A stretch of 64,000 nt of DNA from a virus. The stretch is from IMG/VR virus record IMGVR_UViG_3300017963_000021, positions 24,062 to 88,061 of that record; one strand, 5' to 3'. Position 1 is the first letter of the stretch; each line of letters starts with the position of its first letter. Shown piece by piece: positions 1 to 64,000 of this stretch. The notes under the pieces were generated by a model. That model did no database searches. It was not told the DNA's origin and saw only the letters and a list, made by a program, of their open reading frames with translations. Both the position numbers and the translations under genes were made by a program.

Positions 1-876
1 CAGTGGCAGGTCGCGCAGCACATGTTCCGCAACGTCCCTGAAATCTATGTCGCAGGCGACGACGATCAGGCGATCTACCGCTGGTCAGGCGCTGACGTGA
101 ATCACTTCCTGCAGATCAGCGACGCGCCGGAAGTGTTGCCGGTCAGTTACCGCTTGCCCGGTCCGATCTTCGACATGGCGAACGAAGTGTCGCAACGCAT
201 TGGACGTCGCTACGCGAAGAACTGGCAGTCGGCAGGGCACGAAGGCAACGTGATACGCGCGACGGTCGACGAAGAGTTCGATCTTGCGAACGGGACGTGG
301 ATGTTTCTCGCGCGCTCGCATCACTTCCTGCAGGACTTCAGGCACCAGATCGAACTGCTTGGCTACGCGTACAAGACGACGCGAAAGTCGTCGGTCGACG
401 AAGACGAAGTGCGCGCGATAATTTTATACGAAGCACTGCGCAAGGGCGAAGGCATCACAGGGCACGCACTGGAACACGTTAACGGCTACCTTGGACACAA
501 CCGCATCGACCTGCATGTGGAAGACGACGAACACGTTACACGCGACGACGTGAAGCGCTTCGGTGTGAACTTCGAACTGCCGTGGTACGACCAGCTGCTG
601 ACGATCGGCGACGCGACGCGACAGTATTACCAGTCGATACTGCGCAACGGTGAAAAGCTAACGGACGAACCGCGCATCTACACCGGGACGATTCACAGCG
701 TGAAGGGCGGCGAAGCAGACAACGTCGTACTGTGTACTGACATCACATATCGAACGCGTCAAAGTTATGACCTGTCACCGGACGACGAGCATCGCGTCTT
801 CTACACGGGGCTGACGCGCGCACGTCACAACCTGTTCGTGCTGGATCCGATCGGGAATGAATACTACGACATTTGA
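1..876 (+). CDS. UvrD/Rep-like superfamily 1 DNA helicase, C-terminal part (5' truncated)
   Basis: The frame is open from base 1, so the start and the Walker A region lie outside the window. The visible part begins QWQVAQHMF and carries the SF1 Walker B/motif II-III block GDDDQAIYRWSGAD near residues 19-32. The motif V region IHSVKGGEADNVVL and the motif VI arginine finger FYTGLTRARHNLFVL follow near the end. SF1A helicases of this type use ATP to translocate on single-stranded DNA and unwind duplex, here probably for phage replication or recombination. The clamp-like and polymerase genes follow within 4 kb, which fits a replication module. The helicase class is secure; its exact role (UvrD, Rep or Dda-like) is not. 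Confidence 0.93.
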   Translation, partial: QWQVAQHMFRNVPEIYVAGDDDQAIYRWSGADVNHFLQISDAPEVLPVSYRLPGPIFDMANEVSQRIGRRYAKNWQSAGHEGNVIRATVDEEFDLANGTWMFLARSHHFLQDFRHQIELLGYAYKTTRKSSVDEDEVRAIILYEALRKGEGITGHALEHVNGYLGHNRIDLHVEDDEHVTRDDVKRFGVNFELPWYDQLLTIGDATRQYYQSILRNGEKLTDEPRIYTGTIHSVKGGEADNVVLCTDITYRTRQSYDLSPDDEHRVFYTGLTRARHNLFVLDPIGNEYYDI

Positions 877-901
877 CTTTTAAGCAGGGCGACGATACAG
901 T
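873..901 (+). promoter_or_regulatory. degenerate early-type promoter ahead of 942 gene
   Basis: TTGACT at 873-878 is followed after 17 bases by TACAGT at 896-901. The bases after the -35 box (TTTAAGC) resemble the TTTATGC of the repeated early promoters. The leader downstream (cagaactagatagaggaca) also resembles theirs. It overlaps the helicase stop codon. Support is by pattern only. Confidence 0.4.
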
Positions 902-941
902 CGCAAATTCAGAACCACAGAACTAGATAGAGGACAGAACT

Positions 942-1169
942 ATGAGTGACAAGCAATCGTGCAGGATGCCCGGATGTTATAGCGAAGACGTTATCGCGCG
1001 CGGGTTGTGTCGACGTTGTTATGATTTTACGCGTTACTGGCAGGGGCGAAGCGCGGCGGACATTCTTGACCGCACCGAAACGCTGCGCTTTTGGGAAGGC
1101 CGGATGGACGCGATCCTTCCGAAACCTGTTTCGCGTATTACAAAGACACGTCGCAGGCGTCGCGCCTAG
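942..1169 (+). CDS. small Cys-rich basic protein, possible zinc finger
   Basis: This 75-residue protein starts at ATG 942, 7 bases after a GAGGACAG ribosome site. Cysteines fall as C-x3-C (CRMPGC) and C-x2-C (CRRC) within the first 30 residues, a spacing that could bind one zinc ion. The C-terminus is very basic (TKTRRRRRA), suggesting nucleic acid contact. It is monocistronic: a gap with the next promoter follows. I do not recognise the family. DNA or RNA binding is an inference from composition. Confidence 0.7.
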   Translation: MSDKQSCRMPGCYSEDVIARGLCRRCYDFTRYWQGRSAADILDRTETLRFWEGRMDAILPKPVSRITKTRRRRRA

Positions 1170-1261
1170 TTACGGGGGCGGCGGTGCATTTTCGATGCCC
1201 GCGCCGTCGTCCCATTTTCTTTATATGTCGCAAACGCCGTGAAAAAAATTTCATAAAAGTG

Positions 1262-1290
1262 TTGACATCTATTCCTTCGTGTCGTAATGT
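1262..1290 (+). promoter_or_regulatory. early promoter P1 (variant of the repeated module)
   Basis: TTGACA at 1262-1267, 17-base spacer, TAATGT at 1285-1290, preceded by an A/T-rich run (gaaaaaaatttcataaaag). It is the most divergent member of the family: TTGACATCTATTC instead of TTGACATTTATGC. It sits 51 bases ahead of the DUF932 gene. Confidence 0.7.
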
Positions 1291-1341
1291 AGTCCCTGCA
1301 GTACACGACAAACTACAGAACTAACACAAGGAGTAAGACCA

Positions 1342-2322
1342 ATGTCAGCAGAAATCGATATGAGTAACGGCAGGGCGAACATCGCATACTTCGGCGACAC
1401 CCCGTGGCACGGGCTAGGCGTTCCCATGGATGCCGACGCGGATCTTGACAAGTGGCGCATCGCTGCCGGTCTGGATCACAACGTTATCGGCGCGCCGGCG
1501 ATGTATCTGGATCCCGATACCGGCGACGCGCTGGAAGTTCCCAGCCGGCAGGTTCTGGTTCGCGACGATACGAAGGCGGTGCTGTCCGTAGTCGACGAAG
1601 GCTACAACATTGTGCAGCCGCGTGACGTGATCGACTTCTACAAGTCACTGATCGAAGCGCACGGCTTCAACATGGAAACAGCCGGCAGTCTTCGCGGCGG
1701 TCAGCGGATCTGGGCGCTTGCCAAGACCGGCGACGAATTCCGTCTGAAGGGTCAAGACCAGCTGCTGCGCTACATCATGCTGGCGACTTCATACGATGGT
1801 CGCATGTCGACGATCGCGACGGAAACTTCTGTTCGTGTTGTTTGCATGAACACGTTCCGCTTCGCAGTCGGCGAGAACGGCGAGAAGGCGGACATCCGCA
1901 TTCCGCACCACACTGTGTTCGATGCTGAAACTGTGAAGAAGCAGCTGAACATCGGTAGCGAAGAGTGGACCCGCTACATCGAAGAAAGCGAAGCGCTGTC
2001 TGATCGCAAGGTCGGCAAGAAGGAAATCGTCGAATTCTTTGTCGATCTGTTCTACGACACCGAAGACGAAGGCTTCAACGTCGAGGACAACAAGGTGCAG
2101 CGTCGCATCGCTACGATGGTTGACATCTTCCACAATGGTGTCGGTCAGGATACGGTCAGCGCACGCGGTACAGCATGGGGTCTGGTCAATGCAGTGTCCC
2201 GGTTCACGGATCACGAACGCAAGACACGCACGATCGACAACCGCATGAACAGTGCTTGGTTCGGCGATGGCAATCGCATGAAGCAGAAAGCGCATAACAT
2301 GGCACTGAAGCTGGTCGCCTAA
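1342..2322 (+). CDS. DUF932 / TIGR03299-type phage-plasmid protein
   Basis: This 326-residue protein starts at ATG 1342 behind an AAGGAG site. The N-terminus has the family hallmark TPWHGLG (residues 20-26). The middle contains the conserved GGQRIWALAK stretch near 118-127 and the VRVVCMNT segment near 165. Length and motif order match the DUF932 family, common on phages and plasmids, whose biochemical role is unknown. It has its own promoter (P1), so it is transcribed separately from the helicase. High DUF932 expression is often seen in phages and plasmids, but nothing here proves a function. Confidence 0.92.
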   Translation: MSAEIDMSNGRANIAYFGDTPWHGLGVPMDADADLDKWRIAAGLDHNVIGAPAMYLDPDTGDALEVPSRQVLVRDDTKAVLSVVDEGYNIVQPRDVIDFYKSLIEAHGFNMETAGSLRGGQRIWALAKTGDEFRLKGQDQLLRYIMLATSYDGRMSTIATETSVRVVCMNTFRFAVGENGEKADIRIPHHTVFDAETVKKQLNIGSEEWTRYIEESEALSDRKVGKKEIVEFFVDLFYDTEDEGFNVEDNKVQRRIATMVDIFHNGVGQDTVSARGTAWGLVNAVSRFTDHERKTRTIDNRMNSAWFGDGNRMKQKAHNMALKLVA

Positions 2323-2339
2323 TCACAACGGACTACAAC

Positions 2340-2355
2340 GGGGCAGGGACGCCCC
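2340..2355 (+). other. GC hairpin between 1342 and 2377 genes
   Basis: GGGGC (2340-2344) pairs with GCCCC (2351-2355) around the loop AGGGAC. No T-run follows, so it is more likely a transcript stability or processing hairpin than an intrinsic terminator. Confidence 0.4.
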
Positions 2356-2376
2356 ACAACCTTAGAGGACACGAAC

Positions 2377-2928
2377 ATGCCGACATATTTAATTAACTTG
2401 GACACCCTGCAGGTCAAGGCGCGTTTTGCGACACGTGCAGCCGCCGGCAACATGGCGCGGCGCATGAAGTTCAACTGGTACATCGCAGACGCTAACCGCG
2501 ACGACCTGAACCCGCTGACCATCGGACAGATTGTCGCACTGTATAACAACCTGTGCGAATCTGACGAAAGCCATATCAGCGTCGACACAAACAAGGTGCA
2601 GGCGATCGCTATGCTGGCCGACAAGATGACGCGCACACAGTTCGTCGATCGTACGATTTCGATGAAGGCAACGAAGGACGTCGGCGCATTGGAAAAGGTT
2701 GCCGAAGTCAAGCCGCTGCGTCGCAATAGCCGGATCGGCAAAGTCGTCGCGGCGCTGGCTAACGGTGCTACAATAGAAGAACTTTGCAAAGTCGCTGACT
2801 ACCCTGATCCGAAGCGTTTCTGGCGTGATCACAATCTGGTTCGCAAGGGGTACGGGCGTCAGTTCCGCGCAGGCAAATACTACCTTGTACTGCCGGCAGG
2901 AATGGACGCGCCGATATTCAGGGACTAA
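2377..2928 (+). CDS. hypothetical protein, 183 aa
   Basis: Start ATG 2377 follows a TAGAGGACACGAAC leader, the ribosome site used throughout the early region. The protein is basic. Its N-terminal half is rich in short helices (AAAGNMARRMKF). The C-terminal 60 residues (IGKVVAALANGATIEELCKV...) look like a compact helix-turn-helix or winged fold ending in a beta strand (GKYYLVLP). I do not recognise the family. DNA binding is a weak inference from the C-terminal pattern. It is probably co-transcribed with the DUF932 gene, 54 bases upstream. Confidence 0.8.
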   Translation: MPTYLINLDTLQVKARFATRAAAGNMARRMKFNWYIADANRDDLNPLTIGQIVALYNNLCESDESHISVDTNKVQAIAMLADKMTRTQFVDRTISMKATKDVGALEKVAEVKPLRRNSRIGKVVAALANGATIEELCKVADYPDPKRFWRDHNLVRKGYGRQFRAGKYYLVLPAGMDAPIFRD

Positions 2929-2933
2929 CGAAT

Positions 2934-3030
2934 TCGGGCGATGAACGCGTGCTAGTTAGGGGTGGGATCAGTTAAGTCTGATCCCTGCACGCAGCTACAG
3001 ACGTGTAGCGCTATAACCCTATCCGCCCGA
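2934..3030 (+). ncRNA. candidate structured RNA element, 97 nt, upstream of 3052 gene
   Basis: TCGGGCG (2934-2940) can pair with CGCCCGA (3024-3030). Inside lie TAGGG (2957-2961) with CCCTA (3017-3021), an 8-bp hairpin GGGATCAG/CTGATCCC (2964-2971/2978-2985) and a 6-bp hairpin GCTACA-GACG-TGTAGC (2994-3009). Together they form a closed multi-stem fold ending 21 bases before the GTG start at 3052. It may be a cis-regulatory leader or a small RNA. It is not a tRNA: there is no T-loop and the length is wrong. Confidence 0.45.
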
Positions 3031-3051
3031 TCTATTACAGGGGACAACATC

Positions 3052-3585
3052 GTGGCTAACCTTCCGACTGTGGGCAGTGCGCTATACGAAGCAATGCACA
3101 GGCGTTGCTTGCTGAACCTTAACGAACTGACAGGCAGCGATAATGGCGGGCACTGGCAGCTGTCAGCTGTACACGTCGGGTCGTGGGTGGTGTTTCCATA
3201 CTTCTTCGGCGATGATCCGTACATCGTCGCCGGTCGGGTAAGCTGGGGGAGAAAGAATAACAAGCGAACAATAACAGACGTCGCGGCGTTTCCGTACGAC
3301 GTCGAAGACGATAACATCGTGCACGCGAAGCAGCTGTGGGTCGAAGAAGATACTGGTGTCTACTTGTACGGTGACAATGTACAGTACGCATACGAAGCAG
3401 CTACTGCAGCGTCGGAGGATTTCACGATAAACGAATTCCGCATGGCGATCGCGACAGAAACCGGGATGCCGTTCGGACTGGTCGACGATGACAAGCTGGA
3501 CTTCGATCACATCTGTGTCGCGGCGTCTACCGTGGACGACGGTCCGGGTATATTCAACTGCACGCTGGACAAGTTCGAGGACTGA
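3052..3585 (+). CDS. hypothetical protein, 177 aa
   Basis: The frame is open from GTG 2962, but GTG 3052 is preferred. It has an AGGGGAC site 7 bases upstream, and the earlier stretch overlaps the structured RNA. The protein (MANLPTVGSALYEAMHRR...) is acidic, rich in Trp and Tyr, and beta-rich in the middle (SWVVFPYFFGDDPYIVAGRV). No family was recognised. It ends 3 bases before the clamp-like gene, so it belongs to the replication transcription unit, but no enzymatic motif is visible. Confidence 0.72.
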   Translation: MANLPTVGSALYEAMHRRCLLNLNELTGSDNGGHWQLSAVHVGSWVVFPYFFGDDPYIVAGRVSWGRKNNKRTITDVAAFPYDVEDDNIVHAKQLWVEEDTGVYLYGDNVQYAYEAATAASEDFTINEFRMAIATETGMPFGLVDDDKLDFDHICVAASTVDDGPGIFNCTLDKFED

Positions 3586-3588
3586 CAC

Positions 3589-4584
3589 ATGGAAGCGCTA
3601 CATAAGAAAATAATCAAGGCTGTCGTGAACAACAAAGCAGAACATGACGCGTTGCGTTGCGTCCTGTTTTATCGCGTCGCAGACGACGGTCCGTCGCGGA
3701 TGCAGGTCGTCAATAACGCCGTCGCTGTCGACATGCCATCGCCGTTCGATTTGCAGGGCATCTGTGTCCCGGCTGACAAGCTGCTGGCGGCGCTTAACAA
3801 GCGGGACGACGCACAGGTCAAGGCTACGGCGAAACGGCTTCAGGTGACGTCTAAGGGCTTCAAGGCATCGATCCCGCTGGTCCCGTCGATTAACTTCCCG
3901 CGACAGTTTCCTGAAGGCGAGAAGTACACACTCGAACACGGGTTGATCGATTCGCTGAAGATCGCCAGCGCGTTTTCTGCCGACAAGAAAAGCGGGCGGA
4001 TCTGGATGCGCGGCGTCGTCATACGCAAGGGCTACATCTACGGCACCGACGGCATGACGATGGTGCGGATCTTCGAAGATGATCTGGATCCGGGGCTGGC
4101 GCTGGCGCTGCCCGATGCCGCCGTTCATGAACTGCTGCGAATCAATAAGCCGATCGAAGCGATCCGGGCGTCGGACAGTTCGGCGACGTTCAAAATAGGC
4201 GACGTATGGCTGCGCACGGCGCTGTATAACGCCGGCGACGTGCCTGACCTTGACAGGGTTGTCCCTGACTGCAGGGACGCTGCAGCGGTCCCTGACGGGC
4301 TTCTGAAGGCACTGGAAGATCTGACGCCGTTCTGTGAGAAGTCGTTCCCGTGTATCGAAATCGGCGGCGGTGTCGTCAGCGCGTACCACAACGAAAGCGG
4401 GGACGCTGACGCGTTCGTTCAGGTCAACGGCTTGCCGGAAGAAGATAGCCGATGGCGCGCGGATCTACTGGCGCGCGTGTTGCGCGTTGCGACACATCTT
4501 GACGTGAAGGCGTATCCGTCGGCGTCGGGTTTCACGAACAAGTCGAACATCGACGGGGCGATCATGGGCGTACGCGATCAATGA
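3589..4584 (+). CDS. candidate DNA polymerase sliding clamp (beta-clamp-like)
   Basis: This 331-residue protein starts at ATG 3589. The segment RKGYIYGTDGMTMVRI near residues 145-160 resembles the strand-turn found in each beta-clamp domain (function, then ATDG-h-R-L). The earlier SIPLVPSINFPRQFP resembles the domain-linking strand that ends in a conserved FP. Length is close to bacterial DnaN (about 370). It overlaps the polymerase gene by 4 bases (ATGA), so the two are translationally coupled, which suits a processivity factor. The resemblance is fold-level and by eye; a substrate-binding or unrelated beta protein remains possible. Confidence 0.55.
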   Translation: MEALHKKIIKAVVNNKAEHDALRCVLFYRVADDGPSRMQVVNNAVAVDMPSPFDLQGICVPADKLLAALNKRDDAQVKATAKRLQVTSKGFKASIPLVPSINFPRQFPEGEKYTLEHGLIDSLKIASAFSADKKSGRIWMRGVVIRKGYIYGTDGMTMVRIFEDDLDPGLALALPDAAVHELLRINKPIEAIRASDSSATFKIGDVWLRTALYNAGDVPDLDRVVPDCRDAAAVPDGLLKALEDLTPFCEKSFPCIEIGGGVVSAYHNESGDADAFVQVNGLPEEDSRWRADLLARVLRVATHLDVKAYPSASGFTNKSNIDGAIMGVRDQ

Positions 4585-6560
4585 AGGGCGAACAGGGTAT
4601 GCTGCTGTCGCGTGAAGATCTGGCAGCGAAGGTTCCCGACACAGGCTGGACGCCGCCGCAACAATTTCCCCGGCTGGATGCCGCGAAGGAAATCGCGATC
4701 GACGTCGAAACCAAGGACAAGCGACTGAAGCAGGACGGACCCGGCGACATACGCGGCGACGGCAAGATCGTCGGCATCGCGGTCGGCACCGACGACGGCG
4801 GGCGCTGGTACTTCCCCATGCGGCACGAATTCGGGCATCAAAACATGGACCCGGAAATGGTGCTTCGCTGGGCGCGCGAAGAACTGTCGCGTCCGCATCA
4901 ACCGAAGATCGGCGCGAACCTGATGTACGACGTATCGATGCTGCGCGCTGACGGCGTGAACGTTGCCGGCGATCTGATCGACGTGCAAAGCGCGCAGGCA
5001 TTGCTAGACGAAAACGCGTTTTCCTACGCGCTGGAAAAGCTGGCGCGTCAGTGGCTGAACGAAGGAAAGAAAGACAACGATCTGTATCACTGGCTGGCGG
5101 ATACGTACGGCGGAAAGTTCACGCGTAAAGATCAGGCCGGGAATATTTATCGCGCACCGGTGCAGCTGGTCGGTCCGTACGCTGAAGGCGACGTCGATCT
5201 TCCGCTGCGCATCTGGCATCTGCAGCGACGCGAACTTGAAAAGCAGGAACTGCTGGAACTGTTTCAGCTGGAAACGGATCTGCTGCCGTTGCTGCTGGAA
5301 ATGCGCTGGCACGGTGTCGCAGTCGACGTCGATCGCGCGGATGAAGTACGCGCAACGATGCGCGGGCAACAGGCGGAACTGCAGAAGAAGCTGAACAAGA
5401 TGGCGGGCGCGCCGGTCGACGTATGGGCAGCAGAAACTATCGCGCGTGCATTCGATGCCGAAGGCATACACTACCCGCACACAGCGAAAACGAAGAAGCC
5501 GTCGTTCACGAAGGCGTGGCTGGAAAATCACGAAAGCGAACTTGCGCAGATGATCGTACAGGTCCGCAGTCTGGACAAGACGATCGGCACGTTCATCGAC
5601 GGGCACATACTGGGCAGCGTGATCAATGGCCGCATACACGCGCAGTTCCATCCGTTACGCGGTGACGAAAACGGCACAGTGTCCGGGCGCTTCAGTTCAT
5701 CGAACCCGAACCTGCAGAACATACCATCACGCGACAAGATTATCGGGCCGCTTATCCGTTCGCTGTTTATTCCAGATCCCGGCGATCCGTACTGGCGTCG
5801 CTATGACTACTCGCAGATCGAATATCGCTTGCTTTCACACTTCGCTGTCGGTCCCGGTGCAGACGAAGCGCGCGAACGTTATCGCAAGGATCCGAAGACA
5901 GATTATCACCAGATGACGCGCGAACTTATCCACGTGATAACTGCGATCATGCTGGACCGCAAGCCGACGAAGAACATTAACTTCGGGCTGTGCTACGGGA
6001 TGGGCGTGCCAGCACTGGCTGCAAATCTTGGCATGACCGTGAAGGAAGCGACGCCGCTGTTCGAGGCGTACCACGAAGGCGTCCCGTTCGTGAAGAAGAC
6101 GTACGACCTTGCAATCAGCACGGCAAAGAATCGCGGGTACGTGAAGACGGTACTCGGTCGGCGTCGGCGTTTCGATCTGTTCGAATCGGCGAACTTCATG
6201 GACAAGGCCGAACGCGACAAAATGAAACCGCTGCCGAAGGAAGACGCGATCAGGGAATACGGGTCGAACATCCAGCGCGCCGGCACACACGCGGCACTGA
6301 ACGCGGTCCTGCAGGGATCGTCCGCTGACATGATGAAGAAAGCCATGCGTGACGCGCACAGGGCCGGCGTATTCGACGCGACAGGGATCCCCCTGATCAC
6401 GGTCCACGACGAACTGAACTTCAGCGACAGCGGCACACAGGAAGCTGCAGAAGGTTTTCGGGAACTGGTCGACATCATGGAAAACTGCATACAGCTGAAG
6501 ATCCCGGTCGTCGTGGACGGCGAGCGCGGGCCGAACTGGGGGACGATGGAAGATCTCTAA
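4581..6560 (+). CDS. DNA polymerase I (family A) with 3'-5' exonuclease domain
   Basis: This 659-residue protein copies the phage genome. The N-terminal proofreading domain has Exo I DVETKD (D41, E43) and continues with NLMYDVSMLRADG. There is no 5'-3' nuclease domain, as usual for phage enzymes. Polymerase motif A is DYSQIEYRLL near 409, motif B is KNINFGLCYGMG near 463-474, and motif C is VHDELNF near 607. The O-helix position equivalent to E. coli F762 is Phe, which predicts discrimination against dideoxynucleotides. Start ATG 4581 overlaps the clamp-like gene; ATG 4599 is an alternative. All catalytic residues are present. Confidence 0.97.
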   Translation: MKGEQGMLLSREDLAAKVPDTGWTPPQQFPRLDAAKEIAIDVETKDKRLKQDGPGDIRGDGKIVGIAVGTDDGGRWYFPMRHEFGHQNMDPEMVLRWAREELSRPHQPKIGANLMYDVSMLRADGVNVAGDLIDVQSAQALLDENAFSYALEKLARQWLNEGKKDNDLYHWLADTYGGKFTRKDQAGNIYRAPVQLVGPYAEGDVDLPLRIWHLQRRELEKQELLELFQLETDLLPLLLEMRWHGVAVDVDRADEVRATMRGQQAELQKKLNKMAGAPVDVWAAETIARAFDAEGIHYPHTAKTKKPSFTKAWLENHESELAQMIVQVRSLDKTIGTFIDGHILGSVINGRIHAQFHPLRGDENGTVSGRFSSSNPNLQNIPSRDKIIGPLIRSLFIPDPGDPYWRRYDYSQIEYRLLSHFAVGPGADEARERYRKDPKTDYHQMTRELIHVITAIMLDRKPTKNINFGLCYGMGVPALAANLGMTVKEATPLFEAYHEGVPFVKKTYDLAISTAKNRGYVKTVLGRRRRFDLFESANFMDKAERDKMKPLPKEDAIREYGSNIQRAGTHAALNAVLQGSSADMMKKAMRDAHRAGVFDATGIPLITVHDELNFSDSGTQEAAEGFRELVDIMENCIQLKIPVVVDGERGPNWGTMEDL

Positions 6561-6579
6561 AATTTTTTTTCTAAAGGGG

Positions 6580-6608
6580 TTGACATTTATGCCGACAAAC
6601 TGGATACT
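6580..6608 (+). promoter_or_regulatory. repeated early promoter P2
   Basis: TTGACA 6580-6585 within TTGACATTTATGC, 17-base spacer, GATACT 6603-6608. It is preceded by an A/T tract and CTAAAGGGG, and followed by CACTGAAG and GAGGACACGACA before the ATG at 6648. It lies 20 bases after the polymerase stop. Confidence 0.82.
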
Positions 6609-6647
6609 GTAGTCACTGAAGCACAACACACCACTGAGGACACGACA

Positions 6648-7016
6648 ATGAACTTCGACAAAGACAAATTCAACTGGGACGGCATGTATCTGACCTACGA
6701 AGGCGAGCAGGGCGTGTATACGACCTACTACGGCGAGAACGGCGAGCGCTGCCATCCGACCCGCTTCGGTCTTCCGAAGGCTGCATTCATCGCACGCTTC
6801 AAGTACAACAGGGCGTGGAAGTCATGGGTCAATTTCATGGTGAAGAACTTCACCGTCGAAGAGTATCTGGGCGCGCTCGAACGGGATGAATCCCCGCTTA
6901 ACATCATGATGGGGAAGGGCTATCTTGAACCCCACATGCGCAAGCAGTGCCGCGACGCTGGCTACCCGGCGACCGTCGAAGGCTGGCACGAAATGGTCGC
7001 GAACATCACCTACTAA
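6648..7016 (+). CDS. hypothetical early protein, 122 aa
   Basis: It is driven by P2, with ATG 6648 directly after GAGGACACGACA. The protein is rich in aromatic residues (YLTYEGEQGVYTTYYGENG near 15-33) and has no membrane segment or catalytic motif I recognise. A UUCG hairpin follows, so it is a single-gene unit. The strong promoter and ribosome site suggest high early expression, as is typical for small host-takeover proteins. That role is an inference. Confidence 0.82.
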   Translation: MNFDKDKFNWDGMYLTYEGEQGVYTTYYGENGERCHPTRFGLPKAAFIARFKYNRAWKSWVNFMVKNFTVEEYLGALERDESPLNIMMGKGYLEPHMRKQCRDAGYPATVEGWHEMVANITY

Positions 7017-7025
7017 CCCACAGAA

Positions 7026-7045
7026 AGCCGGCCTTCGGGCCGGCT
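7026..7045 (+). terminator. UUCG-tetraloop hairpin after 6648 gene
   Basis: AGCCGGCC (7026-7033), loop TTCG, GGCCGGCT (7038-7045): an 8-bp GC stem with the very stable C(UUCG)G loop. No T-run follows directly. It may act as a 3'-end stabiliser or a weak terminator. A sister copy lies at 11833-11850. Confidence 0.6.
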
Positions 7046-7051
7046 AACCCG

Positions 7052-7079
7052 TTGACTTTCGTGAAGATTAAAAAATAAT
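7052..7079 (+). promoter_or_regulatory. degenerate promoter-like sequence upstream of P3
   Basis: TTGACT at 7052-7057 with AATAAT at 7074-7079 (16-base spacer), 50 bases upstream of P3. The TTTATGC element is not kept (TTCGTGA). It could be a decayed copy of the promoter repeat or a second start. Confidence 0.3.
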
Positions 7080-7101
7080 TGAATTTTTTTGTTGCAAGGT
7101 G

Positions 7102-7130
7102 TTGACATTTATGCAGACGTTCGATAATCT
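7102..7130 (+). promoter_or_regulatory. repeated early promoter P3
   Basis: TTGACATTTATGC begins at 7102; TAATCT lies at 7125-7130 after a 17-base spacer. An A/T-rich tract (gaattttttt) lies upstream. CACTGAACGAACG and GAGGACACGACG precede the ATG at 7167. Confidence 0.82.
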
Positions 7131-7166
7131 ATACCTACACTGAACGAACGCACTGAGGACACGACG

Positions 7167-7373
7167 ATGAAAGAACTTACCATACACGGAACACGCGGTA
7201 GCCAAGACATCACGAAGGTCGTCCGCATCCGCAAGGAACGCGCACTGGGTGGATACATCGTCGAGTGGGGCACCGGTAGCAATAAGAAGATCGGAACCTA
7301 CGCCGGCGGCAAGCTGACCACGATGCCGGGGACGCGCCTGATCACTGTACTGAACGACTGCTGGAACGACTAA
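7167..7373 (+). CDS. hypothetical early protein, 68 aa
   Basis: First gene of the P3 unit, with ATG 7167 after GAGGACACGACG. It is small, basic and beta-rich (TKVVRIRKERALGGYIVEWG), possibly an OB or SH3-like barrel, but no family is recognised. It is followed after 14 bases by the 7388 gene, which uses the same GAGGACACGATA site, so the two are co-expressed. Confidence 0.8.
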   Translation: MKELTIHGTRGSQDITKVVRIRKERALGGYIVEWGTGSNKKIGTYAGGKLTTMPGTRLITVLNDCWND

Positions 7374-7387
7374 TAGAGGACACGATA

Positions 7388-7714
7388 ATGAACGTAGGAT
7401 ACGACAAGGTCGAATACTGGGACGAACCATTGACGCCGGACACGGGCTGCAAGATCGAAGTCGTGTATGACGTGAACCATTACTTCCATACGGATTACGG
7501 ACGCGACAGCGATCGACAGGTCTACAACGAAAAGGAATTCACGCGCGTGAAGTTCCGCATGACCGGGCCGACCGGTACGCACGAACTTGACGGCAGTTCC
7601 AGCCGCAAACGGGTACAAGCGCACTGGAATGGTTTTGTCGCAAACAACGGCGGCGTTGCTGGTAAGCTTTCGTCGATGCCGCGTAAACACTGGAAACGGA
7701 CCTACTGGTGCTGA
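7388..7714 (+). CDS. hypothetical early protein, 108 aa
   Basis: ATG 7388 sits behind AGAGGACACGATA. The acidic, Tyr-rich N-terminal half (YDVNHYFHTDYGRDSD) is followed by a basic C-terminus (RKHWKRTYWC). No family was recognised. It ends one base before the ATG of the next gene, in a run of coupled small genes from 7167 to 9785. Confidence 0.8.
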   Translation: MNVGYDKVEYWDEPLTPDTGCKIEVVYDVNHYFHTDYGRDSDRQVYNEKEFTRVKFRMTGPTGTHELDGSSSRKRVQAHWNGFVANNGGVAGKLSSMPRKHWKRTYWC

Positions 7715-7715
7715 C

Positions 7716-7955
7716 ATGGGAAAAGAACGCTTAGTGTATAATGTGCCGCCGTCGTTCTTTGAAGAAGAACTGGAACGACGGCGGAAGATACGGAAGCAGG
7801 CGCTGCGGACGATCAGTGCGTACCACGAAAAGCGTCGCGCACTGGATGCCGGCAGTCCCGAAGCGGTGTATTATCTCGAACGCATCGTGCTGCTAATGGA
7901 CTTCGTCAAGCGTATGCGCAGAAGTATCGCGCGCATCGAATCGAAGATGGTGTGA
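7716..7955 (+). CDS. small helical charged protein, paralogue of the next gene
   Basis: The frame is open further upstream, but ATG 7716 is chosen because it starts directly after the 7714 stop. The 79 residues are mostly helix, with charged runs (EEELERRRKIRKQ) and a likely amphipathic C-terminal helix. It shares a layout with the next protein: VP-x-FF near the start, an R-rich run, then a SPE/SPA turn and a second basic helix. This suggests a tandem duplication. Function unknown; coiled-coil or nucleic acid contact is possible. Confidence 0.7.
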   Translation: MGKERLVYNVPPSFFEEELERRRKIRKQALRTISAYHEKRRALDAGSPEAVYYLERIVLLMDFVKRMRRSIARIESKMV

Positions 7956-7957
7956 CA

Positions 7958-8227
7958 ATGTTACAGGAAAACAGCTACGCCGCCGACGTTCCGTTCTTCA
8001 TCATCGAACGCCGGCGTCGATGTGAACTGATCGAAAAGGACTTCAAGGAAATTGCCGCGCTGGAAGTGCGGCTGCAGAAATTGCGCAAGCACGAAGTCTA
8101 CCGCGACAGTCCGGCGTACGCGACACAAGTGCGCTGGATTCGAAAACGGCTTTCGATACTGTACGCGCGGACCGACGTGCTTGCTAAAGGGATCGTGCAT
8201 CTAAGTGAACGTATCGCGGAGCAGTAA
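7958..8227 (+). CDS. small helical charged protein, paralogue of the previous gene
   Basis: ATG 7958 is preferred over GTG 7952, which overlaps the previous stop. The 89-residue protein begins MLQENSYAADVPFFIIERRRR and continues as charged helices (IRKRLSILYARTDVLAKGI). Its VPFF, RRR and DSPAY positions align with VPPSFF, RRR and GSPEAV in the preceding protein. No enzyme motif is seen. Two adjacent diverged copies suggest a complex or a neofunctionalised pair. Confidence 0.7.
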   Translation: MLQENSYAADVPFFIIERRRRCELIEKDFKEIAALEVRLQKLRKHEVYRDSPAYATQVRWIRKRLSILYARTDVLAKGIVHLSERIAEQ

Positions 8228-8387
8228 CTGCTGGTCGTGTGTCGCGTTTCGATACGAAGACGGCGAATACTTTTGCGCGGACGGGCGCACCGGGTTTCCG
8301 AACCGGTGCGCGGTGTTTGAATATGAACCGGGGAGTGATTGGAAGGAGCGACTACACGCGAAAGAAGCGGGGGAGAACGAAACGTGA
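8205..8387 (+). CDS. small Cys-rich protein, possible zinc binder
   Basis: GTG 8205 starts 23 bases inside the previous gene. The 60-residue product has C-x2-C (CWSC) and two further Cys (YFCADG and NRCAVF), spaced like a small treble-clef or zinc ribbon. The ribosome site is poor, and expression probably depends on coupling to the upstream gene. The cysteine pattern and tight packing on both sides argue that it is real. Function unknown. Confidence 0.6.
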   Translation: MNVSRSSNCWSCVAFRYEDGEYFCADGRTGFPNRCAVFEYEPGSDWKERLHAKEAGENET

Positions 8388-8560
8388 ACAACAGAACTAC
8401 GCAGGAGTACAAAAAGAAGGTACTGCAGCGTCTAACAGAACTGCCGACGAATGAAGATAAGAAGTCATACTTGCGCGGTGCGATACGCGTTGAAGCGTGC
8501 TTCGGGAATGCAGAGTGTACCGCGTTTCTGATTGCACAGATGAAAAAGATAGAAGGGTGA
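8384..8560 (+). CDS. hypothetical protein, 58 aa
   Basis: GTG 8384 (MNNRTTQEYKK...) overlaps the previous stop by 4 bases and has GGGGGAG 7 bases upstream. That makes it a better start than the earlier in-frame ATG at 8339. The protein is helical and basic at the N-terminus. No family was recognised. Confidence 0.66.
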   Translation: MNNRTTQEYKKKVLQRLTELPTNEDKKSYLRGAIRVEACFGNAECTAFLIAQMKKIEG

Positions 8561-8564
8561 TAAC

Positions 8565-8822
8565 ATGCGGCCAGTATGCGGAATATGCAATGTCGAAATG
8601 CAGTGCGAGAAAACGGGCGCGCACTGGGTAACGTACTCGAAGCGCGACGAACCGTACCAGATTTACAGGTGCGACAAGTTCATCTGCCCAAAGTGCAAGG
8701 CGCAGGTATTAGTCGGATTCGGTAACAGTCCTGTCAAGGAACACTATCAGGACGGGTTCGAAAGTTATCTTGAAGAGATCGGCAACGATAAAAACGAAGT
8801 GGTGCATCATGAAGGCGCTTAG
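8565..8822 (+). CDS. zinc-ribbon protein, 85 aa
   Basis: Two clear C-x2-C knuckles (CGIC near residue 5-8 and CPKC near 42-45) are spaced about 35 residues apart, the pattern of a zinc ribbon. Phage zinc ribbons often bind nucleic acid or proteins; which applies here is not visible. The C-terminus is acidic (EEIGNDKNEVVHHEGA). The start of the next gene lies 14 bases inside its end. Confidence 0.78.
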   Translation: MRPVCGICNVEMQCEKTGAHWVTYSKRDEPYQIYRCDKFICPKCKAQVLVGFGNSPVKEHYQDGFESYLEEIGNDKNEVVHHEGA

Positions 8823-9195
8823 TAATATTTTTATCGCGTGTTTATTGTTTGCAGGCTGGTGCGACACTGAAGCGGCACGACTTAACAGTGAACGGTATTA
8901 TCAGACGAACTGGTGCGCAGGACACGGCACGGACAGCGTGACGGAATACAGGTTACGCGATGCGACACGCGTTGATTGCATGGCACAGATCGACGGCGTG
9001 TTCTACGCGATAGAATTCGACTTCGCCGACAAGTGGGCGGAAGCGATAGGTCAGGCGTTGTACTATGCACGCATGACAAAGAGAAAACCTGCAGTCGTAT
9101 TGATTGTCGAAGACTTCGAACGCGACATGAAATACATTAACAGGTTCACGTATGCGACATTCGGTACAGAGATACGCCTGTTTTTGACGCGTTAG
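8809..9195 (+). CDS. exported PD-(D/E)XK nuclease-like protein
   Basis: ATG 8809 is chosen over ATG 8770 because it gives a clean signal peptide: MKALSNIFIACLLFAGWC followed by DTEAAR. The mature part has TRVDC, then YAIEFDFADKWAEAIGQA, then KPAVVLIVED. This order (D, E-x-D, K, then a long helix and hydrophobic strand) fits a PD-(D/E)XK nuclease-like core found in short exported bacterial proteins. It would act in the periplasm, perhaps on incoming DNA, which could mean superinfection exclusion. The family call is by motif; activity is inferred. Confidence 0.62.
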   Translation: MKALSNIFIACLLFAGWCDTEAARLNSERYYQTNWCAGHGTDSVTEYRLRDATRVDCMAQIDGVFYAIEFDFADKWAEAIGQALYYARMTKRKPAVVLIVEDFERDMKYINRFTYATFGTEIRLFLTR

Positions 9196-9223
9196 CGTCG
9201 GAGAGAGAAAGCAGGGGAACAAA

Positions 9224-9373
9224 GTGACAAGGATAAGGTGGACGGGAATGGATACAAAACGCATATTGAAATTTCTTCTCTTAATGGCAGTCCTGATTTT
9301 TATCGGGGCGTCTGTTTTCGAGTGGATAAACAATCTGCAGACGACGTTCGTCGATCACGTGAACCGTGGCTGA
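9224..9373 (+). CDS. membrane microprotein, 49 aa
   Basis: GTG 9224 has an AGGGGAA site 6 bases upstream; ATG 9248 is an internal alternative. After a basic start (MTRIRWTGMDTKRILK) comes one hydrophobic helix, FLLLMAVLIFIGASVF, then a short tail. This suggests an inner membrane protein with its N-terminus inside. It overlaps the 9366 gene by 8 bases. It lies between two nuclease-like genes, and its role is unknown. Confidence 0.6.
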   Translation: MTRIRWTGMDTKRILKFLLLMAVLIFIGASVFEWINNLQTTFVDHVNRG

Positions 9374-9785
9374 ATCGTCGCTGTGGGCGTACATGCGCGA
9401 CAACCTGTCGCGTAAGGGCGAACACTGGATACGGTTAGAAAACGCCGTAGACGAAGGCACGCCCGACGTGAACGGCTGTTTCGATTCGAACGAAGTGTGG
9501 ATCGAACTAAAGGCGCTGCATGAATGGCCGAAGCGCGCGTCTACGCCTGTGCGGTTAAATCACTTCAAGGACTGCCAGCGTCAGTGGTTAGTTAACCGCT
9601 GGCTGTCTGGCGGTAATGCGTGGCTGTTTGTTCGTGTCGCGCGTGAATACTTTTTGTTCAGTGCACCAGTAGCACTAAAGGTCGATACACTTACGCGACA
9701 GCACTGGTATGATGTAAGCAGGGCGCATTATAAAACGCGCATAGACTGGCAACACTTTAGGGGTGCTTTATGCAGATCAAGCTAA
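9366..9785 (+). CDS. VRR-NUC-like endonuclease, phage type
   Basis: GTG 9366 opens a 139-residue protein. The core GTPDVNGCFDSNEVWIELK (residues 32-50) gives the PD-(D/E)XK signature (G-x-PD, then E-x-K). A conserved Gln/Trp-bearing helix (CQRQWLVNRWL) follows. This matches small VRR-NUC or Holliday-junction-resolvase-like nucleases often encoded near phage replication genes. They cut branched DNA. Active-site residues look intact. Confidence 0.75.
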   Translation: MAESSLWAYMRDNLSRKGEHWIRLENAVDEGTPDVNGCFDSNEVWIELKALHEWPKRASTPVRLNHFKDCQRQWLVNRWLSGGNAWLFVRVAREYFLFSAPVALKVDTLTRQHWYDVSRAHYKTRIDWQHFRGALCRSS

Positions 9786-10126
9786 CAACAGGCGAGAAGA
9801 TCATGATCGGGCGGCGTCGTGAAGACATGACGCAGGACGACTTCGCCAAGTCGCACAACGTGACACAGACACTTGTGTCGCGCTGGGAAAGTGACGTGAT
9901 CGAACCGCCGAAACAAGTAGCGCGACAGTTTCGCTACGTGCGCAACCTGAAAGCCGGCGAGCGCGCGACGATTCTTCGCCGACGCATCAACCTGTCTATG
10001 GAAAAGGCGGCGAAAGAGTTTCGCTGTTCACGCTACCACGTCATCAAGATGGAACACGGGCGCGCAAACGCTGACGACTACCTGAAGTTTATCGAAGCCA
10101 AGGCTGCACAACGTGCAGCCGGCTGA
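9770..10126 (+). CDS. tandem helix-turn-helix (Cro/C1-like) regulator
   Basis: The N-terminal half shows a typical XRE helix-turn-helix (MTQDDFAKSHNVTQTLVSRW, residues 19-38). The second half repeats the theme (INLSMEKAAKEFRCSRYHV), so the 118 residues hold two HTH units. It probably binds DNA and regulates phage or host promoters. It starts 16 bases inside the nuclease gene and overlaps the next gene by 14 bases. Its operator cannot be assigned; the inverted repeats at 19522-19608 are one candidate. Confidence 0.78.
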   Translation: MQIKLTTGEKIMIGRRREDMTQDDFAKSHNVTQTLVSRWESDVIEPPKQVARQFRYVRNLKAGERATILRRRINLSMEKAAKEFRCSRYHVIKMEHGRANADDYLKFIEAKAAQRAAG

Positions 10127-10808
10127 AGAACGCGCGCTGGCGCAGCTGGAAGAACGATACAGCGGTTTTCCTAACGCGTACGGGGCGACATACTGGATCG
10201 GGCGCGAAGTGCACTTCGGCGATCTTACGCTGGCACCGGAGACAGTACAGGCGGCGGCGCTGCCTGTGTATCTTGCAACGGGGCACGTCGTGATCGCTGG
10301 CATCGGTAACGGCTACCTGACGGCGTCGATCGCGGAGAAGCCGGACGTCAAGTCGGTGAACGTGGTCGAAAAGGATCGCGCAAAAATAGACGCGTTCAAT
10401 ACCACGTATTCCAAGTTCGACGGATTCGGCAAGGTGCAGATCTTCGAGGAACAGCCGCGCGACACAATCCGGGGCGCGTTCTGCGATCTGATGTATGTCG
10501 CAAACGACGGCTTGTTGCTGAATGATCGGCTGATACATGACATCGAGGTTTACACCAGCGAAAACACGATCAAGGAAATCATGTTCTTCGGGCTGGAACA
10601 CGCGATCCTGTCAGCGCTGCAGCTGGACATGATTGGAATGCACGACGTACCGGACCTGCTGAAGCTGCACTTCATTCGCTGGCTTCTGACGCCCGCTAAA
10701 GCGCTGTATCCGCCGCGCGACGCGCACCCGGACGCCGAATACCTGTCTGCCCTGCTGAACGCTGTAGCGGAGTCTGGCGCGTCCTCACTGGTCGATGTTA
10801 TACTGTAG
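10113..10808 (+). CDS. class I SAM-dependent methyltransferase-like protein
   Basis: This 231-residue protein starts at GTG 10113. A Rossmann start is visible: GHVVIAGIGNGYLTASIA near 57-74 (motif I) and the acidic strand end VNVVEKD near 81-87. A later strand (FCDLMYVANDG) could be the motif IV region. No DPPY or NPPF motif is evident, so it may be a degenerate or small-molecule methyltransferase rather than a DNA methylase. It ends a transcript: a terminator and promoter P4 follow. Confidence 0.58.
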   Translation: MQPAEERALAQLEERYSGFPNAYGATYWIGREVHFGDLTLAPETVQAAALPVYLATGHVVIAGIGNGYLTASIAEKPDVKSVNVVEKDRAKIDAFNTTYSKFDGFGKVQIFEEQPRDTIRGAFCDLMYVANDGLLLNDRLIHDIEVYTSENTIKEIMFFGLEHAILSALQLDMIGMHDVPDLLKLHFIRWLLTPAKALYPPRDAHPDAEYLSALLNAVAESGASSLVDVIL

Positions 10809-10812
10809 ACAC

Positions 10813-10883
10813 TATCCGGCAGCTGGATCCCCGGAAGGTTTCGGAGTCGTGTCCTCGCCTTCTGCCAGTCGCCGGATTTTTTT
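10813..10883 (+). terminator. structured terminator before P4
   Basis: ATCCGGC (10813-10819) pairs with GCCGGAT (10871-10877), and a run of T follows (10876-10883). An inner pair (GAAGG with CCTTC) sits inside a long loop. Promoter P4 begins 11 bases downstream. Confidence 0.55.
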
Positions 10884-10894
10884 CGCTAAAGGGG

Positions 10895-10923
10895 TTGACA
10901 TTTATGCCGATACCCCATATAGT
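10895..10923 (+). promoter_or_regulatory. repeated early promoter P4
   Basis: TTGACATTTATGC from 10895, 17-base spacer, TATAGT at 10918-10923, the -10 box nearest to consensus in the family. Preceded by TTTTTTCGCTAAAGGGG; followed by ACACTGAAG and GAGGACACGAAC before ATG 10966. Confidence 0.85.
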
Positions 10924-10965
10924 GAAGACACACTGAAGCAAAACTACAGAACTGAGGACACGAAC

Positions 10966-11190
10966 ATGGACCTGATCAACAAATTCGCAGCTGACCACAA
11001 CCTTGACGCCGACGCCGTCGCCGATCTGGTTGACTTCATCACCAGCCGCGTAGACGCCGACACCATCGCGCAGCATCCTGAAGTCGTCGTCGCATCCGCT
11101 ACCCGCGCATGGATCGCCAGCAAAGAAGCGCTGGCCGCTGAAGCGCTGGCCGACATCGACGGCTTCGCCGAATCACTGGACCGCATCTAA
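10966..11190 (+). CDS. hypothetical early protein, 74 aa
   Basis: ATG 10966 follows GAGGACACGAAC; the open frame upstream runs through the promoter and is not coding. It is an acidic, all-helical small protein (LDADAVADLVDFITSRVDAD) with no membrane segment. No family was recognised. It is translated with the 11203 gene from P4. Confidence 0.8.
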   Translation: MDLINKFAADHNLDADAVADLVDFITSRVDADTIAQHPEVVVASATRAWIASKEALAAEALADIDGFAESLDRI

Positions 11191-11202
11191 GGGGACACGA
11201 CT

Positions 11203-11457
11203 ATGAACGCATACGACGTTATATCACGGGATCTGGGCGTACACGTTATCCGCCATCCGTCAGGCCGCTGGGGCTTCGTGGGCACGCTGCCGGCAGCGCT
11301 GGGATACCCGGCACAGCCGACGACTTCCGACATCATGGGCGGGCGCGTCTGGCACGATGCGCAGGGCAACGCCTACACGATGAAGTTTCCGACCTTCGAC
11401 AGCGAAATGGACGCCCGGAATCACGCCGAAGGCAAGGGTGTCGGCATCGCTAACTGA
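11203..11457 (+). CDS. hypothetical early protein, 84 aa
   Basis: ATG 11203 sits 12 bases after the previous stop, behind AGGGGACACGACT. The protein has short beta stretches (GVHVIRHPSGRWGFVG) and a Gly-rich end. No family was recognised. Its stop lies at the edge of a promoter-like repeat (11458). Confidence 0.8.
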   Translation: MNAYDVISRDLGVHVIRHPSGRWGFVGTLPAALGYPAQPTTSDIMGGRVWHDAQGNAYTMKFPTFDSEMDARNHAEGKGVGIAN

Positions 11458-11485
11458 TTGACTTTTATGCAGAAATAAAAATAAT
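11458..11485 (+). promoter_or_regulatory. degenerate copy of the repeated promoter
   Basis: TTGACTTTTATGC from 11458 keeps the TTTATGC element; the best -10 match is AATAAT at 11480-11485 (16-base spacer). It lies 49 bases upstream of P5 in tandem. Confidence 0.45.
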
Positions 11486-11506
11486 AAAAAAATCTGCAAA
11501 AAGTGG

Positions 11507-11535
11507 TTGACATTTATGCGGGCAAGTCGTAATCT
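11507..11535 (+). promoter_or_regulatory. repeated early promoter P5
   Basis: TTGACATTTATGC from 11507, 17-base spacer, TAATCT at 11530-11535. An A/T-rich run precedes it (ataataaaaaaatctgcaaa). TACTGAAG and the AAAGGACACGACA site follow before ATG 11579. Confidence 0.84.
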
Positions 11536-11578
11536 GTAGTTACTGAAGCAGCAAACACCACGACAAAAGGACACGACA

Positions 11579-11821
11579 ATGAACTTCAACACCTACATCG
11601 ACACCTTCATCGACGAAAAAGGCTTGAACCGCGACTATACCTTCGAGGTCGAAGGCACAAGCGGCACGAACTGGATCCCCCTCGAAGTCGTCGTCGAGCA
11701 CATGAAGATCGCGCCGAAGCACGAACAGGCACAGATCAAGACCATGATCGTCAAAATCGATTTCATGAACGGCAACGTGATGCACTTCTTCAACCATCTT
11801 GCCAAGGCGATCGCCAAGTAA
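11579..11821 (+). CDS. hypothetical early protein, 80 aa
   Basis: First gene of the P5 unit, ATG 11579. Mixed alpha/beta, with a central stretch NWIPLEVVVEHMKIAP and a C-terminal strand-helix (KTMIVKIDFMNGNVMHFF). No family was recognised. A UUCG hairpin lies directly after the stop, before the next gene with its own ribosome site. Confidence 0.8.
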   Translation: MNFNTYIDTFIDEKGLNRDYTFEVEGTSGTNWIPLEVVVEHMKIAPKHEQAQIKTMIVKIDFMNGNVMHFFNHLAKAIAK

Positions 11822-11832
11822 GCAGCCACAGC

Positions 11833-11850
11833 GCCGGCCTTCGGGCCGGC
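11833..11850 (+). other. UUCG-tetraloop hairpin inside the P5 unit
   Basis: GCCGGCC (11833-11839), loop TTCG, GGCCGGC (11844-11850), almost identical to the hairpin at 7026-7045. A co-directional gene without its own promoter follows 20 bases later. That favours an mRNA stability, processing or partial termination role. Confidence 0.55.
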
Positions 11851-11869
11851 AAGGATAGAGGACACGACA

Positions 11870-12166
11870 ATGAACGTACTGGAAAACAAAGCGCTGGCAT
11901 GGATCCTTGACAGGGCGAAGGTCGAAGAACGCAAGGGCGAAACGATCTGGTCTTTCAAGGGCAACATCACGCCGCGCCATGCTGCCGATCTGCGCAAGCT
12001 TCTGAAGGAAGCCGACGCCCGCCGGTCCGACGGCAAGACTTCCACGAAGTACGGGGTCACGCTGGAAAACACCGAAGAAGTCAGCGACAGCGTCGTGATC
12101 GTTTTCGGCAATTACACAAGCAGCCGCCGCACGGTACGCGTGCAGCGCATCCGCTACACTGACTAA
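11870..12166 (+). CDS. hypothetical protein, 98 aa
   Basis: ATG 11870 behind AGAGGACACGACA. The basic middle part (AADLRKLLKEADARRSDGK) is followed by beta strands (VVIVFGNYTSSRRTVRVQRI). It lacks recognisable motifs. It continues into 12181 after 14 bases with the same ribosome site type. Confidence 0.8.
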   Translation: MNVLENKALAWILDRAKVEERKGETIWSFKGNITPRHAADLRKLLKEADARRSDGKTSTKYGVTLENTEEVSDSVVIVFGNYTSSRRTVRVQRIRYTD

Positions 12167-12180
12167 TAGAGGACACGAAC

Positions 12181-12414
12181 ATGCACGAAACAAACGGCGA
12201 AATTCTGCAGTTTATCGATGATCTTGGCTTCAATAGCGACCACGTCACCGGCTGGGATGCTGTACAAAGTGGCGCGCACGAAGGCGGCGTAGATGCCGAC
12301 GCGTACTACATCATCTTGTGGCGCGGCGCAGCGACGCGCGGCGACAGGGTTATCGTTCACCGCGTCGACTTCCGCACGTATTCAGACGCGCGTGATTTAA
12401 TCGGGAACATATAA
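12181..12414 (+). CDS. hypothetical protein, 77 aa
   Basis: ATG 12181 behind AGAGGACACGAAC. Acidic N-terminus, then strands DAYYIILWRGAATRGDRVIV. Its stop overlaps the ATG of the next gene (TAATG), the first of a coupled chain running to 15982. No family was recognised. Confidence 0.78.
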   Translation: MHETNGEILQFIDDLGFNSDHVTGWDAVQSGAHEGGVDADAYYIILWRGAATRGDRVIVHRVDFRTYSDARDLIGNI

Positions 12415-12623
12415 TGGCGCGCGTCAATAAGACATACGTCAGGCTTGTCGCGCAGGCATTGTTCGAAGCCGACCCGTACATGGGACGTGACCGCGTCAGC
12501 CTGTGCGCAGCGAAGGCGATCCGCTGGGCATACTCGTCGACGCAATACGTGCGGACGATGGAATTCAGGGTCGCCGTCTGCGACTTCTACGAAGCGCTGT
12601 CATTCATGGGGAAAAAGCCGTGA
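12414..12623 (+). CDS. hypothetical protein, 69 aa
   Basis: ATG 12414 overlaps the previous stop. Helical and basic (MARVNKTYVRLVAQALFEAD). There is no ribosome site of its own, so it depends on coupling. No recognised domain. Confidence 0.74.
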   Translation: MARVNKTYVRLVAQALFEADPYMGRDRVSLCAAKAIRWAYSSTQYVRTMEFRVAVCDFYEALSFMGKKP

Positions 12624-12901
12624 CCATACGCGCGGAAAATCTGGCGACCGGCGAACGCATACACTTCGACGAAGTGCATCTGGCGACCGGCATTGATTCG
12701 GCAGCGTGGGCGGTTCTTGCCGCCTACCTGCTGAAGAACGACGAAGCGTTGTCCCATGCGTTGCGACATGGAATGCGAACGGAACCGCGCACGATCGTGA
12801 TGGAACACATCGACCTGTTCACACTGGACGAAAAATCTATCGCGTGCGGCGACTGGCGCGCGATGCTCAACAGCGAGACATCGAAATGCAAACAGAAATA
12901 A
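12620..12901 (+). CDS. hypothetical protein, 93 aa
   Basis: GTG 12620 overlaps the previous stop by 4 bases and has GGGGAAAAAG 3 to 12 bases upstream, which decides the start. Longer in-frame versions would bury the 12414 gene. The protein is acidic with a helical middle (AAWAVLAAYLLKNDEALSHA). Function unknown. Confidence 0.68.
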   Translation: MTIRAENLATGERIHFDEVHLATGIDSAAWAVLAAYLLKNDEALSHALRHGMRTEPRTIVMEHIDLFTLDEKSIACGDWRAMLNSETSKCKQK

Positions 12902-13134
12902 CAGAACTGGAATTTCAGGGCGTGCCGATGACTGTCGAATACACGTACCATCCGGGGACGCATGGCGCACGCGACAGATTCGGCGTACCGCTTGAACCGG
13001 ATGAACCGGCAACGATAGAGATCAGCGACGTACGCGTCGCAGACGTCGACGTGTGGACGTTGATCGAAGACGACGTCGAGAAGATCGAAGACTTGATCAT
13101 GCAGCAGAAGGAAAGCGAATACGATGAACACTGA
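12886..13134 (+). CDS. acidic hypothetical protein, 82 aa
   Basis: ATG 12886 begins 16 bases inside the previous gene. The protein is strongly acidic (LIEDDVEKIEDLIMQQKESE at the end), with beta strands at the start (LEFQGVPMTVEYTYHPG). Such acidity is common among phage inhibitors of DNA-binding host enzymes (DNA mimics), but nothing specific supports that here. Confidence 0.7.
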   Translation: MQTEITELEFQGVPMTVEYTYHPGTHGARDRFGVPLEPDEPATIEISDVRVADVDVWTLIEDDVEKIEDLIMQQKESEYDEH

Positions 13135-13474
13135 ACGCGCGCGCGAACTGTTGAAGATGCCGAACTGGGCCGGCGAACTAACGGACGCCGAACGGGGCTT
13201 CGTGCAAATGCTGTGGAACCGGATGCCGGGGTACACGTGTATGCACGACGCGTTAACCGCGATCGCATACGGACGCGATAAATACTGGGACGCGATCGCG
13301 CTGTTCCCTGTCATGTCGCGCGTTATTTACAACGGCGTAGTGCGTGGCGTTATTTGCGACATTAGCGGACCGGACGAAGACGACGGCAAGGGACCGGTGT
13401 ATTTCCTGCGACTGGAAAACGGCAACCCGTGCTACGCGCGCAACGAACAACTTGAAAAGGACCGAGGCCAATGA
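13124..13474 (+). CDS. hypothetical protein, 116 aa
   Basis: ATG 13124 starts 11 bases before the previous stop. It has a mixed helical N-terminus (ERARELLKMPNWAGELTDAE) and a beta-rich C-terminal half with an ISGPDEDDGKG loop. No family was recognised. It ends in an ATGA overlap with 13471. Confidence 0.76.
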   Translation: MNTERARELLKMPNWAGELTDAERGFVQMLWNRMPGYTCMHDALTAIAYGRDKYWDAIALFPVMSRVIYNGVVRGVICDISGPDEDDGKGPVYFLRLENGNPCYARNEQLEKDRGQ

Positions 13475-13773
13475 GTATCGAAGATCAAAAAGACGAGCGC
13501 AACCGCATCGCTATGATTGAGTGCATCAAGCGACTACAGACGGATATGAAAAACCTGCAGGCGCATCTTGAAGCACAGCGCCATCGTGAAGAAGGCAACC
13601 TGCGCATGTACCTGACAGCGGCACAGCTGCGACAGGCGCTGGACTATGTCGCAAACGAAGACGAACCGCAGCAGGAACGCGACACCGACGTGGCAATCGA
13701 ACGCAGGGAAGACGGCACCGTGTACTGCTGGCTGGAAGAGTACCCGGAAGAAGGGAGTGTGAATTTAATATGA
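13471..13773 (+). CDS. coiled-coil hypothetical protein, 100 aa
   Basis: ATG 13471 overlaps the previous stop (ATGA). Residues 5-45 form a charged helix likely to be a coiled coil (KRLQTDMKNLQAHLEAQRH). The tail is acidic with Trp (YCWLEEYPEEG). Probably oligomeric; function unknown. Confidence 0.76.
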   Translation: MSIEDQKDERNRIAMIECIKRLQTDMKNLQAHLEAQRHREEGNLRMYLTAAQLRQALDYVANEDEPQQERDTDVAIERREDGTVYCWLEEYPEEGSVNLI

Positions 13774-14111
13774 CAATAGAAACACGCAACGCGATAATAA
13801 AATCAGCGCGCCTGACGAAAGAAGATCACGGGTGCCTTACTGTGTGGCTGGATCTTGACTACGGCGGCAGCGGTCAGGGTTTCGGCGGGCATAACCTGTA
13901 CAACCCGAAGCGAACGCCGGAAGAACTGGCGCGCGGCGGCGCGTACTGCGGGCACTTTATCTGGCGCGTGTTAGAGATCGCAGGCGTCGAAAGATGGGAC
14001 GACTTACCCGGCAAGACGGTACGCGTTACCGGCGGGCACGGGCACATCGAAGCGATCGGGCACATCATCAAGGATGACTGGTTTTGTCCGCGTGAGGACT
14101 TCGCGACATGA
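13770..14111 (+). CDS. conserved phage protein (LDYGGSGQGFGG family)
   Basis: This 113-residue protein shows the widely conserved phage pattern LDYGGSGQGFGGHNLYNP (residues 29-46), followed by HFIWRVLEIAGV, TVRV and AIGHIIKDDWFCP. I recognise it as a common small protein of phages of Gram-negative bacteria with no assigned function. The conserved Gly-rich loop and His residues could bind a ligand. It overlaps its neighbours on both sides by 4 bases. Confidence 0.8.
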   Translation: MTIETRNAIIKSARLTKEDHGCLTVWLDLDYGGSGQGFGGHNLYNPKRTPEELARGGAYCGHFIWRVLEIAGVERWDDLPGKTVRVTGGHGHIEAIGHIIKDDWFCPREDFAT

Positions 14112-14389
14112 GTGACGAACTACTGGAACAGCTGAAGAAAACTATCGCGTCAATAACGCCGGAACAGTTAGCGGAGATCTTCGCCGCGTATGATTCGAGC
14201 GAGCAGGCGCGCTTCTACAATCATCTGGCAGACGTTTCGACGCCATGGCTAACAACGCAGCTGCAGTACATCACGGACGAAGACGGGCTGACGCTGGCCG
14301 GCAGGCGCTGCATGATGTACATCGGCGACTACTCACACTGGGGGCTTGTGCCGTCGCACTACGAACTATTCGGCAACGATGAAGAGTAA
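14108..14389 (+). CDS. hypothetical protein, 93 aa
   Basis: ATG 14108 in an ATGA overlap. N-terminal helices (LLEQLKKTIASITPEQLAEI) are followed by a region with Trp and Tyr. No recognised domain. Acidic C-terminus. Confidence 0.74.
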   Translation: MSDELLEQLKKTIASITPEQLAEIFAAYDSSEQARFYNHLADVSTPWLTTQLQYITDEDGLTLAGRRCMMYIGDYSHWGLVPSHYELFGNDEE

Positions 14390-14867
14390 AGAACACGGCT
14401 ATGAAATCATCACGTCGAACAGGCGCTACTGGATCGTCCGCGTGTACTCCGGGAAGTTAGCGTTCGAACACAAGTTCAGCCGGCGGTCGTCAACGTTTCG
14501 CGACGTATGCGAATGGATCTTCGATCATGGCGCTGTGATCTTTACCGGGGCGCTGCCTGACACCGACGCGATGGCGCTTGAAATGTCCGCCGATTGCGAC
14601 ATGCAGGACCGCGCGATGCTTTCTGCCGTGGGCGTCTATGTTCTGCAACGTGCCGCGCGTCTGGGTTATGAACGCGTGAAGTACGAACAGCTGCGCGAAG
14701 CTGTAACGTCATACGTTACAGGGGACGCGATCCGTCGCGCGATGGACGTCGGCGTCAAGCTGGGCATCTACGTCAAGGTCGGGCCGGACGCGTGGCGACT
14801 GAAACGCGACAACCAGCTGGGGCGCAGGGTCGATCACGATCCGCTGTTTCCGGGGGCAGGGGCATGA
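14379..14867 (+). CDS. hypothetical protein, 162 aa, possible winged helix
   Basis: ATG 14379 starts 11 bases inside the previous gene; the earlier GTG at 14346 is less likely. The N-terminal third is beta-rich and basic (RRYWIVRVYSGKLAFEHKFS). Residues 85-150 (GYERVKYEQLREAVTS...) are helical and end in a strand pair (GIYVKVGPDAWRL), like a winged helix. Function unknown. Confidence 0.72.
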   Translation: MKSKEHGYEIITSNRRYWIVRVYSGKLAFEHKFSRRSSTFRDVCEWIFDHGAVIFTGALPDTDAMALEMSADCDMQDRAMLSAVGVYVLQRAARLGYERVKYEQLREAVTSYVTGDAIRRAMDVGVKLGIYVKVGPDAWRLKRDNQLGRRVDHDPLFPGAGA

Positions 14868-15202
14868 CAGGGACACAGTTCGAATTCGTATCCACGATCG
14901 ACGACGAAGAAGATCTGGAAGAAGAACGCGTCCTGCATTACGTGCACGCAGTTACGACAAACGCGTTCGACGATGTGCAGCTGTTTCGTTATCGCGTCGA
15001 TGCGATTCACTACGCGATGGATTTTGTATCGGCTGCAACCGGGGCGGCGTGCATGTTGCCGTACCGTGAATATTCTATCGCGTACAACAGCGCGAAGGCT
15101 GTGATGATCCGCAGTTCGGATACGCAGAACAATCTATGCGCGCGTGTGCGACTGACGCGAATTCGTCGCGATAAGTGCGTGCCGCGAATAAGGGGCGAGT
15201 GA
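14864..15202 (+). CDS. hypothetical protein, 112 aa
   Basis: ATG 14864 overlaps the previous stop (ATGA) and has GGGGGCAGGGG just upstream. Very acidic N-terminus (DDEEDLEEERV) and a basic C-terminus (RLTRIRRDKCVPRIRG). No recognised domain. Confidence 0.72.
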   Translation: MTGTQFEFVSTIDDEEDLEEERVLHYVHAVTTNAFDDVQLFRYRVDAIHYAMDFVSAATGAACMLPYREYSIAYNSAKAVMIRSSDTQNNLCARVRLTRIRRDKCVPRIRGE

Positions 15203-15588
15203 TGGGGATTTCATGCTACTGCGACGACGACTATGACTGGTTTTTTCAGGTCGAAGAACCGGAACGTGTCGCAATGACCGACTTTCGGTGCTACGGCTGC
15301 AGCGAGCACAAGCCGGCAGGCGAACGCGTGCGGCGGCTGTGGAAGTACCACATGGAAACGGAAGAAGAACTGGTCAAGGATGGCGACGACCCGGACGACT
15401 GGTACACGGACGAAGAAGAAGTCGAAGTGATCGACGGCTGCGAAAGACTTTGCGAAACCTGCAGCGGGTTGTATGATTCTCTAATCGCGCTGGGTTTTTG
15501 CCTGACAGCCGACAACGGCTTCATAAAAGACGCGCACGCGGTCTACGTCGAGGAATATCTACCGTATAACCACAGGGTGAAGAAATGA
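15202..15588 (+). CDS. Cys-rich zinc-binding phage protein (SCYCDDD type)
   Basis: ATG 15202 follows AGGGGCGAG and overlaps the previous stop (TGATG); the earlier in-frame ATG 15175 lacks such a site. It opens MGISCYCDDDYDWFF, a start shared by many small phage proteins. C-x2-C pairs (CYGC, CETC) follow for one structural zinc site. The family has no known function. The acidic insert (KDGDDPDDWYTDEEEVE) is unusual. Confidence 0.78.
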   Translation: MGISCYCDDDYDWFFQVEEPERVAMTDFRCYGCSEHKPAGERVRRLWKYHMETEEELVKDGDDPDDWYTDEEEVEVIDGCERLCETCSGLYDSLIALGFCLTADNGFIKDAHAVYVEEYLPYNHRVKK

Positions 15589-15869
15589 CGATACTCGAAC
15601 AGATGTGGCAGGACTTCCGCGCGAAGGCGTTCCCGGATGTGCCGGCGGACGACCTGATGGAAGCGGAACGCGGGTCGTTCATGGCGGGCGTTACGGCGTC
15701 GGTGTCGTACCAGACGAAAGCAAGGGACGCAGATCTGGCGCTGGGGCGTCTGGGGGAGCTTGTGAAGGCGATACAGGATCAGTCCGACATAGACGTCGAA
15801 CTGGTGCGGAAACTGCGGGAGAACGCCGCAGGGAAGGTCGAGTGCTACGACGGCAGCTTCGAGCTATGA
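15585..15869 (+). CDS. hypothetical helical protein, 94 aa
   Basis: ATG 15585 in an ATGA overlap. N-terminal WQDFRAKAFPDVP is followed by long helices (LALGRLGELVKAIQDQSDI). No recognised domain. Confidence 0.76.
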   Translation: MTILEQMWQDFRAKAFPDVPADDLMEAERGSFMAGVTASVSYQTKARDADLALGRLGELVKAIQDQSDIDVELVRKLRENAAGKVECYDGSFEL

Positions 15870-15982
15870 AGGTTCGCCGGGTGGTCTTCTGCGGGGATCC
15901 GTTCGGCTATGGGAACCTGTACTGGTGCGGGTGCGTGAAGACGGTCTTCGGCTACCTGCACCGGTGCAAAAAACACCGGTAA
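15866..15982 (+). CDS. Cys-rich microprotein, 38 aa
   Basis: ATG 15866 overlaps the previous stop (ATGA). The short product MKVRRVVFCGDPFGYGNLYW... has four Cys and a basic tail (HRCKKHR). Its last codons form the stem of the terminator at 15960-15990, so translation and termination are linked. Coding status rests on coupling and the Cys pattern. Confidence 0.5.
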   Translation: MKVRRVVFCGDPFGYGNLYWCGCVKTVFGYLHRCKKHR

Positions 15983-15990
15983 ATTTTTTT
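15960..15990 (+). terminator. intrinsic terminator of the 11579-15982 operon
   Basis: ACCGGTG (15960-15966), loop CAAAAAA, CACCGGT (15974-15980), then AAA and seven T (15984-15990). It overlaps the last codons of the microprotein. Promoter P6 begins 10 bases later. Confidence 0.8.
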
Positions 15991-15999
15991 CTAAAGGTG

Positions 16000-16027
16000 T
16001 TGACATTTATGCCGATAAGCGTATTAT
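16000..16027 (+). promoter_or_regulatory. repeated early promoter P6
   Basis: TTGACATTTATGC from 16000; best -10 is TATTAT at 16022-16027 (16-base spacer). The terminator T-run and CTAAAGGTG lie directly upstream. TAGAGGACACGACC precedes ATG 16067. Confidence 0.82.
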
Positions 16028-16066
16028 AGAAATTAAGCAAGACACCACGACATAGAGGACACGACC

Positions 16067-16237
16067 ATGATCAACGCCATAATCGCAATCGCCAGCTGCC
16101 TTCCGCTTATCATCACTTTTGTGGTCCGCACGGAACTTACCCGCGACGCGCTCGTCATCGTCGAGGCCGACGGCAAGGAAGTCTACAGCTGCCATGCCTA
16201 CGGTCACAGCTTCACCATCGCGAAAAAAATTTTCTAA
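16067..16237 (+). CDS. membrane microprotein, 56 aa
   Basis: ATG 16067 directly after GAGGACACGACC, so the start is firm. Residues 1-20 are hydrophobic (INAIIAIASCLPLIITFVV), either a signal anchor or a signal peptide. A short beta-rich domain follows with one Cys (DALVIVEADGKEVYSCHA). It is a single-gene unit: its stop lies 5 bases before promoter P7. The membrane position suggests a host-envelope or superinfection role, which is an inference. Confidence 0.74.
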   Translation: MINAIIAIASCLPLIITFVVRTELTRDALVIVEADGKEVYSCHAYGHSFTIAKKIF

Positions 16238-16242
16238 AGGGG

Positions 16243-16271
16243 TTGACATTTATGCGGGGCGGGGTTAATCT
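16243..16271 (+). promoter_or_regulatory. repeated early promoter P7
   Basis: TTGACATTTATGC from 16243, 17-base spacer, TAATCT at 16266-16271. Upstream AAAAAAATTTTCTAAAGGGG is shared with other copies and also encodes the end of the 16067 gene. CACACTGAACGAACAC and GAGGACACGACA precede ATG 16311. Confidence 0.84.
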
Positions 16272-16310
16272 GTAATCACACTGAACGAACACACCACTGA
16301 GGACACGACA

Positions 16311-16637
16311 ATGAAACCAATGAACTACGAATTCGTCATCGCTTACAACGCCTTCATCGCTGGCGTCAAGGAAATGATCGAAGCCGACTATGAGAAGAAC
16401 AACTTCCCCGTCGAGCTTCGCGAGGAAATCGACGCCGAAATCGGTCGCAAGTACATGAAAGTCATCAAGAAGGGACCGGGCAGCTGCTACGTCTACGCCT
16501 TCATCGACAAAGTGACCGGCGACATCTACAAGCCGGCCAGCTGGAAGGCACCGGCGAAGCACGCACGCGGCAACGTCTTCGCAGCGGATCACGGACTTTC
16601 CTGCGCTGGCGTCTACACCATCGCCTACATGCGGTAA
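16311..16637 (+). CDS. conserved phage protein (KPASWKAPAKHARGN family)
   Basis: This 108-residue protein has GSCYVYAFIDKVTGDIYKPA followed by SWKAPAKHARGNVF. I recognise this block from many small proteins of lytic phages of Gram-negative bacteria. Function is unassigned; the conserved Lys/His-rich motif could bind RNA or a host protein. It is a single-gene unit from P7, so it is likely made early and abundantly. Confidence 0.83.
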   Translation: MKPMNYEFVIAYNAFIAGVKEMIEADYEKNNFPVELREEIDAEIGRKYMKVIKKGPGSCYVYAFIDKVTGDIYKPASWKAPAKHARGNVFAADHGLSCAGVYTIAYMR

Positions 16638-16654
16638 AAATGTGTCGCAGGGGG

Positions 16655-16683
16655 TTGACATTTATGCCAGCCCCCTGCATACT
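16655..16683 (+). promoter_or_regulatory. repeated early promoter P8
   Basis: TTGACATTTATGC from 16655, 17-base spacer, CATACT at 16678-16683. It lacks the upstream T-run. CACACTGAACGAACACACC and GAGGACACGACA precede ATG 16720. Confidence 0.83.
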
Positions 16684-16719
16684 GTAACCACACTGAACGA
16701 ACACACCGAGGACACGACA

Positions 16720-16986
16720 ATGATCAAATGGCACATTGAAAGCCACGACAGCTGCGGTCCTAGCTGGAAGAAGTGCTACCGGCATCGCAACTACGAAAGC
16801 GCCGACAAGCGCTTCTACATCACAAAGCGCTACGAGCGCGGCAATGGCTACGACAGGGCCGGCTTCCACTGGGTGCTGATCGATCGGTCGACCAAGGACC
16901 AGAACGGTCGCTACCGCGTTCTGGAAGGCGCAGGATCCTGCAAGCAGGCGAAGCAATGGGCCGAAGAAATTCTTCAAGGGGCATAA
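16720..16986 (+). CDS. hypothetical early protein, 88 aa
   Basis: ATG 16720 directly follows GAGGACACGACA, which rules out the longer frame upstream. Basic and rich in Tyr, Trp and Cys (KKCYRHRNYESADKRFYI), with a C-terminal helix (SCKQAKQWAEEILQGA). The layout (beta hairpins then helix) resembles small RNA-binding folds, but no family is certain. Confidence 0.8.
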   Translation: MIKWHIESHDSCGPSWKKCYRHRNYESADKRFYITKRYERGNGYDRAGFHWVLIDRSTKDQNGRYRVLEGAGSCKQAKQWAEEILQGA

Positions 16987-16991
16987 CAATC

Positions 16992-17207
16992 ATGAACAGA
17001 CAACGGAACGACTTTATCCGCGATCTGATCGCCGACATCCGCTTCTGCGACAGGTGCATCGCGAAGGGCGTGCACGTGGACGACAACACGCGCTACAGGG
17101 CGCGCTGCGTGCGCGATCTGCAGACGCTGCTGCCGAAGCGGCACACGTTCAGCTTCAACCAGTACGGCTACCCGAACGCCGTCGCAATGTCTAGGGGGAT
17201 CGTATGA
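16992..17207 (+). CDS. basic protein with CDRC motif, 71 aa
   Basis: ATG 16992, 5 bases after the previous stop, with AAGGGG upstream; it is the last gap before another coupled chain. Highly basic, with a CDRC knuckle at 19-22 and another Cys at 37. It could be a partial zinc site or a nucleic acid binder. No family was recognised. Confidence 0.72.
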   Translation: MNRQRNDFIRDLIADIRFCDRCIAKGVHVDDNTRYRARCVRDLQTLLPKRHTFSFNQYGYPNAVAMSRGIV

Positions 17208-17629
17208 ACATTGAAACCGCACTGGGGATCGCTCACAGGGTCTATGCGACGCAGACGACTGCGGACGGGCTTCCCTATATGTTCCACGTCATGCGCGTCG
17301 CTGACGCCTTCAGGGACGACGACAGGGCGTGTATAGTGGCATTGCTACGCTATGCGGTGCGCGATGGGGATCTGACCCTGCAGGACATGATCGACAACGG
17401 CGCGACCGTGGAGCAGGCCGAAGCGCTGCGCGCGGCGGTGCCGGAAGCCGGGGAAGATTTCGACGCGTGGCTGGAACGCGCCAAGTTTAACGCGACAGCG
17501 CGCGAAGTGCTGGCGCAGACGTTCATCGACAAGCTGCGCGTGTACAAGGGGCAGACATCTGTCGAACTGGAACGCGTCGCGCAGGCACTGCGCAAGCTGG
17601 ACAAAAAGCAGACAATCTACGGGGGATAG
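17204..17629 (+). CDS. HD-domain (RelA/SpoT hydrolase-like) protein with lost metal ligands
   Basis: The first 75 residues follow the layout of small ppGpp hydrolase-type HD proteins: AHRVYATQTTADGLPYMFHVMRVADAF, then ACIVALLRYAVRDGDLTLQDM. In active enzymes the second block reads LLHDVVEDT-x-x-T; here the HD pair is replaced by RY and the ED pair by RD. The phosphohydrolase site therefore looks dead. It may bind a nucleotide or sequester an alarmone instead. The remaining 60 residues are helical. It overlaps its upstream neighbour by 4 bases. Confidence 0.6.
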   Translation: MNIETALGIAHRVYATQTTADGLPYMFHVMRVADAFRDDDRACIVALLRYAVRDGDLTLQDMIDNGATVEQAEALRAAVPEAGEDFDAWLERAKFNATAREVLAQTFIDKLRVYKGQTSVELERVAQALRKLDKKQTIYGG

Positions 17630-17632
17630 TAC

Positions 17633-18550
17633 GTGCACACAACCGCGAAAGAGATCGACATGTTCCGTCGTACGATGACGGCATTCCGTGAAATGCCGGG
17701 GGAGTACATGAACCTATTGCACGCGACGCGGCAGTCGACAAATGAAGTCGGCGACTATTTCGAAATTACAGACGAACCTGTGGCGCATCACTGGGCGCAA
17801 ACCATGGGCGAACGATCACTGCGGGCGAAGATGTTTATCGTCGATCTGTATAACGTGCCGGACAGTCACGGCTATGACCCGCAGAAAAATCTTCCGCTGC
17901 AGCGTTTGCCGTTTCCAGATTGTGTGTTCTTCTACGATATTGACATAAGCGACGGGGATACTGTGCACGCACAGGTCGCAACCTGCGCGCTGCATTGCAT
18001 CGAAGACGAAGACAACGAATATACGATGATGATCCCGTACCTGCGCTGGAATGATCAGCCGCTGTTCGTGCCGTTCATGACTGCGGGGATATTGAAATGG
18101 GGAATCGATACAATTGTCGATGACAGCGGCCTTGAAGAACGTCGCTTGATTTCGTTTGCCGGCGGTTTTGACATCAAGCCGGACTTCAAAGACGAAGCAT
18201 TAAACATGTGCGATAGCGGCGCGACAATATTAATGGACATACTGACGCTGATTAACGCGATAAACGTCGACATTGAACTGGTGACGCCGTCGCGACTGAA
18301 GCAGATGCGCGCGAAGAAGAAAGGCATCGCGCTGGAACAGTACCATACGATCAAGCTGCCACAGCATAACGACAAGCGCTACATCGAACACATAGGGACA
18401 CACGCATCGCCGGCGATGCACGTGCGGCGCGGGCACTACCGCCGGCTGCATCGCGGCACGGACAAGCAGCGCGACGTGTACGTGCATCCGTGTATCGTCG
18501 GTGCGCGGGAAAACGGGATTATCAAATCAGACTACAAGGTGGACGAATGA
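17633..18550 (+). CDS. conserved phage protein with RRGHYRRL motif, 305 aa
   Basis: GTG 17633 has GGGGGAT 6 bases upstream and is preferred over ATG 17660. A central domain (SLRAKMFIVDLYNVPD..., DCVFFYDIDI) is followed by a C-terminal block MHVRRGHYRRL ... RDVYVHPCIVG. The C-terminal block is shared by a class of phage and mobile-element proteins of unknown function. It is translated with the following gene (ATGA). No catalytic motif was identified. Confidence 0.75.
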   Translation: MHTTAKEIDMFRRTMTAFREMPGEYMNLLHATRQSTNEVGDYFEITDEPVAHHWAQTMGERSLRAKMFIVDLYNVPDSHGYDPQKNLPLQRLPFPDCVFFYDIDISDGDTVHAQVATCALHCIEDEDNEYTMMIPYLRWNDQPLFVPFMTAGILKWGIDTIVDDSGLEERRLISFAGGFDIKPDFKDEALNMCDSGATILMDILTLINAINVDIELVTPSRLKQMRAKKKGIALEQYHTIKLPQHNDKRYIEHIGTHASPAMHVRRGHYRRLHRGTDKQRDVYVHPCIVGARENGIIKSDYKVDE

Positions 18551-19068
18551 AGGAAGTTTTCATGCTGTACGTGTCGAAGGATGCGACAGACGACGTCGGT
18601 GAAGAACACTACCCGCACGAATGCTATCCGACCATGGGCGCGGCGACTGCCGCGCGCGAACTGCTGCTGAACGCAAAGGCGGCGACGTTAAATTCCATGC
18701 GCGACAAAATTCACGATCCGGTGAAGGACGGCATCCGGCGACCCGGTGAAAACTATTATCGCGTGTCGCAATCTACGACATGTATCACCGACCCGGACGA
18801 CGTCGCTGTGTTCGTCTGTCAGGTCCGCAGGGTGCCGTTTTACGGAACCGGATCCCGACGCACTGCCGGCAGGCGACAAACGACAGGGCGCTTCCAGACG
18901 CGGCCAGAACTCGAAGACCGCGTGCTGTTCTACTACTACCGCACAGATATGTCGATCGGTCAGATCTCGCGCAATTGCCAAGTGTCACACGCGGTTGTGT
19001 CGCGTATCATCGACGCAAAGGGCGGAGAGTACATGCAGGGGATGCGCGATGAAAAAGCTAACGCGTAA
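18547..19068 (+). CDS. protein with C-terminal helix-turn-helix, 173 aa
   Basis: ATG 18547 overlaps the previous stop. The first 110 residues have no recognised fold. The C-terminal 45 residues contain a resolvase/sigma-like helix-turn-helix (MSIGQISRNCQVSHAVVSRI) after a basic linker (GSRRTAGRRQTTGR). DNA binding is likely; the target is unknown. Confidence 0.72.
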   Translation: MKEVFMLYVSKDATDDVGEEHYPHECYPTMGAATAARELLLNAKAATLNSMRDKIHDPVKDGIRRPGENYYRVSQSTTCITDPDDVAVFVCQVRRVPFYGTGSRRTAGRRQTTGRFQTRPELEDRVLFYYYRTDMSIGQISRNCQVSHAVVSRIIDAKGGEYMQGMRDEKANA

Positions 19069-19105
19069 AAACTTGTCGCGTTACAACTGAACAGGGGATG
19101 CAAAC

Positions 19106-19429
19106 ATGACACTGGAACTAGCGAATAAATATCGAAACATGATCGCCGTGCTACCGGATGACAATGACGAACATCCGATCGAACATGCAATGGGCGAAAT
19201 CATGCACCAGATACACGACGACGAAAACGCGTTGATCAAGTCGCAGGAAGTCGGCGAGTGGGGCGCGAACGTTGTCGTCGTTATGCGCGACCTGTCGGTG
19301 CTTGTAATTAACGTTAACGCGACGGGCGACGCGAACATGAAGGTCGGCACGATAAGCAGTGACGTACTCGCCGAAGCGTTCGCGAAGTGGCTGGTAAAGG
19401 ACTTCGTGAAGGAACATCATGAAGAGTAG
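19106..19429 (+). CDS. hypothetical protein, 107 aa
   Basis: ATG 19106 behind AGGGGATGCAAAC. Acidic, with alternating helix and strand (NVVVVMRDLSVLVINVNATG). No recognised domain. Its last 11 bases overlap a membrane microprotein. Confidence 0.76.
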   Translation: MTLELANKYRNMIAVLPDDNDEHPIEHAMGEIMHQIHDDENALIKSQEVGEWGANVVVVMRDLSVLVINVNATGDANMKVGTISSDVLAEAFAKWLVKDFVKEHHEE

Positions 19430-19508
19430 AAAAATAATTTTTTTAATTTTTTTGGTCGTTGTTTTATATGCAATTTCTGTTTACGCTATGATCAAATTGA
19501 CGGCGTAG
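19419..19508 (+). CDS. membrane microprotein, 29 aa
   Basis: ATG 19419, with AAGGAACATC upstream, opens MKSRKIIFLIFLVVVLYAIS and 9 more residues. It has a basic start and one transmembrane helix. It is markedly A/T-rich compared with its neighbours. It overlaps the previous gene by 11 bases. Size and layout suit a holin-like or membrane-inhibitor peptide, but the call rests only on start, ribosome site and hydrophobicity. Confidence 0.5.
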   Translation: MKSRKIIFLIFLVVVLYAISVYAMIKLTA

Positions 19509-19521
19509 ACGTGCATTTCGT

Positions 19522-19608
19522 CCTATAAAAATAGGTGTCAAGTGTTTTTTCGCGTCTTATAAGTCAACGGCTTAGATCACGAAATGCTATAAAAATAGGG
19601 GTTTCGTG
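19522..19608 (+). promoter_or_regulatory. nested inverted repeats, candidate operator
   Basis: CCTATAAAAATAGG (19522-19535) is a perfect inverted repeat. A second CTATAAAAATAG core (19587-19598) lies 64 bases away, flanked by CACGAAA (19578-19584) and TTTCGTG (19602-19608), which are themselves inverted. The pair lies upstream of an extended -10 promoter and is a likely binding site for a dimeric regulator. Confidence 0.55.
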
Positions 19609-19628
19609 CGATTTCGCAAAAGTGCGTT

Positions 19629-19637
19629 TGTTATAAT
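19629..19637 (+). promoter_or_regulatory. extended -10 promoter of 19693 gene
   Basis: TGTTATAAT (19629-19637) is a perfect extended -10 (TGn-TATAAT). No good -35 lies 16-18 bases upstream, as is usual for extended -10 promoters. The next gene starts at 19693 with GAGGACACGAAG. Confidence 0.6.
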
Positions 19638-19692
19638 GTAATTGTAGCGTATCAATGACGCTGCAGTTCATTAACAGCTAGAGGACACGAAG

Positions 19693-20130
19693 ATGCGAGA
19701 CACGCAACGCAAGAAAGTGTACACATGGGAAAACCACACGCTGTGCATTTACGACTACCCGACCATCGAAATGCGATCTGTCAAGACGCTGGTGAAAAAG
19801 ATTTCGAAACGTTACGGAATCATTACACCGGACGTCGGTCACGGACAGGGAGCGCGACGCGCGTTCTATGACCATAGCCACAAGGTCGTCTTTCCAAGAT
19901 GGGCGCGGTCGGTCCCTGTAGTCTGTCACGAAATGGCACACGCTATCGTGAACGGTGTCTACTTCAAGGGCAGCGCAGGACATGGCCGGGAGTTTGTCCG
20001 GGTCTACATTGACCTGCTGCACTGGGCCAAAGTCGCGGAAGATGCGGCACTTGTCAGGACGGCACGGGACTACGGACTGGACTTCTGTGCACCGGGTAAC
20101 GTGACACCGCGCGCACTAAAGAAGCGTTAA
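19693..20130 (+). CDS. SprT-like zinc metallopeptidase
   Basis: This 145-residue protein has the zincin motif HEMAHAIVNG (H-E-x-x-H near 79-83). A third ligand H follows in GSAGHGREFVRVYIDLL near 96. The spacing matches small SprT/WSS1-like metallopeptidases found in phages and plasmids. Cellular relatives cut proteins crosslinked to DNA. It could remove DNA-bound host proteins during replication or packaging. It has its own promoter and operator region, setting it apart from the coupled chains. Confidence 0.8.
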   Translation: MRDTQRKKVYTWENHTLCIYDYPTIEMRSVKTLVKKISKRYGIITPDVGHGQGARRAFYDHSHKVVFPRWARSVPVVCHEMAHAIVNGVYFKGSAGHGREFVRVYIDLLHWAKVAEDAALVRTARDYGLDFCAPGNVTPRALKKR

Positions 20131-20160
20131 AGGAAATCGTCGCGGCGGCGCTATGTGATC

Positions 20161-20280
20161 ATGGGAGACTGTGACGCACAGTGCCGCCGCATCGTTGCAT
20201 GGATCGCCTGTCTACTGGCGTTCTATTACGGCTTTATGGCCGGCTGCATGGCGACACAAATTATTGAACTTTTTTCTTGA
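20161..20280 (+). CDS. membrane microprotein, 39 aa
   Basis: ATG 20161 (GTG 20155 possible). The sequence MGDCDAQCRRIVAWIACLLAFYYG... has one hydrophobic helix and four Cys. The ribosome site is poor. It lies between the metallopeptidase and the next promoter. Coding status is uncertain. Confidence 0.42.
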   Translation: MGDCDAQCRRIVAWIACLLAFYYGFMAGCMATQIIELFS

Positions 20281-20312
20281 CGCAGTTTTTTGACGTGGCA
20301 TAATTGTCACGT
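20277..20312 (+). promoter_or_regulatory. promoter with overlapping palindrome
   Basis: TTGACG (20277-20282), 16-base spacer, CATAAT (20299-20304). A dyad ACGTG (20293-20297) / CACGT (20308-20312) spans the -10 box, where a bound repressor would block polymerase. Confidence 0.5.
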
Positions 20313-20335
20313 GTTAGAAATTTAGAAATCAGGGG

Positions 20336-20452
20336 ATGAACGCAAAGGAATTCGTGTGGCGCTGTTTGCGCGCTGCGTTGATAGCCGTCGCTGCATTTAT
20401 GCTGGCCGCTGCGATGGTGTTGCGTTTACTCAAACATGCGGGGATTACGTAA
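20336..20452 (+). CDS. membrane microprotein, 38 aa
   Basis: ATG 20336 or GTG 20354 (better spaced from AAAGGAA). It has one hydrophobic helix (ALIAVAAFMLAAAMVL) with basic ends. It overlaps the next gene (TAATG), so the two are coupled. Confidence 0.52.
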   Translation: MNAKEFVWRCLRAALIAVAAFMLAAAMVLRLLKHAGIT

Positions 20453-20727
20453 TGGAATGCGGGTCAGCTTTTTTTGTTGGCGGAACCTTCGGCGTGATCA
20501 TCGGCGCGTCTATCGCGTTCGTCATGGCCGGGAAGAAAGAGAAGCAGCTGCGACAAAGCATCGCGCGCAGTGAAGACGAAATCAAGGCGGCGTGCAGGCA
20601 GCTGAATAAGAACGCCGACGAACTGGAACGACTACACAGTCGCATGGACAAGGCACGCAGCGCACTGACCAGTACAAGCGCAGCAGAACCCGCACCGCAT
20701 GGCGCGGCACCGGGGGATCTGCACTAA
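20452..20727 (+). CDS. N-anchored coiled-coil membrane protein (i-spanin-like layout)
   Basis: ATG 20452 is fixed by the TAATG overlap; the longer frame upstream is a shadow. Residues 4-26 form a Gly-rich transmembrane helix (FFVGGTFGVIIGASIAFVMA). A charged coiled coil to about residue 70 follows, and then a Pro/Ala tail. Inner-membrane spanins have this layout, but no outer-membrane lipoprotein partner was found nearby, so the lysis role is only a possibility. Confidence 0.66.
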   Translation: MECGSAFFVGGTFGVIIGASIAFVMAGKKEKQLRQSIARSEDEIKAACRQLNKNADELERLHSRMDKARSALTSTSAAEPAPHGAAPGDLH

Positions 20728-20951
20728 TGTCTGACGACATCAAGGTTAGCGTGCCGTGGGGCGCGTGGGATTTATCCGGGCACTGGTATCCGAACCTGTG
20801 GCTGAAGATGCCGCCGGAAGAACAACTGGAACAGAACATACAGAACGGACACATCGATGCGAAAAGCAAGCAAGGGCGACGCGCGATTGCGACGTGGGGA
20901 AGATCATCCGAACGCTATACTGGACAACGAAACCGTCGAAGCGATTCGTGA
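20727..20951 (+). CDS. hypothetical protein, 74 aa
   Basis: ATG 20727 overlaps the previous stop (TAATG). It has a Trp-rich N-terminus (VPWGAWDLSGHWYPNLWLK). Its last 30 residues overlap the start of the next gene by 95 bases in another frame, so the C-terminus may be dispensable. Confidence 0.66.
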   Translation: MSDDIKVSVPWGAWDLSGHWYPNLWLKMPPEEQLEQNIQNGHIDAKSKQGRRAIATWGRSSERYTGQRNRRSDS

Positions 20952-21123
20952 AGATCTTGTCGAGTACGCACGACTGCGGGAATTGATCGCGCAGTACACG
21001 TACCCGGCAATCGGCAAACGCTACGGAATCAGCGCGAAGCGCGTCGGCGACATTGCACGGCTTGACGCGTGGGCGCACTTACCATGGCCCGACTATGAAC
21101 GGGCACAACTGAAAGGGGACTAG
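20857..21123 (+). CDS. HTH-like protein, 88 aa
   Basis: ATG 20857. The region NAILDNETVEAIREDLVEYA followed by YPAIGKRYGISAKRVGDI looks like the helix-turn-helix module seen in phage HNH-associated and recombinase-like regulators. Probably DNA binding. The 95-base overlap with the previous gene is unusually long for this region. Confidence 0.68.
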   Translation: MRKASKGDARLRRGEDHPNAILDNETVEAIREDLVEYARLRELIAQYTYPAIGKRYGISAKRVGDIARLDAWAHLPWPDYERAQLKGD

Positions 21124-21124
21124 C

Positions 21125-21373
21125 ATGTCAATCAGGCGAGTGAACAAACCGATGTACGTTACGGACGACGGCGAAGAGTTTACGAAGCAGGCTGAAGCGA
21201 TGGCACATCAGGCGAAGCTTGACGTGAAAAAGGAACTCGACGTGTTCCTGTCTGCGAACTACGCGAACGCGAAGGATCGCCAGATTACCAGCGTCACGAA
21301 CCTGATCAATCGCTGGGAAGTGTTCAAGGCCGAAAACCGTGCAGCACGAACCGAAGCTGCAGCTGAAGACTGA
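21125..21373 (+). CDS. hypothetical helical protein, 82 aa
   Basis: ATG 21125, with AGGGGACTAGC upstream, one base after the previous stop. A short N-terminal strand pair (KPMYVTDDGEEF) is followed by helices. No recognised domain. Confidence 0.76.
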   Translation: MSIRRVNKPMYVTDDGEEFTKQAEAMAHQAKLDVKKELDVFLSANYANAKDRQITSVTNLINRWEVFKAENRAARTEAAAED

Positions 21374-21725
21374 AGCGCCGTCGATGATCAGCCGGCTGCT
21401 GTCGCGGTTTGTTGTCTGGCTAATGCGCAAGGACTTGCGCCGGCTGGCGGATGCGTATCCGCAAACCGTGCAGCAGCTGATCGACTATCATGATCGGGTT
21501 TCGATCATGGCAATCAACTACAACGAGACAGGGGAAACGAATCACAGGATCCTGAGCATCGCAACACGCAGCGCGTACCTGCTGGAACAGCTGGAACGCC
21601 AGCGCAGCGACTGCGAACATTTGATCAGGAAACAGCGACAGGGTCTGGAAATCTGTCGCAAACAACGCAACGAAGCGAAGCACACGCTGCAGCAGATACA
21701 GCACAAACTGAGGACACGAACATGA
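21339..21725 (+). CDS. helical/coiled-coil protein, up to 128 aa
   Basis: GTG 21339 has AAGG upstream; ATG 21384 (MISRLLSRFVVWLMRK) would reduce the overlap with the previous gene. An amphipathic N-terminal helix and a long charged helix (LLEQLERQRSDCEHLIRKQR) suggest a coiled coil. Function unknown. Confidence 0.7.
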   Translation: MQHEPKLQLKTEAPSMISRLLSRFVVWLMRKDLRRLADAYPQTVQQLIDYHDRVSIMAINYNETGETNHRILSIATRSAYLLEQLERQRSDCEHLIRKQRQGLEICRKQRNEAKHTLQQIQHKLRTRT

Positions 21726-22180
21726 TGACACTGCGAGAAACACTGCAACAGATCGACGAATACGATGCGCTGCATACGGTCGAAGAGTACCAGCGCAGCA
21801 TCATAGGGGAACTGTTAAGCGTCGGACTTTCGTTCGATCTGGAAGACGCCACACTTGAAGACAAGTTCACCACAATGATACAGCGCGACGTCGGTATCCT
21901 GTCGCAGCTGTCGATCGGCAAGTGGGGCGGCTACTACGACCCGAACAACGTCGAGCACGTCAGGCAGCTGGCGGAATGGGCGATCGATCACAAGGACGCT
22001 GAAATGGGCTACAACGGACAGACGATCGTCAGTGTTGTCCGCTATGAAAGTCATGTCGCGCAGATCAGGGTGAAGGTCGAAGCGCGTGTCGAAGTCGATC
22101 TGCCACTGGAATACATCGGCGTGCTTGTCGGGCTGGGCCGGCTGCAGATAACGACGTCCAGCGTATCCTGCGCGGCGTAA
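21722..22180 (+). CDS. hypothetical protein, 152 aa
   Basis: ATG 21722 behind CTGAGGACACGAAC. The product combines an acidic helical N-terminus (LQQIDEYDALHTVEEY) with beta strands near the end (IRVKVEARVEVDLPLEYIGV). No recognised domain. A large hairpin follows the stop. Confidence 0.76.
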   Translation: MMTLRETLQQIDEYDALHTVEEYQRSIIGELLSVGLSFDLEDATLEDKFTTMIQRDVGILSQLSIGKWGGYYDPNNVEHVRQLAEWAIDHKDAEMGYNGQTIVSVVRYESHVAQIRVKVEARVEVDLPLEYIGVLVGLGRLQITTSSVSCAA

Positions 22181-22187
22181 AGTCATC

Positions 22188-22243
22188 GCGTCGGCGGGAA
22201 TTCGTTAACGTATCTGCGTTCGAATTGCCCGACCCGCCGGCGC
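22188..22243 (+). ncRNA. extended hairpin, candidate regulatory RNA element
   Basis: GCGTCGGCGGG (22188-22198) pairs with CCCGCCGGCGC (22233-22243), 11 bp with one G-T. Inside, AATTCG (22199-22204) pairs with CGAATT (22221-22226) and AACG (22207-22210) with CGTT (22217-22220). There is no T-run. It ends 18 bases before ATG 22262 and may control that gene or stabilise the upstream mRNA. Confidence 0.55.
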
Positions 22244-22261
22244 ATCTATAACGGGTGAATT

Positions 22262-22534
22262 ATGGCGGTACGTGATACAAGCATTCAGGCATACAACGAC
22301 CTTGTTGAGTCAGGCAAGGGCAGCACGCAGCGCGCGGAAGTGCTGAAGCTGATCGTGTCGGGCCGGCAGTACGACTACACGCGACAGGAATTGTCGCACT
22401 TGCTGGCAATGCCGATCAACGCGGTCTGCGGTCGTGTCAATGAACTGGTAAAAGCGAACATGATCATCGAAGACCACAAAAAGATCTGTCCTCACACAAG
22501 GAACGAAGTATGGGCACTACGGTCGAGAACATAG
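22262..22534 (+). CDS. winged-HTH phage protein, 90 aa
   Basis: The order VRDTSIQAYNDLVESG, RAEVLKLIVSG, YTRQELSHLLAMPINAVCGR, VNELVKANMIIED matches a small winged helix seen in many phages. The recognition helix is followed by a GRVNEL turn. Probably DNA binding. ATG 22262 lies just after the large hairpin. Confidence 0.78.
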   Translation: MAVRDTSIQAYNDLVESGKGSTQRAEVLKLIVSGRQYDYTRQELSHLLAMPINAVCGRVNELVKANMIIEDHKKICPHTRNEVWALRSRT

Positions 22535-22761
22535 AATTTTTGCCGTGTCCATTCTGCGGCACGGATCCGCGCGTGCACGTGAAGGGTAGCATGATCGACA
22601 TCGATTGCGACGGGTGCGGCGCTGGCATGTCCATGCAGAAGTCTGACGAACTGACACTGACCGGTCGCGAAACGTGGAACCCTGATACGTTCCGCTACGG
22701 CACGATCGAAGAAGCGCGTGTGCTCACTGTGATCGCTACGCGATGGAATTGTCGTGTCTAG
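22510..22761 (+). CDS. Lar-like zinc-ribbon protein
   Basis: The start FLPCPFCGTDPRVH, then CDGCGA and a terminal ATRWNCRV, match the Lar restriction-alleviation type ribbon (PCPFCG ... C-x2-CG ... W-N-x-R). Lar from the Rac prophage modulates type I restriction-modification. Many phage proteins share the fold without a proven role. It overlaps the winged-HTH gene by 25 bases. Confidence 0.75.
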   Translation: MGTTVENIEFLPCPFCGTDPRVHVKGSMIDIDCDGCGAGMSMQKSDELTLTGRETWNPDTFRYGTIEEARVLTVIATRWNCRV

Positions 22762-23107
22762 GTTATTGCGCATACTGCGACCGGAGTATACCGGGAACTA
22801 TCGACCAGCCGAAGAATGGTGGACGCTGCCGACGTACAAGGTCGAAGACATAACGGAACCGTCTACACCGTACAAGGTCACGCGCGACTACGAAGTAAGC
22901 GTCAGATGGAAGCGTACATTCACATGCGCGGAAGGCGATCTGGATCTTGCCATGCGCGACGTATACCGGGATCTGAATCATGCCGTCTATTCCGATGCAC
23001 AGCTGATCCTTCGGCGTCTGGAAATGGCGTACGCGGAACGCAACCGCGACAAGTTTGAATCTGCACTACGTGATATGAGAACGGAGTTACACGAATATGA
23101 CAAATAA
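22754..23107 (+). CDS. hypothetical protein, 117 aa
   Basis: GTG 22754 overlaps the previous gene by 8 bases. N-terminal basic helix, a Trp-rich strand region (YEVSVRWKRTFTCAEGD), then helices. No recognised domain. Confidence 0.72.
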   Translation: MSRLLRILRPEYTGNYRPAEEWWTLPTYKVEDITEPSTPYKVTRDYEVSVRWKRTFTCAEGDLDLAMRDVYRDLNHAVYSDAQLILRRLEMAYAERNRDKFESALRDMRTELHEYDK

Positions 23108-23327
23108 GTCGACGATAATGTTACCGCCAGAATCGCAGGGCGAAACAGAAGATCTTCATCCGCAGAGTATGCAGGAATCTTTGTGGTACGAAGAAATGTA
23201 TGAATGTCCGATCGACGCTGATCACGGCATCGTCAGCGACGGGAAGCGTTTGTACTGTACACAATGCGGCGTGTACTGGTTGTACTCACAAGTCGCGAAA
23301 ACAAACCAGATGCAGGGGAACAACTAA
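23097..23327 (+). CDS. small protein with single zinc knuckle, 76 aa
   Basis: ATG 23097 lies 11 bases before the previous stop. The sequence YECPIDADHGIVSDGKRLYC ends in CTQCG, giving Cys residues spaced for a zinc ribbon with a His. It precedes the SPFH gene with a TAATG overlap, so the two are coupled. Confidence 0.72.
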   Translation: MTNKSTIMLPPESQGETEDLHPQSMQESLWYEEMYECPIDADHGIVSDGKRLYCTQCGVYWLYSQVAKTNQMQGNN

Positions 23328-24298
23328 TGCGGAACATAATATCTTTAAGCGCTGGCGTCGGTCTTGTTTCAATACTGGCGTTGTTCTTTGTGTTCGGACT
23401 GACCGACATCGATCCGGGTGAAACCGGTTTGAAAGTGAAGAAGATCGGCATCGGGCAGGGAATGCAGGACGACACACTGGACACCGGTCTGCACTGGATC
23501 AATCCGGTCACGTACGATGTGCCGATCTACGATGTACGCTTTCGCCAGTACGTGCTGAAAGACGTCGAGACACAAACGAAAGACGGTCAGCCGGTACTGA
23601 TCGACGTGTCGCTGGAAATGGGACTGCAGCCTGATCGCGTGCCGTGGATCCACGAAAACATCGGGCCGGACTACTGGGAAGAAGTCGTGTTCCCTGCACT
23701 GCGCAGCGCGATACGCGACAAGGTGCCGTCGAAGCTGTCGGATGAAATCTACACCAGCGAAGGGCGTGAAGGCGTACAGCAGGCGATTCAAACCATACTC
23801 GACAACAAGCTGAAGGAACGCGGCTTCCTGATTACCGTCAACCTGCGCGACATCGATTTCACGAATGCGCAGTTCGTTGCGACACTGGAAGAAAAAGCCA
23901 TGGCCGCGCAGAAGGTGATCATCGAAGAACGCAAGGCGGAAGCGGCGGAGAATACCGCCGTCAAGATCGCGAACATCGCCGAAGGCGAGAAACAGAAGCG
24001 CATCAAGGAAGCCGAAGCAGAACGCGAGAAACGCCGGCTGGAAGGTGAAGGCGAACGACTGAAGCAGGAAGAAATCGCGAAGGGCATTCTGGCGGTGAAG
24101 TCTGCAGAAGCCGAAGGCGCGCGTCTGTTGACGAACGCGTACACAGGACCGGGCGCGCAGTACGTCGCCGCGATCGAATGGGCGCAGAACCTTGGACCGA
24201 ACGTCAAGGTCTACGGCGTGCCGACAGGTGCACCGGGAACGAATTCACTTATGGATCTGAACGGCGTACTCGAAAACGCGTTCAAGATCTCGCGCTAG
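23327..24298 (+). CDS. SPFH/prohibitin (band 7) membrane protein, HflC-like
   Basis: ATG 23327 is fixed by the TAATG overlap. Residues 5-25 form an N-terminal membrane anchor. The SPFH domain (DPGETGLKVKK, HWINPVTYDVPIYDVR, VLIDVSLEMGL) runs to about 190, and a long Ala/Glu/Lys coiled coil (AEGEKQKRIKEAEAEREKRR) to about 265. Host prohibitin/HflKC assemblies form membrane rings that control FtsH proteolysis. A phage copy could mimic or block them, or build a membrane microdomain. It is 323 residues, close to HflC. Confidence 0.85.
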   Translation: MRNIISLSAGVGLVSILALFFVFGLTDIDPGETGLKVKKIGIGQGMQDDTLDTGLHWINPVTYDVPIYDVRFRQYVLKDVETQTKDGQPVLIDVSLEMGLQPDRVPWIHENIGPDYWEEVVFPALRSAIRDKVPSKLSDEIYTSEGREGVQQAIQTILDNKLKERGFLITVNLRDIDFTNAQFVATLEEKAMAAQKVIIEERKAEAAENTAVKIANIAEGEKQKRIKEAEAEREKRRLEGEGERLKQEEIAKGILAVKSAEAEGARLLTNAYTGPGAQYVAAIEWAQNLGPNVKVYGVPTGAPGTNSLMDLNGVLENAFKISR

Positions 24299-24309
24299 GG
24301 GATGCCGTC

Positions 24310-24492
24310 ATGATGCGATACGTCGGTGCAGCAGTGATCATTGTTCTGGCAGTGATCATGCTATTCCCGTTGATCAAGATCGCGGGGCGTCACTTGTTCG
24401 GCTGGTTCAAGGAAGCCGAAGCGGAAGCGGATGCCGGTGTCGCAAAAGACGACGCCAGCGTACGCGACAAGTTCAGAAGGGGGAAGCCATGA
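24310..24492 (+). CDS. small membrane protein, partner candidate of the SPFH protein
   Basis: ATG 24310 behind AGGGGATGCC, 11 bases after the SPFH stop. It has one transmembrane helix (VGAAVIIVLAVIMLFPLI) followed by an acidic cytoplasmic or periplasmic tail (KEAEAEADAGVAKDD). Operon placement suggests it works with the SPFH protein. Confidence 0.72.
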   Translation: MMRYVGAAVIIVLAVIMLFPLIKIAGRHLFGWFKEAEAEADAGVAKDDASVRDKFRRGKP

Positions 24493-24513
24493 AATACAAA
24501 TTCCCGAAGGTCG

Positions 24514-24801
24514 ATGACGTTTGATTGGAAAGCGGATAACCCGGATCGACTGGAAGCGCACCAGTACCCGGTCGACGACGTGAACGTTCGCGCAGCATTC
24601 AAGAACGGACACGGCGTCGCATTCTATTCGCTATCGGTCGATAAAAGCGTCGCGTTTTGTCGCAATCAATTCCCCGACGCGGATGTGTACCATACCAGCC
24701 GCAACGGGGACGACATTATTCTGCTGGTGCCGAAGGGCACGCCGGCGGAGAACTTGCCGAATAAGGCGTGCAGTTATATCGCATTCAGGTGGAACACATG
24801 A
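24514..24801 (+). CDS. hypothetical protein, 95 aa, behind an 11-codon leader ORF
   Basis: ATG 24514 lies inside a mini-ORF (ATG 24489, product MKYKFPKVDDV) that has the stronger AGGGGGAAG site. The two frames overlap by 11 bases. Either the leader couples translation, or the true protein arises by frameshift and starts MKYKFP. The body has a mixed alpha/beta pattern (GVAFYSLSVDKSVAFCRNQF). No recognised domain. Confidence 0.68.
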   Translation: MTFDWKADNPDRLEAHQYPVDDVNVRAAFKNGHGVAFYSLSVDKSVAFCRNQFPDADVYHTSRNGDDIILLVPKGTPAENLPNKACSYIAFRWNT

Positions 24802-25406
24802 CCGAAGAAAGACAGGATAAGCCGTCGCTGGAAGTGACGATCTACCAGTACCTGCAGGACAGCGGGATACAACGCAATGCAGCGGGGCGCATGGCGCGAC
24901 ATCTGACGCGTAACATTCAGCGCGACATCGAACGACTGGAAGCGGACAACTTTATGCTGTCTGCCGGGCAGTGTGTCGTGGAAGGCGGGCTGCTGGACGC
25001 GCGCTGCCAGCTGGAAAAGGAACTTCGCGAACTGAAGGACAAGTTCAAAGCGGTTAACGATTCGCTGAAAGCGCAGAATGACGCTTACGACCGGCTCGCC
25101 ATGCAAACGGCGAAGGAACGCGACCAGCATCGCGAACAGCTGGCGAAGTTCAAGGAAGAACTGCACAAGGCGCAGGAGTATGCCGCGCAACTGGAATCGC
25201 AGCTGCCGGGGGATCCGGGTCCGATCCCGATCGGTTACATGTCCGCGCTGCGCGATGTTTTGTCGCAACTGCATGGCAAGTGGAACGACGTCAACGAAAC
25301 CGAACGCCCGCTGCGGCGTGTCCTGAAGCTGGAAGGGATAAAGGACGCGATCGATATTGTCGACGCGTTAAAGGTGCACATGAATGCAAGGAATAGTCGA
25401 ACTTAG
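24798..25406 (+). CDS. coiled-coil protein, 202 aa
   Basis: ATG 24798 overlaps the previous stop (ATGA). Residues 60-145 are a continuous charged coiled coil (LEKELRELKDKFKAVNDSLK...). A Gly/Pro hinge (PGDPGPIPIG) and a helical C-terminus follow. Probably an oligomeric scaffold or inhibitor. No family was recognised. Confidence 0.76.
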   Translation: MTEERQDKPSLEVTIYQYLQDSGIQRNAAGRMARHLTRNIQRDIERLEADNFMLSAGQCVVEGGLLDARCQLEKELRELKDKFKAVNDSLKAQNDAYDRLAMQTAKERDQHREQLAKFKEELHKAQEYAAQLESQLPGDPGPIPIGYMSALRDVLSQLHGKWNDVNETERPLRRVLKLEGIKDAIDIVDALKVHMNARNSRT

Positions 25407-25707
25407 CGCGCGACAGGTTGAACTGCTGATCGTGCTGGCGGAAGAGTGCGCCGAAGTGCAGCAGGCAATATCGAAGCTGTTGCGACACGGACCGGATGAA
25501 CGTTTTCCGTCGCGTGAACCATCGCCGACGAATGCTGAAGCACTCGAAGACGAACTGACGGACCTGTATGCCGTGCTGGCAATGATCGCAACGTCGCGCG
25601 TTATCAGCTACCCGCGCGTACTGGAAGGCGTGTCGCAACGCATCGAGGAAAAGAAGATGTACATGTACCACTACGAAGAAGCACCGCCGAAGGAGCAGCA
25701 ACAATAA
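25384..25707 (+). CDS. MazG-like nucleotide pyrophosphohydrolase (first copy)
   Basis: Family metal-binding motifs are present: LAEECAEVQQAISKLLRHG (E-E-x-x-E, residues 18-36) and LEDELTDLYAVLAMI (E-x-x-D near 56-62). All-alpha NTP pyrophosphatases of this type hydrolyse (d)NTPs, and in some phages MazG homologues are proposed to act on ppGpp. The 107 residues fit the single-domain form. It overlaps the previous gene by 23 bases. Confidence 0.82.
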   Translation: MQGIVELSARQVELLIVLAEECAEVQQAISKLLRHGPDERFPSREPSPTNAEALEDELTDLYAVLAMIATSRVISYPRVLEGVSQRIEEKKMYMYHYEEAPPKEQQQ

Positions 25708-26000
25708 TGGGCGACGAAATCTACCTGCTACCGATCCTGCTGTTACTTGCGGCTGCGATCAAGGGCTTTTTCAAGGTGATGGAATACTACGAGAAGCACA
25801 AGCAATGGCACATATACGAATGCCTTGACGACGACGGGAATCGCTTCTTCAAGATCAAGACGATTACGTGCCCGATATTTCGCGGCAGCTTCAGCGACAG
25901 GCGCTACGAAAGCTTCGAGAAAGCGAAGAATGTTGTCGCGTGGTGTGAGCGCGAGCAGCGCGAACTGCGCATCAAGTGCACACGCAGGACGGATGCGTGA
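25707..26000 (+). CDS. membrane-anchored small protein, 97 aa
   Basis: ATG 25707 overlaps the previous stop (TAATG). One N-terminal hydrophobic helix (YLLPILLLLAAAIKGFF) precedes a basic soluble part with two Cys (TITCPIF, AWCEREQ). Function unknown. Confidence 0.74.
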   Translation: MGDEIYLLPILLLLAAAIKGFFKVMEYYEKHKQWHIYECLDDDGNRFFKIKTITCPIFRGSFSDRRYESFEKAKNVVAWCEREQRELRIKCTRRTDA

Positions 26001-26242
26001 CGACATCGCGTAACATGCTGCACATCGACAAGCTGGCCGACTTCAAGGCATGGCTGATCGAACACGGCTGGCGTGAAGTCAAGACGAACGGCGACTGGGA
26101 AGTGCTACGTATGCGACACGACAATCATTTGCATCCGTTAATCGTGTACACCAGTTCGCACGCGACAGAACATTACACAACACACGGCATCGCCTTCACG
26201 ATGTGCACGCTGTGGCTAAGGGACAGAAAAAATGCCGTGTAA
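25997..26242 (+). CDS. hypothetical protein, 81 aa
   Basis: GTG 25997 in a GTGA overlap; ATG 26015 (MLHIDKLADFKAWLIEHGW) is an alternative. The protein has a helix-strand-strand pattern (WREVKTNGDWEVLRMRH). This is like small HicA/dsRBD-type phage proteins, but the catalytic His of HicA is not clearly placed. Confidence 0.66.
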   Translation: MTTSRNMLHIDKLADFKAWLIEHGWREVKTNGDWEVLRMRHDNHLHPLIVYTSSHATEHYTTHGIAFTMCTLWLRDRKNAV

Positions 26243-26423
26243 GCATGGAACACCTTACCCGAACGAAGTCATGTGGTCCGGTGAACCGCCGTCGTGCGTA
26301 TACTGCCGGCACGAAGAAGAACTGAAGCGGTGCCGACGCGACACAATCAGGGAAGTCGCTGACATGCTGAACAACCGGCAAGAAACCTACTGCGAAAAGC
26401 TTGTGCGTGGGATGCTGGAATGA
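26232..26423 (+). CDS. small zinc-finger-like protein, 63 aa
   Basis: ATG 26232. The start CKHGTPYPNEVMWSGEPPSC and then CRHEEELKRC give a C-x2-C knuckle and a possible second pair. A helical tail follows. Likely a structural zinc site; function unknown. Confidence 0.68.
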   Translation: MPCKHGTPYPNEVMWSGEPPSCVYCRHEEELKRCRRDTIREVADMLNNRQETYCEKLVRGMLE

Positions 26424-26698
26424 CGCCTGACGAAAAAATAAAAAAGCTGGGGAATGATTTGTTCGCCATGTCGCAACGCGTACGCATCGCGAACAACCGC
26501 TACGATGACATGAAGCAAAAACATCAAGCCGTGCAGCGCGCGAATTCGCAGCTGTACAGCACGATCCAGAACCTGAAGAAAATTATCTACCCGTGCAAGA
26601 AGTGCGGCGGGCTGGGTTACATCGACGACGCAGAACGGTGCAAGGCGTGCAACGGTTTCAACGTTGCAAAATTCAAGGAAATGTACAGGAACGTATAA
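26420..26698 (+). CDS. coiled coil plus DnaJ-type zinc knuckle, 92 aa
   Basis: ATG 26420 in an ATGA overlap. Residues 1-55 form a charged helix. Then CKKCGGLGYID and CKACNGF give two C-x2-C-x-G repeats like the DnaJ Cys-rich domain. It might bind unfolded protein or nucleic acid; alone the motif does not decide. Confidence 0.74.
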   Translation: MTPDEKIKKLGNDLFAMSQRVRIANNRYDDMKQKHQAVQRANSQLYSTIQNLKKIIYPCKKCGGLGYIDDAERCKACNGFNVAKFKEMYRNV

Positions 26699-26883
26699 TG
26701 TCGCAGAACTACGGTTTTTTAGCCTACGAAGATCGACTGACGCACACGCAGGCGGAAGAAGCGATGGAACAACAGGTCGCATTCGTGGAAGAAGTCGCGG
26801 GCAGTTTTGTCCGCATTGTTGTCAACGGCAAAAGCTACGCGCTGGATGTTAGCTGGCGGGACGAAGACGATGGGGATACTTAA
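26698..26883 (+). CDS. hypothetical acidic protein, 61 aa
   Basis: ATG 26698 overlaps the previous stop (TAATG). Acidic helix (QAEEAMEQQVAFVEEVAG) then a beta pair (FVRIVVNGKSYALDVSW). No recognised domain. Confidence 0.72.
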   Translation: MSQNYGFLAYEDRLTHTQAEEAMEQQVAFVEEVAGSFVRIVVNGKSYALDVSWRDEDDGDT

Positions 26884-27151
26884 CAGCGAAGAAGACCGGC
26901 TGCGCAAGCAGGTCGAAGATCTGAAAGACGAAATCGCCGTCTTGCAAGAAGTTATTGTCACGGCGAATCTGCATCTATGCTGCGGCGAAGGCGTTGACCT
27001 GCTGCACTACTGGGGCAGCTGTTCACGCGATGGTTTTGGTCGATCCGAATCGAAAGAATACAAGCAATACGAAGCCGGACTGCGCGCGGCACTGAAGAAA
27101 ATACTCGACGAAAACGAAAGGACCGAATACGATGACACCAGAACAACTTGA
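26870..27151 (+). CDS. coiled-coil hypothetical protein, 93 aa
   Basis: ATG 26870 starts 14 bases inside the previous gene. N-terminal coiled coil (LRKQVEDLKDEIAVLQEVIV), then a Cys/Trp-containing loop (HLCCGEGVDLLHYWGSCSRD). The last 20 bases overlap the second MazG-like gene. Function unknown. Confidence 0.7.
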   Translation: MGILNSEEDRLRKQVEDLKDEIAVLQEVIVTANLHLCCGEGVDLLHYWGSCSRDGFGRSESKEYKQYEAGLRAALKKILDENERTEYDDTRTT

Positions 27152-27653
27152 CGACTATAGCGGGCGGGCATTCAAGTTCGCCATCTACCCGAAGGCCGGC
27201 AGCGACATTGCGTATCCAGCGCTGGGGCTGTGCGGCGAGACATCCGAAACGTACATGAAGCTGGCGTCGAAGTCGGTCATGACCGACGACATCCTGAAGG
27301 AATGCGGCGACGTGCTGTGGTACTGCAACGCCGTCGCGATCACGTGCGGGCGCACACTGGGCGCGATACAAATTGTCGGCGGACACTACGGGTCGGCACT
27401 GGATGCCGCCGGCTGGATGTTCGTTCATGCCGGCGCGATCGCCGAACAGGGGAAGAAGGTCATCCGGGGCGGGGAAGCGCTCGAAGGCCGGCGCGACAAG
27501 ATCCTTCACCATCTGGGGCTTCTGCTGGGCGCGCTGCTGTATATCATCGACACCATGGCCGGCACGATGGAAAGTGTCGCAAACGACAACCTGTCAAAAC
27601 TGGGCGACCGGGAAGACCGGGGGCTGATCCATGGCGACGGGGACAACCGGTAA
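27132..27653 (+). CDS. MazG-like pyrophosphohydrolase (second copy)
   Basis: The MazG pattern is visible: YPALGLCGETSETYMKLA (E-x-x-E, near 28-45), then ILKECGDVLWYCNAVA (E-x-x-D near 57-61). A long extra helical C-terminus (to 173 residues) may give a second half-domain. It differs in sequence from the 25384 protein, so this window holds two independent members. A nucleotide-pool role is likely. Confidence 0.78.
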   Translation: MTPEQLDDYSGRAFKFAIYPKAGSDIAYPALGLCGETSETYMKLASKSVMTDDILKECGDVLWYCNAVAITCGRTLGAIQIVGGHYGSALDAAGWMFVHAGAIAEQGKKVIRGGEALEGRRDKILHHLGLLLGALLYIIDTMAGTMESVANDNLSKLGDREDRGLIHGDGDNR

Positions 27654-27967
27654 TGCCGTGTCGCGGACCGTGCGGGCGTACGCGTGACGGTGGGCAGCGC
27701 TTCACTGACTACAGCACTGAACCGGCAGCGTGTTATCTGGATGCAGGGCATCCGGGGCCGCATTCGTGGGAACCGCAGTACGGGGCAGACCATGCGCGCG
27801 GGATCGCGATCGCAGAAGCCGCTGAAACCGGGCGCGTCACGATGAAGCAGCTGCTGTGCAGCGCGTGTCGGGCGCTGGCACGCATGAACTACGATTTCGA
27901 TGAAAACCCGGCGTTGTCGCAATGGTGGGATGAACACAAGAAAGGGGATTTGAAGAAATGCAAGTGA
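27653..27967 (+). CDS. Cys-containing hypothetical protein, 104 aa
   Basis: ATG 27653 overlaps the previous stop (TAATG); the long frame upstream is a shadow of the MazG gene. The N-terminus MPCRGPCGRTRDGG and the pattern CYLDAGHPGPHSW resemble small Cys/His-rich phage proteins. A second pair is CSACRAL. Possible zinc binding. Confidence 0.68.
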   Translation: MPCRGPCGRTRDGGQRFTDYSTEPAACYLDAGHPGPHSWEPQYGADHARGIAIAEAAETGRVTMKQLLCSACRALARMNYDFDENPALSQWWDEHKKGDLKKCK

Positions 27968-28263
27968 AGGGCTTCACGATCATCGAACTGGTCATCGTGG
28001 TGTCCATTCTGGGCATTCTGGCGGCGGTCGTGGGCAAGTCGTGCACTGTCGTGGAAAAACGCCTGATAGGCGACGACAGGCCGGCAGAACGCGAGTACAG
28101 CGAGAAGGCACGACCGGGGCCGGATCCCGTGGTACAGGGACAGCCATTCCCCGGCGACGTGCACCGCTACGACACCGAAGACGGGCCGATCTGGATCATC
28201 AAGCATACCGAATTCCCGAACATCACGTGCGTCGCGACACGCGCGGGGCTGTGGTGTAAATGA
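27958..28263 (+). CDS. type IV pilin/pseudopilin-like protein
   Basis: The N-terminus MQVKG / FTIIELVIVVSILGILAAVV is a textbook class III (prepilin) signal: a short basic leader ending in Gly, then F, T, and E at +5, and a long hydrophobic helix. Prepilin peptidase would cut after G5. The remaining 75 residues are far shorter than a normal pilin globular domain. They end ITCVATRAGLWCK, with two Cys. The protein may insert into or block host type IV pili or type II secretion; that role is inferred. Confidence 0.82.
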   Translation: MQVKGFTIIELVIVVSILGILAAVVGKSCTVVEKRLIGDDRPAEREYSEKARPGPDPVVQGQPFPGDVHRYDTEDGPIWIIKHTEFPNITCVATRAGLWCK

Positions 28264-28295
28264 GAACCATTCTCGAAAAAAGGTCGAAAAAGGTG

Positions 28296-28324
28296 TTGAC
28301 ATTTATGCGGTCAGTGGGTAGTCT
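28296..28324 (+). promoter_or_regulatory. repeated early promoter P9
   Basis: TTGACATTTATGC from 28296, 17-base spacer, TAGTCT at 28319-28324. Upstream GAAAAAAGGTCGAAAAAGG is A-rich. CACACTGAGGACACGACA leads straight into ATG 28350. This is the only copy beyond 17 kb and the last early gene cluster. Confidence 0.8.
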
Positions 28325-28349
28325 GTACTTACACACTGAGGACACGACA

Positions 28350-28724
28350 ATGACCACATACGCCGCTTTCAAAGAAAACACCGCTTATCTTTCCGGGGAC
28401 TTCGGCGAGAAGTACGCCCGCCGGCTGTTCGGCGACGACATCGTCGACGCGCTTCCCCGCTTCGTGAAGGGCAAGAACAAGGGCAAGATCAAAGGCCGGC
28501 TGGACTGGAAGAAATGCGTCCGGGGCGGCTGGGTCGGTCAGGGCAGCAGCAGCTACGGCGCGGAAGGGTACGTGGAGAACCGCGTAAACAAGACGATCAG
28601 TGCGAAGCTGGTGATCCCGGTCTGGGGCGACGAAGACGAACTGGTCGCCGAATGGCACATCGACTACGACAGCAAGAAGCCGGCAGGCACCCCGATCGAC
28701 TGGGGGATGCTGGATCAGTTCTAG
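28350..28724 (+). CDS. hypothetical early protein, 124 aa
   Basis: ATG 28350 directly after GAGGACACGACA; the frame upstream is promoter. Basic mid-region (KGKNKGKIKGRLDWKKCVRG), then strands (TISAKLVIPVWGDEDELVAE). Own promoter and single-gene unit suggest strong early expression. No family was recognised. Confidence 0.8.
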   Translation: MTTYAAFKENTAYLSGDFGEKYARRLFGDDIVDALPRFVKGKNKGKIKGRLDWKKCVRGGWVGQGSSSYGAEGYVENRVNKTISAKLVIPVWGDEDELVAEWHIDYDSKKPAGTPIDWGMLDQF

Positions 28725-28744
28725 CCTAGCGAGAGGATTAGACA

Positions 28745-29005
28745 GTGAAGAAGAGACACATTCTTGACCGTACGGGCGTCTGTGGGGCGCTAACAGCCAT
28801 TTTCCTGACTATGGGGACCGCTGACATCTATGCGACAGCGGAACGCGGTACAGGGGCGCTGGTGCGGTCTGCAGGGAAGGCGACCGTGGTTGAATTCCGG
28901 GTCGGCGACATGAAGTGCTACAGCATCAAGGCGGACGGCACGTACAGCGGCCTGTGGTGCGGCTGTAGCCACGATCACGACAAGGGCTTGCCATCGGGTC
29001 GGTGA
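28745..29005 (+). CDS. small Sec-exported protein, 86 aa
   Basis: GTG 28745 behind GAGAGGATT. A basic start (MKKRHILDR) and hydrophobic stretch (ALTAIFLTMGTADIYA) form a signal peptide, probably cut after YATA. The mature part VVEFRVGDMKCYSIKADG then YSGLWCGCS ends with the same C-x(n)-GLWC pattern as the pilin-like protein 27958. Likely a periplasmic phage protein with a disulfide. Confidence 0.72.
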   Translation: MKKRHILDRTGVCGALTAIFLTMGTADIYATAERGTGALVRSAGKATVVEFRVGDMKCYSIKADGTYSGLWCGCSHDHDKGLPSGR

Positions 29006-29145
29006 TCGTATAGGCTGCTGTGCAGCGCTGTGGGGATTCCCCTCGACAGGTTTCCGTTGCGCTGTTTTCATTGGTTCTTATCTCCGTAAACTGGCTACAA
29101 GGGAAAAAGATGAAGTAATTCAATCGGGTAACACGACGCACAGTC

Positions 29146-29410
29146 GCAAGTTATTGATTTCCCTCACAAGGTAGCAAAGGTAGCACCGTGGTAGCACCAT
29201 GGTCGCTACCTTTTTTTTGCTTAAAATTCAACAAGTTAACCTTTATTTTTTTGTGTGAATCACTTGCTATATGGGGAAAATTTTTTAATTTCGAAAATCA
29301 CGTTTTTTCTGTGCTACCTGTGATTCCGTGCTACCTTCCGTTGTAAAACAGGGACTTACAGCGCTGCACAGGTGCTACCTCACTGCTACCTTTGCTGCAG
29401 GTTATTGATT
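29146..29410 (+). repeat. GGTAGCA/TGCTACC iteron cluster with flanking direct repeat
   Basis: GGTAGCA occurs at 29170, 29179 and 29190. The reverse complement TGCTACC occurs at 29312, 29329, 29373 and 29384, with CGCTACC at 29204. The two sets face each other across an A/T-rich block. GCAAGTTATTGATT (29146-29159) and GCAGGTTATTGATT (29397-29410) bound the array. Such arrays bind replication initiators or terminase small subunits. Confidence 0.75.
29190..29218 (+). terminator. intrinsic terminator ending the early region
   Basis: GGTAGC (29190-29195) and GCTACC (29205-29210) form the stem, extended by ACC/GGT inside, followed by eight T (29211-29218). It is built from one forward and one reverse iteron. 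Confidence 0.82.
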
Positions 29411-29420
29411 CGTATATAAA
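29392..29420 (+). promoter_or_regulatory. late promoter candidate upstream of terminase
   Basis: TTGCTG (29392-29397), 17-base spacer, TATAAA (29415-29420). It lacks the TTTATGC element of the early promoters. It would read the terminase-portal operon with a leader of about 200 bases. Confidence 0.5.
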
Positions 29421-29468
29421 AGGGGGTGGTGCGCCTATTTTTTTGAAGGGTCGAAAAAAAACTTTGCC

Positions 29469-29494
29469 CATATATGCGCGCGCGCGTACGCGCG
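29469..29494. repeat. alternating purine-pyrimidine tract (Z-DNA type)
   Basis: A 26-base perfect alternation, CATATATGCGCGCGCGCG then TACGCGCG. Such tracts can flip to Z-DNA under negative supercoiling. Its place before the terminase genes may matter for packaging or promoter melting. Confidence 0.7.
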
Positions 29495-29594
29495 ACGACA
29501 CTTCTGGATGATGATGTAAATACGAACGATTCGCGTCCGCATCCCCGCTGGCCGCGTGCCGCCGTCAGAAATTCCCGCACTGTGATCCCGGTAC

Positions 29595-29623
29595 TTGCCG
29601 ACACTGCGACACCCCGCTATATT
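29595..29623 (+). promoter_or_regulatory. promoter candidate for a leaderless terminase mRNA
   Basis: TTGCCG (29595-29600), exactly 17 bases, TATATT (29618-29623). The ATG at 29632 lies 9 bases after the -10 box, near the expected start of transcription, and no ribosome site precedes it. Confidence 0.5.
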
Positions 29624-29631
29624 GCCCGCAC

Positions 29632-29970
29632 ATGGACGACGGACCGCTGACATCCTCGAAAGCACCGGCGCTGCGGGTCGGTGAACCGATCAAGACGCCG
29701 CGTCCGGGCACGCAACGCCGGCAAATGGACCGGGAACGGGCGGACCTGCTGGAACTGATGCGGGCCGACGACGGCGTCCCGGATGACTATCATCCGCTGG
29801 TCGAGCTGGCGAAGCTGGCGAACACACAGAACATTCCCCTGAACCTGCGCATGAAGGCACACAGCGAGATCGCGCAGTACACGACACCGAAGCTGCGCGC
29901 CGAAGATCCGCCGACGAACGACGACGACGATACGGGGCCGACACTGAACCTGCGCTTGCGCACGGAATAG
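29632..29970 (+). CDS. terminase small subunit (candidate)
   Basis: This 112-residue protein lies directly upstream of the large terminase, separated by zero bases. Middle part HPLVELAKLANTQNIPLNLR followed by MKAHSEIAQYTTPKLR resembles the conserved helical block of a class of small terminase subunits and related DNA-recognition proteins. It would bind the packaging start, possibly the iterons just upstream. No Shine-Dalgarno site is visible, so translation may be leaderless. Confidence 0.68.
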   Translation: MDDGPLTSSKAPALRVGEPIKTPRPGTQRRQMDRERADLLELMRADDGVPDDYHPLVELAKLANTQNIPLNLRMKAHSEIAQYTTPKLRAEDPPTNDDDDTGPTLNLRLRTE

Positions 29971-31413
29971 ATGCCAGCCGCCGACGTCGACATCGATCTG
30001 CAACCGAAGCAGACGCGGGCGCTGACGACCAATGCGACAGAACTGCTGTACGGGGGCGCAGCCGGCGGCGGCAAGTCGCACCTAATGCGCTGCGCGGCGA
30101 TCTACTGGTGTTCGAAGGTTCCCTTCCTGCAGTTCTACCTGTTCCGCCGTACCTACCCCGACCTGTGGAAGAATCACATGGAAGGTCCGACATCCTTCCC
30201 GGCCATGCTCGCACCATGGGTCGCGAAGAAGTACGTGTCGATCAACACGCAGAAGAACTACATCCAGTTCTGGAACAAGGCGAAGATTCATCTGTGCCAT
30301 TGCCAGCATGAGAAGAACAAGTTCGACTATCAGGGCGCGGAAATACACGTGCTGGCGGTCGACGAATTAACGCACTTCACGGACAGCATTTACCGCTACC
30401 TGCGCGGTCGTGTGCGACTGGCGGGTCTGGATCTGGATCCGCTGTGGCAGGGCTTTTTCCCGCGTATCATCAACGGCGCGAACCCCGGCGGCGTCGGGCA
30501 CAACTGGGTGAAGAAGACATTCATCGACCTGCAGCCGGCCTTCGAGATCATGACGATGCCGCGCGGCGAAGGCGGTCTGAAGCGCCAGTACATCCCGGCG
30601 AAGCTGGAAGACAATCAGGCGCTAATGGAATCGGATCCCGAATACGAACAGCGGCTGGAAGGACTGGGCAACAAGGAACTTGTGCGGGCGATGCGCGAAG
30701 GCGACTGGGACATCGTCGCCGGCGGCATGTTCGACGACGTCTGGGATCGAAGCCGCCACGTGATCCGGCCATTCGCCGTGCCGACATCGTGGCACATCGA
30801 CCGGTCGTTCGACTGGGGATCCTCGAAGCCGTTTTCTGTCGCATGGTGGGCGGAATCGGACGGCACGCCGGCAACCATGACGGACGGCACAGTGCGACAC
30901 TTCCCGCGCGGGACCGTGTTCCGAATCGCCGAATGGTACGGCTGGGATCCCGAAAGGCAGGAACCGAACGTCGGGTCGAAGATGCTCGCGAAGGACGTTG
31001 CGACAGGGATCCTCGAACGGGAATCCGCCATGGGGCTGCAGGGGCGCGTGGAACCGGGGCCGGCTGATTCTGCGATCTACACCACGGAAGACGGGCACTG
31101 CATCGCTAAAGAAATGGAAGCCAAGGGCGTTACATGGAAACCGGCGAATAAAGCACCGGGCAGTCGGAAGGCAGGCTGGGAGATCATTCGCAACCGCCTG
31201 AAAGCGGTAATCGCTCCCACTTTCGAGGAACCGGGCTTGCTTATTTTTCAGAATTGTGTACAGTTCGTCCGAACCGTGCCCACGTTAAGCCGGCTGGAAC
31301 GTGACACGGACGACATAGACACGGATGCAGAAGATCATATCGCGGACGAATGCCGCTATCGACTTCTGCAGGCCAAACACGAAGAAGCGGTGGTCAACAT
31401 CGTCGGACTGTAA
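29971..31413 (+). CDS. terminase large subunit (ATPase and nuclease)
   Basis: The 480-residue motor pumps DNA into the prohead. Walker A is GGAAGGGKS (residues 28-36) and Walker B with catalytic Glu is VLAVDELTHF (near 127-136). A coupling region NGANPGG lies near 170. The RNase H-type nuclease starts with SFDWGSSKPF near 279 and has further acidic residues near 370 (DSAIY) and 455 (EDHIADECRYRLL). Domains and length are normal for the family. Confidence 0.95.
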   Translation: MPAADVDIDLQPKQTRALTTNATELLYGGAAGGGKSHLMRCAAIYWCSKVPFLQFYLFRRTYPDLWKNHMEGPTSFPAMLAPWVAKKYVSINTQKNYIQFWNKAKIHLCHCQHEKNKFDYQGAEIHVLAVDELTHFTDSIYRYLRGRVRLAGLDLDPLWQGFFPRIINGANPGGVGHNWVKKTFIDLQPAFEIMTMPRGEGGLKRQYIPAKLEDNQALMESDPEYEQRLEGLGNKELVRAMREGDWDIVAGGMFDDVWDRSRHVIRPFAVPTSWHIDRSFDWGSSKPFSVAWWAESDGTPATMTDGTVRHFPRGTVFRIAEWYGWDPERQEPNVGSKMLAKDVATGILERESAMGLQGRVEPGPADSAIYTTEDGHCIAKEMEAKGVTWKPANKAPGSRKAGWEIIRNRLKAVIAPTFEEPGLLIFQNCVQFVRTVPTLSRLERDTDDIDTDAEDHIADECRYRLLQAKHEEAVVNIVGL

Positions 31414-31452
31414 GCAGGGGCGGCGTCCCGATAATCCTTTGAGGGAAACGGA

Positions 31453-32949
31453 ATGCCGATCGATAGTAAACATCCGCAGCATGACAAGTATGCGCCATTC
31501 TGGGAACGCTGCCGCGACACCGCCGCAGGTTCAGATGCCGTCAAGGCGCGCGGCACGAAATACCTACCACAACTGACAGGCCAAACCGGCGGCAAGTACA
31601 GCGCGTACAAGATGCGTGCATTGTACTTCGGCGCTACCGGGCGCACTGTCGACGCGCTGTCCGGCGCGATCTTCCGCAAGGAATACATCCTTGACTTCCC
31701 GAAGTCGAAAAAAGAAGACCTGAACGACGTCACCGAAGAAGGCAGCAACGTCGACGTGTTGCTTCGACGCGTAATACGCGAGCAGGTCGAAGTCGGTCGC
31801 TTCGGTTTACTGGTCGACGCAGCAACGGAAGAAGGCGAAGACAACCGTCCCTACATATCGCAGTACAAGGCAGAGAACATCCTGAACTGGCGCACTGAAC
31901 GCGTGAAGGGCGTCATGCAGCTGGTGATGGTCACACTCGCAGAAGAGTACAACGACTATGGCAAAGACGCTTTTGAACCTGAAACAAAAACACAGATCCG
32001 GCTGCTTCGGCTTGCGAAAGCTGACGGCGATTCGCCAGCAGACGAAAAGCGTTTCGTCTATCAGCATCTTGTCTATCGCAAAAACGACAAGGATCAGTGG
32101 GTGCGACACGGCGAAGCCATTGTCCCGGAAATCAACGGCAAGCAGCTTGACTACATTCCCTTCAAGTTCATCAACGCGACCGACGACGAACCCGCACCGA
32201 AGAAGCCGCCACTACTTGACCTTGCAGACGTCAATCTTTCGCACTACCGCACAAGCGCCGACCTTGAACACGGCGCACACTTTACAGCGCTTCCGACTCC
32301 GGTCCTTATGGGATTCAATGCGAAGAACACGTACACGATCGGCAGCGGCGTCGCGTGGGTCACAGACAACCCGCAAGCCGACGCTAAGTATCTCGAATAC
32401 TCTGGACAGGGGCTGGGCGCGCTCCGGGATCTGAAGAAGGACAAGGAAAACGCGATGGCTGTGCTGGGCGCGCGGATGCTCGAAGAGCAGAAGAAGGGCG
32501 TCGAAGCAGCGGACACGCACCGAATGCGACAAAGCGGCGAAGGGTCGATCCTTGCCGCACTGGCTGGTGTCGCAGATGAAGCCGTAACGCAGATTCTGAA
32601 GTGGTACGCGGAATGGTTGAACGTCAGCGAAGGCGAAATCAAGAAGATCAAGTTAACACTGAACAAGGACTTCGTCGGGTCGCAAATGGCAGCGGACAAA
32701 CTGATCGCGCTAATGAAGGCGAAGCAGGCCGGCGAGATCTCGCAAGACACGTTCCTGCACAACCTGAAGGAAGGCGAGATTATCCCGGACGGCACCAGCG
32801 TCGACGACGAAAAGCTGAAGATCAAGAACGACAGCGACACCAGCGGCGACGGGCTTATGCAAAGCGCCGGCGTCACTCCACTGCAACGCAGCTTCGAGAT
32901 CGTACGCGATGCGGACGGCAAGGCTGCAGGCATCAAGGAACAGGGCTAA
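31453..32949 (+). CDS. portal protein (DUF4055 type)
   Basis: This 498-residue protein follows the terminase after 39 bases with GAGGGAAACGGA as ribosome site. Conserved family points: GRTVDALSGAIFRK near 62-75, GRFGLLVD near 115, PYISQYKAENILNWR near 133, and the helical core with GSGVAWVTDN near 305. The DUF4055 family forms dodecameric portals through which DNA enters and leaves. Position between terminase and head genes agrees. Confidence 0.88.
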   Translation: MPIDSKHPQHDKYAPFWERCRDTAAGSDAVKARGTKYLPQLTGQTGGKYSAYKMRALYFGATGRTVDALSGAIFRKEYILDFPKSKKEDLNDVTEEGSNVDVLLRRVIREQVEVGRFGLLVDAATEEGEDNRPYISQYKAENILNWRTERVKGVMQLVMVTLAEEYNDYGKDAFEPETKTQIRLLRLAKADGDSPADEKRFVYQHLVYRKNDKDQWVRHGEAIVPEINGKQLDYIPFKFINATDDEPAPKKPPLLDLADVNLSHYRTSADLEHGAHFTALPTPVLMGFNAKNTYTIGSGVAWVTDNPQADAKYLEYSGQGLGALRDLKKDKENAMAVLGARMLEEQKKGVEAADTHRMRQSGEGSILAALAGVADEAVTQILKWYAEWLNVSEGEIKKIKLTLNKDFVGSQMAADKLIALMKAKQAGEISQDTFLHNLKEGEIIPDGTSVDDEKLKIKNDSDTSGDGLMQSAGVTPLQRSFEIVRDADGKAAGIKEQG

Positions 32950-33333
32950 ATGATTCAGGTCACACCATACGGGCATGATCTCTTTATGGGCGCGCTGGTC
33001 GTGCATCTGGACAGCGTGCATCTGTTCGTCGACAACGGCGAACTGTCCGGCTACGGCTACGCACCGGTCAAGCTGCAGCCGGAACTGTGGGAAGGCGGCG
33101 TCTACCCCGACATTCTGTTCGAACTGGAAAAGGGGGAAAAGGAACGGGTCATGGGCTACTACGTCGCCGATGATCAGGGGCGCGTCGTCTACAGCGAGAA
33201 CTTCGGGCCTTCCGATGACAACGACGACAGCGAAGCGGGCTTCGTGATTGGCCGGCAGGGTGATCGCATCCTTGTCGGGCTTCGTCTGAATCTGTTCATG
33301 TCGCAAGCGCCTGAAGATAATGTCGTTCAGTGA
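32950..33333 (+). CDS. hypothetical structural-region protein, 127 aa
   Basis: ATG 32950 begins immediately after the portal stop. Beta-rich and acidic (LVVHLDSVHLFVDNGELSGYG). The position after the portal suggests a virion accessory protein, but no family is recognised. It overlaps the next gene by 14 bases. Confidence 0.74.
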   Translation: MIQVTPYGHDLFMGALVVHLDSVHLFVDNGELSGYGYAPVKLQPELWEGGVYPDILFELEKGEKERVMGYYVADDQGRVVYSENFGPSDDNDDSEAGFVIGRQGDRILVGLRLNLFMSQAPEDNVVQ

Positions 33334-33508
33334 TCAGCAAATTCTCTTCGAAGGCGACGACATCCAAGTACGTGCAGCCATCTGCCCGTCCGGGCGATGG
33401 GGACTTGAAGTCGACGCAGCGCCGGCAACGCATCCGCAGGAACCGGAAACGGTCGCTGCTATCCGCGATATGTTGTCTGCTTTTCTGTCCGCCACTGGCT
33501 TCGAGTAA
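33320..33508 (+). CDS. hypothetical protein, 62 aa
   Basis: ATG 33320 inside the previous gene. Pattern of strand, strand, helix (ICPSGRWGLEVDAAPATHPQ, then AAIRDMLSAFLSATGF). No recognised domain. Coupled expression in the late operon. Confidence 0.66.
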   Translation: MSFSDQQILFEGDDIQVRAAICPSGRWGLEVDAAPATHPQEPETVAAIRDMLSAFLSATGFE

Positions 33509-33516
33509 GCGAATCC

Positions 33517-35499
33517 ATGGCCGCAAGAACACAGACAAGTAACAACCTAGATGCAGCGGTCGTATCAGCGACCGCTTCGACTATTCAGGCTACCGGTCTG
33601 GGTGCCTATGTCGGCTACCATCTGGCGATCGTATCCAGCACCGGCGGCGCGACAGGGCAGATGCGCTACGCCTACGCCAGCGCAGGACGCACCGACGTGC
33701 TGCGCGTGACGCCGCCGTTTGAAACCGTCCCGTCGGTTAACGACGACCTGTCCGTCGCAAAGAACCAGATCAACTACGACGCCGATTACGGCAACGACTG
33801 GAAGCTGGTACTGAAAGCGACGTCGGAATGGGACGTGGGCGCATCCCCGCACACCATCGGCAACGGTACAAATCACATGGTCGGTGGTTTGTATAATCAG
33901 GCGATCTCGCAGGACGAAGAGATTATCGTCCAGAACGGGTCGTACTTCGCGGTCGGTGCATTGTTCGAAGGCGAATCGCTGGGCGGCTGGTACTGGAATA
34001 GCAATAACGCCATCACGACGCTAGGCTTCGCTTACATACAGGCGAACACAAGCGCGACGGTTATGCTGCATAACGTCAACTGCGGCACGGTGTACGCACA
34101 CAGCACGCTGTTCCAGACTGGCAGCTTCCTGTACGCGTACGACGTTTCCTTCACGAACCTGATGTACGACGGTGCGCGCCTGAAGGGGAACACGTACGGC
34201 AATAACCTGAAGTTTCAAGGGGCTGGTGTCGCAAACGACTACGTCGTCGTCGCCAGTACATTCGCCACATTCGACGGGCCGATCATCCTGTCGGACAGCT
34301 ACGGCTTCCAGTCAAGCGCGGCGAACGAAACGATCCGCGTCAACAAGTACGTGTCGGTCAATAACACGCGCGACGTCACGGCGAACAACAGCACGACGTG
34401 GGAATTCGTTAATCCGACATGGACGAACCCGGACATCCTGTGGACGCAAACCGGCGGGCAGTCAACCGTCAGCGAGATCTTCACGGTCGACGCCACACAT
34501 GCACAGACGGACGGCACAGTGATCCCTTCGGCCCTGTTCGTGTTAACGCAGGGCAGTGCAACGGCGCGCACGAACCACGTGCAGGGCGTTGCGACAGCAA
34601 GCGGCCTTGTCAGCGAAGACGTGCTGACAACGTACTGGGCATCGTCAACAGCGTCGACAACCTACGGACCGTTTGTCGCGCGTGCTTGGAAATACGCATT
34701 CGAACCGTTCGAAGGCGCGCAGACGTTCACCGGCGAAACAATATTCACGATCGCCATGGGCACGGACAGCGAGGTTACGACATCAACGGCAGCAAGCGCC
34801 CTGCTGCATACGGCGTCGTTCATTGACGAATCCGTCCTGAACAGCGGCATCTGGTACGTGCAGGTCAGCGTCACGGCGACGGTCACGGTCAGCGCTGTCG
34901 TAAGCACCGGCGGCGGCAGTAAGGGCACAATCCGCGAACTGTATCAGGCCGGCGACGGGCTGACGCAGGAATGGATTCTGGTCAACACATCATCGGCATC
35001 CGGCGAACCGCCGCAGGTTGCGAACAACTGGTTCGAAGCCGGCACGGCGCGCGGTCGTCAGGTGCTGAACAGCGGGCACAAGGCGACGTACCACATCGAC
35101 GCAAAGAACAACGCGCTAACACAGGCATACGACAAGCAGCAGGCGAAGTTCGCCGATACCAGCACGACGGAAGCGTGGGTGTCGACAGCGCGACTGCGCA
35201 GTACCCGACTGGTCGACAAGACCGGCGACGCCTACACGACGGAAGCGTACTTCTCGACGGGCTGTTTCATCACGAACAGGGGCACGGGCACGGTCGACTA
35301 TATGACGTTCGACGACGGTTTCACGTTCACGCCGCCGGCGCAGTACACGTTCACGCTAACCGGCTTGCAACCCGGCACGGAAGTGCGGCTGTACGATGCC
35401 AGCACACTGGCCGAACTTTCAGGAAACGAAAACGTGTACGAAGCGACGTATGTCGCAGACAGCGGCTTCGATAACGCTGGCAGCTGGGTGTCGATATGA
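33517..35499 (+). CDS. large beta-rich virion protein, appendage candidate (660 aa)
   Basis: Ser/Thr/Ala/Gly-rich with repeating short strands and Asn ladders (NGSYFAVGALFEGES, TVMLHNVNCGTVYAHSTL), as in beta-helix or beta-solenoid tail spikes and fibres. The N-terminus holds a GAYVGYHLAIVSSTGGATGQ stretch. The C-terminal part has fibronectin-like strands (YTFTLTGLQPGTEVRLYD). A receptor-binding or decoration role is likely. The start ATG 33517 has a weak ribosome site. Confidence 0.72.
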   Translation: MAARTQTSNNLDAAVVSATASTIQATGLGAYVGYHLAIVSSTGGATGQMRYAYASAGRTDVLRVTPPFETVPSVNDDLSVAKNQINYDADYGNDWKLVLKATSEWDVGASPHTIGNGTNHMVGGLYNQAISQDEEIIVQNGSYFAVGALFEGESLGGWYWNSNNAITTLGFAYIQANTSATVMLHNVNCGTVYAHSTLFQTGSFLYAYDVSFTNLMYDGARLKGNTYGNNLKFQGAGVANDYVVVASTFATFDGPIILSDSYGFQSSAANETIRVNKYVSVNNTRDVTANNSTTWEFVNPTWTNPDILWTQTGGQSTVSEIFTVDATHAQTDGTVIPSALFVLTQGSATARTNHVQGVATASGLVSEDVLTTYWASSTASTTYGPFVARAWKYAFEPFEGAQTFTGETIFTIAMGTDSEVTTSTAASALLHTASFIDESVLNSGIWYVQVSVTATVTVSAVVSTGGGSKGTIRELYQAGDGLTQEWILVNTSSASGEPPQVANNWFEAGTARGRQVLNSGHKATYHIDAKNNALTQAYDKQQAKFADTSTTEAWVSTARLRSTRLVDKTGDAYTTEAYFSTGCFITNRGTGTVDYMTFDDGFTFTPPAQYTFTLTGLQPGTEVRLYDASTLAELSGNENVYEATYVADSGFDNAGSWVSI

Positions 35500-36008
35500 T
35501 TACGTCGCACGAAATCGTCTACGCAGTTCCGAACGGCACGCGGATCGAAGTGCGCTATCGCTTCATCGACGACGGCGGATCCGATTACGTTATGGACAGG
35601 CGCGTGTTGCAGGGTACGGATCTGGATGCCTATGCGGTGTCGATATACACGGCGATCGATGACACGCTTGCCCGCAGGGAAGTGTCGCAATCGATGGCAC
35701 TTGTACGCAACGAACAGCCGCCGACGGACACGGCGGAGTTTCAACCGCAGGCTGACTACGACCGGCGCGTGCTTGGACGCTGCATGACGCTGGACGATGC
35801 GTCGCAGTTCTTCGCTGCTTACCCGTTCTTTCAAGCCGTCGAATTGCGCGGCGGCGCAAACGATGCAGCGCGAGCCGCTTACCTTGGCGTGCCGACAAGT
35901 GAATGGCAGGCGATTGCGACACGCTTCAACAACGTCAACGGCGTGTCGTGGTTCCTGACCGATGAAAAGGAACAGACGTGGGATAAGCTGCCGGGAGAAT
36001 ATCTGTAA
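35496..36008 (+). CDS. hypothetical virion-region protein, 170 aa
   Basis: ATG 35496 overlaps the previous stop (ATGA), so it is coupled to the 660-residue protein. The N-terminus is strand-rich (EIVYAVPNGTRIEVRYRFID). The C-terminal half is helical with Trp (GVPTSEWQAIATRFNNVNGV). It may be a chaperone or adaptor of the preceding appendage protein. Confidence 0.7.
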   Translation: MITSHEIVYAVPNGTRIEVRYRFIDDGGSDYVMDRRVLQGTDLDAYAVSIYTAIDDTLARREVSQSMALVRNEQPPTDTAEFQPQADYDRRVLGRCMTLDDASQFFAAYPFFQAVELRGGANDAARAAYLGVPTSEWQAIATRFNNVNGVSWFLTDEKEQTWDKLPGEYL

Positions 36009-37426
36009 TGGCTTTCTTTTACATCAAGCATGACGGCACAGCCACGGGCGACGGTGGCAGGTATGCAACGCAGCAGACGGTATCGTTCGGCGCATTGGGC
36101 ACGGCTGGCTATTACAGTTCATTGGAAGCGGCTGTATCGGTGCCGACGACAGGCTACGTTCCCGGCGATGATTTTTGCTTTAGTCACTTACACAACAATA
36201 CTTATACACCAGCCGGGAATATCACCGTATCTGGCGGGGTTCAGACAGGTGCTTTCGTCGGATTGTATAGCGTTGACGATAATGCGGCAGATCAATACAA
36301 GCCGGGTGCGCGTGAGGATATAACCACGACAATCTTTGACTTTGAGTTTCAGAATAATGTCGATGTCCGTGGTATGCAGCTTGTCGGTGATGACTCGACC
36401 GTTGATACTGTTGGTCAGGCAACGATTGTCTATTTGCAGGATTGCTCCGTTGTAACGGGTACAACTAATGCCGATGTCTGTATCACACAGAGTGGTGACG
36501 GCAGTAAAGTGCGAATGGTTAACGTGAACCTTGCAGCCGCGAGCAGCATAAACAATAACAATCTGATTCAGGTTGCCAATGGTGGGACTGTGGAGTGGCT
36601 TGGCGGGGAGGTTGTCGGTAATCCATCTAATATCATCACCAACACATCTTTTGGTGCTGGCGGTGGAACTGTGATTCTTGATGGAATATCAATGGCAAGC
36701 TGCACGGGTACAGGGCTTGTCGCCACTACGGCTGGCGGCGAAGATACCGTGAATGTGAACTTCAAGGGGTGCCGGTGGCATCCAGACTTTACACCATTCG
36801 AGGCGATGGATGCAGAACAGCATCAGGTTGCCATATACAACTGTGATGACACTACCAGCGGAAAGTTACACCGCTTTGAATACCGCAATGGCATGGGTGT
36901 CGCAATCAACAATGATTCTGTTTACGTTACAGACTCACCGGCCATGTTCGGCGGGAGCGACAAGTTTTCGATTCAGATCAGCACGGATGCAGACACAAAT
37001 TCTGCGCGGCCTTTTGCATTCAAGCTGCCAGCGCAATACGTTGACCTTGCATCTACGACAACGGACAAGCTGACGTTCAACCTGATTGCAGACAATCAGA
37101 CATTGACCGATGCGGACATCGCCGTGTTTCTTGATTACCCGGATGGAACGACGGCGATACAGCGCAACTGGGTCACTAATGTCGCACGCTTCAGCACGAT
37201 CTTCTCCGGGATTGATCCGTATGCAACGGGTTCGACGCTGGCATCGTCAACGCTTGACGGTACGGCATGGACCGGGACGGGCGGGCTGACTGCGCCGAAG
37301 TATTACAAAATGGAACTTGATACGTCTGGCGACGCTGGGCAAAAGACAGTAGTACATCCGCGCATTGAAGTGTATACGTCAAGTCTTACCGGCATATACC
37401 TGAACTGGCAGATCGGTCTGAGTTAA
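36008..37426 (+). CDS. beta-helix appendage protein with foreign base composition (472 aa)
   Basis: ATG 36008 in a TAATG overlap. The middle part is a right-handed beta-helix pattern (VDVRGMQLVGDDSTVDTVGQ, NNNLIQVANGGTVEWLGGEV). The C-terminal part looks like a receptor-binding beta domain. Codon use differs from neighbours: more T-ending codons and lower GC (for example GTT, GAT, AAT runs). This suggests recent acquisition. Probably a tail spike or fibre module. Confidence 0.76.
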   Translation: MAFFYIKHDGTATGDGGRYATQQTVSFGALGTAGYYSSLEAAVSVPTTGYVPGDDFCFSHLHNNTYTPAGNITVSGGVQTGAFVGLYSVDDNAADQYKPGAREDITTTIFDFEFQNNVDVRGMQLVGDDSTVDTVGQATIVYLQDCSVVTGTTNADVCITQSGDGSKVRMVNVNLAAASSINNNNLIQVANGGTVEWLGGEVVGNPSNIITNTSFGAGGGTVILDGISMASCTGTGLVATTAGGEDTVNVNFKGCRWHPDFTPFEAMDAEQHQVAIYNCDDTTSGKLHRFEYRNGMGVAINNDSVYVTDSPAMFGGSDKFSIQISTDADTNSARPFAFKLPAQYVDLASTTTDKLTFNLIADNQTLTDADIAVFLDYPDGTTAIQRNWVTNVARFSTIFSGIDPYATGSTLASSTLDGTAWTGTGGLTAPKYYKMELDTSGDAGQKTVVHPRIEVYTSSLTGIYLNWQIGLS

Positions 37427-38028
37427 TGGCGAATGCTTTTCTACTCGACGGTGCGATTTTTTATGACGACAGCGACGATGCGTATGTCTGGAATGGCATG
37501 GCGTTTCAAGGCACCGGCGGCGGTGCCGCGCCGCCACAGTCGGGTGTATGGACGATAACGGGAAGCCAAGCATGGGCGGACGGTACAAGCGATCTGCTGT
37601 ACATGGTGTCGACGACATCCTTCGCGGCTGTTGCGAGTACCGAATACCGCATGACGTTCGAGATCGTGAGCTATTCAAGCGGCGGCGTCTATCCGGTACT
37701 GGGCAGTGCGGTCATCGGTGCGGAAGCGAAAGCACCGGGGATCTACACGTACGACTTTGTCGCATCGGCGGGGCAGGCAGGGAACAAGGTGCACGGGCTG
37801 CAGGCCAGTGCCCTGAACGCCTACGTCGACAATTTTCAGATCTACGACCTGACAGCGCCGCAGACGTTCCAGTACACGTACAGCTATCAGGGGTCGGACA
37901 TCGATGCGTTCGCCGTTGTGTTCCATCTGGATTATCGCGAACGCCGGCTGAAGAATCTGGTCTTATCGAACACCGACCAGTCGATCCCGATCCAGCAACG
38001 CGTCGACAGGGTGTACCAGAATGCCTGA
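37426..38028 (+). CDS. lectin-like appendage protein A (200 aa), tandem duplicate
   Basis: ATG 37426 in a TAATG overlap. A short N-terminal tail is followed by a jelly-roll-like domain from about 40 (GVWTITGSQAWADGTSDLLY to VHGLQASALNAYVDNFQIYD), of the carbohydrate-binding module type. The C-terminal 45 residues (YQGSDIDAFAVVFHLDYRER...) end in NLVLSNTDQSIPIQQRVDRV. The next protein repeats both parts. A role in sugar binding at the particle surface is inferred. Confidence 0.75.
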   Translation: MANAFLLDGAIFYDDSDDAYVWNGMAFQGTGGGAAPPQSGVWTITGSQAWADGTSDLLYMVSTTSFAAVASTEYRMTFEIVSYSSGGVYPVLGSAVIGAEAKAPGIYTYDFVASAGQAGNKVHGLQASALNAYVDNFQIYDLTAPQTFQYTYSYQGSDIDAFAVVFHLDYRERRLKNLVLSNTDQSIPIQQRVDRVYQNA

Positions 38029-38509
38029 TCCGTGGACGATAACCGGCAGCAAGGCGGTCGCCAGTGCGACGGTATCGACCCTGTCGATGGCGTCGACAGT
38101 GTCGTTCTTGCCGATCGATACTGTGCAGTACCAGATCGTATTCCAGATCGCTTCGTACACAGCCGGCGCAGTGCAGCCAGTGTTCGGCAGTACGGTATTC
38201 GGTGCAAGCGCGGAATCCGAAGGCTATTACGACTACGAAGTGACGGCATCGGCTGGGCACACGACCAGCAAGGTGCACGGACTGCAGGCGCATACGTTCA
38301 AGGGGAAGATTGATAACTTACAAATTTATCGTCTAGGTGCGACGTCGTTCACATACAACTACGTGTATCAAGGTTCCGATGTGGACATGTTCGCGGTAAT
38401 ATTCCATACAGACTTCAAAGAAGAAAGACTGCTAAATCTTGTTCTATCGAATACAAACCAAAGCATACCTATACAGCAGGAAACAGACAGGGTGTACCTG
38501 AACCCGTAA
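38021..38509 (+). CDS. lectin-like appendage protein B (162 aa), tandem duplicate
   Basis: ATG 38021 starts 8 bases inside protein A. It lacks A's N-terminal 40 residues but repeats the domain (WTITGSKAVASATVSTLSMA ... KVHGLQAHTFKGKIDNLQIY). The tail matches almost exactly (NLVLSNTNQSIPIQQETDRV). A and B arose by duplication and diverged. An 8-base overlap shows they are expressed together. Confidence 0.76.
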   Translation: MPDPWTITGSKAVASATVSTLSMASTVSFLPIDTVQYQIVFQIASYTAGAVQPVFGSTVFGASAESEGYYDYEVTASAGHTTSKVHGLQAHTFKGKIDNLQIYRLGATSFTYNYVYQGSDVDMFAVIFHTDFKEERLLNLVLSNTNQSIPIQQETDRVYLNP

Positions 38510-38514
38510 ATCGT

Positions 38515-38531
38515 AGCGTCCCGGCGGGGCG
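38515..38531 (+). other. GC hairpin after the lectin pair
   Basis: GCGTCCC, loop GGC, GGGGCGC (one G-T pair), between 38021 and 38566 genes. It resembles the stems at 54590-54602 and 55843-55868. No T-run, so not a full terminator. Confidence 0.45.
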
Positions 38532-38565
38532 CGATCCTTGAAAAGTAACTGGGAGACATTAAGCC

Positions 38566-40998
38566 ATGGCTATTGTTATCGACCCGGATAACTTGGATCG
38601 CGACCAAGTTATCTTCGGCACCGAAACGCAGCGCGTATCGCTGTACCCGGTCGGTGCCATTACGTCGGTCACGGCGAGCAGCAACAATGCGACAGTTTCG
38701 ACGGGCGCTACCGCGTTCATCGATCCCGACGCGCTGTTCACCACGACCTTTGACGTAAACGCAGGCGACATTCTTGTCCTGCGTAACGGTGCGGACGCGG
38801 CGCACTACACGGTGTCGGCTGTTGTTAACGCGTCGACGCTTGAACTGGCAACCGACGACGGCTTCACCGGCTGGTCTGCTGACGGCAGCGCGCTTGTGTA
38901 TGCCGTGCACAACCCGACCGGCGGATCAATCGAGGACGGCGTGACGAAGCAGGCGCTGTATTCGTTTGCGAAGGAAGAGTGGCGCACGGACACTTACGCC
39001 ACGGCGCTGTCCGACGACCTGATCCGGCACGAATTCCCGTTCGAGGCGATTACGTCTGAGCAGTTCGAAATCGGCGGCGGTGATTCGCACAAGGACTGGG
39101 ACTACCAGAACGAGTACACGCGGAAGAAGATCAGGACCGGCGGATGGGCGAAGAAGGACGCCGCTGCATCGACGAACCGCGAATATACCGGCATCATCAC
39201 ACTGGGCAGTCTGGATACTGACGCGCAGGTTTACTACCAGCAGGTCAGCGCACAGAACGATCCGGTGAACTTCACTTTCCAAGGTGTTGTCAACGAAGCC
39301 ATCCCGACACTGTCGTCTACCGCGTTCGACTATACGACGTTCCTGAAGCTGTTCGTCCGCAAGAAGGGCAAGACGTACGCCGGATCCGAAATCGCGGACA
39401 TCGGTGTTACGAACATTCAGACCATTGTGAACCGCTTCCCGCTGGCGCACAGCGACGACGCGGCCATTGTCGCAAGCGACGCCGCGATCCTTGGTACTTC
39501 GCCTTTCCGTTCGGCTGCGTCCGTGGTCACGGCTTCCGCCGGTGTCACCAGTGCGATCAGTTCCACGGTCGGTTCGTTCCGCGATTCAGCTGCGGCACCG
39601 TTCACCGCTTCCGCTGTGGTCGTCGGTGACGCGCTGTTCATTACCGGCACGCAAACGGACGCCGGATACTACACGATCACCAGTGTTGTGAACGCGTCGA
39701 CGGTGTATGTCGACACAACAGAGAACGGCATCTGGACTGGTGCGACATCGCTGGACTACGACATCTTCAGTCCGGTCGTGTACGCCAACAAGGACGCGAA
39801 CGTCGCCAGCACGCTGTCGGCTTCGATCTCCGCCGGCGCATCTTCGGCTGTTGCCATCGTGTCGGTGCTGAACGGTGAACTGCAGACGCGCGGTGTGCAG
39901 GTCGGCGACATCATTGCCATCGTGTCTTCGACCGGTAACTTCGAAGGCGTCTACCCGATCACGTCCGTCGTGTCGGAAACCGTGGCGCTGGTGAACGATC
40001 AGGATCATCCGTTCACGTCCGTTGGCGGCAACGACATTATCGTGTACGAAGCGGGAATGTTCCTCGAATACAAGCGCGACGTCTTGTCGCTGGCCGCTGT
40101 AGGAAACGTCACGTTCGCCAGTACGACGAACAAGATCACGCGTTCGTCTGGCAGCTGGACCGCTGACGGTGTTACCACGGGCACGATCGTGACCTTCGCG
40201 TCTACGACGTCGAATAACATTTCGTTCACTGTCGCAAGTGCTGGAACGACAGACATCGAACTGGTATCGACTGACGTGACGCGTATCACCGACGAAGGAC
40301 CGACTGCTGGTGCAAGCGTGACTGCAGCCGACGGCTTCAAGCGGACGATCGCGGGTGTCACGTACGGCTTCAACTGGAAGTTGACCGGTAATAACGCAAC
40401 GCTGGCGAACTGCTACCAGTTCATCCAGCACCAGCTGCGACAGACTGGCGACATCGACTGGGGTGCGGGTACATCGCGCGGCGACGTCACCGATCTGCTG
40501 CTGGCGTTTGCGACACCGACCGGTACGACGGCGAACCTGTACATCGACGACATCAATGCCGACGATACCAACAACGCAACCTACGTCGACGCCACGGGCG
40601 TGTCGCGACTGGAAGCGTTCGTGTCTTCGTTCACCATCAACCACAATACGAACCTTGTGACAGATGGCAGCGCGAAGGTGCGGATGTTCTTCACGAACGA
40701 CGATGCCGGCGACAACACGGGTCGCGACTTCGGTACATCGACCGCCATCACGGTGCAGGATGCCGACGGCGCAGATGTGGCGTACACGGTAATCGGTGCA
40801 AGCCGGTCGTTCACGTTCGACTATGACGGCAACACGCAGCGCGGTGCAGCATCCGCCGGCGAAGACGCCCCGGTCACGATCGTGGCAATCGGTCTGGATA
40901 CGGCGCAGTACGTTATCACGACAGGCACCATCACACGTGCGAAGGGCTTGACCTTCTCGCTTGTGTCGCCTCTCGAACGTAACTACAGCAACCCGTAA
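38566..40998 (+). CDS. large virion protein with repeated beta domains (810 aa)
   Basis: ATG 38566 follows GGGAGACATTAAGCC. The N-terminal part resembles tail tube or sheath-like proteins (FGTETQRVSLYPVGAITSVT, later FEFPFEAIT-type blocks). A motif recurs with variations: GDILVLRNGADAAHYTVSAV, GDALFITGTQTDAGYYTITS and GDIIAIVSSTGNFEGVYPIT. Each is followed by VNASTL or similar, so inserted beta modules share one fold. The same module type occurs in the 63530 tail tube protein and the coat protein. Main role: virion structure. Confidence 0.74.
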   Translation: MAIVIDPDNLDRDQVIFGTETQRVSLYPVGAITSVTASSNNATVSTGATAFIDPDALFTTTFDVNAGDILVLRNGADAAHYTVSAVVNASTLELATDDGFTGWSADGSALVYAVHNPTGGSIEDGVTKQALYSFAKEEWRTDTYATALSDDLIRHEFPFEAITSEQFEIGGGDSHKDWDYQNEYTRKKIRTGGWAKKDAAASTNREYTGIITLGSLDTDAQVYYQQVSAQNDPVNFTFQGVVNEAIPTLSSTAFDYTTFLKLFVRKKGKTYAGSEIADIGVTNIQTIVNRFPLAHSDDAAIVASDAAILGTSPFRSAASVVTASAGVTSAISSTVGSFRDSAAAPFTASAVVVGDALFITGTQTDAGYYTITSVVNASTVYVDTTENGIWTGATSLDYDIFSPVVYANKDANVASTLSASISAGASSAVAIVSVLNGELQTRGVQVGDIIAIVSSTGNFEGVYPITSVVSETVALVNDQDHPFTSVGGNDIIVYEAGMFLEYKRDVLSLAAVGNVTFASTTNKITRSSGSWTADGVTTGTIVTFASTTSNNISFTVASAGTTDIELVSTDVTRITDEGPTAGASVTAADGFKRTIAGVTYGFNWKLTGNNATLANCYQFIQHQLRQTGDIDWGAGTSRGDVTDLLLAFATPTGTTANLYIDDINADDTNNATYVDATGVSRLEAFVSSFTINHNTNLVTDGSAKVRMFFTNDDAGDNTGRDFGTSTAITVQDADGADVAYTVIGASRSFTFDYDGNTQRGAASAGEDAPVTIVAIGLDTAQYVITTGTITRAKGLTFSLVSPLERNYSNP

Positions 40999-41012
40999 GC
41001 AGCTTAGGCGCA

Positions 41013-41034
41013 AAGCACGTTCCCCTGCGTGCTT
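41013..41034 (+). other. hairpin after the 810-residue gene
   Basis: AAGCACG (41013-41019), loop TTCCCCTG, CGTGCTT (41028-41034). A 7-bp perfect stem without T-run, 15 bases after the stop; possibly mRNA 3' protection. Confidence 0.5.
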
Positions 41035-41098
41035 CCTCCGGTGGTTTGCCCCGTTCCATCGCGTCGCAATACGGGTGCATAAATTCAGGGACAAAGTT

Positions 41099-41299
41099 AT
41101 GTGGGTACTACGCAAGGCACACGATCCGCGCACGAATAACGGCGGATCTGTATACTACGCCGGTCCGTCTATTGGCGAATGCAACTGGACGACTGAACGA
41201 CTTTTCGCGGCGAAGTTTGACAGCTTAGAGGATGCTGCACAGACGCAATGCGAAAACGCTGCCTTGACCGACTTTGTTCCGGTTTCAATCTGGGGATAG
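41099..41299 (+). CDS. hypothetical protein, 66 aa
   Basis: ATG 41099 with CAGGGA upstream; the longer frame is a shadow of the preceding gene. Mixed composition with a GPSIGECNW stretch and a helical end. No recognised domain. Confidence 0.66.
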   Translation: MWVLRKAHDPRTNNGGSVYYAGPSIGECNWTTERLFAAKFDSLEDAAQTQCENAALTDFVPVSIWG

Positions 41300-41301
41300 C
41301 A

Positions 41302-41685
41302 ATGACCGAACTTAAAGAAAAACTGACAGACGAAGAAGCTGATCACTTGATCGATTTGAAGATGCAGGCGCAGACAGCGAACCCGCGTATGCGGCGGCAC
41401 ATGCGGCGGCAAATACGCTACCGTATCTTCCGCATACGTGAGGGTCGCAACGAGTTCGACAAGGGCTTGAAGAAGCTTATCGAATCACAACTGGAAGGGC
41501 GCGACACGCTGGAACAGTTTACGTTCAGCTGGGACATCGCACCGAACGATCCCCTGAAGGTTGTTTCGATGTTCGAATGGGAAGCGAAGGGCGGCAAGTT
41601 CGACATGATCAGCGAGTTATGCGATGACGGCATAACACGACAGAAGCGGATCTGCTCGCCTACTGCATTCACGCAGCAGGAATAG
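41302..41685 (+). CDS. basic helical protein, 127 aa
   Basis: ATG 41302, with GGGGATAGCA upstream, 2 bases after the previous stop. Arg-rich helix (RMRRHMRRQIRYRIFRIREG) followed by a more acidic half. Could bind DNA or another virion protein; no family recognised. Confidence 0.72.
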   Translation: MTELKEKLTDEEADHLIDLKMQAQTANPRMRRHMRRQIRYRIFRIREGRNEFDKGLKKLIESQLEGRDTLEQFTFSWDIAPNDPLKVVSMFEWEAKGGKFDMISELCDDGITRQKRICSPTAFTQQE

Positions 41686-41688
41686 GAC

Positions 41689-43077
41689 ATGGGCGCAAAG
41701 GCGACGTTTGATACGTCGACGTTTACAATCCGGCTGGATCTGGTCGCGCCTGACGTGAACGACAAGGTGTCGATCGATACACAGGTCGATCTGTACAGCG
41801 ACGCGAAAGAAGACTGGAACGGCGATGCAGATCTGCAGAAGTTCGACTTCCCGTTCACCACGATCGGCGGCGAAGATCTGGGCGGCGGTCTGGAAGCCGG
41901 CGACTACTACTTCCTGCGAACCGATCTGGGCTGGAAGGTGCAGCCGTACGACGCCGACCACGAACTGACCATCACGGGCAACCTGTACCCGATTAACGCA
42001 GCCGATACGCTGATCGTTGCGACATCTGCCATCCATACCGTAGCGACGATTCTGGAACGTTCACAGCTGACGCAGACGGTCGCGGAACAGCTGGTGTCTG
42101 TCGTCGTGTCGGCAACCGTGTCGGCAACCACGGACAACACCGCGATTGCTTCCGCCGTCTGGAACGCGCAGGTCACGACAGCCGTCGCGTCCAGCAGCTA
42201 CGGCGAAGTCATGCGCTCGCAGATGTTCGGACCGCACATTCACTTCGATGGGGATCTGGGCACAGCCGGCACGAACATTCCGCTGGGCACGCATCGCTAC
42301 CCGGTGAACAATTTCGCCGACGCATTCACCATCGCAGACCGGGAAAGCCGGACGGTCGTTCGCATGTTAAGCGAAGGCGTGCTGACATCCGGCACCGATG
42401 CCGGCGGCTACCTGATTGAAGGCGACCATCCGCTGAAGGTGCAACTGCAAACATCGGCGAATGTATCGACGACGAATACGCAGTTCCGCGAACTGTATAT
42501 GCGCAACGCAACACTGGACGGCTGGGTAGTGTGTCGCGAAGCGGTACTGGAAAACGTGACCGGCTTCCAAGGTGTCGCACACCAGTGCATGTTGAACCCC
42601 GGCACCGTGCAGATTACCGGCGCGAATTCGTCGCACTTCCTGAACTGTTTTAGCGGGCAACCCGGCACGTCGACACCGATCATCGACATGAACGGCAAAA
42701 ACGTCGATCTGGGATTTCGGCAATACTGGGGCGGCATCACGATCCAGAACAACACGGCGAACAACAATATCTCGCTGGATCTGGGCGCGGGTCAGATCAT
42801 TATCGCGTCGACCTGCACCGCCGGCACGATCGTGTGTCGTGGTGTGGGCAAGCTAACCGACAACAGCAACGGCGCAACGGTCATCGATGAAATGGTTGCA
42901 ACGACGGGCGGTCTGACTGCGGCGCAGTCCGAAAAGCTTACCGAACTATGGCAGATTTTTGGTCTGGATCCTGTCAACCCGCTGCTGACGACAACCAGCA
43001 CACGCACTGCGGGCGCAAGCGTGACGCAGTCGATAACAGGCACACCGGATCAGTCGATTACAATTACACGGACATGA
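41689..43077 (+). CDS. tail fibre or baseplate-type virion protein (462 aa)
   Basis: The first 100 residues hold a small conserved virion domain (DLYSDAKEDWNGDADLQKFD, FPFTTIGGEDLGGG, YYFLRTDLGWKVQPYDADHE). A Ser/Thr linker of helices (AEQLVSVVVSATVSATTDN) and then a beta-helix-like part (ELYMRNATLDGWVVCREAVL) follow. The order resembles adhesion proteins of large siphoviruses. ATG 41689. Confidence 0.76.
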   Translation: MGAKATFDTSTFTIRLDLVAPDVNDKVSIDTQVDLYSDAKEDWNGDADLQKFDFPFTTIGGEDLGGGLEAGDYYFLRTDLGWKVQPYDADHELTITGNLYPINAADTLIVATSAIHTVATILERSQLTQTVAEQLVSVVVSATVSATTDNTAIASAVWNAQVTTAVASSSYGEVMRSQMFGPHIHFDGDLGTAGTNIPLGTHRYPVNNFADAFTIADRESRTVVRMLSEGVLTSGTDAGGYLIEGDHPLKVQLQTSANVSTTNTQFRELYMRNATLDGWVVCREAVLENVTGFQGVAHQCMLNPGTVQITGANSSHFLNCFSGQPGTSTPIIDMNGKNVDLGFRQYWGGITIQNNTANNNISLDLGAGQIIIASTCTAGTIVCRGVGKLTDNSNGATVIDEMVATTGGLTAAQSEKLTELWQIFGLDPVNPLLTTTSTRTAGASVTQSITGTPDQSITITRT

Positions 43078-43292
43078 TGCTGCACGAAATAAACATCTAC
43101 GAACACCCCGTCGAAGGCGACGAACTGCACGGCAAGCTGTCGCTGAATATCGCGTTCAGTGACCAGCCGCTGCGCTTCTTCAGCGGGCAAATGCCGATCG
43201 ATTGCGACCGGACGCAGGTCATCGAAATGCTGCGCGAACTGGCAACGCAGATCGAATACGACATCGCGCACGACGAAGACAGGGCGCACTGA
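43074..43292 (+). CDS. hypothetical protein, 72 aa
   Basis: ATG 43074 overlaps the previous stop (ATGA). Strand-strand-helix pattern (KLSLNIAFSDQPLRFFSGQM). Acidic end. It may be a chaperone of the preceding fibre; no family is recognised. Confidence 0.72.
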   Translation: MMLHEINIYEHPVEGDELHGKLSLNIAFSDQPLRFFSGQMPIDCDRTQVIEMLRELATQIEYDIAHDEDRAH

Positions 43293-44305
43293 TGGCGACG
43301 TTCAAGAATCGCGCGCTAACGCTGGCGACTGTCGGCGTCCTGACCGCGTTCCCGCTTACTGTCGCAACGAACGGCGCGCTGCAGCCGGCAGAAGCAGTCG
43401 TCGAACCGGAAGTTCCTGTCACACAGCCGACGGGCGGTGTCTCGCGCTACCGCGCACCGGGCGAACGGTTTGTTCTTGAATACCCCCGGCTGCATGAACA
43501 CGTATCGCCGCTGTGGGTCGAACTGTTCGACCAGACGCGTGTCGAGTTTGACCGCGCACAGATCGCACAGCACGAAATCCGGTCCGCGCTTGACCTGTTT
43601 GTCACCGGGATCAGCGACACCGGCTACAGTTCCCTGCAGAAAGCGTCGTCACGCGCCCTGCTGGGGCTTGTCAGCGACGTTTACGCTGACAAGGGCACGT
43701 TATACCCCGGCAGGCCGGCGCACGCCGTAGAGATCCGCAGCAACACTGTCGCACGTGTCTACCATCCGGGCGACTTCGTGCACGTGTCGCAACTGACGGC
43801 GCGCATGGGCGGCGAAGCCGACGCCCTGCACTGGGCGGGCAGGCCGCACAAGGGGCCGAAGGTCAGGCCGGCACCGCAACCAGCGCCAGCGCCGGTACAG
43901 CCGGCACCAGCACCGGCACCAGCACCGGCACCGAAGACAGAACCGGCACCGCAGCCGGTCGTACAAGAAACGACTGTCGTACAAAATACGACACCCCGGA
44001 CGCACGACCATGTCGCAACGAAGGCCGGACAGGTCTACGGCGAAGCGTCGATCAGGCATCTGCCGGCGGACTACCGGGAACACTCGCACAGGGCTGTCGC
44101 AGTAGCAGACATCGGCGGCGCGGCGACGTACTGGTTCGATTCGGACGACTACCGGATCGTGGTACGTGTAGAGGCTGCGCTGAATCTGGGCATATTCGGC
44201 GGGTCGGTCAGTGCAATCCTGCACGACACGGCACCGCACGTCGACGAAGACGATGCGGAAATACTCGCGCTGTTTATGCAGATCATGCGAGACAGAGAGG
44301 GGTAG
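43292..44305 (+). CDS. exported protein with Pro/Ala hinge (337 aa)
   Basis: ATG 43292 overlaps the previous stop (TGATG). A signal peptide or anchor is visible: FKNRALTLATVGVLTAFPLT then VATNGALQPAEA. A helical region to about 190 follows, then a Pro-Ala-Gln-Lys hinge (residues 190-225), then a domain from about 240 (AVADIGGAATYWFDSDDYRI). The hinge resembles periplasm-spanning linkers (TonB-like). It could be an injected envelope protein. It lies two genes before the giant effector. Confidence 0.66.
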   Translation: MATFKNRALTLATVGVLTAFPLTVATNGALQPAEAVVEPEVPVTQPTGGVSRYRAPGERFVLEYPRLHEHVSPLWVELFDQTRVEFDRAQIAQHEIRSALDLFVTGISDTGYSSLQKASSRALLGLVSDVYADKGTLYPGRPAHAVEIRSNTVARVYHPGDFVHVSQLTARMGGEADALHWAGRPHKGPKVRPAPQPAPAPVQPAPAPAPAPAPKTEPAPQPVVQETTVVQNTTPRTHDHVATKAGQVYGEASIRHLPADYREHSHRAVAVADIGGAATYWFDSDDYRIVVRVEAALNLGIFGGSVSAILHDTAPHVDEDDAEILALFMQIMRDREG

Positions 44306-44307
44306 CA

Positions 44308-44496
44308 ATGCGAGTACGCAAGGTACAGGATCCGATGCGACGCGGGCGTGAGTGCTTCCAGTGGGGACACAGCGGTCGCGTGTACTGTGGCGCGCAAGGC
44401 CGGGAACGTGCAGCAGCTGAAGGCAAGCGGCTGAAGGAAGATAACCCGTTCGCACGTGAACCGCTGGACGCGGTACGGTCGAAGCGTGGCGGATAA
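44308..44496 (+). CDS. small Cys-rich protein upstream of the giant gene (62 aa)
   Basis: ATG 44308 behind AGAGGGGTAGCA. It has the pattern CFQWGHSGRVYCGAQGRERA, a short block often found near MuF-type head proteins. Basic. It overlaps the next gene by 11 bases, which points to coupled expression. Confidence 0.68.
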   Translation: MRVRKVQDPMRRGRECFQWGHSGRVYCGAQGRERAAAEGKRLKEDNPFAREPLDAVRSKRGG

Positions 44497-47400
44497 TTTT
44501 AACACCGCACTAGCGAAGGCACTGCTGAAGCACGACATCGATCTGCTTCGGTTTGACGCTGCGCTGCGCAAGGAAATCTTTTCGACCCTGAACGGAATGC
44601 AGGGCGACATCATTCGCAAGATCAACGCAGCCGGCACCGCGAAGGGCGCGTCTGTTGCCGCCGTTAACAAGAAGCTGAACCAGCTGACCGGGTCCGTCGC
44701 GCCGACTGTCAGCAAGGCATACAAGCAGATCACCGACACGGCGAATTCGCAGCTGACAAAGGTCGCGGGCGTTCAGCAGGAAATCATGTTGAACGAACTG
44801 AAGCACGCGGTGACTGTCGATCTTGGTTTCAAAAAAATATCGCCGGACATCCTGAAGCTGTTACCGGGTCGCGCGATGATCGAAGGCGCGCCGTTCGACA
44901 AGTGGTTCAGCAAACAGATACCGGCATTTCAAGACGCATTCCTTGCAGAAATGCGCGAAGGTTTACTGGCTGGCGAAACGATTGACCAGCTGTCGCGACG
45001 TGTCAGGGGCACCGCTGCGGCTGGTTTCAAGGACGGCATCATGCACGCCAGCCGCCGGCAGGCGCAGACACTGGTACGATCATCGGTACTTGCGACAGCC
45101 AACAAGGCGCGCGAATCCGTGTACCAGCGGAACAAGGACGTGATCAAGGGGATGCAGTGGCTGTCTACGCTGGACGGGCGTACGACCGACATCTGCATCG
45201 CACTGGATCAGCAAGCATGGGACATGGACGGGAAGAAGCTGCCGGGAACGACATCGGCATGGCAGGGTCCGCCGCCGGCGCACTTCAACTGCAGGTCGAC
45301 ACTTGTCCCTGTGATGAAGTCATTCAGCGAGCTAACCAAAAACCCGAAGATCAAGAAGAAGCTGCAGACCATAGCGCCGCGCAAGCGCGACGGACTGCGC
45401 GCTTCGATGAATGGTGCAGTATCCGACAAGCTGGACTACGAAGACTGGCTGCGACAGCAGTCGCCACAGTTCCAGCTGGACGTCTTAGGATCGACGAAGT
45501 TCCGCTTGTGGCAATCCGGGCAGCTGTCGCTACGTGACATGATAGACCAGTCACATAACCCGCTGCCGATCGATGCGCTGTTAAAGAAAACAGGTGCGCC
45601 GACGTTGACGTTAGAGCAAGCGTTAGCAGAAGCGACCGACCATCTGAAGATCGCCGATACGAAATTCAAATCGGGGAAACAGTGGTATGAAGCGTTCGAC
45701 GAACCGGTTTCAAAGCAGGACATTTATGCACAACTTGACGACACGACGGTCGCGGCACTGGAAGACACTGCCGCCAGTTTGCAGAAGCAAGCGACGACCG
45801 CATCCATTTACCGCAATACCGACGGCACATGGAGCGCAAGCAGAAAGAAAGACGTCCACGACGACATCCTTCGGAAGATCTTCACGAAGAAACGCGTCGC
45901 GGCTGCTACCCCCGATGCTGGCGAAAAGCCGATCTATTCAGTTTTTGGCGGTCGTGGCGGAAGCGGAAAGGGGTCTTTCACGACGCCGAAAAAGAACGGC
46001 GGGATCGGCGCTGTCGACAAAGACAGTACCATTGTTCTTGACGCGGATGAAATAAAAAAGCTGCTGCCCGAATACAAGGGCTTCAACGCCGCAACACTTC
46101 ACGAAGAAAGTCTGCATATCATCAACCGGGCGACGTCCATTGCGGAACGTCTGGGGCTTAATGTCGCGCACGACATCACGATGAAGGGGATTAACACCCC
46201 GCTGAAGTGGATCGACCGCTTCAAGAAAGCAGGCTACGACATACACGGCTACTACATGCACGTCCCGCGCAAGGAAGCGGCACTGCGTGCGGTGAAGCGT
46301 TTCGTCGGTCCGAAGAAAGACTTCAGCGGTCGCTTCGTACCGCCGGAAGTGATACTGGCGAACAAGGTCAACGAAGTGCACTGGGACCAGATGAAAAAGC
46401 ACTTCAAGAAGTGGGAGTTCTACGACAACCAAGGCGCGAAGCCGAAGATGATCGGCAAAGGGGGAGTGTCACTTGAACAACAGGCGAAGCAGCTTGCCGA
46501 TGATCTGGCAAAGTACAAGGACCAAGTCGCAAAAGGCATCAAACCGTCGAAGGGCGTGCAGGCTTCGTATAACTCGCTGCCGATCGCGGAAAAGAAACTA
46601 ATACGCGCAGAGATCGAACAGAAGATCGCCGCGCAGCAGGCCGCAGCGAAAGCAGCCGCAGAGAAGGCCGCGCAACAGCAGGCCGCAGTCGAAGCGAAGC
46701 AGCAGCTGGAAACCATCAAGGCGCAGAAGGGTACGTTCGAGAAGCGCGCGTATGACAAGCTGAAGAAGCAGGGCGCGCTTGACGGACTGAACGATACCGA
46801 CATTCTGGAAGCCATCGCGAAGCAGGTCGAGATCGACAAGGCTGCGAAGAAGATCAGCGACGGCATCGTCAACTACAAGAAAGCGATCATCGCCGGCAAG
46901 GTGCCGCCGCCGGCTGCGCAGAAAATCTTCAACGAACTGGACGACGCGAAGCAGGTCAAGATCGTCAAAGAGATCGACAAGAAACTTGCCGACAACGCTG
47001 TCGCATCGAAGGTCACGCCGAAAGAAGCGCTAGACGAATACGACGCACTGGTGAAGAAGTACAAGGCACCGGGCAAGATACCTGACAAGAAGTTCAAACA
47101 GATCTACATCAAGATGTCGACAGCTGACGGGACTGTCCCTGAACACGGGATACTGACCGCAATGGATGCAGCGATCGACACGCTGAAAAAGAACAACGAC
47201 GTCGACTTGCTTGCGACATGGAAGCAGGGCATGTTGATCGGGCACCGTGACAGCCTGCTAGAAAAAGTCGCGGCAAAGACAGCCGCGCGTGCACAGAAAG
47301 CGCTTGAAGCTGACTTCAAGAAAGCAAAGAAAGAACTGAAGTTCCTGAAAGCAAGTCTTGAAGTCGAAGACACTATCGCCGGCAAGGGCTTCGACTACAA

Positions 47401-50400
47401 CGTGTTCACGGACAAGATGGGGTGGAAGATGGAAATCCCTGTGTCCGCGATTACGGAAGGCGCGCCGGCTGCGAAGAACTTCCTGAATGATCTACCCGGT
47501 AAGATCACGACGCTGCTCGGTGATGACGACGCCCTGAAGAACTTCCTGCAGCACAAGTCGTTCGACGTCGTCGATGTAACGCTGGATCTAGCGCCGTCGG
47601 TTTCCGGTTCCGTGCTGAAGCGCAAGATGAAGAAGTTCACGGACTACGTCGAAAAGAACCCGCTTAATGTTGACAACCTGATGGACGCGTCCAAAATTCT
47701 GAACGATGAACTAGGCGGGTTCATTACGGCACCGGCTATCGATCCGCTGGAAAGCGTGCAGGCTGCGAAGAAGCTGAAGCTATTCCTGCAGGACGCGTAC
47801 CTGAAGACCAAGACACTGCAGTCGAATGACGAATGGTTCAACAAGGTTATGGCGAACCAGTCGTACACAGATGTGCCGAAGGCAACCGGCGTCGCTGCTA
47901 TTCCTGTCGCGAATAACGTTAAAATCGCGATGGCGAAGTTCATGGACGACATAGACGTCGGCGATCTTGATAGCGTCAACGTCATGAAGATTATCAAGAC
48001 GACGCAGCCGTACTTCGATGATGCGCTGACATACGACGATTTCATAAGCATGTCAGACATCGAAATGGAAACGTTCATAAAAACAATCATGCCGAAGCTG
48101 AATGCCGTCCTAGACGACGACAAGCTACTGGCGAAGCATCTGGCATCGAAAACAATTAACGACGTTGACGTCGCAAAGGCGAAGAAGGTACGACCGGCGA
48201 AGAAGACAGCAGTCGACATCGAAGGCGAGAACATCAACGCCGTACAAAGTCAGGCTTTCGAATACTACATCGAAATCGAACAAGTGCTACCGAAGATCGA
48301 TTCAATCGACGTCGACGAATTTGTTTTTCTTGTCAACAAGTATGAAACTTTTCTGGGTAAAAAGCCGACCGCGTATTCGGCGCTTGAAGACATCGCCGGC
48401 GATGAACTGGCGAAGCTGGCGAAAATGTCGAAGCTTAGTGTCGAAATGCAGAACGTCACAGACAATGTGTCCGTCGCTGCGAAGATGGCGAAACCTGCGG
48501 ACGTCGACTTCGGCAAGGCAAAGGTAACTGTCGAGAAGGTCGAACCGCAGGCCGGCCCGATCGAAGCGACTACCTACAAGAAGACCATGGACGACGTAGT
48601 AGTCGAGTACGACACTCTGTCGGATCTTACGCCGTCATTCTCGAACCAGCTTGATAAAAGCGCGGTACTGCAGAAGCTGTTCGTCGAAGCTGACGACTTC
48701 CCGAAGGGCAAGGCGTTGGACGACTTTTTGTTTTCCGAAAAGATCGACGAATTCGTCGACAAGATGGAAAGCAAAATGCTGACGCTGACCACGGACGACG
48801 CAGCGTTGCAGAAGTTCCTGCAGACGAAGAAGTGGGAAGACATCCCCGACTTCGATGACACGTTGACAGCGGTCGGCAAGGAAGCCGCGAAAGCGTCGAA
48901 GTCTGTTACTGTCGCGCAGATCGTTGACGATGCCGAAGACGTCCTGCACGACTTCCGCTTCGGCGAACTTGACGAACTTGCGTTTCACCAGAAAGCGTCG
49001 AAGCTGCTGGGCACTGAACCGGCAGACAAGGAAATCTGGGATCTTCTGACAGCGTCGCAGATCGACGAACAGATCGACGTCGATGCTGCCGCACTGAAGA
49101 AGCTGATCCAAAGCAAGGAAGCTGCCGAAGACGCCATCAAGGCGGGCGGTAATACTGTCGCAAAGGACGCCCCGTCTGTGAAGGTCGCAGCGGACATCGC
49201 GGAAGACCAGTCGAAAACGAAGGTCAAGACACCGAAGACAGATACGCCGCCGAATGCCGAAGACATGAACCAGATCGGCGGGCAGGGCGGATCGAATTCC
49301 GGCGCGATGTATCAGGATCCCGAAACCGGGATCAAGTGGTACGTGAAGACGCCAGTGTCGGAAGACATGGTGCGGAATGAAGTCCTAGCCGCGAAGCTTT
49401 ATGAAAAGATGGGGATCGAAGTCCCTGAACTGCACATCGTCACGCGCAACGGGAAGCCGTCCGTCGCGTCAAAGATTATCGATGGACTGCAGTCGAATCC
49501 GTCGGCACTGAAAGCCGGCAAGGTGTCGGGCGTCGGCGATGGCTTCATAGCGGACGCGTGGCTGGGCAACTGGGACGTTGTGGGTCTTGGCTATGATAAC
49601 CTGCTAGTGAAAGCGAATCGCGCCATACGCATCGACACAGGCGGCGCACTGCGCTATCGCGCACAGGGCGGACTGAAGGGCAAGGCGTTCGGCAAGACGG
49701 TCGACGAAATCGATTCCCTTCGCAACCCGTCCACGAACAGCCAGTCGGCATCCGTGTTCGGCGACCTGACCGACGCGCAGCTGAAGGAAAGCGCGCGCCG
49801 TGTCGCAAACATAAGCGACGCAGAGATCCGGCAGCTTGTCCTGCTGTACGGGCCGCGCGATGTAGAGGTTGCAGAAGAATTGATCGAAACACTGATCGCG
49901 CGCAAGAAATACATCAAGCAACGTTTCAAGATCCGGGCGACGCGCAAGGCACCAGAAAGCAAGCCGGCAGCGCCGCCGAAGGATACTGGCAAGGACGTCA
50001 CCGACTTCGAGGTTCAGCAGATCGAAGACGCGCGCCTGAACGGTTACGTGTTGCACCGCGACAAGGACGCGATCGAAGATCAAGCCGTACTGGCATGGAA
50101 GGAACTAGACGCGAACGGGGATCCGCGTTCGATGCTGCAGATGAAGCTGCGCGGTGATGCCGCTGAAGGTCTGGATCGTGCTGTCGGGCGTGCATCGAAT
50201 TCCGGCTTGCCGTCTATCGAAACGGCACCGCTGGACGACCTGATAAAGAAATCGATCATCGGTCTGAAGCACCGCGTGGAGACTGGCGGCACGTTCGACA
50301 ATACAATCGAAACGCGATTGAACGATGCGCTGCAGGCGTCAAAGAAAATACGCAAGCAAATATCTGACGCGATCAATGAAGGCACGCTGGATCGCGCTGT

Positions 50401-51634
50401 TCTGAAAACGTTCGACAGTACATACGACGAATGGATTGACGCGATCAAGGAAGCGGTGATTTATTACGACGCCGACGACAAGATCGAAAAGCACTGGTTC
50501 GGTGACAAGCTTTTCAACACCGGCAGGATGGGCACGCTACAGCCTGTCGCAAAGAAGGCCGCAGACGACGACGTGATCAAGTGGACGAAGCGTCGCGGCG
50601 AGTTCGAACACAAGGACGTGAACAACGGTATAGCACGCGTGAAAGGCGGGTCGTCGGAATGGGGCACGATGTACGAAACCACGATCGACGACGTCACTGT
50701 GCGCTACTGGGCCGGCATGGACAACGATCAGGTGTTCGCTATTAAGAACAGGCTGGAAGTTATCGCACCGGGCAAGACACACGAACAGGCGCTGAATACA
50801 CTGCGCAAGCTTGGCATTAACGTCGACCGCGCGACAGACTTCGATGCTGAAGAACTATATCTGCGGCAAATCATGGCGCACCGTCGCGAAGGGTTCGGTG
50901 ATTTCAATGCGTCGATTAACCGTATCAAGGATCCTGCAAAGCGCGTTCAGCGTGCGCGTGATCTTGTTAGCGCGGCGATCGGTAGGGATGTAACCGAACT
51001 ACCCATGTATAACTTCAAAGGCCAGTATCAGGCGTTCGGGCACGGACAGCGGCATCTTATGCGCCCGGATCTGTTCGGCAAGGAATGGGACGACTTCGCG
51101 GAGAACTACCGCTTGCATCACAGCATCACGCAGGGCGACATCGTGTCGTCGCTCGAAGCGATCCTGAACAGCGGCGGGCAGATGGCACCGACGACAGACA
51201 AGCTGCGACGCGGCATACCGATCGGCGGTATGTCGCCATCGTCCGACATGGGCACAGGTGGCGCGTCGTATTTCTTCACGCGCATAAAAACCGCGAACAG
51301 CGCGGCACAGAATTCCGGCTTCGTCTGGAAGGCCGATCATCTTCGCCGGCTGGATTCGATCAGCTATAACCACGACGCGTTCGGCAAGGTGAAGGGTCAA
51401 TACGTTCAGCGCAACCGCAAGACGGGCATCGAAGAATGGAAGCAAACGGCGGGGTCCGGCGGTAACGAAACGATCTTCAAGAACAGCTTGTCGATTTTCG
51501 ATGATCTGGAAAGTATCAACGTCAAAAGCGAATCGCAAAAGAAAACTGTGGTACGCTTGTTTAAGAAGCACGGCATCAATGAATGGCCGGACGGTCGTTC
51601 GCTCGACGAAATTGTGAAAGTGATAGGGTGGTAA
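44486..51634 (+). CDS. giant MuF-zeta-kinase-like multidomain protein (2382 aa), effector candidate
   Basis: GTG 44486 (MADNFNTALAKALL) is preferred over GTG 44456. In order: a MuF/SPP1-gp7 head-morphogenesis domain near 180-285 (LDGRTTDICIALDQ, PPAHFNCRSTLVP); a zeta-toxin-like P-loop kinase near 475-655 (FGGRGGSGKGSF, HDITMKG); an Ala/Gln/Lys coiled coil near 660-760. About 800 residues of degenerate helical repeats follow, then a HipA/PI-kinase-like fold near 1590-1815 (GGQGGSNSGAMY, WYVKTPVSEDMVRNEVLAAK). The end near 2208-2382 (GMSPSSDMGTGGASYFFTRI) resembles modules of polymorphic toxins. MuF proteins are often packaged and injected, so the extra domains may act in the host cell. Confidence 0.82.
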   Translation: MADNFNTALAKALLKHDIDLLRFDAALRKEIFSTLNGMQGDIIRKINAAGTAKGASVAAVNKKLNQLTGSVAPTVSKAYKQITDTANSQLTKVAGVQQEIMLNELKHAVTVDLGFKKISPDILKLLPGRAMIEGAPFDKWFSKQIPAFQDAFLAEMREGLLAGETIDQLSRRVRGTAAAGFKDGIMHASRRQAQTLVRSSVLATANKARESVYQRNKDVIKGMQWLSTLDGRTTDICIALDQQAWDMDGKKLPGTTSAWQGPPPAHFNCRSTLVPVMKSFSELTKNPKIKKKLQTIAPRKRDGLRASMNGAVSDKLDYEDWLRQQSPQFQLDVLGSTKFRLWQSGQLSLRDMIDQSHNPLPIDALLKKTGAPTLTLEQALAEATDHLKIADTKFKSGKQWYEAFDEPVSKQDIYAQLDDTTVAALEDTAASLQKQATTASIYRNTDGTWSASRKKDVHDDILRKIFTKKRVAAATPDAGEKPIYSVFGGRGGSGKGSFTTPKKNGGIGAVDKDSTIVLDADEIKKLLPEYKGFNAATLHEESLHIINRATSIAERLGLNVAHDITMKGINTPLKWIDRFKKAGYDIHGYYMHVPRKEAALRAVKRFVGPKKDFSGRFVPPEVILANKVNEVHWDQMKKHFKKWEFYDNQGAKPKMIGKGGVSLEQQAKQLADDLAKYKDQVAKGIKPSKGVQASYNSLPIAEKKLIRAEIEQKIAAQQAAAKAAAEKAAQQQAAVEAKQQLETIKAQKGTFEKRAYDKLKKQGALDGLNDTDILEAIAKQVEIDKAAKKISDGIVNYKKAIIAGKVPPPAAQKIFNELDDAKQVKIVKEIDKKLADNAVASKVTPKEALDEYDALVKKYKAPGKIPDKKFKQIYIKMSTADGTVPEHGILTAMDAAIDTLKKNNDVDLLATWKQGMLIGHRDSLLEKVAAKTAARAQKALEADFKKAKKELKFLKASLEVEDTIAGKGFDYNVFTDKMGWKMEIPVSAITEGAPAAKNFLNDLPGKITTLLGDDDALKNFLQHKSFDVVDVTLDLAPSVSGSVLKRKMKKFTDYVEKNPLNVDNLMDASKILNDELGGFITAPAIDPLESVQAAKKLKLFLQDAYLKTKTLQSNDEWFNKVMANQSYTDVPKATGVAAIPVANNVKIAMAKFMDDIDVGDLDSVNVMKIIKTTQPYFDDALTYDDFISMSDIEMETFIKTIMPKLNAVLDDDKLLAKHLASKTINDVDVAKAKKVRPAKKTAVDIEGENINAVQSQAFEYYIEIEQVLPKIDSIDVDEFVFLVNKYETFLGKKPTAYSALEDIAGDELAKLAKMSKLSVEMQNVTDNVSVAAKMAKPADVDFGKAKVTVEKVEPQAGPIEATTYKKTMDDVVVEYDTLSDLTPSFSNQLDKSAVLQKLFVEADDFPKGKALDDFLFSEKIDEFVDKMESKMLTLTTDDAALQKFLQTKKWEDIPDFDDTLTAVGKEAAKASKSVTVAQIVDDAEDVLHDFRFGELDELAFHQKASKLLGTEPADKEIWDLLTASQIDEQIDVDAAALKKLIQSKEAAEDAIKAGGNTVAKDAPSVKVAADIAEDQSKTKVKTPKTDTPPNAEDMNQIGGQGGSNSGAMYQDPETGIKWYVKTPVSEDMVRNEVLAAKLYEKMGIEVPELHIVTRNGKPSVASKIIDGLQSNPSALKAGKVSGVGDGFIADAWLGNWDVVGLGYDNLLVKANRAIRIDTGGALRYRAQGGLKGKAFGKTVDEIDSLRNPSTNSQSASVFGDLTDAQLKESARRVANISDAEIRQLVLLYGPRDVEVAEELIETLIARKKYIKQRFKIRATRKAPESKPAAPPKDTGKDVTDFEVQQIEDARLNGYVLHRDKDAIEDQAVLAWKELDANGDPRSMLQMKLRGDAAEGLDRAVGRASNSGLPSIETAPLDDLIKKSIIGLKHRVETGGTFDNTIETRLNDALQASKKIRKQISDAINEGTLDRAVLKTFDSTYDEWIDAIKEAVIYYDADDKIEKHWFGDKLFNTGRMGTLQPVAKKAADDDVIKWTKRRGEFEHKDVNNGIARVKGGSSEWGTMYETTIDDVTVRYWAGMDNDQVFAIKNRLEVIAPGKTHEQALNTLRKLGINVDRATDFDAEELYLRQIMAHRREGFGDFNASINRIKDPAKRVQRARDLVSAAIGRDVTELPMYNFKGQYQAFGHGQRHLMRPDLFGKEWDDFAENYRLHHSITQGDIVSSLEAILNSGGQMAPTTDKLRRGIPIGGMSPSSDMGTGGASYFFTRIKTANSAAQNSGFVWKADHLRRLDSISYNHDAFGKVKGQYVQRNRKTGIEEWKQTAGSGGNETIFKNSLSIFDDLESINVKSESQKKTVVRLFKKHGINEWPDGRSLDEIVKVIGW

Positions 51635-51999
51635 TGTCAAAACAAGTCGAAAATATGCAGCGCATTATCGACGAAGGTCGCGAACCGCTGGTGATTGAAA
51701 TCGATCCCGATAACCGGCGCGTGATCGCGGAAGTCTTCGATCATCCGAATGGGATCCTGTTTGTAGATGTAGGCTTTTGCGACATGCAGCTGACCGGTAT
51801 GCCGTACCATGTTGTCGAGGGTGAACTTTCGGACAGGTTGCCATATAAGATCGGCAGCGCTAGAATAAATGTCATCGATGATACGGATCCGCTTTTCTTC
51901 GACTGGTACGAATGGAAGCAGTGGAAGAAGGGTAACGATCGGTGCACGCGTGAAGAAGCTTATCAGCGTGCGAAGGAACAGGATCTGGGGTTACGCTAA
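51634..51999 (+). CDS. hypothetical protein directly after the giant gene (121 aa), immunity candidate
   Basis: ATG 51634 overlaps the giant gene's stop (TAATG), the arrangement often seen for immunity or antitoxin genes. Acidic N-terminal half (IDPDNRRVIAEVFDHPNGIL) and a Trp-rich end (DWYEWKQWKKGNDRC). No family was recognised. The immunity role rests on position only. Confidence 0.68.
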   Translation: MSKQVENMQRIIDEGREPLVIEIDPDNRRVIAEVFDHPNGILFVDVGFCDMQLTGMPYHVVEGELSDRLPYKIGSARINVIDDTDPLFFDWYEWKQWKKGNDRCTREEAYQRAKEQDLGLR

Positions 52000-52025
52000 C
52001 AGAACTGAAAATGGAGAACTGCACA

Positions 52026-52397
52026 ATGTGGATATTTATGAACGACGCCATGCTGTCTATCGTGGAGAACCGGGACGACCCGGCTACGTTGCTGGTCCGT
52101 GCGCGCCGCGAAGGCGACATCGAACGGACGTTCCCGCTGATCGAAACGTTCACGGACGTGACGGCGGATTACCTGTTCCGGGCATTCGTGCCGCGTGAAA
52201 TGGTCGCGGAAGTGCTGGCTGACAGGCTGGCGAATATCGACTATACAAACTTCAAGGGCAGCATCCCGATCGAAGACGAACCCCGGCATCGGGCATACAT
52301 GGGCGTCTGGGGCGTCATGCACGATCTGCAGGTTCGGGAGAACCGGGCCGCGCACGAAGCCGGCAAGGAACAGATGCGATTTGACGTAGGTATTTGA
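52026..52397 (+). CDS. conserved protein with MWIFMNDA start (123 aa)
   Basis: ATG 52026 is chosen over ATG 52011 because GGAGAA lies 8 bases upstream and the family starts with MW-x-F. The pattern MWIFMNDAMLSIVENRDDPA, LLVRARREGDIERTFP, DYLFRAFVPREMVAEVL matches a small conserved protein found in phages, plasmids and bacterial chromosomes, of unknown role. Confidence 0.76.
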   Translation: MWIFMNDAMLSIVENRDDPATLLVRARREGDIERTFPLIETFTDVTADYLFRAFVPREMVAEVLADRLANIDYTNFKGSIPIEDEPRHRAYMGVWGVMHDLQVRENRAAHEAGKEQMRFDVGI

Positions 52398-52398
52398 T

Positions 52399-52557
52399 AT
52401 GCCTGTAAAAGTAGCGAAACGCGGCGGGAAGTTCCGGGTGGTTGAACCATCCGGGCGGATCGCCAAGACGTCGACCGGCAAGGCGCGCGACGGCGGCGGG
52501 CACGCATCCCGTGCCGCTGCGCAGCGTCAGGCCAATGCGATGAACAGGAAAAAATAA
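52399..52557 (+). CDS. basic microprotein, 52 aa
   Basis: ATG 52399, one base after the previous stop. Very basic, MPVKVAKRGGKFRVVEPSGR then a Lys/Arg-rich end. This matches a common small phage protein in which a beta pair precedes a helix of Ala/Gln/Arg. It overlaps the next gene (TAATG). It may bind nucleic acid. Confidence 0.68.
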   Translation: MPVKVAKRGGKFRVVEPSGRIAKTSTGKARDGGGHASRAAAQRQANAMNRKK

Positions 52558-52745
52558 TGGCCGAAGTTCTGAAAAAAGAGAACGGACGACCGATGCGTTT
52601 CAAAGACGGGACGCGCATGACGTACGACATTTTCGATAATGATCTTGAATTCGATCCCACTGTGTACGATAATCCCGTCACAGAACAGATAGCAGAACTG
52701 GAAGAACTGGGGATAGAAGTCCCCGCGAAATTGAAGGAAAACTAG
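52557..52745 (+). CDS. hypothetical acidic protein, 62 aa
   Basis: ATG 52557 in a TAATG overlap. KKENGRPMRFKDGTRMTYDI is followed by an acidic helix. No recognised domain. It closes the operon before the next promoter. Confidence 0.72.
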   Translation: MAEVLKKENGRPMRFKDGTRMTYDIFDNDLEFDPTVYDNPVTEQIAELEELGIEVPAKLKEN

Positions 52746-52749
52746 GCGC

Positions 52750-52778
52750 TTGCTTTTTTAGCGGCCCGCGATTATGCT
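52750..52778 (+). promoter_or_regulatory. late promoter candidate for the scaffold/coat operon
   Basis: TTGCTT (52750-52755), exactly 17 bases, TATGCT (52773-52778). It shares the TTGC-type -35 with the candidate at 29392 and lies 49 bases before ATG 52827. Confidence 0.48.
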
Positions 52779-52826
52779 TGCCCTAATTTTGGGGGAGGCA
52801 GGATAAATCGTGGAGCACGTAAAAAT

Positions 52827-53732
52827 ATGATAGCAGCGCCTATCACGCCGCCGGTTCATGCGCGTCATCTGACCATCAACCAGCCGGCACCGGGTGAAAA
52901 CCCGAACAAGAAAATCAAGTTCGTCAACCCGAACGTCGACAACTACGATCGGAACATCAAGCACGCCGGCGAACTGCACAAGGCCGGGATGCCCTGTTAC
53001 AAACAGGACGAACTGAAGAAGGACGGCGTCGGCCCTGTTGTCGTGGTCGCCGGATCCGGTCCGACCCTGAACGATCCCGAAGTCATCGCCAGCATCCGCA
53101 AGGCAGTCGACGAAGAAGACGCGATCATCTTCGGCTGCAAGGCCGCGATCAAGATCCTGCACGACGCCGGCTTCAAGGTCGACTATGGCGTGAGCATGGA
53201 CCCCGGCGCGCACATCGCGAAGCCGAACAAGATCTTCAAGGCACCGGGGACGAAACACATCATCGCTTCATCTTCCGATCCCGCTTTGTTCGACTACCTG
53301 AAGGACGAAGACGTGATCATCTTCCACAGCGCGACGGGTTACGAAAACGAAGTCAAGCTGTATAACGAACTATTCGCAACATCTACCTGCATGGGCGGCG
53401 GCTATAACGTCGTCAATCGTGCGGTGTCCGCCGCATTTTTCATGGGTGCCCGTAAAGTTATTCTGGCGGGAACCGATTGTGGGTGGAGAAAGGACGAAAC
53501 AATGTACGCCGACGGTCCCGCACATCGCGAGGGCGTCGACATGTGCGACAACGGCGTTGTCGATGGCAAGCCATGGATGACCAGACCTGACATGCTGGCA
53601 TCGGGCGTCGCACTTGCGAAACTTGCAAAGAAGCGTCCGAACGACATCGTATTTCTTGGCGACACACTTCCGTCGAAGCTTGTGCACAAGGACGACGATT
53701 TTCTCAACAGCTGTGCATCGTTTGGCAAATAA
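52827..53732 (+). CDS. DUF115-type (MptE/Maf-like) protein
   Basis: The 301-residue protein has the DUF115 core: GPVVVVAGSGPTLNDPEVI near 71-89, IIFGCKAAIKILHDAGFKVD near 100-119 and YGVSMDP near 120. GARKVILAGTDCGW lies near 209. Relatives move sugar-phosphate or glycosylate flagellins (Maf) or act in pterin synthesis (MptE). Set before the scaffold gene, it fits the sugar-transfer genes at 56234-61136 and may modify virion proteins. ATG 52827 lacks a strong ribosome site. Confidence 0.76.
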   Translation: MIAAPITPPVHARHLTINQPAPGENPNKKIKFVNPNVDNYDRNIKHAGELHKAGMPCYKQDELKKDGVGPVVVVAGSGPTLNDPEVIASIRKAVDEEDAIIFGCKAAIKILHDAGFKVDYGVSMDPGAHIAKPNKIFKAPGTKHIIASSSDPALFDYLKDEDVIIFHSATGYENEVKLYNELFATSTCMGGGYNVVNRAVSAAFFMGARKVILAGTDCGWRKDETMYADGPAHREGVDMCDNGVVDGKPWMTRPDMLASGVALAKLAKKRPNDIVFLGDTLPSKLVHKDDDFLNSCASFGK

Positions 53733-53747
53733 CCGGAGGTTATTAAC

Positions 53748-54563
53748 ATGGCACTGAAGGTAGTCGTAAAAGATCTGAAAGAAATCCCCGAACATCTGCA
53801 GGAACTGTACGCGCAGGTCGGCGATGAATACATACTGGACACCGACGACGGTGACTACAAGGCGCGCATTCAGGAGTTCCGCAACACGAACATCGACCTG
53901 AACAAGCAGCTGACAGAACAGACCGGCAAGGTGAAGGAAGCCGATCAGCTGCAGGAAATGCTGAAGCAGTACGAAGGTCTGGATCCGCAAAAAGCGCGCG
54001 ACGCTTTGGAAAAGTTACAAGCAATCAACGAACAGAAGCTGATCGACGCCGGCAAGCTGGACGAAGTGCTGGATCAGCGCACGCAGCGTCTGCGTTCTGA
54101 CTACGAAGGCCAGATCAAGGCGCTGAACGAATCACTGAATTCAACGAAGAACGAAAGCAAGATCTTCAAAGAAAGACTTGCGGAAGTCGTGATCGACAAT
54201 TCACTGCAGGCTGCAGTAAGTCGCACGGCGGCTGTGAGACAGGGCGCGATGCAGGACATTCTATCGCGTGGAAGACAGGTGTGGTCCATCAATGACGACG
54301 GGACACCGGTGCCTACTGGTAGTGACGGAAAGGTTATGTACGGCAAGGACGGGAAAAGTACGCTTTCCATGGAAGAGTGGGCACAGTCAATGCGGGACGA
54401 AGCACCTTATCTGTTCGAGCCGTCGAAAGGCGGCGGGGCAGGTGGCGGTATGGGCGGGTCTTCTGACATCGGTGGCAAAGTCATCAATGTCGGGGATCAG
54501 GATGCACTGAACGCCAGTATCGAAGACATCGCCAGCGGGAAGGTTTCCGTAGGCGGTGATTAA
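53748..54563 (+). CDS. capsid scaffolding protein
   Basis: 271 residues; ATG 53748 behind GGAGGTTATTAAC. Acidic N-terminus (LYAQVGDEYILDTDDGDYKA), a long coiled coil near 35-150 (NKQLTEQTGKVKEADQLQEM), then a Gly-rich stretch (GGGAGGGMGGSSD) and a short end. This order and the place directly before the coat gene are typical of internal scaffolds (GP20/P22 type). Confidence 0.8.
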   Translation: MALKVVVKDLKEIPEHLQELYAQVGDEYILDTDDGDYKARIQEFRNTNIDLNKQLTEQTGKVKEADQLQEMLKQYEGLDPQKARDALEKLQAINEQKLIDAGKLDEVLDQRTQRLRSDYEGQIKALNESLNSTKNESKIFKERLAEVVIDNSLQAAVSRTAAVRQGAMQDILSRGRQVWSINDDGTPVPTGSDGKVMYGKDGKSTLSMEEWAQSMRDEAPYLFEPSKGGGAGGGMGGSSDIGGKVINVGDQDALNASIEDIASGKVSVGGD

Positions 54564-54568
54564 AGCAC

Positions 54569-54602
54569 GTCGTCGGTGACGACAAGCAGACCCCGGCGGG
54601 GT
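54569..54602 (+). other. two hairpins before the coat gene
   Basis: GTCGTC-GGT-GACGAC (54569-54583) and ACCCC-GGC-GGGGT (54590-54602) stand side by side, 51 bases before ATG 54654. No T-run. They may protect or process the coat mRNA. Confidence 0.5.
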
Positions 54603-54653
54603 TAGACAGTTACAACACACTTGCAACTAACTTGATATAGAGGATTTACTGAC

Positions 54654-55805
54654 ATGGCTAACAACGTTCAGAACATTCTCGCCAAGATCCTTGCACGTGG
54701 TCTGCTGGCCTTGCGTGAACAGGCTATCATGCCCCGACTGGTGAATGGCGATTACTCCGCAGAAGCTGCCCAAAAGGGCGACACCATCGACGTGCCGATT
54801 CCGTCCGAAGTTACCGCGACCGACGTCGTTCCGTCCAACACGCCGCCGACCCCGGCTGACAGTACGCCGCAGAAGGTGCAGATCCCGCTGGACAACTGGA
54901 AGCAGGCTGGCTTCTACCTGACCGACAAGGAAATGGTGGAGATCGACAAGAACGCCCACTTCATGCCGATGCAAATGTCGGAAGCTGTGCGCTCGCTTGC
55001 GAACGTCATCAACGAAGATATTCACGCCGAATATCAGGGCGTCTACGGTTACACCGGCACCGCCGGCACGACTCCGTTTGCGTCTACCGTCACTGACGCT
55101 ACCAACAGCCGCAAGGTACTGCACCAGCAGCGTGCCCCGCGTACCGAACGTCGTGGCGTTCTGGACTATGACGCTGAAGCACAGGCGCTGGCACTGTCGC
55201 CGTTCTCCGATGCGGAGAAGATCGGCAGCGCAGGCGTGAAGATCGAAGGCGAGATCGGTCGCAAGTACGGCATCGACTGGTTCGCCGATGACGCTGTCGT
55301 CACTCACACCGCCGGCACCCTGTCTGTTCCGGGCGCGCTGGTCGGATCTACCACTGCTGCAGGCGCTTCTACACTGGACATCCAGTCGGCATCTGCACAG
55401 GGAAACATCAACATCGGCGACATCTTCACCATCGCCGGCGACACGCAGACATACGTCGCGAAGGCGACCGTGTCCGCGATCGTGTCCGGTACTGCGCAGT
55501 CTGTCAGCATTGATCCGCCGCTGGCTACTGGCGCTACTTCCGGCGCGGCGATCACCATCGTCGGTGATCATGTTGTGAACCTTGTCTTCCATCGCGATGC
55601 CTTCGCTTTTGCGAATCGTCCGCTGGTGTCGAATACCATGGACATGGCACTGGGCAACCAGATCATGTCGATGACCGACCCGCAGACCGGCATCACCCTG
55701 CGACTGGAAGTCTCACGTCAGCACAAGCAGGTCGTCTGGGAGTTCGACGTGCTGTGGGGTGCGAAGCTGGTACGTCCGCAGCTTGCCGCCCGACTCGCTG
55801 GCTAA
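54654..55805 (+). CDS. major capsid protein (P22 coat-like)
   Basis: 383 residues, with TAGAGGATTTACTGAC upstream. The N-terminal arm (NILAKILARGLLALREQAIM), the strand ALREQAIMPRLVNGDYSAEA, and the ending WEFDVLWGAKLVRPQLAARL suggest the P22-coat branch of the HK97 fold. An inserted beta module (INIGDIFTIAGDTQTYVAKA, near 250-300) has the same GD-x-x-x-I pattern as the repeats in the 810-residue protein. It lies after a scaffold and is followed by a strong terminator. Confidence 0.85.
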   Translation: MANNVQNILAKILARGLLALREQAIMPRLVNGDYSAEAAQKGDTIDVPIPSEVTATDVVPSNTPPTPADSTPQKVQIPLDNWKQAGFYLTDKEMVEIDKNAHFMPMQMSEAVRSLANVINEDIHAEYQGVYGYTGTAGTTPFASTVTDATNSRKVLHQQRAPRTERRGVLDYDAEAQALALSPFSDAEKIGSAGVKIEGEIGRKYGIDWFADDAVVTHTAGTLSVPGALVGSTTAAGASTLDIQSASAQGNINIGDIFTIAGDTQTYVAKATVSAIVSGTAQSVSIDPPLATGATSGAAITIVGDHVVNLVFHRDAFAFANRPLVSNTMDMALGNQIMSMTDPQTGITLRLEVSRQHKQVVWEFDVLWGAKLVRPQLAARLAG

Positions 55806-55842
55806 CCGGGTCTGCTCCTGCACACAGTAGTGTGCTTTGATT

Positions 55843-55876
55843 GCGTCCCGGTGTAACAGCCGGGGCGCATTTTTTT
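55843..55876 (+). terminator. intrinsic terminator after the coat gene
   Basis: GCGTCCCGG (55843-55851), loop TGTAACAG, CCGGGGCGC (55860-55868), then A and seven T (55870-55876). A 9-bp stem with one G-T pair. It caps the very abundant coat transcript and partly insulates the following genes. Confidence 0.88.
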
Positions 55877-55892
55877 ATAGAGGGTTTTTAAC

Positions 55893-56228
55893 ATGTCACG
55901 ACTTGCGACAGTAACGATCCGCAACAAGCGCAACGGCAAGACGCGCATCATCAACGAACAGGACTGGTCACACGATCTGGGCAAAGGTCGGTACGACGGC
56001 TGGGAACGCGTCGGTCGTGAGACACACGGCGACGAAGCCGCGCCGCAGATCAACGTCGAAGCAGAAGCCGAAGCTGCACGTCAGCGCGAAGCTGCTGCAC
56101 TGTCCGCCGAACTGGAAGCCGAACAGGAAGTGGAAGCTGCCGATGACGACGAAGCCGAAGACACCGACGACGCCGAAGACGCGCCCGCATTCAGCACCGA
56201 AGGCGGTGTCCTGCGGTCAGACGACTGA
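55893..56228 (+). CDS. acidic head-region protein, 111 aa
   Basis: ATG 55893 behind AGAGGGTTTTTAAC. The N-terminus is basic (VTIRNKRNGKTRIINEQDWS). Residues 45-100 are a nearly continuous acidic Ala/Glu/Asp stretch (EAEQEVEAADDDEAEDTDDA). It may contact DNA-free capsid surfaces or act as a head decoration. No family is recognised. Confidence 0.76.
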   Translation: MSRLATVTIRNKRNGKTRIINEQDWSHDLGKGRYDGWERVGRETHGDEAAPQINVEAEAEAARQREAAALSAELEAEQEVEAADDDEAEDTDDAEDAPAFSTEGGVLRSDD

Positions 56229-56233
56229 ATCCG

Positions 56234-56995
56234 ATGATCATAACGTCGTTCAGCCAGAAGGGGTATCACGACTACGGGAAGCGTTTTATCGAAACGTTCC
56301 TAGAACACTGGACCGATGAAAAGCTGCGCGTCTATTACGAGCGCGGCATACCGACCAGTGCGCCGCGTGATGAACGCGTCGAGTACGTGAACCTGTACGA
56401 CTTCCCTGATTTCGTCGAGTTCGAAAACGTCGTCAAGGAAAGCGATCCCATGTTCAGCGGCATCATTCGAATGCCGGATGGGAAGAACGCGTACAACTTC
56501 CGCTTCGATGTGAATCGATTCTACCGGAAGGTGTTCTGCATGTTTCACGCGTGCACCGAAGAGACTGCCGACGATCGTGTCGCGTGGGTCGATGCCGACG
56601 TGTACTTCCATAACACGATGCCGCAGAACTTCCTGCGCACACTTGTGCAGGACAGTACATACATCGCGCATCTGCAACGCGAATGGCTGTACAGCGAAAC
56701 CGGTTTCGTCGCGTTCAACACGAAGCATTCCGTGAACAAGACGTTCATGGAACTGTTCATGGCGACATACTTTAACGGGTCGTTCAAGCTGCTGGGCGAG
56801 TGGCACGACTGCTACGTTCTCGACTACCTGATCAAGCTGTTCAATGTGTCGCGCGTGAATTTAACCACGGACGAAAAGTCGAACCATCCGTTCAACGATT
56901 CCGTGCTGGGTAAATTCATGGATCACATGAAGGGACCGCAGCGCAAGGAAAACGGCAAATCGCACGAACATGAACTGACGCAGAAAACTGCATAG
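56234..56995 (+). CDS. glycosyltransferase-like protein (253 aa)
   Basis: A DxD metal/nucleotide-sugar motif in VAWVDADVYFHNTMP (near 120) is preceded by helices and followed by SETGFVAFNTKHSVN, a glycosyltransferase-A type arrangement. The opening IITSFSQKGYHDYGKRFIET suits a fold that binds nucleotide sugar. First gene of an island of sugar and methyl transfer genes between coat and connector genes. ATG 56234. Confidence 0.72.
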   Translation: MIITSFSQKGYHDYGKRFIETFLEHWTDEKLRVYYERGIPTSAPRDERVEYVNLYDFPDFVEFENVVKESDPMFSGIIRMPDGKNAYNFRFDVNRFYRKVFCMFHACTEETADDRVAWVDADVYFHNTMPQNFLRTLVQDSTYIAHLQREWLYSETGFVAFNTKHSVNKTFMELFMATYFNGSFKLLGEWHDCYVLDYLIKLFNVSRVNLTTDEKSNHPFNDSVLGKFMDHMKGPQRKENGKSHEHELTQKTA

Positions 56996-57003
56996 GGGGA
57001 AAC

Positions 57004-58035
57004 ATGCGCGCATTGATAACGGGCTGTACTGGACAGGATGCAGCCTATCTGTCGGCGCACTTGCTGTCGCGTGGCTACAAGGTAGTCGGCACTTCGCCAC
57101 GACGCAGCGATGACGGGAAGAACATGTGGCGCTTGCAGGAAGTCGGCGCACTTGATCATCCGAACTTCGAGTATCAGCCGCTGGACGTAACCTGTGCCGC
57201 ATCTGTTACGCGGGCGGTTGCCGAAAACCAGTTCGACCAGATCTACAACCTTGCAGCGCAGTCGTTCGTCAAGGAATCCTTCGACTCGCCGATCGCGACT
57301 GCGCACATCAACTACATCGGCGTTCTGAATTTGCTGGAAGCTATTCGCCAGCATTCCCCCGACTCGCATTTCTATCAGGCGAGCACGTCGGAAATGTTCG
57401 GACTGGTCAACGCCGAACGGCAGGACGAATCGACACCGTTCCATCCGCGCAGTCCGTACGGTGTCGCAAAAGCCGCCGCGCATTACGCCGTCCAGAATTA
57501 TCGCGAAGCGCACGATCTCTACTGCTGTAGCGGGATCCTGTTCAATCATGAATCCCCGCTACGCGGTATCGAATTCGTGACGCGCAAGATCACCGACGGC
57601 GTCGCCGCGATTGTTGCCGGCGATCGCGAGTTCATCACACTAGGCAACACGGAAGCGCTGCGCGACTGGGGACACGCGGCTGACTATGTTCGCGCGATGA
57701 ATCTGATGCTCGAACAGGATGAACCTGACGACTTTGTTATCGCGACAGGTGAAACGCACAGCGTGCAGCAGTTCATCGATCTGGCGTTCGCTGTCGCGGG
57801 GCTTGACGCGGTCGACTACATCAAGCAGGACGAACGCTACATGCGCCCTGCAGAAGTGCCGATGCTGCGCGGTGACGCGACAAAGGCGCGCGATAAATTA
57901 GGCTGGGCACCGTACATCACTTTCAACGATCTGGTGTACGACATGATGATCAACGATCTACATCGTCACGGTATCGACTACGTGGCGCTTATTTCCGAAT
58001 CAGGGGGACTGCAACATGCTGCCACAAACAGGTGA
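57004..58035 (+). CDS. gmd: GDP-mannose 4,6-dehydratase
   Basis: 343 residues with the extended SDR fold. The NAD(P)-binding motif is TGCTGQDAAYL near 7-17. The GMD marker is STSEMFG near 127-133, with the catalytic YGVAK (Y near 151, K near 155). It converts GDP-mannose to GDP-4-keto-6-deoxy-mannose, precursor of GDP-fucose or GDP-rhamnose. The N-terminal GCTGQD and the RSPYG block distinguish GMD from other SDR enzymes. It starts 9 bases after the transferase and overlaps the methyltransferase by 20 bases. Confidence 0.88.
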   Translation: MRALITGCTGQDAAYLSAHLLSRGYKVVGTSPRRSDDGKNMWRLQEVGALDHPNFEYQPLDVTCAASVTRAVAENQFDQIYNLAAQSFVKESFDSPIATAHINYIGVLNLLEAIRQHSPDSHFYQASTSEMFGLVNAERQDESTPFHPRSPYGVAKAAAHYAVQNYREAHDLYCCSGILFNHESPLRGIEFVTRKITDGVAAIVAGDREFITLGNTEALRDWGHAADYVRAMNLMLEQDEPDDFVIATGETHSVQQFIDLAFAVAGLDAVDYIKQDERYMRPAEVPMLRGDATKARDKLGWAPYITFNDLVYDMMINDLHRHGIDYVALISESGGLQHAATNR

Positions 58036-58651
58036 ACGACAGGTCGCGGAAACACTCGACGGTATCAAGCCGAACCACAGGAACAGATACCAGTTCGCGA
58101 TCGACATGATCAAGCGGGACATCGAAAAAGATGACCCGGTGATTATCGACTGCGCGTGCGGCGTGGGCTACGGGACGTTAATGCTTGCCGATGCGTTCGA
58201 GAACGGACACGCGCACGGCTTCGACATTGAACCGAAAGCAGTCGAGGTTGCGCGTCGTGCTTACGGCATTTCTAACAATTCATTCGCAGCAGTGGATCTT
58301 GGCAATCCTGAGCAGTGGACAAACGCGGTTGCCGATATAACGGCAGACGTCATAGTTTCGATAGAAACGATTGAGCATGTCGAACATGCGTCTGCACTGA
58401 TTCACCGCTACGCGGAAACCGCACCGTATCTGGTCGCGTCTGTACCGAACGAACAGATCGTACCCTTCAACAAGGCTTCGCATCCTTTCCATTTTCGTCA
58501 CTATACCCGGCAGGAGTTTGAACAGCTGCTGAACGACCACGGCTACGAAGTGCTGGCGTGGGCTACGCAGTACGACAAGATCCCCGGCATTGTATACGAA
58601 GACGCGGACGATGGCATGGGGTTCATCGTTAGCGCGAAGCTGAAAGTGTGA
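58016..58651 (+). CDS. class I SAM methyltransferase (211 aa)
   Basis: Motif I is VIIDCACGVGYGTLMLAD near 43-60, the acidic strand HGFDIEP near 70 and the catalytic strand ADVIVSIETIEHVEHA near 112-127. FHFRHYTRQEFEQLL near 160 is typical of small-molecule methyltransferases of the UbiG/sugar type. It may methylate the sugar made by the neighbouring enzymes. Overlap with gmd implies coupled expression. Confidence 0.84.
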   Translation: MLPQTGERQVAETLDGIKPNHRNRYQFAIDMIKRDIEKDDPVIIDCACGVGYGTLMLADAFENGHAHGFDIEPKAVEVARRAYGISNNSFAAVDLGNPEQWTNAVADITADVIVSIETIEHVEHASALIHRYAETAPYLVASVPNEQIVPFNKASHPFHFRHYTRQEFEQLLNDHGYEVLAWATQYDKIPGIVYEDADDGMGFIVSAKLKV

Positions 58652-58654
58652 CCT

Positions 58655-59509
58655 ATGCACATAGGCGTCTTTGTTCCCCCGGATAATCAAGAACACCGTC
58701 GCGTTCTGGGGGCGTTCTATCACGGGCTGCGAGAACTGGGGCTTAATGTCCTAGCGTACGACATATCGCAGTATGCCGAATGCGACGTGGCTGTCGTCTT
58801 CGGTATCGGCAAAAAGAACGTTCCGGCAAGCTACGCAAGGGGCGCGATCATCAACGCCCATACGGCGCGTAAGAAGCCCGTGCTCGTTCTGGAAAAGGGC
58901 TACGTCCGGCGCGATGAATACTACGCTGCCGGCTGGGGCGGTCTGAACGGTCGCGCGGATTTCCGCAACGTGTTCATGCCGTCGTCGCGCTGGGAACAGC
59001 TGGGCGTCGAGGTCAAGGAATGGCGGCGCACCGGGAAGAACATCATCGTCTGCGGACAGGTTCCGTCGGATGCCAGCGTTCAGCATATCGACATAATCGA
59101 CTGGTGTTCGAACACGATCAACAAGCTGCGCGCGATAGATCCTGACGCGCCGATTATTTTCCGTCCGCATCCGCTGGCGATCGACCGCACGCCTACCATG
59201 CTGCACGCGAAGACATCAACGCGTCCACTTGCAGAAGATCTTGAAGATGCGAAGTTCGTCGCGACATTCAATTCGAACGCCGGGGTAGAATCTGTACTGG
59301 CCGGCGTACCGATTTACGCGGAAGACGTCGGGTCAATGGCGTGGGACGTCGCAAGTAAAAATCTGAATACTGCATTCATGCCGTCGATCGATGCTGTGCA
59401 ACAGTGGGCGTATAACCTTGCGTTCACACAGTGGAACCTTGAAGAAATGCGAAAGGGCTTGCCATGGCTTCACTTGAACAGATCCGAAAGACAGCGAGTG
59501 CGAAGATGA
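58655..59509 (+). CDS. glycosyltransferase-like protein (GT-B style, 284 aa)
   Basis: Two Rossmann-like halves are visible. The first opens MHIGVFVPPDNQEHRRVLGA and the second holds IIFRPHPLAI and FNSNAGVESVLAGVPIYAED. The second block matches the nucleotide-sugar/phosphate site of capsule-type transferases. Target and sugar are unknown. It shares the operon with gmd and the methyltransferase, and its end overlaps the 59464 gene by 46 bases. Confidence 0.72.
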   Translation: MHIGVFVPPDNQEHRRVLGAFYHGLRELGLNVLAYDISQYAECDVAVVFGIGKKNVPASYARGAIINAHTARKKPVLVLEKGYVRRDEYYAAGWGGLNGRADFRNVFMPSSRWEQLGVEVKEWRRTGKNIIVCGQVPSDASVQHIDIIDWCSNTINKLRAIDPDAPIIFRPHPLAIDRTPTMLHAKTSTRPLAEDLEDAKFVATFNSNAGVESVLAGVPIYAEDVGSMAWDVASKNLNTAFMPSIDAVQQWAYNLAFTQWNLEEMRKGLPWLHLNRSERQRVRR

Positions 59510-59838
59510 TTTCTGCGATCGCAGCGGCTGCGACAGCGCTGATCGGTTCGATCGGCACTGGCGTGTACGTGCTGGAAGATCGCTACCTGACAGCGACCAC
59601 AGGAATAACGAAGGACGCCTTCGAGGAAAAGGCGGTGACGAAGGCGGATCTAATGGCGGCACAGGAAGCGACAAGCAACTACCTTTTAGAACTGCGAATC
59701 GAGCAGGCTGAACAGCGACAGATGCGTCTGCTAGATGAACAGGACCGGCGCGGTCTTACAAACCGCGAAGAGAAACAGCTGCGCGATCTGGATCTGGAAC
59801 TGCAGCGACTTTACGACAAACAGGAGCAAAGGCGATGA
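59464..59838 (+). CDS. membrane-anchored coiled-coil protein (124 aa)
   Basis: ATG 59464 with GAAAGGGC upstream. One transmembrane helix (MISAIAAAATALIGSIGTGV) is followed by a coiled coil (LRIEQAEQRQMRLLDEQDRR) to the end. An overlap of 46 bases with the previous gene suggests the transferase's last residues are dispensable. Possibly a spanin-like or tail-tip helper; unassigned. Confidence 0.68.
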   Translation: MASLEQIRKTASAKMISAIAAAATALIGSIGTGVYVLEDRYLTATTGITKDAFEEKAVTKADLMAAQEATSNYLLELRIEQAEQRQMRLLDEQDRRGLTNREEKQLRDLDLELQRLYDKQEQRR

Positions 59839-60392
59839 AGATTTCCCGGCGGGATTTCATGAAGCTATTCGGAAAGGCAACAGCAGCAGGGGCTGCGGTA
59901 GTGGCTGTGCCTAAAGCAATCGAAGCGGAAGTCGTCAAGGACTTACCGCCGCCGACTGAATCACCATTCAAGGGCGACTTCGCAGACGTGCAGCATATAT
60001 ACGCGTCCGCGATCGACATGGACGTCGTCACGCCGAACCACATCCGCACAAGCGAAATGATGGTGCGATCGGCAAACGTGTCGCAGGAAGTTACTTACGA
60101 ACACGACTACCTGCGCGCGGACAGGGCAGTTAGAGAAACGAAGGCGTCGCATCGTATCGTCGATCTGGAAGTCTACGTCGACGACAAGGCCATATACGGC
60201 ATTCGTCCCGGTGATCGCGTCCACGTTACCTTCGACCATGTCAACTACATGGGCGGCGCTGAAATGCCGGCGTATATAAAGCCGGATCACATGCCGGCAA
60301 TATGTGAATCGATGGAAGTATCACAGATAGCGAACGAACTGACGATGCTGACTATGCGCTTCAGGGAAATTCGTTCATCTGTTATCGCGTAA
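59835..60392 (+). CDS. Tat-signal protein (185 aa)
   Basis: The N-terminus MKISRRDFMKLFGKATAAG has the twin-arginine motif SRRDFMK, a weakly hydrophobic stretch and a KAIEA cleavage site. The folded protein would therefore cross the inner membrane by Tat. The mature part (FADVQHIYASAIDMDVVTPN) is beta-rich, with GIRPGDRVHVTFDHVNYMG near 110. No family was recognised. A Tat substrate inside a phage morphogenesis operon is unusual. Confidence 0.74.
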   Translation: MKISRRDFMKLFGKATAAGAAVVAVPKAIEAEVVKDLPPPTESPFKGDFADVQHIYASAIDMDVVTPNHIRTSEMMVRSANVSQEVTYEHDYLRADRAVRETKASHRIVDLEVYVDDKAIYGIRPGDRVHVTFDHVNYMGGAEMPAYIKPDHMPAICESMEVSQIANELTMLTMRFREIRSSVIA

Positions 60393-60407
60393 CCACAGGG
60401 GGAGAAC

Positions 60408-61136
60408 ATGAAGCCGTTAAACATTTTCATCGGGTACGATCACGCAGAAGAAGTCGCCTACCATGTGCTGTGTTCCAGCATTATGCGTCGCGCTTCTGTA
60501 CCGGTATCAATCACACCGGTCGCGCTGCGACATTTGTCGCACACGCTAACGCGTGAACGGGATCCGCTGCAGTCTAACGACTTCGCGTTTTCCCGCTGGC
60601 TTGTTCCGTGGATGGCTGGCTACGAAGGTCAGGCGCTGTTCATGGATTGCGACATGCTTGTGCGCGATGATATTGCGAACCTGTTCGCGCTGGGCGTCGA
60701 CGACTACGCCGTGCAGGTCGTTAAACACGATCACCAGCCGAAGGCGGAAAAGAAGTATCTGGGCACGACGCAGACGCGCTACCCGAAGAAGAACTGGTCG
60801 TCGGTCATGTTGTTCAACTGCGACCAGTGCAAAGCGCTGACGCCTGAGTACGTGAACACGGCGCACGGTCTTGACCTGCACCAGTTCAAGTGGCTGGAAG
60901 GCGACTGGAAGATCGGCGATCTTCCGCTGGAATGGAACTTCCTTGTCGACTATTATCCGAACCGTGATCCGTCGACGATCTACAACTTTCACTACACGGA
61001 AGGCGGTCCCTACTTCGAAGATTATCGGGACTGTTCATACGGCGATATATGGTGGGAAGAATACGACTACCTTCGCCATTGTCTCAACGCAACGAAACGC
61101 GACCACTACAGCGAGGTCCGCGACAAGGTGATCTAA
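60408..61136 (+). CDS. glycosyltransferase (GT-A, GT8-like, 242 aa)
   Basis: The start IFIGYDHAEEVAYHVLCSSI and the metal-binding D-x-D in LFMDCDMLVRDDI (near 80-92) fit a family 8-like enzyme. SVMLFNCDQC (near 125-134) and a C-terminal HYTEGGP (near 195) also fit. It would use UDP or GDP sugar to modify a surface protein or lipid. It ends directly before the connector gene (0 bases apart), within one transcript. Confidence 0.8.
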   Translation: MKPLNIFIGYDHAEEVAYHVLCSSIMRRASVPVSITPVALRHLSHTLTRERDPLQSNDFAFSRWLVPWMAGYEGQALFMDCDMLVRDDIANLFALGVDDYAVQVVKHDHQPKAEKKYLGTTQTRYPKKNWSSVMLFNCDQCKALTPEYVNTAHGLDLHQFKWLEGDWKIGDLPLEWNFLVDYYPNRDPSTIYNFHYTEGGPYFEDYRDCSYGDIWWEEYDYLRHCLNATKRDHYSEVRDKVI

Positions 61137-61649
61137 ATGCCACTAGACACAACTGTCGCAGGGGAGAATGCAAACAGTTACGTGACACTTGCGGAGGCAA
61201 GCGTTTATTTTAGCGAGCGATTGAATTCAGACGTCTGGACGGCGGCGGCATCGTCACTGCAGGAAACTGCACTGATCGAAGCGACGCGCACGCTGGACTA
61301 CTGGGTCGACTGGATCGGCTACAAGGCGACGGAAGAACAGTCGCTGCGCTGGCCGCGTTACGATGCCGCTGATCGCGACGGTTACGTATTCGACAGCGAC
61401 ATCATTCCGCCGTTTCTGAAAGACGCAACGCCGGAACTTGCGATCTACCTGATGGCTGAAGATCGTACGGCGGAACCTGACACGAAAGGCTTTAGCACAA
61501 TTCAGGTAGGGTCGCTGAAGCTGGTTGTCGACAAGGAAGATCGCGACAGCGTCACGGTACTGCCGGATAGTGTGCTGTCTATCATCGAACCATACGGCAA
61601 CGTGCGTTCGCGCGGTGGCAATCCTGTCGTCGAATTAGAACGCGGATGA
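61137..61649 (+). CDS. head-tail connector protein (DnaT_2-like, 170 aa)
   Basis: The opening VAGENANSYVTLAEASVYFSE and the AT-x-x-LDYWVDWIGYKAT block match the small family annotated DnaT_2, whose members lie in head-tail connector positions (like HK97 gp6). It probably docks under the portal. ATG 61137 with no own ribosome site, coupled to the previous gene. Confidence 0.78.
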   Translation: MPLDTTVAGENANSYVTLAEASVYFSERLNSDVWTAAASSLQETALIEATRTLDYWVDWIGYKATEEQSLRWPRYDAADRDGYVFDSDIIPPFLKDATPELAIYLMAEDRTAEPDTKGFSTIQVGSLKLVVDKEDRDSVTVLPDSVLSIIEPYGNVRSRGGNPVVELERG

Positions 61650-61653
61650 TGCC

Positions 61654-62037
61654 ATGGGACTTCGCGACACATTTTCGAAGGCGGCACAAACTGCATTCAC
61701 TGCAGCGGGCGACGTGCCCGAAACCGTCTGGTATTACTCATTCGCACAGGGTACGTCGATCTATGATGTGTCGTCGGGCACAGCGTCGACGGTCCAGCCG
61801 GCGACAATGACGTCGATGATCTTCGAGAATTACAAGACGAACGAAATGTACAACGAAGGCATTGAACCGACAGACGTCAAGGGCATGGTTCCGCAGGCGT
61901 ACATATCCGGCATCGATCCTTCGCCGAAGGACTACATCATGCGCGTAGAAAGCGGCGCGTCCGTGCGTTACGACGTCATGGATATTATGCAGGATCCCGC
62001 CGGCGCGCTTTGGGAATTTCAACTGCGGAAACCATAA
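61654..62037 (+). CDS. head closure/neck protein candidate (127 aa)
   Basis: ATG 61654 behind GGATGATGCC. The pattern ETVWYYSFAQGTSIYDVSSG, beta strands and PKDYIMRVESG suits a head-closure (gp16/gpFII-like) protein in this position, before the gp10-like gene. No family name can be fixed. Confidence 0.68.
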   Translation: MGLRDTFSKAAQTAFTAAGDVPETVWYYSFAQGTSIYDVSSGTASTVQPATMTSMIFENYKTNEMYNEGIEPTDVKGMVPQAYISGIDPSPKDYIMRVESGASVRYDVMDIMQDPAGALWEFQLRKP

Positions 62038-62480
62038 TGGCAACGACCGCCGGATTACGCATAACGAACCTGAAGCCGTTCACGAAGACGCTGCAGGAAT
62101 TCGCTGACGCGATAGAAGTCGACGTCGGCACTGTTGTGCGAAAGGTTGCGTTTGATATTTTCAAAGGCGTCGTTCAGCGCACACCAGTCGACACAGGCTG
62201 GGCGCGCGCGTCGTGGAACATTTCCTTTGGCACGCAGGATCTGTCTGTGCCGTCGAAACCTGAATCACCGGAAGGCGCGGTACAGCAAAACGCGAAGCAG
62301 TTTAATAAACTTGATAACGAGACATTCAAGAACTTCCCGATCGTCTGGATAACGAACAATCTCGACTACATCGTTCCGCTTGAAAACGGGCACAGCAAAC
62401 AAAGTGGCAAGGGCTTCATGGTTGCGCGCACCGTGTTCGAAGTATTCGCTGAACTGAAGGCAACGCTGAAGCAGCTATGA
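62037..62480 (+). CDS. tail completion/neck protein (HK97 gp10-like, 147 aa)
   Basis: ATG 62037 overlaps the previous stop (TAATG). FKGVVQRTPVDTGWARASWN (near 41-60) and VPLENGHSKQSGKGFM (near 113-128) are the family hallmarks. The protein links head and tail in siphoviruses. It overlaps the next gene by 4 bases. Confidence 0.84.
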   Translation: MATTAGLRITNLKPFTKTLQEFADAIEVDVGTVVRKVAFDIFKGVVQRTPVDTGWARASWNISFGTQDLSVPSKPESPEGAVQQNAKQFNKLDNETFKNFPIVWITNNLDYIVPLENGHSKQSGKGFMVARTVFEVFAELKATLKQL

Positions 62481-63304
62481 CCGCTGAACTTATACCGCGA
62501 CCAATACCTGACAGTTCGCTTGATGCTACAAAGTATTGGCGTAACGTTGGGGGTGGCGGCGTTCCTTCTTTTCTGTTTGTATCTGGTGAGCATATTTTGC
62601 GGCTTGTCATCTTTAGCGGTTCAAGTCTTTATGCTATCCCATCGGTTAATTTAAGACAGGATACGCTGTACGAGTATGAGGTTTCTTTTTCTGAAAACTC
62701 CCTAACAAGCGGCACATCAGATATTGTTTTGAAAAGTGGCAGCGGCACGGAGATTGCCAATTGCGGGCAAGCCGGGACAGCCACAGGCTTATTCGATGGC
62801 GCGGCACTTGCCGGGGATGCTGACAGGCAATTGGTTATATCTGCTTCAGGCGCGTTTACTGTTTACAGTTTGACAAAAGTCAGTTTCAAGGTGGCGGAAC
62901 TTATGAGCTATTCAACGGTAGTACGCGACATCGAACAGCGGCTGGTTGATAACTGGGCGACAACCCGGATCGACATCAACCCGAACGCGCCGTTCAAGAC
63001 CAGCGACGGCGAAGAGTTCGTGAAGCTGCGCGTGTATAACGAAAGTTCCAGCCGCAAGACGATCGGCGCGACAGGCGTGCACCGGCAGAACGGCACGATC
63101 ATCATTCAGATCTACACGAATCTGGCGGAAGGCACACGCAAGGGCATCGGCTACGGCGACACGCTGGCCGCGCTGTTCCGCGATCAGCAGTTCAACGGCA
63201 TCACATGTCGCGAAGCACTGGTCGAGGACATCGGCGAATTCGAAGGCCGCTGGCAGACGAATCTAGTCATTCCGTTCTACTGGGATGGCACCTACTCTGT
63301 GTAG
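62477..63304 (+). CDS. tail terminator (DUF4128-like) with grafted N-terminal lectin-like module
   Basis: 275 residues from ATG 62477. Residues 1-142 form a beta module (YEYEVSFSENSLTSGTSDIV) whose codons are richer in T and lower in GC than the neighbours. From ATG 62903 (M143) comes a normal tail terminator: YSTVVRDIEQRLVDNWATTR, TGVHRQNGTIIIQIYTNLAE, FPFYWDG-type end. AAGGTGG lies 8 bases before ATG 62903, so a short 133-residue form can also be made. The module may add receptor or sugar binding at the neck. Confidence 0.78.
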   Translation: MTAELIPRPIPDSSLDATKYWRNVGGGGVPSFLFVSGEHILRLVIFSGSSLYAIPSVNLRQDTLYEYEVSFSENSLTSGTSDIVLKSGSGTEIANCGQAGTATGLFDGAALAGDADRQLVISASGAFTVYSLTKVSFKVAELMSYSTVVRDIEQRLVDNWATTRIDINPNAPFKTSDGEEFVKLRVYNESSSRKTIGATGVHRQNGTIIIQIYTNLAEGTRKGIGYGDTLAALFRDQQFNGITCREALVEDIGEFEGRWQTNLVIPFYWDGTYSV

Positions 63305-63316
63305 CGTGGTGAAAGT

Positions 63317-63433
63317 GTGCGCCAGTCCACAATTCTACTTCATGAAACGCTTATACGTCTGGCGAAGGGCATGATCAAGGCGTGGGAAGAATGGCTGAAA
63401 AAGACGGTTGCAGAAGAAGGCGGTAGACGCTAG
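63317..63433 (+). CDS. microprotein between tail terminator and tail tube (38 aa)
   Basis: GTG 63317 follows GTGGTGAAAGT. The sequence MRQSTILLHETLIRLAKGMI and a basic Trp-containing tail form an amphipathic helix. I recall similar very short proteins at this position in siphoviruses, but cannot verify it here. Support is moderate. Confidence 0.52.
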   Translation: MRQSTILLHETLIRLAKGMIKAWEEWLKKTVAEEGGRR

Positions 63434-63486
63434 TATCTGCTGAACGGGTTCGCGTCTGGCAACGTTCAAACGCCGCACCAGACAGC

Positions 63487-63523
63487 AGCCTTCCCGTATT
63501 GATTTCAACCTATACGGGAGGCT
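63487..63523 (+). promoter_or_regulatory. RBS-sequestering hairpin of the tail tube gene
   Basis: AGCCT/T/CCCGTAT (63487-63499, with one bulged T) pairs with ATACGGG-AGGCT (63512-63523). The GGGAGG ribosome site (63516-63521) of the tail tube gene lies inside the 3' arm. This would hold translation low until the hairpin opens. Confidence 0.6.
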
Positions 63524-63529
63524 GTGACC

Positions 63530-64000
63530 ATGGCACTAGCTGATAGCAATCGCGTAGCGCTACGCTACGTCGAAGAAACTGAATTCGGCACGACTCCGAC
63601 CGGTCCTGCAATGCAGGAAATCAACATCACGTCGGAATCCCTGAAGTCGAACGTCAACACCGTTACATCCGAAACCATCCGCGCAGACCGGAACGTTTCC
63701 GACATCACGCAGGTCGGTGGCGGTGCCGGTGGCGACGTCGGTTTCGAACTTCGCTACAACGACATCGAACCGCTGATCGCCGGCGTCATGCAACAGGCAT
63801 GGGTCACGACTGCCGTGTCGGCTGCTGTCGCGTCCGCACGGGTGTCCAGCGCGCACGTACAGGCGGATTCTTCTGCCCTGAATCATGTCGTAGTCGGACA
63901 GTTCCTGCGCATCCGTAACGCGACGACAACGGCCAACGATGGCGACTACCGCGTCACTGCCGTGTCGACCACTGGCGACAGCGCCAAGATCTACATGGCC
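63530..64000 (+). CDS. major tail tube protein, 3' truncated
   Basis: ATG 63530; the frame stays open to the window end (157 codons seen). ADSNRVALRYVEETEFGTTP is a typical siphovirus tube start. ADRNVSDITQVGGGAGGDVG followed by FELRYNDIEPLIAGVMQQAW fits the tube barrel of this group. At the end begins an inserted beta module (VVGQFLRIRNATTTANDGDY), as in the 810-residue protein. The full gene and the tail chaperones must lie beyond 64000. Confidence 0.85.
   Translation, partial: MALADSNRVALRYVEETEFGTTPTGPAMQEINITSESLKSNVNTVTSETIRADRNVSDITQVGGGAGGDVGFELRYNDIEPLIAGVMQQAWVTTAVSAAVASARVSSAHVQADSSALNHVVVGQFLRIRNATTTANDGDYRVTAVSTTGDSAKIYMA

Follow-up and report, generated by a model that had tools for sequence, protein, structure and literature searches.

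Phages recurrently encode small proteins that begin with a class III (prepilin) signal, and the protein analyzed here, from the window (the 64,000-nucleotide stretch under study, bases 24062 to 88061 of an 88,061-base virus record), joins such a signal to a C-terminal domain of its own. At a probability of about 0.48, we regard it as a phage mini-pilin that enters the shaft of a host type IV filament and stalls or alters the pilus or pseudopilus, a reading in which we infer processing, assembly, and benefit to the phage. The original prediction, which proposed from the DNA letters that a phage prepilin-like protein could cap, jam, or alter such a filament, is as a whole partly supported. The features discussed are collected in Table 1.

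Table 1. Features in and around the prepilin-like gene (window coordinates)
Feature	Position	Strand	Description	Basis
MazG-like gene	27132-27653		Upstream of the prepilin-like gene	phrog_229
Shine-Dalgarno-like AGGGGA	27943..27948	+	9 nt before the ATG	Read from sequence
Prepilin-like protein gene	27958..28263	+	ATG start, 101 aa	PF07963/TIGR02532 matches, codon bias
Leader MQVKG	27958..27972	+	Cleavage by host prepilin peptidase predicted after Gly5 (residue -1)	Matches to PF07963/TIGR02532; cleavage inferred
Hydrophobic helix, residues 8-27	27979..28038	+	Predicted membrane helix; pLDDT about 84 for residues 11-20	AlphaFold2
Glu +5 codon (residue 10)	27985..27987	+		Translation; role of Glu5 from PMC10191384, PMC5207764
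Linker, residues 28-65	28039..28152	+	Mostly low confidence and modeled as disordered; many Pro, Gly, and charged residues	AlphaFold2
Small C-terminal beta-domain, residues 66-100	28153..28257	+	Predicted; block pLDDT 80-85	AlphaFold2 (single sequence)
Small protein, 86 aa	28745..29005	+	GTG start, Sec-type signal, Cys-rich end; 480 bp downstream of the prepilin-like gene	
Terminase large subunit	Start 29971		About 1.7 kb downstream of the prepilin-like gene	phrog_979
Portal gene	Start 31453		Downstream of the prepilin-like gene	phrog_145

An intact gene with a prepilin signal

Translation of the open reading frame (ORF) gave MQVKGFTIIELVIVVSILGILAAVVGKSCTVVEKRLIGDDRPAEREYSEKARPGPDPVVQGQPFPGDVHRYDTEDGPIWIIKHTEFPNITCVATRAGLWCK, which opens with the class III signal MQVKG/FTIIE (MQVKG/FTIIELVIVVSILGILAAVV as read from the translation). 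Signals of this class consist of a hydrophilic leader, the last residue of which is Gly or Ala, and 20 to 25 mainly hydrophobic residues after it (PMC10191384). The window protein has this leader and hydrophobic run (MQVKG/FTIIELVIVVSILGILAAVVG), and its residue 10 is the Glu +5 that is usual, though not universal, in the pilin superfamily. It matched PF07963 (N_methyl) with E = 4.7e-6 and 26.4 bits (curated cut-off, 21.2) and NCBIfam TIGR02532 with 26.9 bits (curated cut-off, 16.3), which confirms the KG/ cleavage motif and Glu +5 originally noted; across the whole 88,061-base record it was the single N_methyl match. As a test against chance, a regular expression comprising the leader, G/F-T-x-x-E, and an uncharged 13-residue run matched once in the window and in none of 150 dinucleotide-preserving shuffles (n = 150), so chance arising from base composition does not explain the signal. 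The G+C content by codon position (0.62/0.43/0.77) matches that of the terminase gene (0.61/0.43/0.75) and, in general, that of the structural genes nearby, indicating that the frame is coding. The ATG overlaps the 3' end of the preceding gene, and a scan for promoters and terminators returned no more sites than in shuffled sequence.

Prepilin-like proteins in other phages

The original prediction called proteins of this type uncommon in phage genomes, which is wrong as stated. With the window protein as query, tblastn (E limit of 10) reached 150 annotated phage records (of those listed, almost all matched through the prepilin segment), and a scan of IMG/VR with a prepilin pattern found at least 120 stretches. 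Among the IMG/VR matches listed, 104 were complete ORFs, 27 of them 110 aa or shorter; their median of about 148 aa indicates that the set also includes pilin-like proteins of full size, and some of the contigs may include bacterial sequence. Cultured phages carry versions of widely differing length, including PX29 (31 aa), Aeh1 (28 aa), PhiW-14 (44 aa), nt-1 (61 aa), KVP40 (66 aa), KPP10 and other Nankokuvirus (59 aa), and Acibel004 (107 aa), with longer examples in Vibrio phage 033B (157 aa, directly before the small terminase gene) and among cyanophage "pilins" (126 aa). Public annotation describes them as "similar to N-terminal part of fimbrial protein," "PilE-like," or "pilin," and they are also represented in PHROGs. 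A search of the open-access literature, a scope that leaves an earlier report in subscription papers or preprints possible, found no study of their function.

Two groups are among those closest to the window protein. Those of Vibrio and Aeromonas T4-like phages (KVP40.0030/NP_899278.1, nt-1 VPFG_00078, PX29p038, and Aeh1ORF040c) are likewise phage encoded and short, with a class III signal 58 to 67% identical over the first ~24 residues, but have nothing in common with it after the helix, where some of them stop. The Vibrio phage versions lie near thymidylate synthase and the Aeromonas phage versions near ribonucleotide reductase genes; the PX29 (L003 2001-2096) and Aeh1 (L006 2004-2090) proteins, which adjoin the latter, consist of hardly anything besides the prepilin signal and its helix. 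The Nankokuvirus proteins of Pseudomonas phages (KPP10 BAJ09095.1, vB_PaeM_G1, and Epa16) share the prepilin signal with Glu5 and a similar genome size (~88 kb) but end in a short, charged tail that has no cysteine.

Beyond the N-terminal signal region, the window protein is by sequence comparison an orphan, with no convincing match in any collection searched. There were no close relatives of the whole protein in the viral contigs or genome contigs searched, and the C-terminal 33 residues used as a query gave matches only at the level of chance. Phage prepilin-like proteins are a known but uncharacterized kind, to which the window protein adds an unrelated C-terminal domain.

Predicted architecture

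The earlier expectation of a tiny globular part was borne out by the AlphaFold2 model, in which the C-terminal beta-domain measures ~35 to 45 aa and comprises four strands (residues 66-73, 76-83, 90-93, and 98-100). Cys91 and Cys100 fall in the last two strands of the model and could form a disulphide. Pilins have a lollipop shape in which a long alpha1 helix packs on the head; the window protein was instead modeled with a helix restricted to residues 8-27 and, separated from it by a disordered linker, a detached beta-domain, a difference of limited weight in a single-sequence model. No structure in PDB or BFVD matched this model at E ≤ 0.001, and no pilin head was matched in the PDB fold search, which counts against a protein that acts as a filament subunit.

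Conservation of the signal in a comparison family

A family of the same architecture allowed the conservation of the signal to be measured. About 50 IMG/VR contigs (L026, L045, L088, L113, L126, L213, L215-L230, and L250-L287) encode this unnamed phage family, here called the CxxGYKF family, in which a prepilin signal precedes a small domain of the form CI(E/D)GYKF...RQ(I/V)(L/M)DEFGKGV(R/K)C; Synechococcus elongatus phage BUCT-ZZ01 (UTS52068.1) is a cultured carrier. Like the window protein, its members combine a prepilin signal with Glu5, one helix, a short linker, and a small beta-domain with a terminal Cys pair. We considered whether the window C-terminus is itself a CxxGYKF domain and rejected this, as the Cys/Gly skeleton is absent and profile comparison gave no match; what was measured in the family is therefore extended to the window protein on the ground of shared architecture and not of C-terminal homology.

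Searching IMG/VR with the C-terminal Cys/Gly skeleton alone, a query holding no information on the N-terminus, recovered 52 stretches, of which 49 had a prepilin signal with Glu5. The other three were a member with Gln at position 5 (L284), which counts against a filament subunit, the plain anchor of phage ACP17 (L279), and a degenerate copy interrupted by an in-frame stop (L277). With a narrower C-terminal pattern, the signal with Glu5 had likewise been found in 18/18 full-length members. Across 42 distinct family sequences, Gly-1 was present in all 42 and Glu5 in 41; positions +2 to +5 were nearly invariant, +1 was Phe, Met, Val, Tyr, or Ile, and most positions of the helix (6-25) had 1.2 to 3.3 bits of entropy, with hydrophobic residues interchanging. 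Synonymous codons vary at the fixed positions, so the conservation reflects purifying selection and not recent common origin. This conservation of Gly-1 and Glu5 suggests that host prepilin peptidase reads the signal and that the protein enters a type IV filament machine.

The main rival explanation, which we consider unlikely, is that the prepilin signal is a membrane anchor only and that the C-terminal beta-domain works in the periplasm, in lysis timing, envelope exclusion, or binding of an envelope protein. Acidovorax phage ACP17 (L214 372-617, ASS33915.1) offers a natural signal swap, in which a CxxGYKF-type domain sits behind an ordinary hydrophobic segment without the prepilin motif, so that the prepilin signal is not indispensable for this domain. 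Foldseek matches of the family model in turn included ACP17 (probability, 0.96) and a phage protein whose name refers to a lipoprotein attachment site (0.90). The small Sec-signal protein encoded downstream in the window adds a weak resemblance, its C-terminus (...CYSIKADGTYSGLWC) being similar to the end of the prepilin-like protein (shuffle P = 0.005; BLASTP E = 0.02); several unrelated window ORFs equaled the alignment score, and we treat the two proteins as possibly related without leaning on it. A mere anchor, however, should drift among signal types, and 49/52 carriers of the family domain have kept one type together with its Glu5; the shortest phage prepilin-like proteins, of 28 to 31 aa, moreover, have no C-terminal domain to display.

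Genomic surroundings and origin

The gene sits among small plus-strand genes of a phage that encodes its own DNA polymerase, helicase, and head and tail genes. No recognizable prepilin peptidase or assembly ATPase was found in the phage record, so that processing and assembly would use the machinery of the host. The terminase had relatives in genomes at 12 loci, all on MAG contigs and in different phyla, which yielded no host assignment, and no tRNA was found in the window. Elsewhere, the plus strand of the window encodes an SPFH/Band 7 membrane-scaffold protein (23264-24298; PF01145, E = 1.4e-21), a single ORF of 2,392 aa (44456-51634) that matches head-morphogenesis proteins over its first ~450 residues (phrog_241, E = 7e-91) and is for the larger part of its remaining length unassigned, and a nucleotide-sugar epimerase amid structural genes (57004-58035; phrog_540, E = 1.7e-74).

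Around the terminases of related phages, 80 loci totaling 754 kb contained no prepilin signal, a result that covers partial flanks and is not proof of absence; as a positive control, the same scan recovered the window gene together with 112 of 120 loci known to carry the signal. Exported Cys-hairpin proteins were also sought near these terminases, and nothing convincing was found. This lack of a counterpart in related phages, together with the orphan status of the protein, would fit a captured fragment of a bacterial pilin with no selected function in this phage. We judge that improbable, given the intact frame, gene-like codon bias, and good ribosome site, the recurrence of such proteins in unrelated phages, and the strong conservation in the CxxGYKF family.

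A proposed route into the host filament

For a mini-pilin that enters the filament, the class III signal would direct the protein to the inner membrane, where host prepilin peptidase would remove MQVKG. The free N-terminus and Glu5 would then allow docking at the base of a host pilus or type II pseudopilus, where the filament grows, and the mini-pilin, having no normal pilin head, would stall or shorten the filament, change its dynamics, or display the beta-domain on it. The phage would probably benefit by controlling a surface filament of the host while it infects, for example by excluding other phages.

Pilus dynamics are set by the ratio of minor to major pilin. On docking, Glu5 pairs with the N-terminal amine of the neighboring subunit, and a subunit that caps the filament tip has no Glu5 (PMC10191384). 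The minor pilin TcpB requires Glu5 for entry into the growing pilus but not for the start of assembly, and in the model of those authors Glu5 is also required to stall the pilus and start retraction (PMC5207764). Retention of Glu5 in the CxxGYKF family thus argues for entry into the shaft rather than capping of the tip, a conclusion that reaches the window protein through its architecture; the cap is the least likely form of the original proposal. The broader claim, incorporation into a pilus or pseudopilus, gains only indirect support, from the conservation of Gly-1 and Glu5 in the CxxGYKF family and from the published docking role of Glu5 (PMC10191384, PMC5207764). Jamming or altering of the filament is a plausible, putative outcome, and the suggested effects on receptor use and on other phages are speculation.

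Very short members of the Aeh1 and PX29 type carry no cargo, which suggests that the active part is the N-terminal helix. More tentatively, and in our estimation at well under an even chance, phages may repeatedly and independently have built mini-pilins from a prepilin signal and unrelated small beta-domains, or nothing, that poison or reprogram host filaments at their growing base. The existence of versions with little beyond the signal (Aeh1, PX29) could suit a decoy substrate that occupies host prepilin peptidase and lowers maturation of the real pilins and pseudopilins, but this is very improbable, as a decoy for the enzyme would need high expression and Glu5 is conserved although its published role is docking of subunits in the filament.

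Of these results, the recurrence of mini-pilins across phages is the more interesting, and the window protein is one orphan example. If phage mini-pilins do enter filaments, they would be natural dominant-negative subunits that show how few features of a pilin docking needs, and they would give phages a new way of controlling pili and type II secretion and provide tools to switch filaments off. The idea can be tested on the family in about 50 IMG/VR contigs and with phages nt-1 (Vibrio natriegens), BUCT-ZZ01 (Synechococcus elongatus), and KPP10-like phages (P. aeruginosa PAO1).

Comparison with known pilins and pilus inhibitors

Minor pilins and pseudopilins such as TcpB, GspH/GspG, and ComGE have a full pilin head. 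The window protein resembles them in its class III signal with Glu5, and GspG and GspH were among its best partial matches in NCBIfam. Identity as either pseudopilin was rejected, the scores being 22.9 (GspG) and 21.5 bits (GspH) against equivalog cut-offs of 88.85 and 80, with matches confined to residues 4-30.

Known phage inhibitors of pili offer the second comparison. Tip (D3112), Aqs1 (DMS3), and Zip (JBD26) inhibit type IV pili by binding the pilus motor, PilB, or PilZ, which partners it, according to the account given of them in a review (PMC11656802), and PIT4, a phage protein that disables type IV pili, acts on two-component systems (PMC10714779). Tip, Aqs1, and Zip resemble the protein proposed here in being small, phage encoded, and directed at the host pilus. 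The window protein is set apart from them by its class III signal and predicted extracytoplasmic domain, as their descriptions in the review's account include no prepilin signal (PMC11656802). If the mini-pilin reading is right, mimicry of a filament subunit would be a phage strategy distinct from that of the known inhibitors of the pilus motor.
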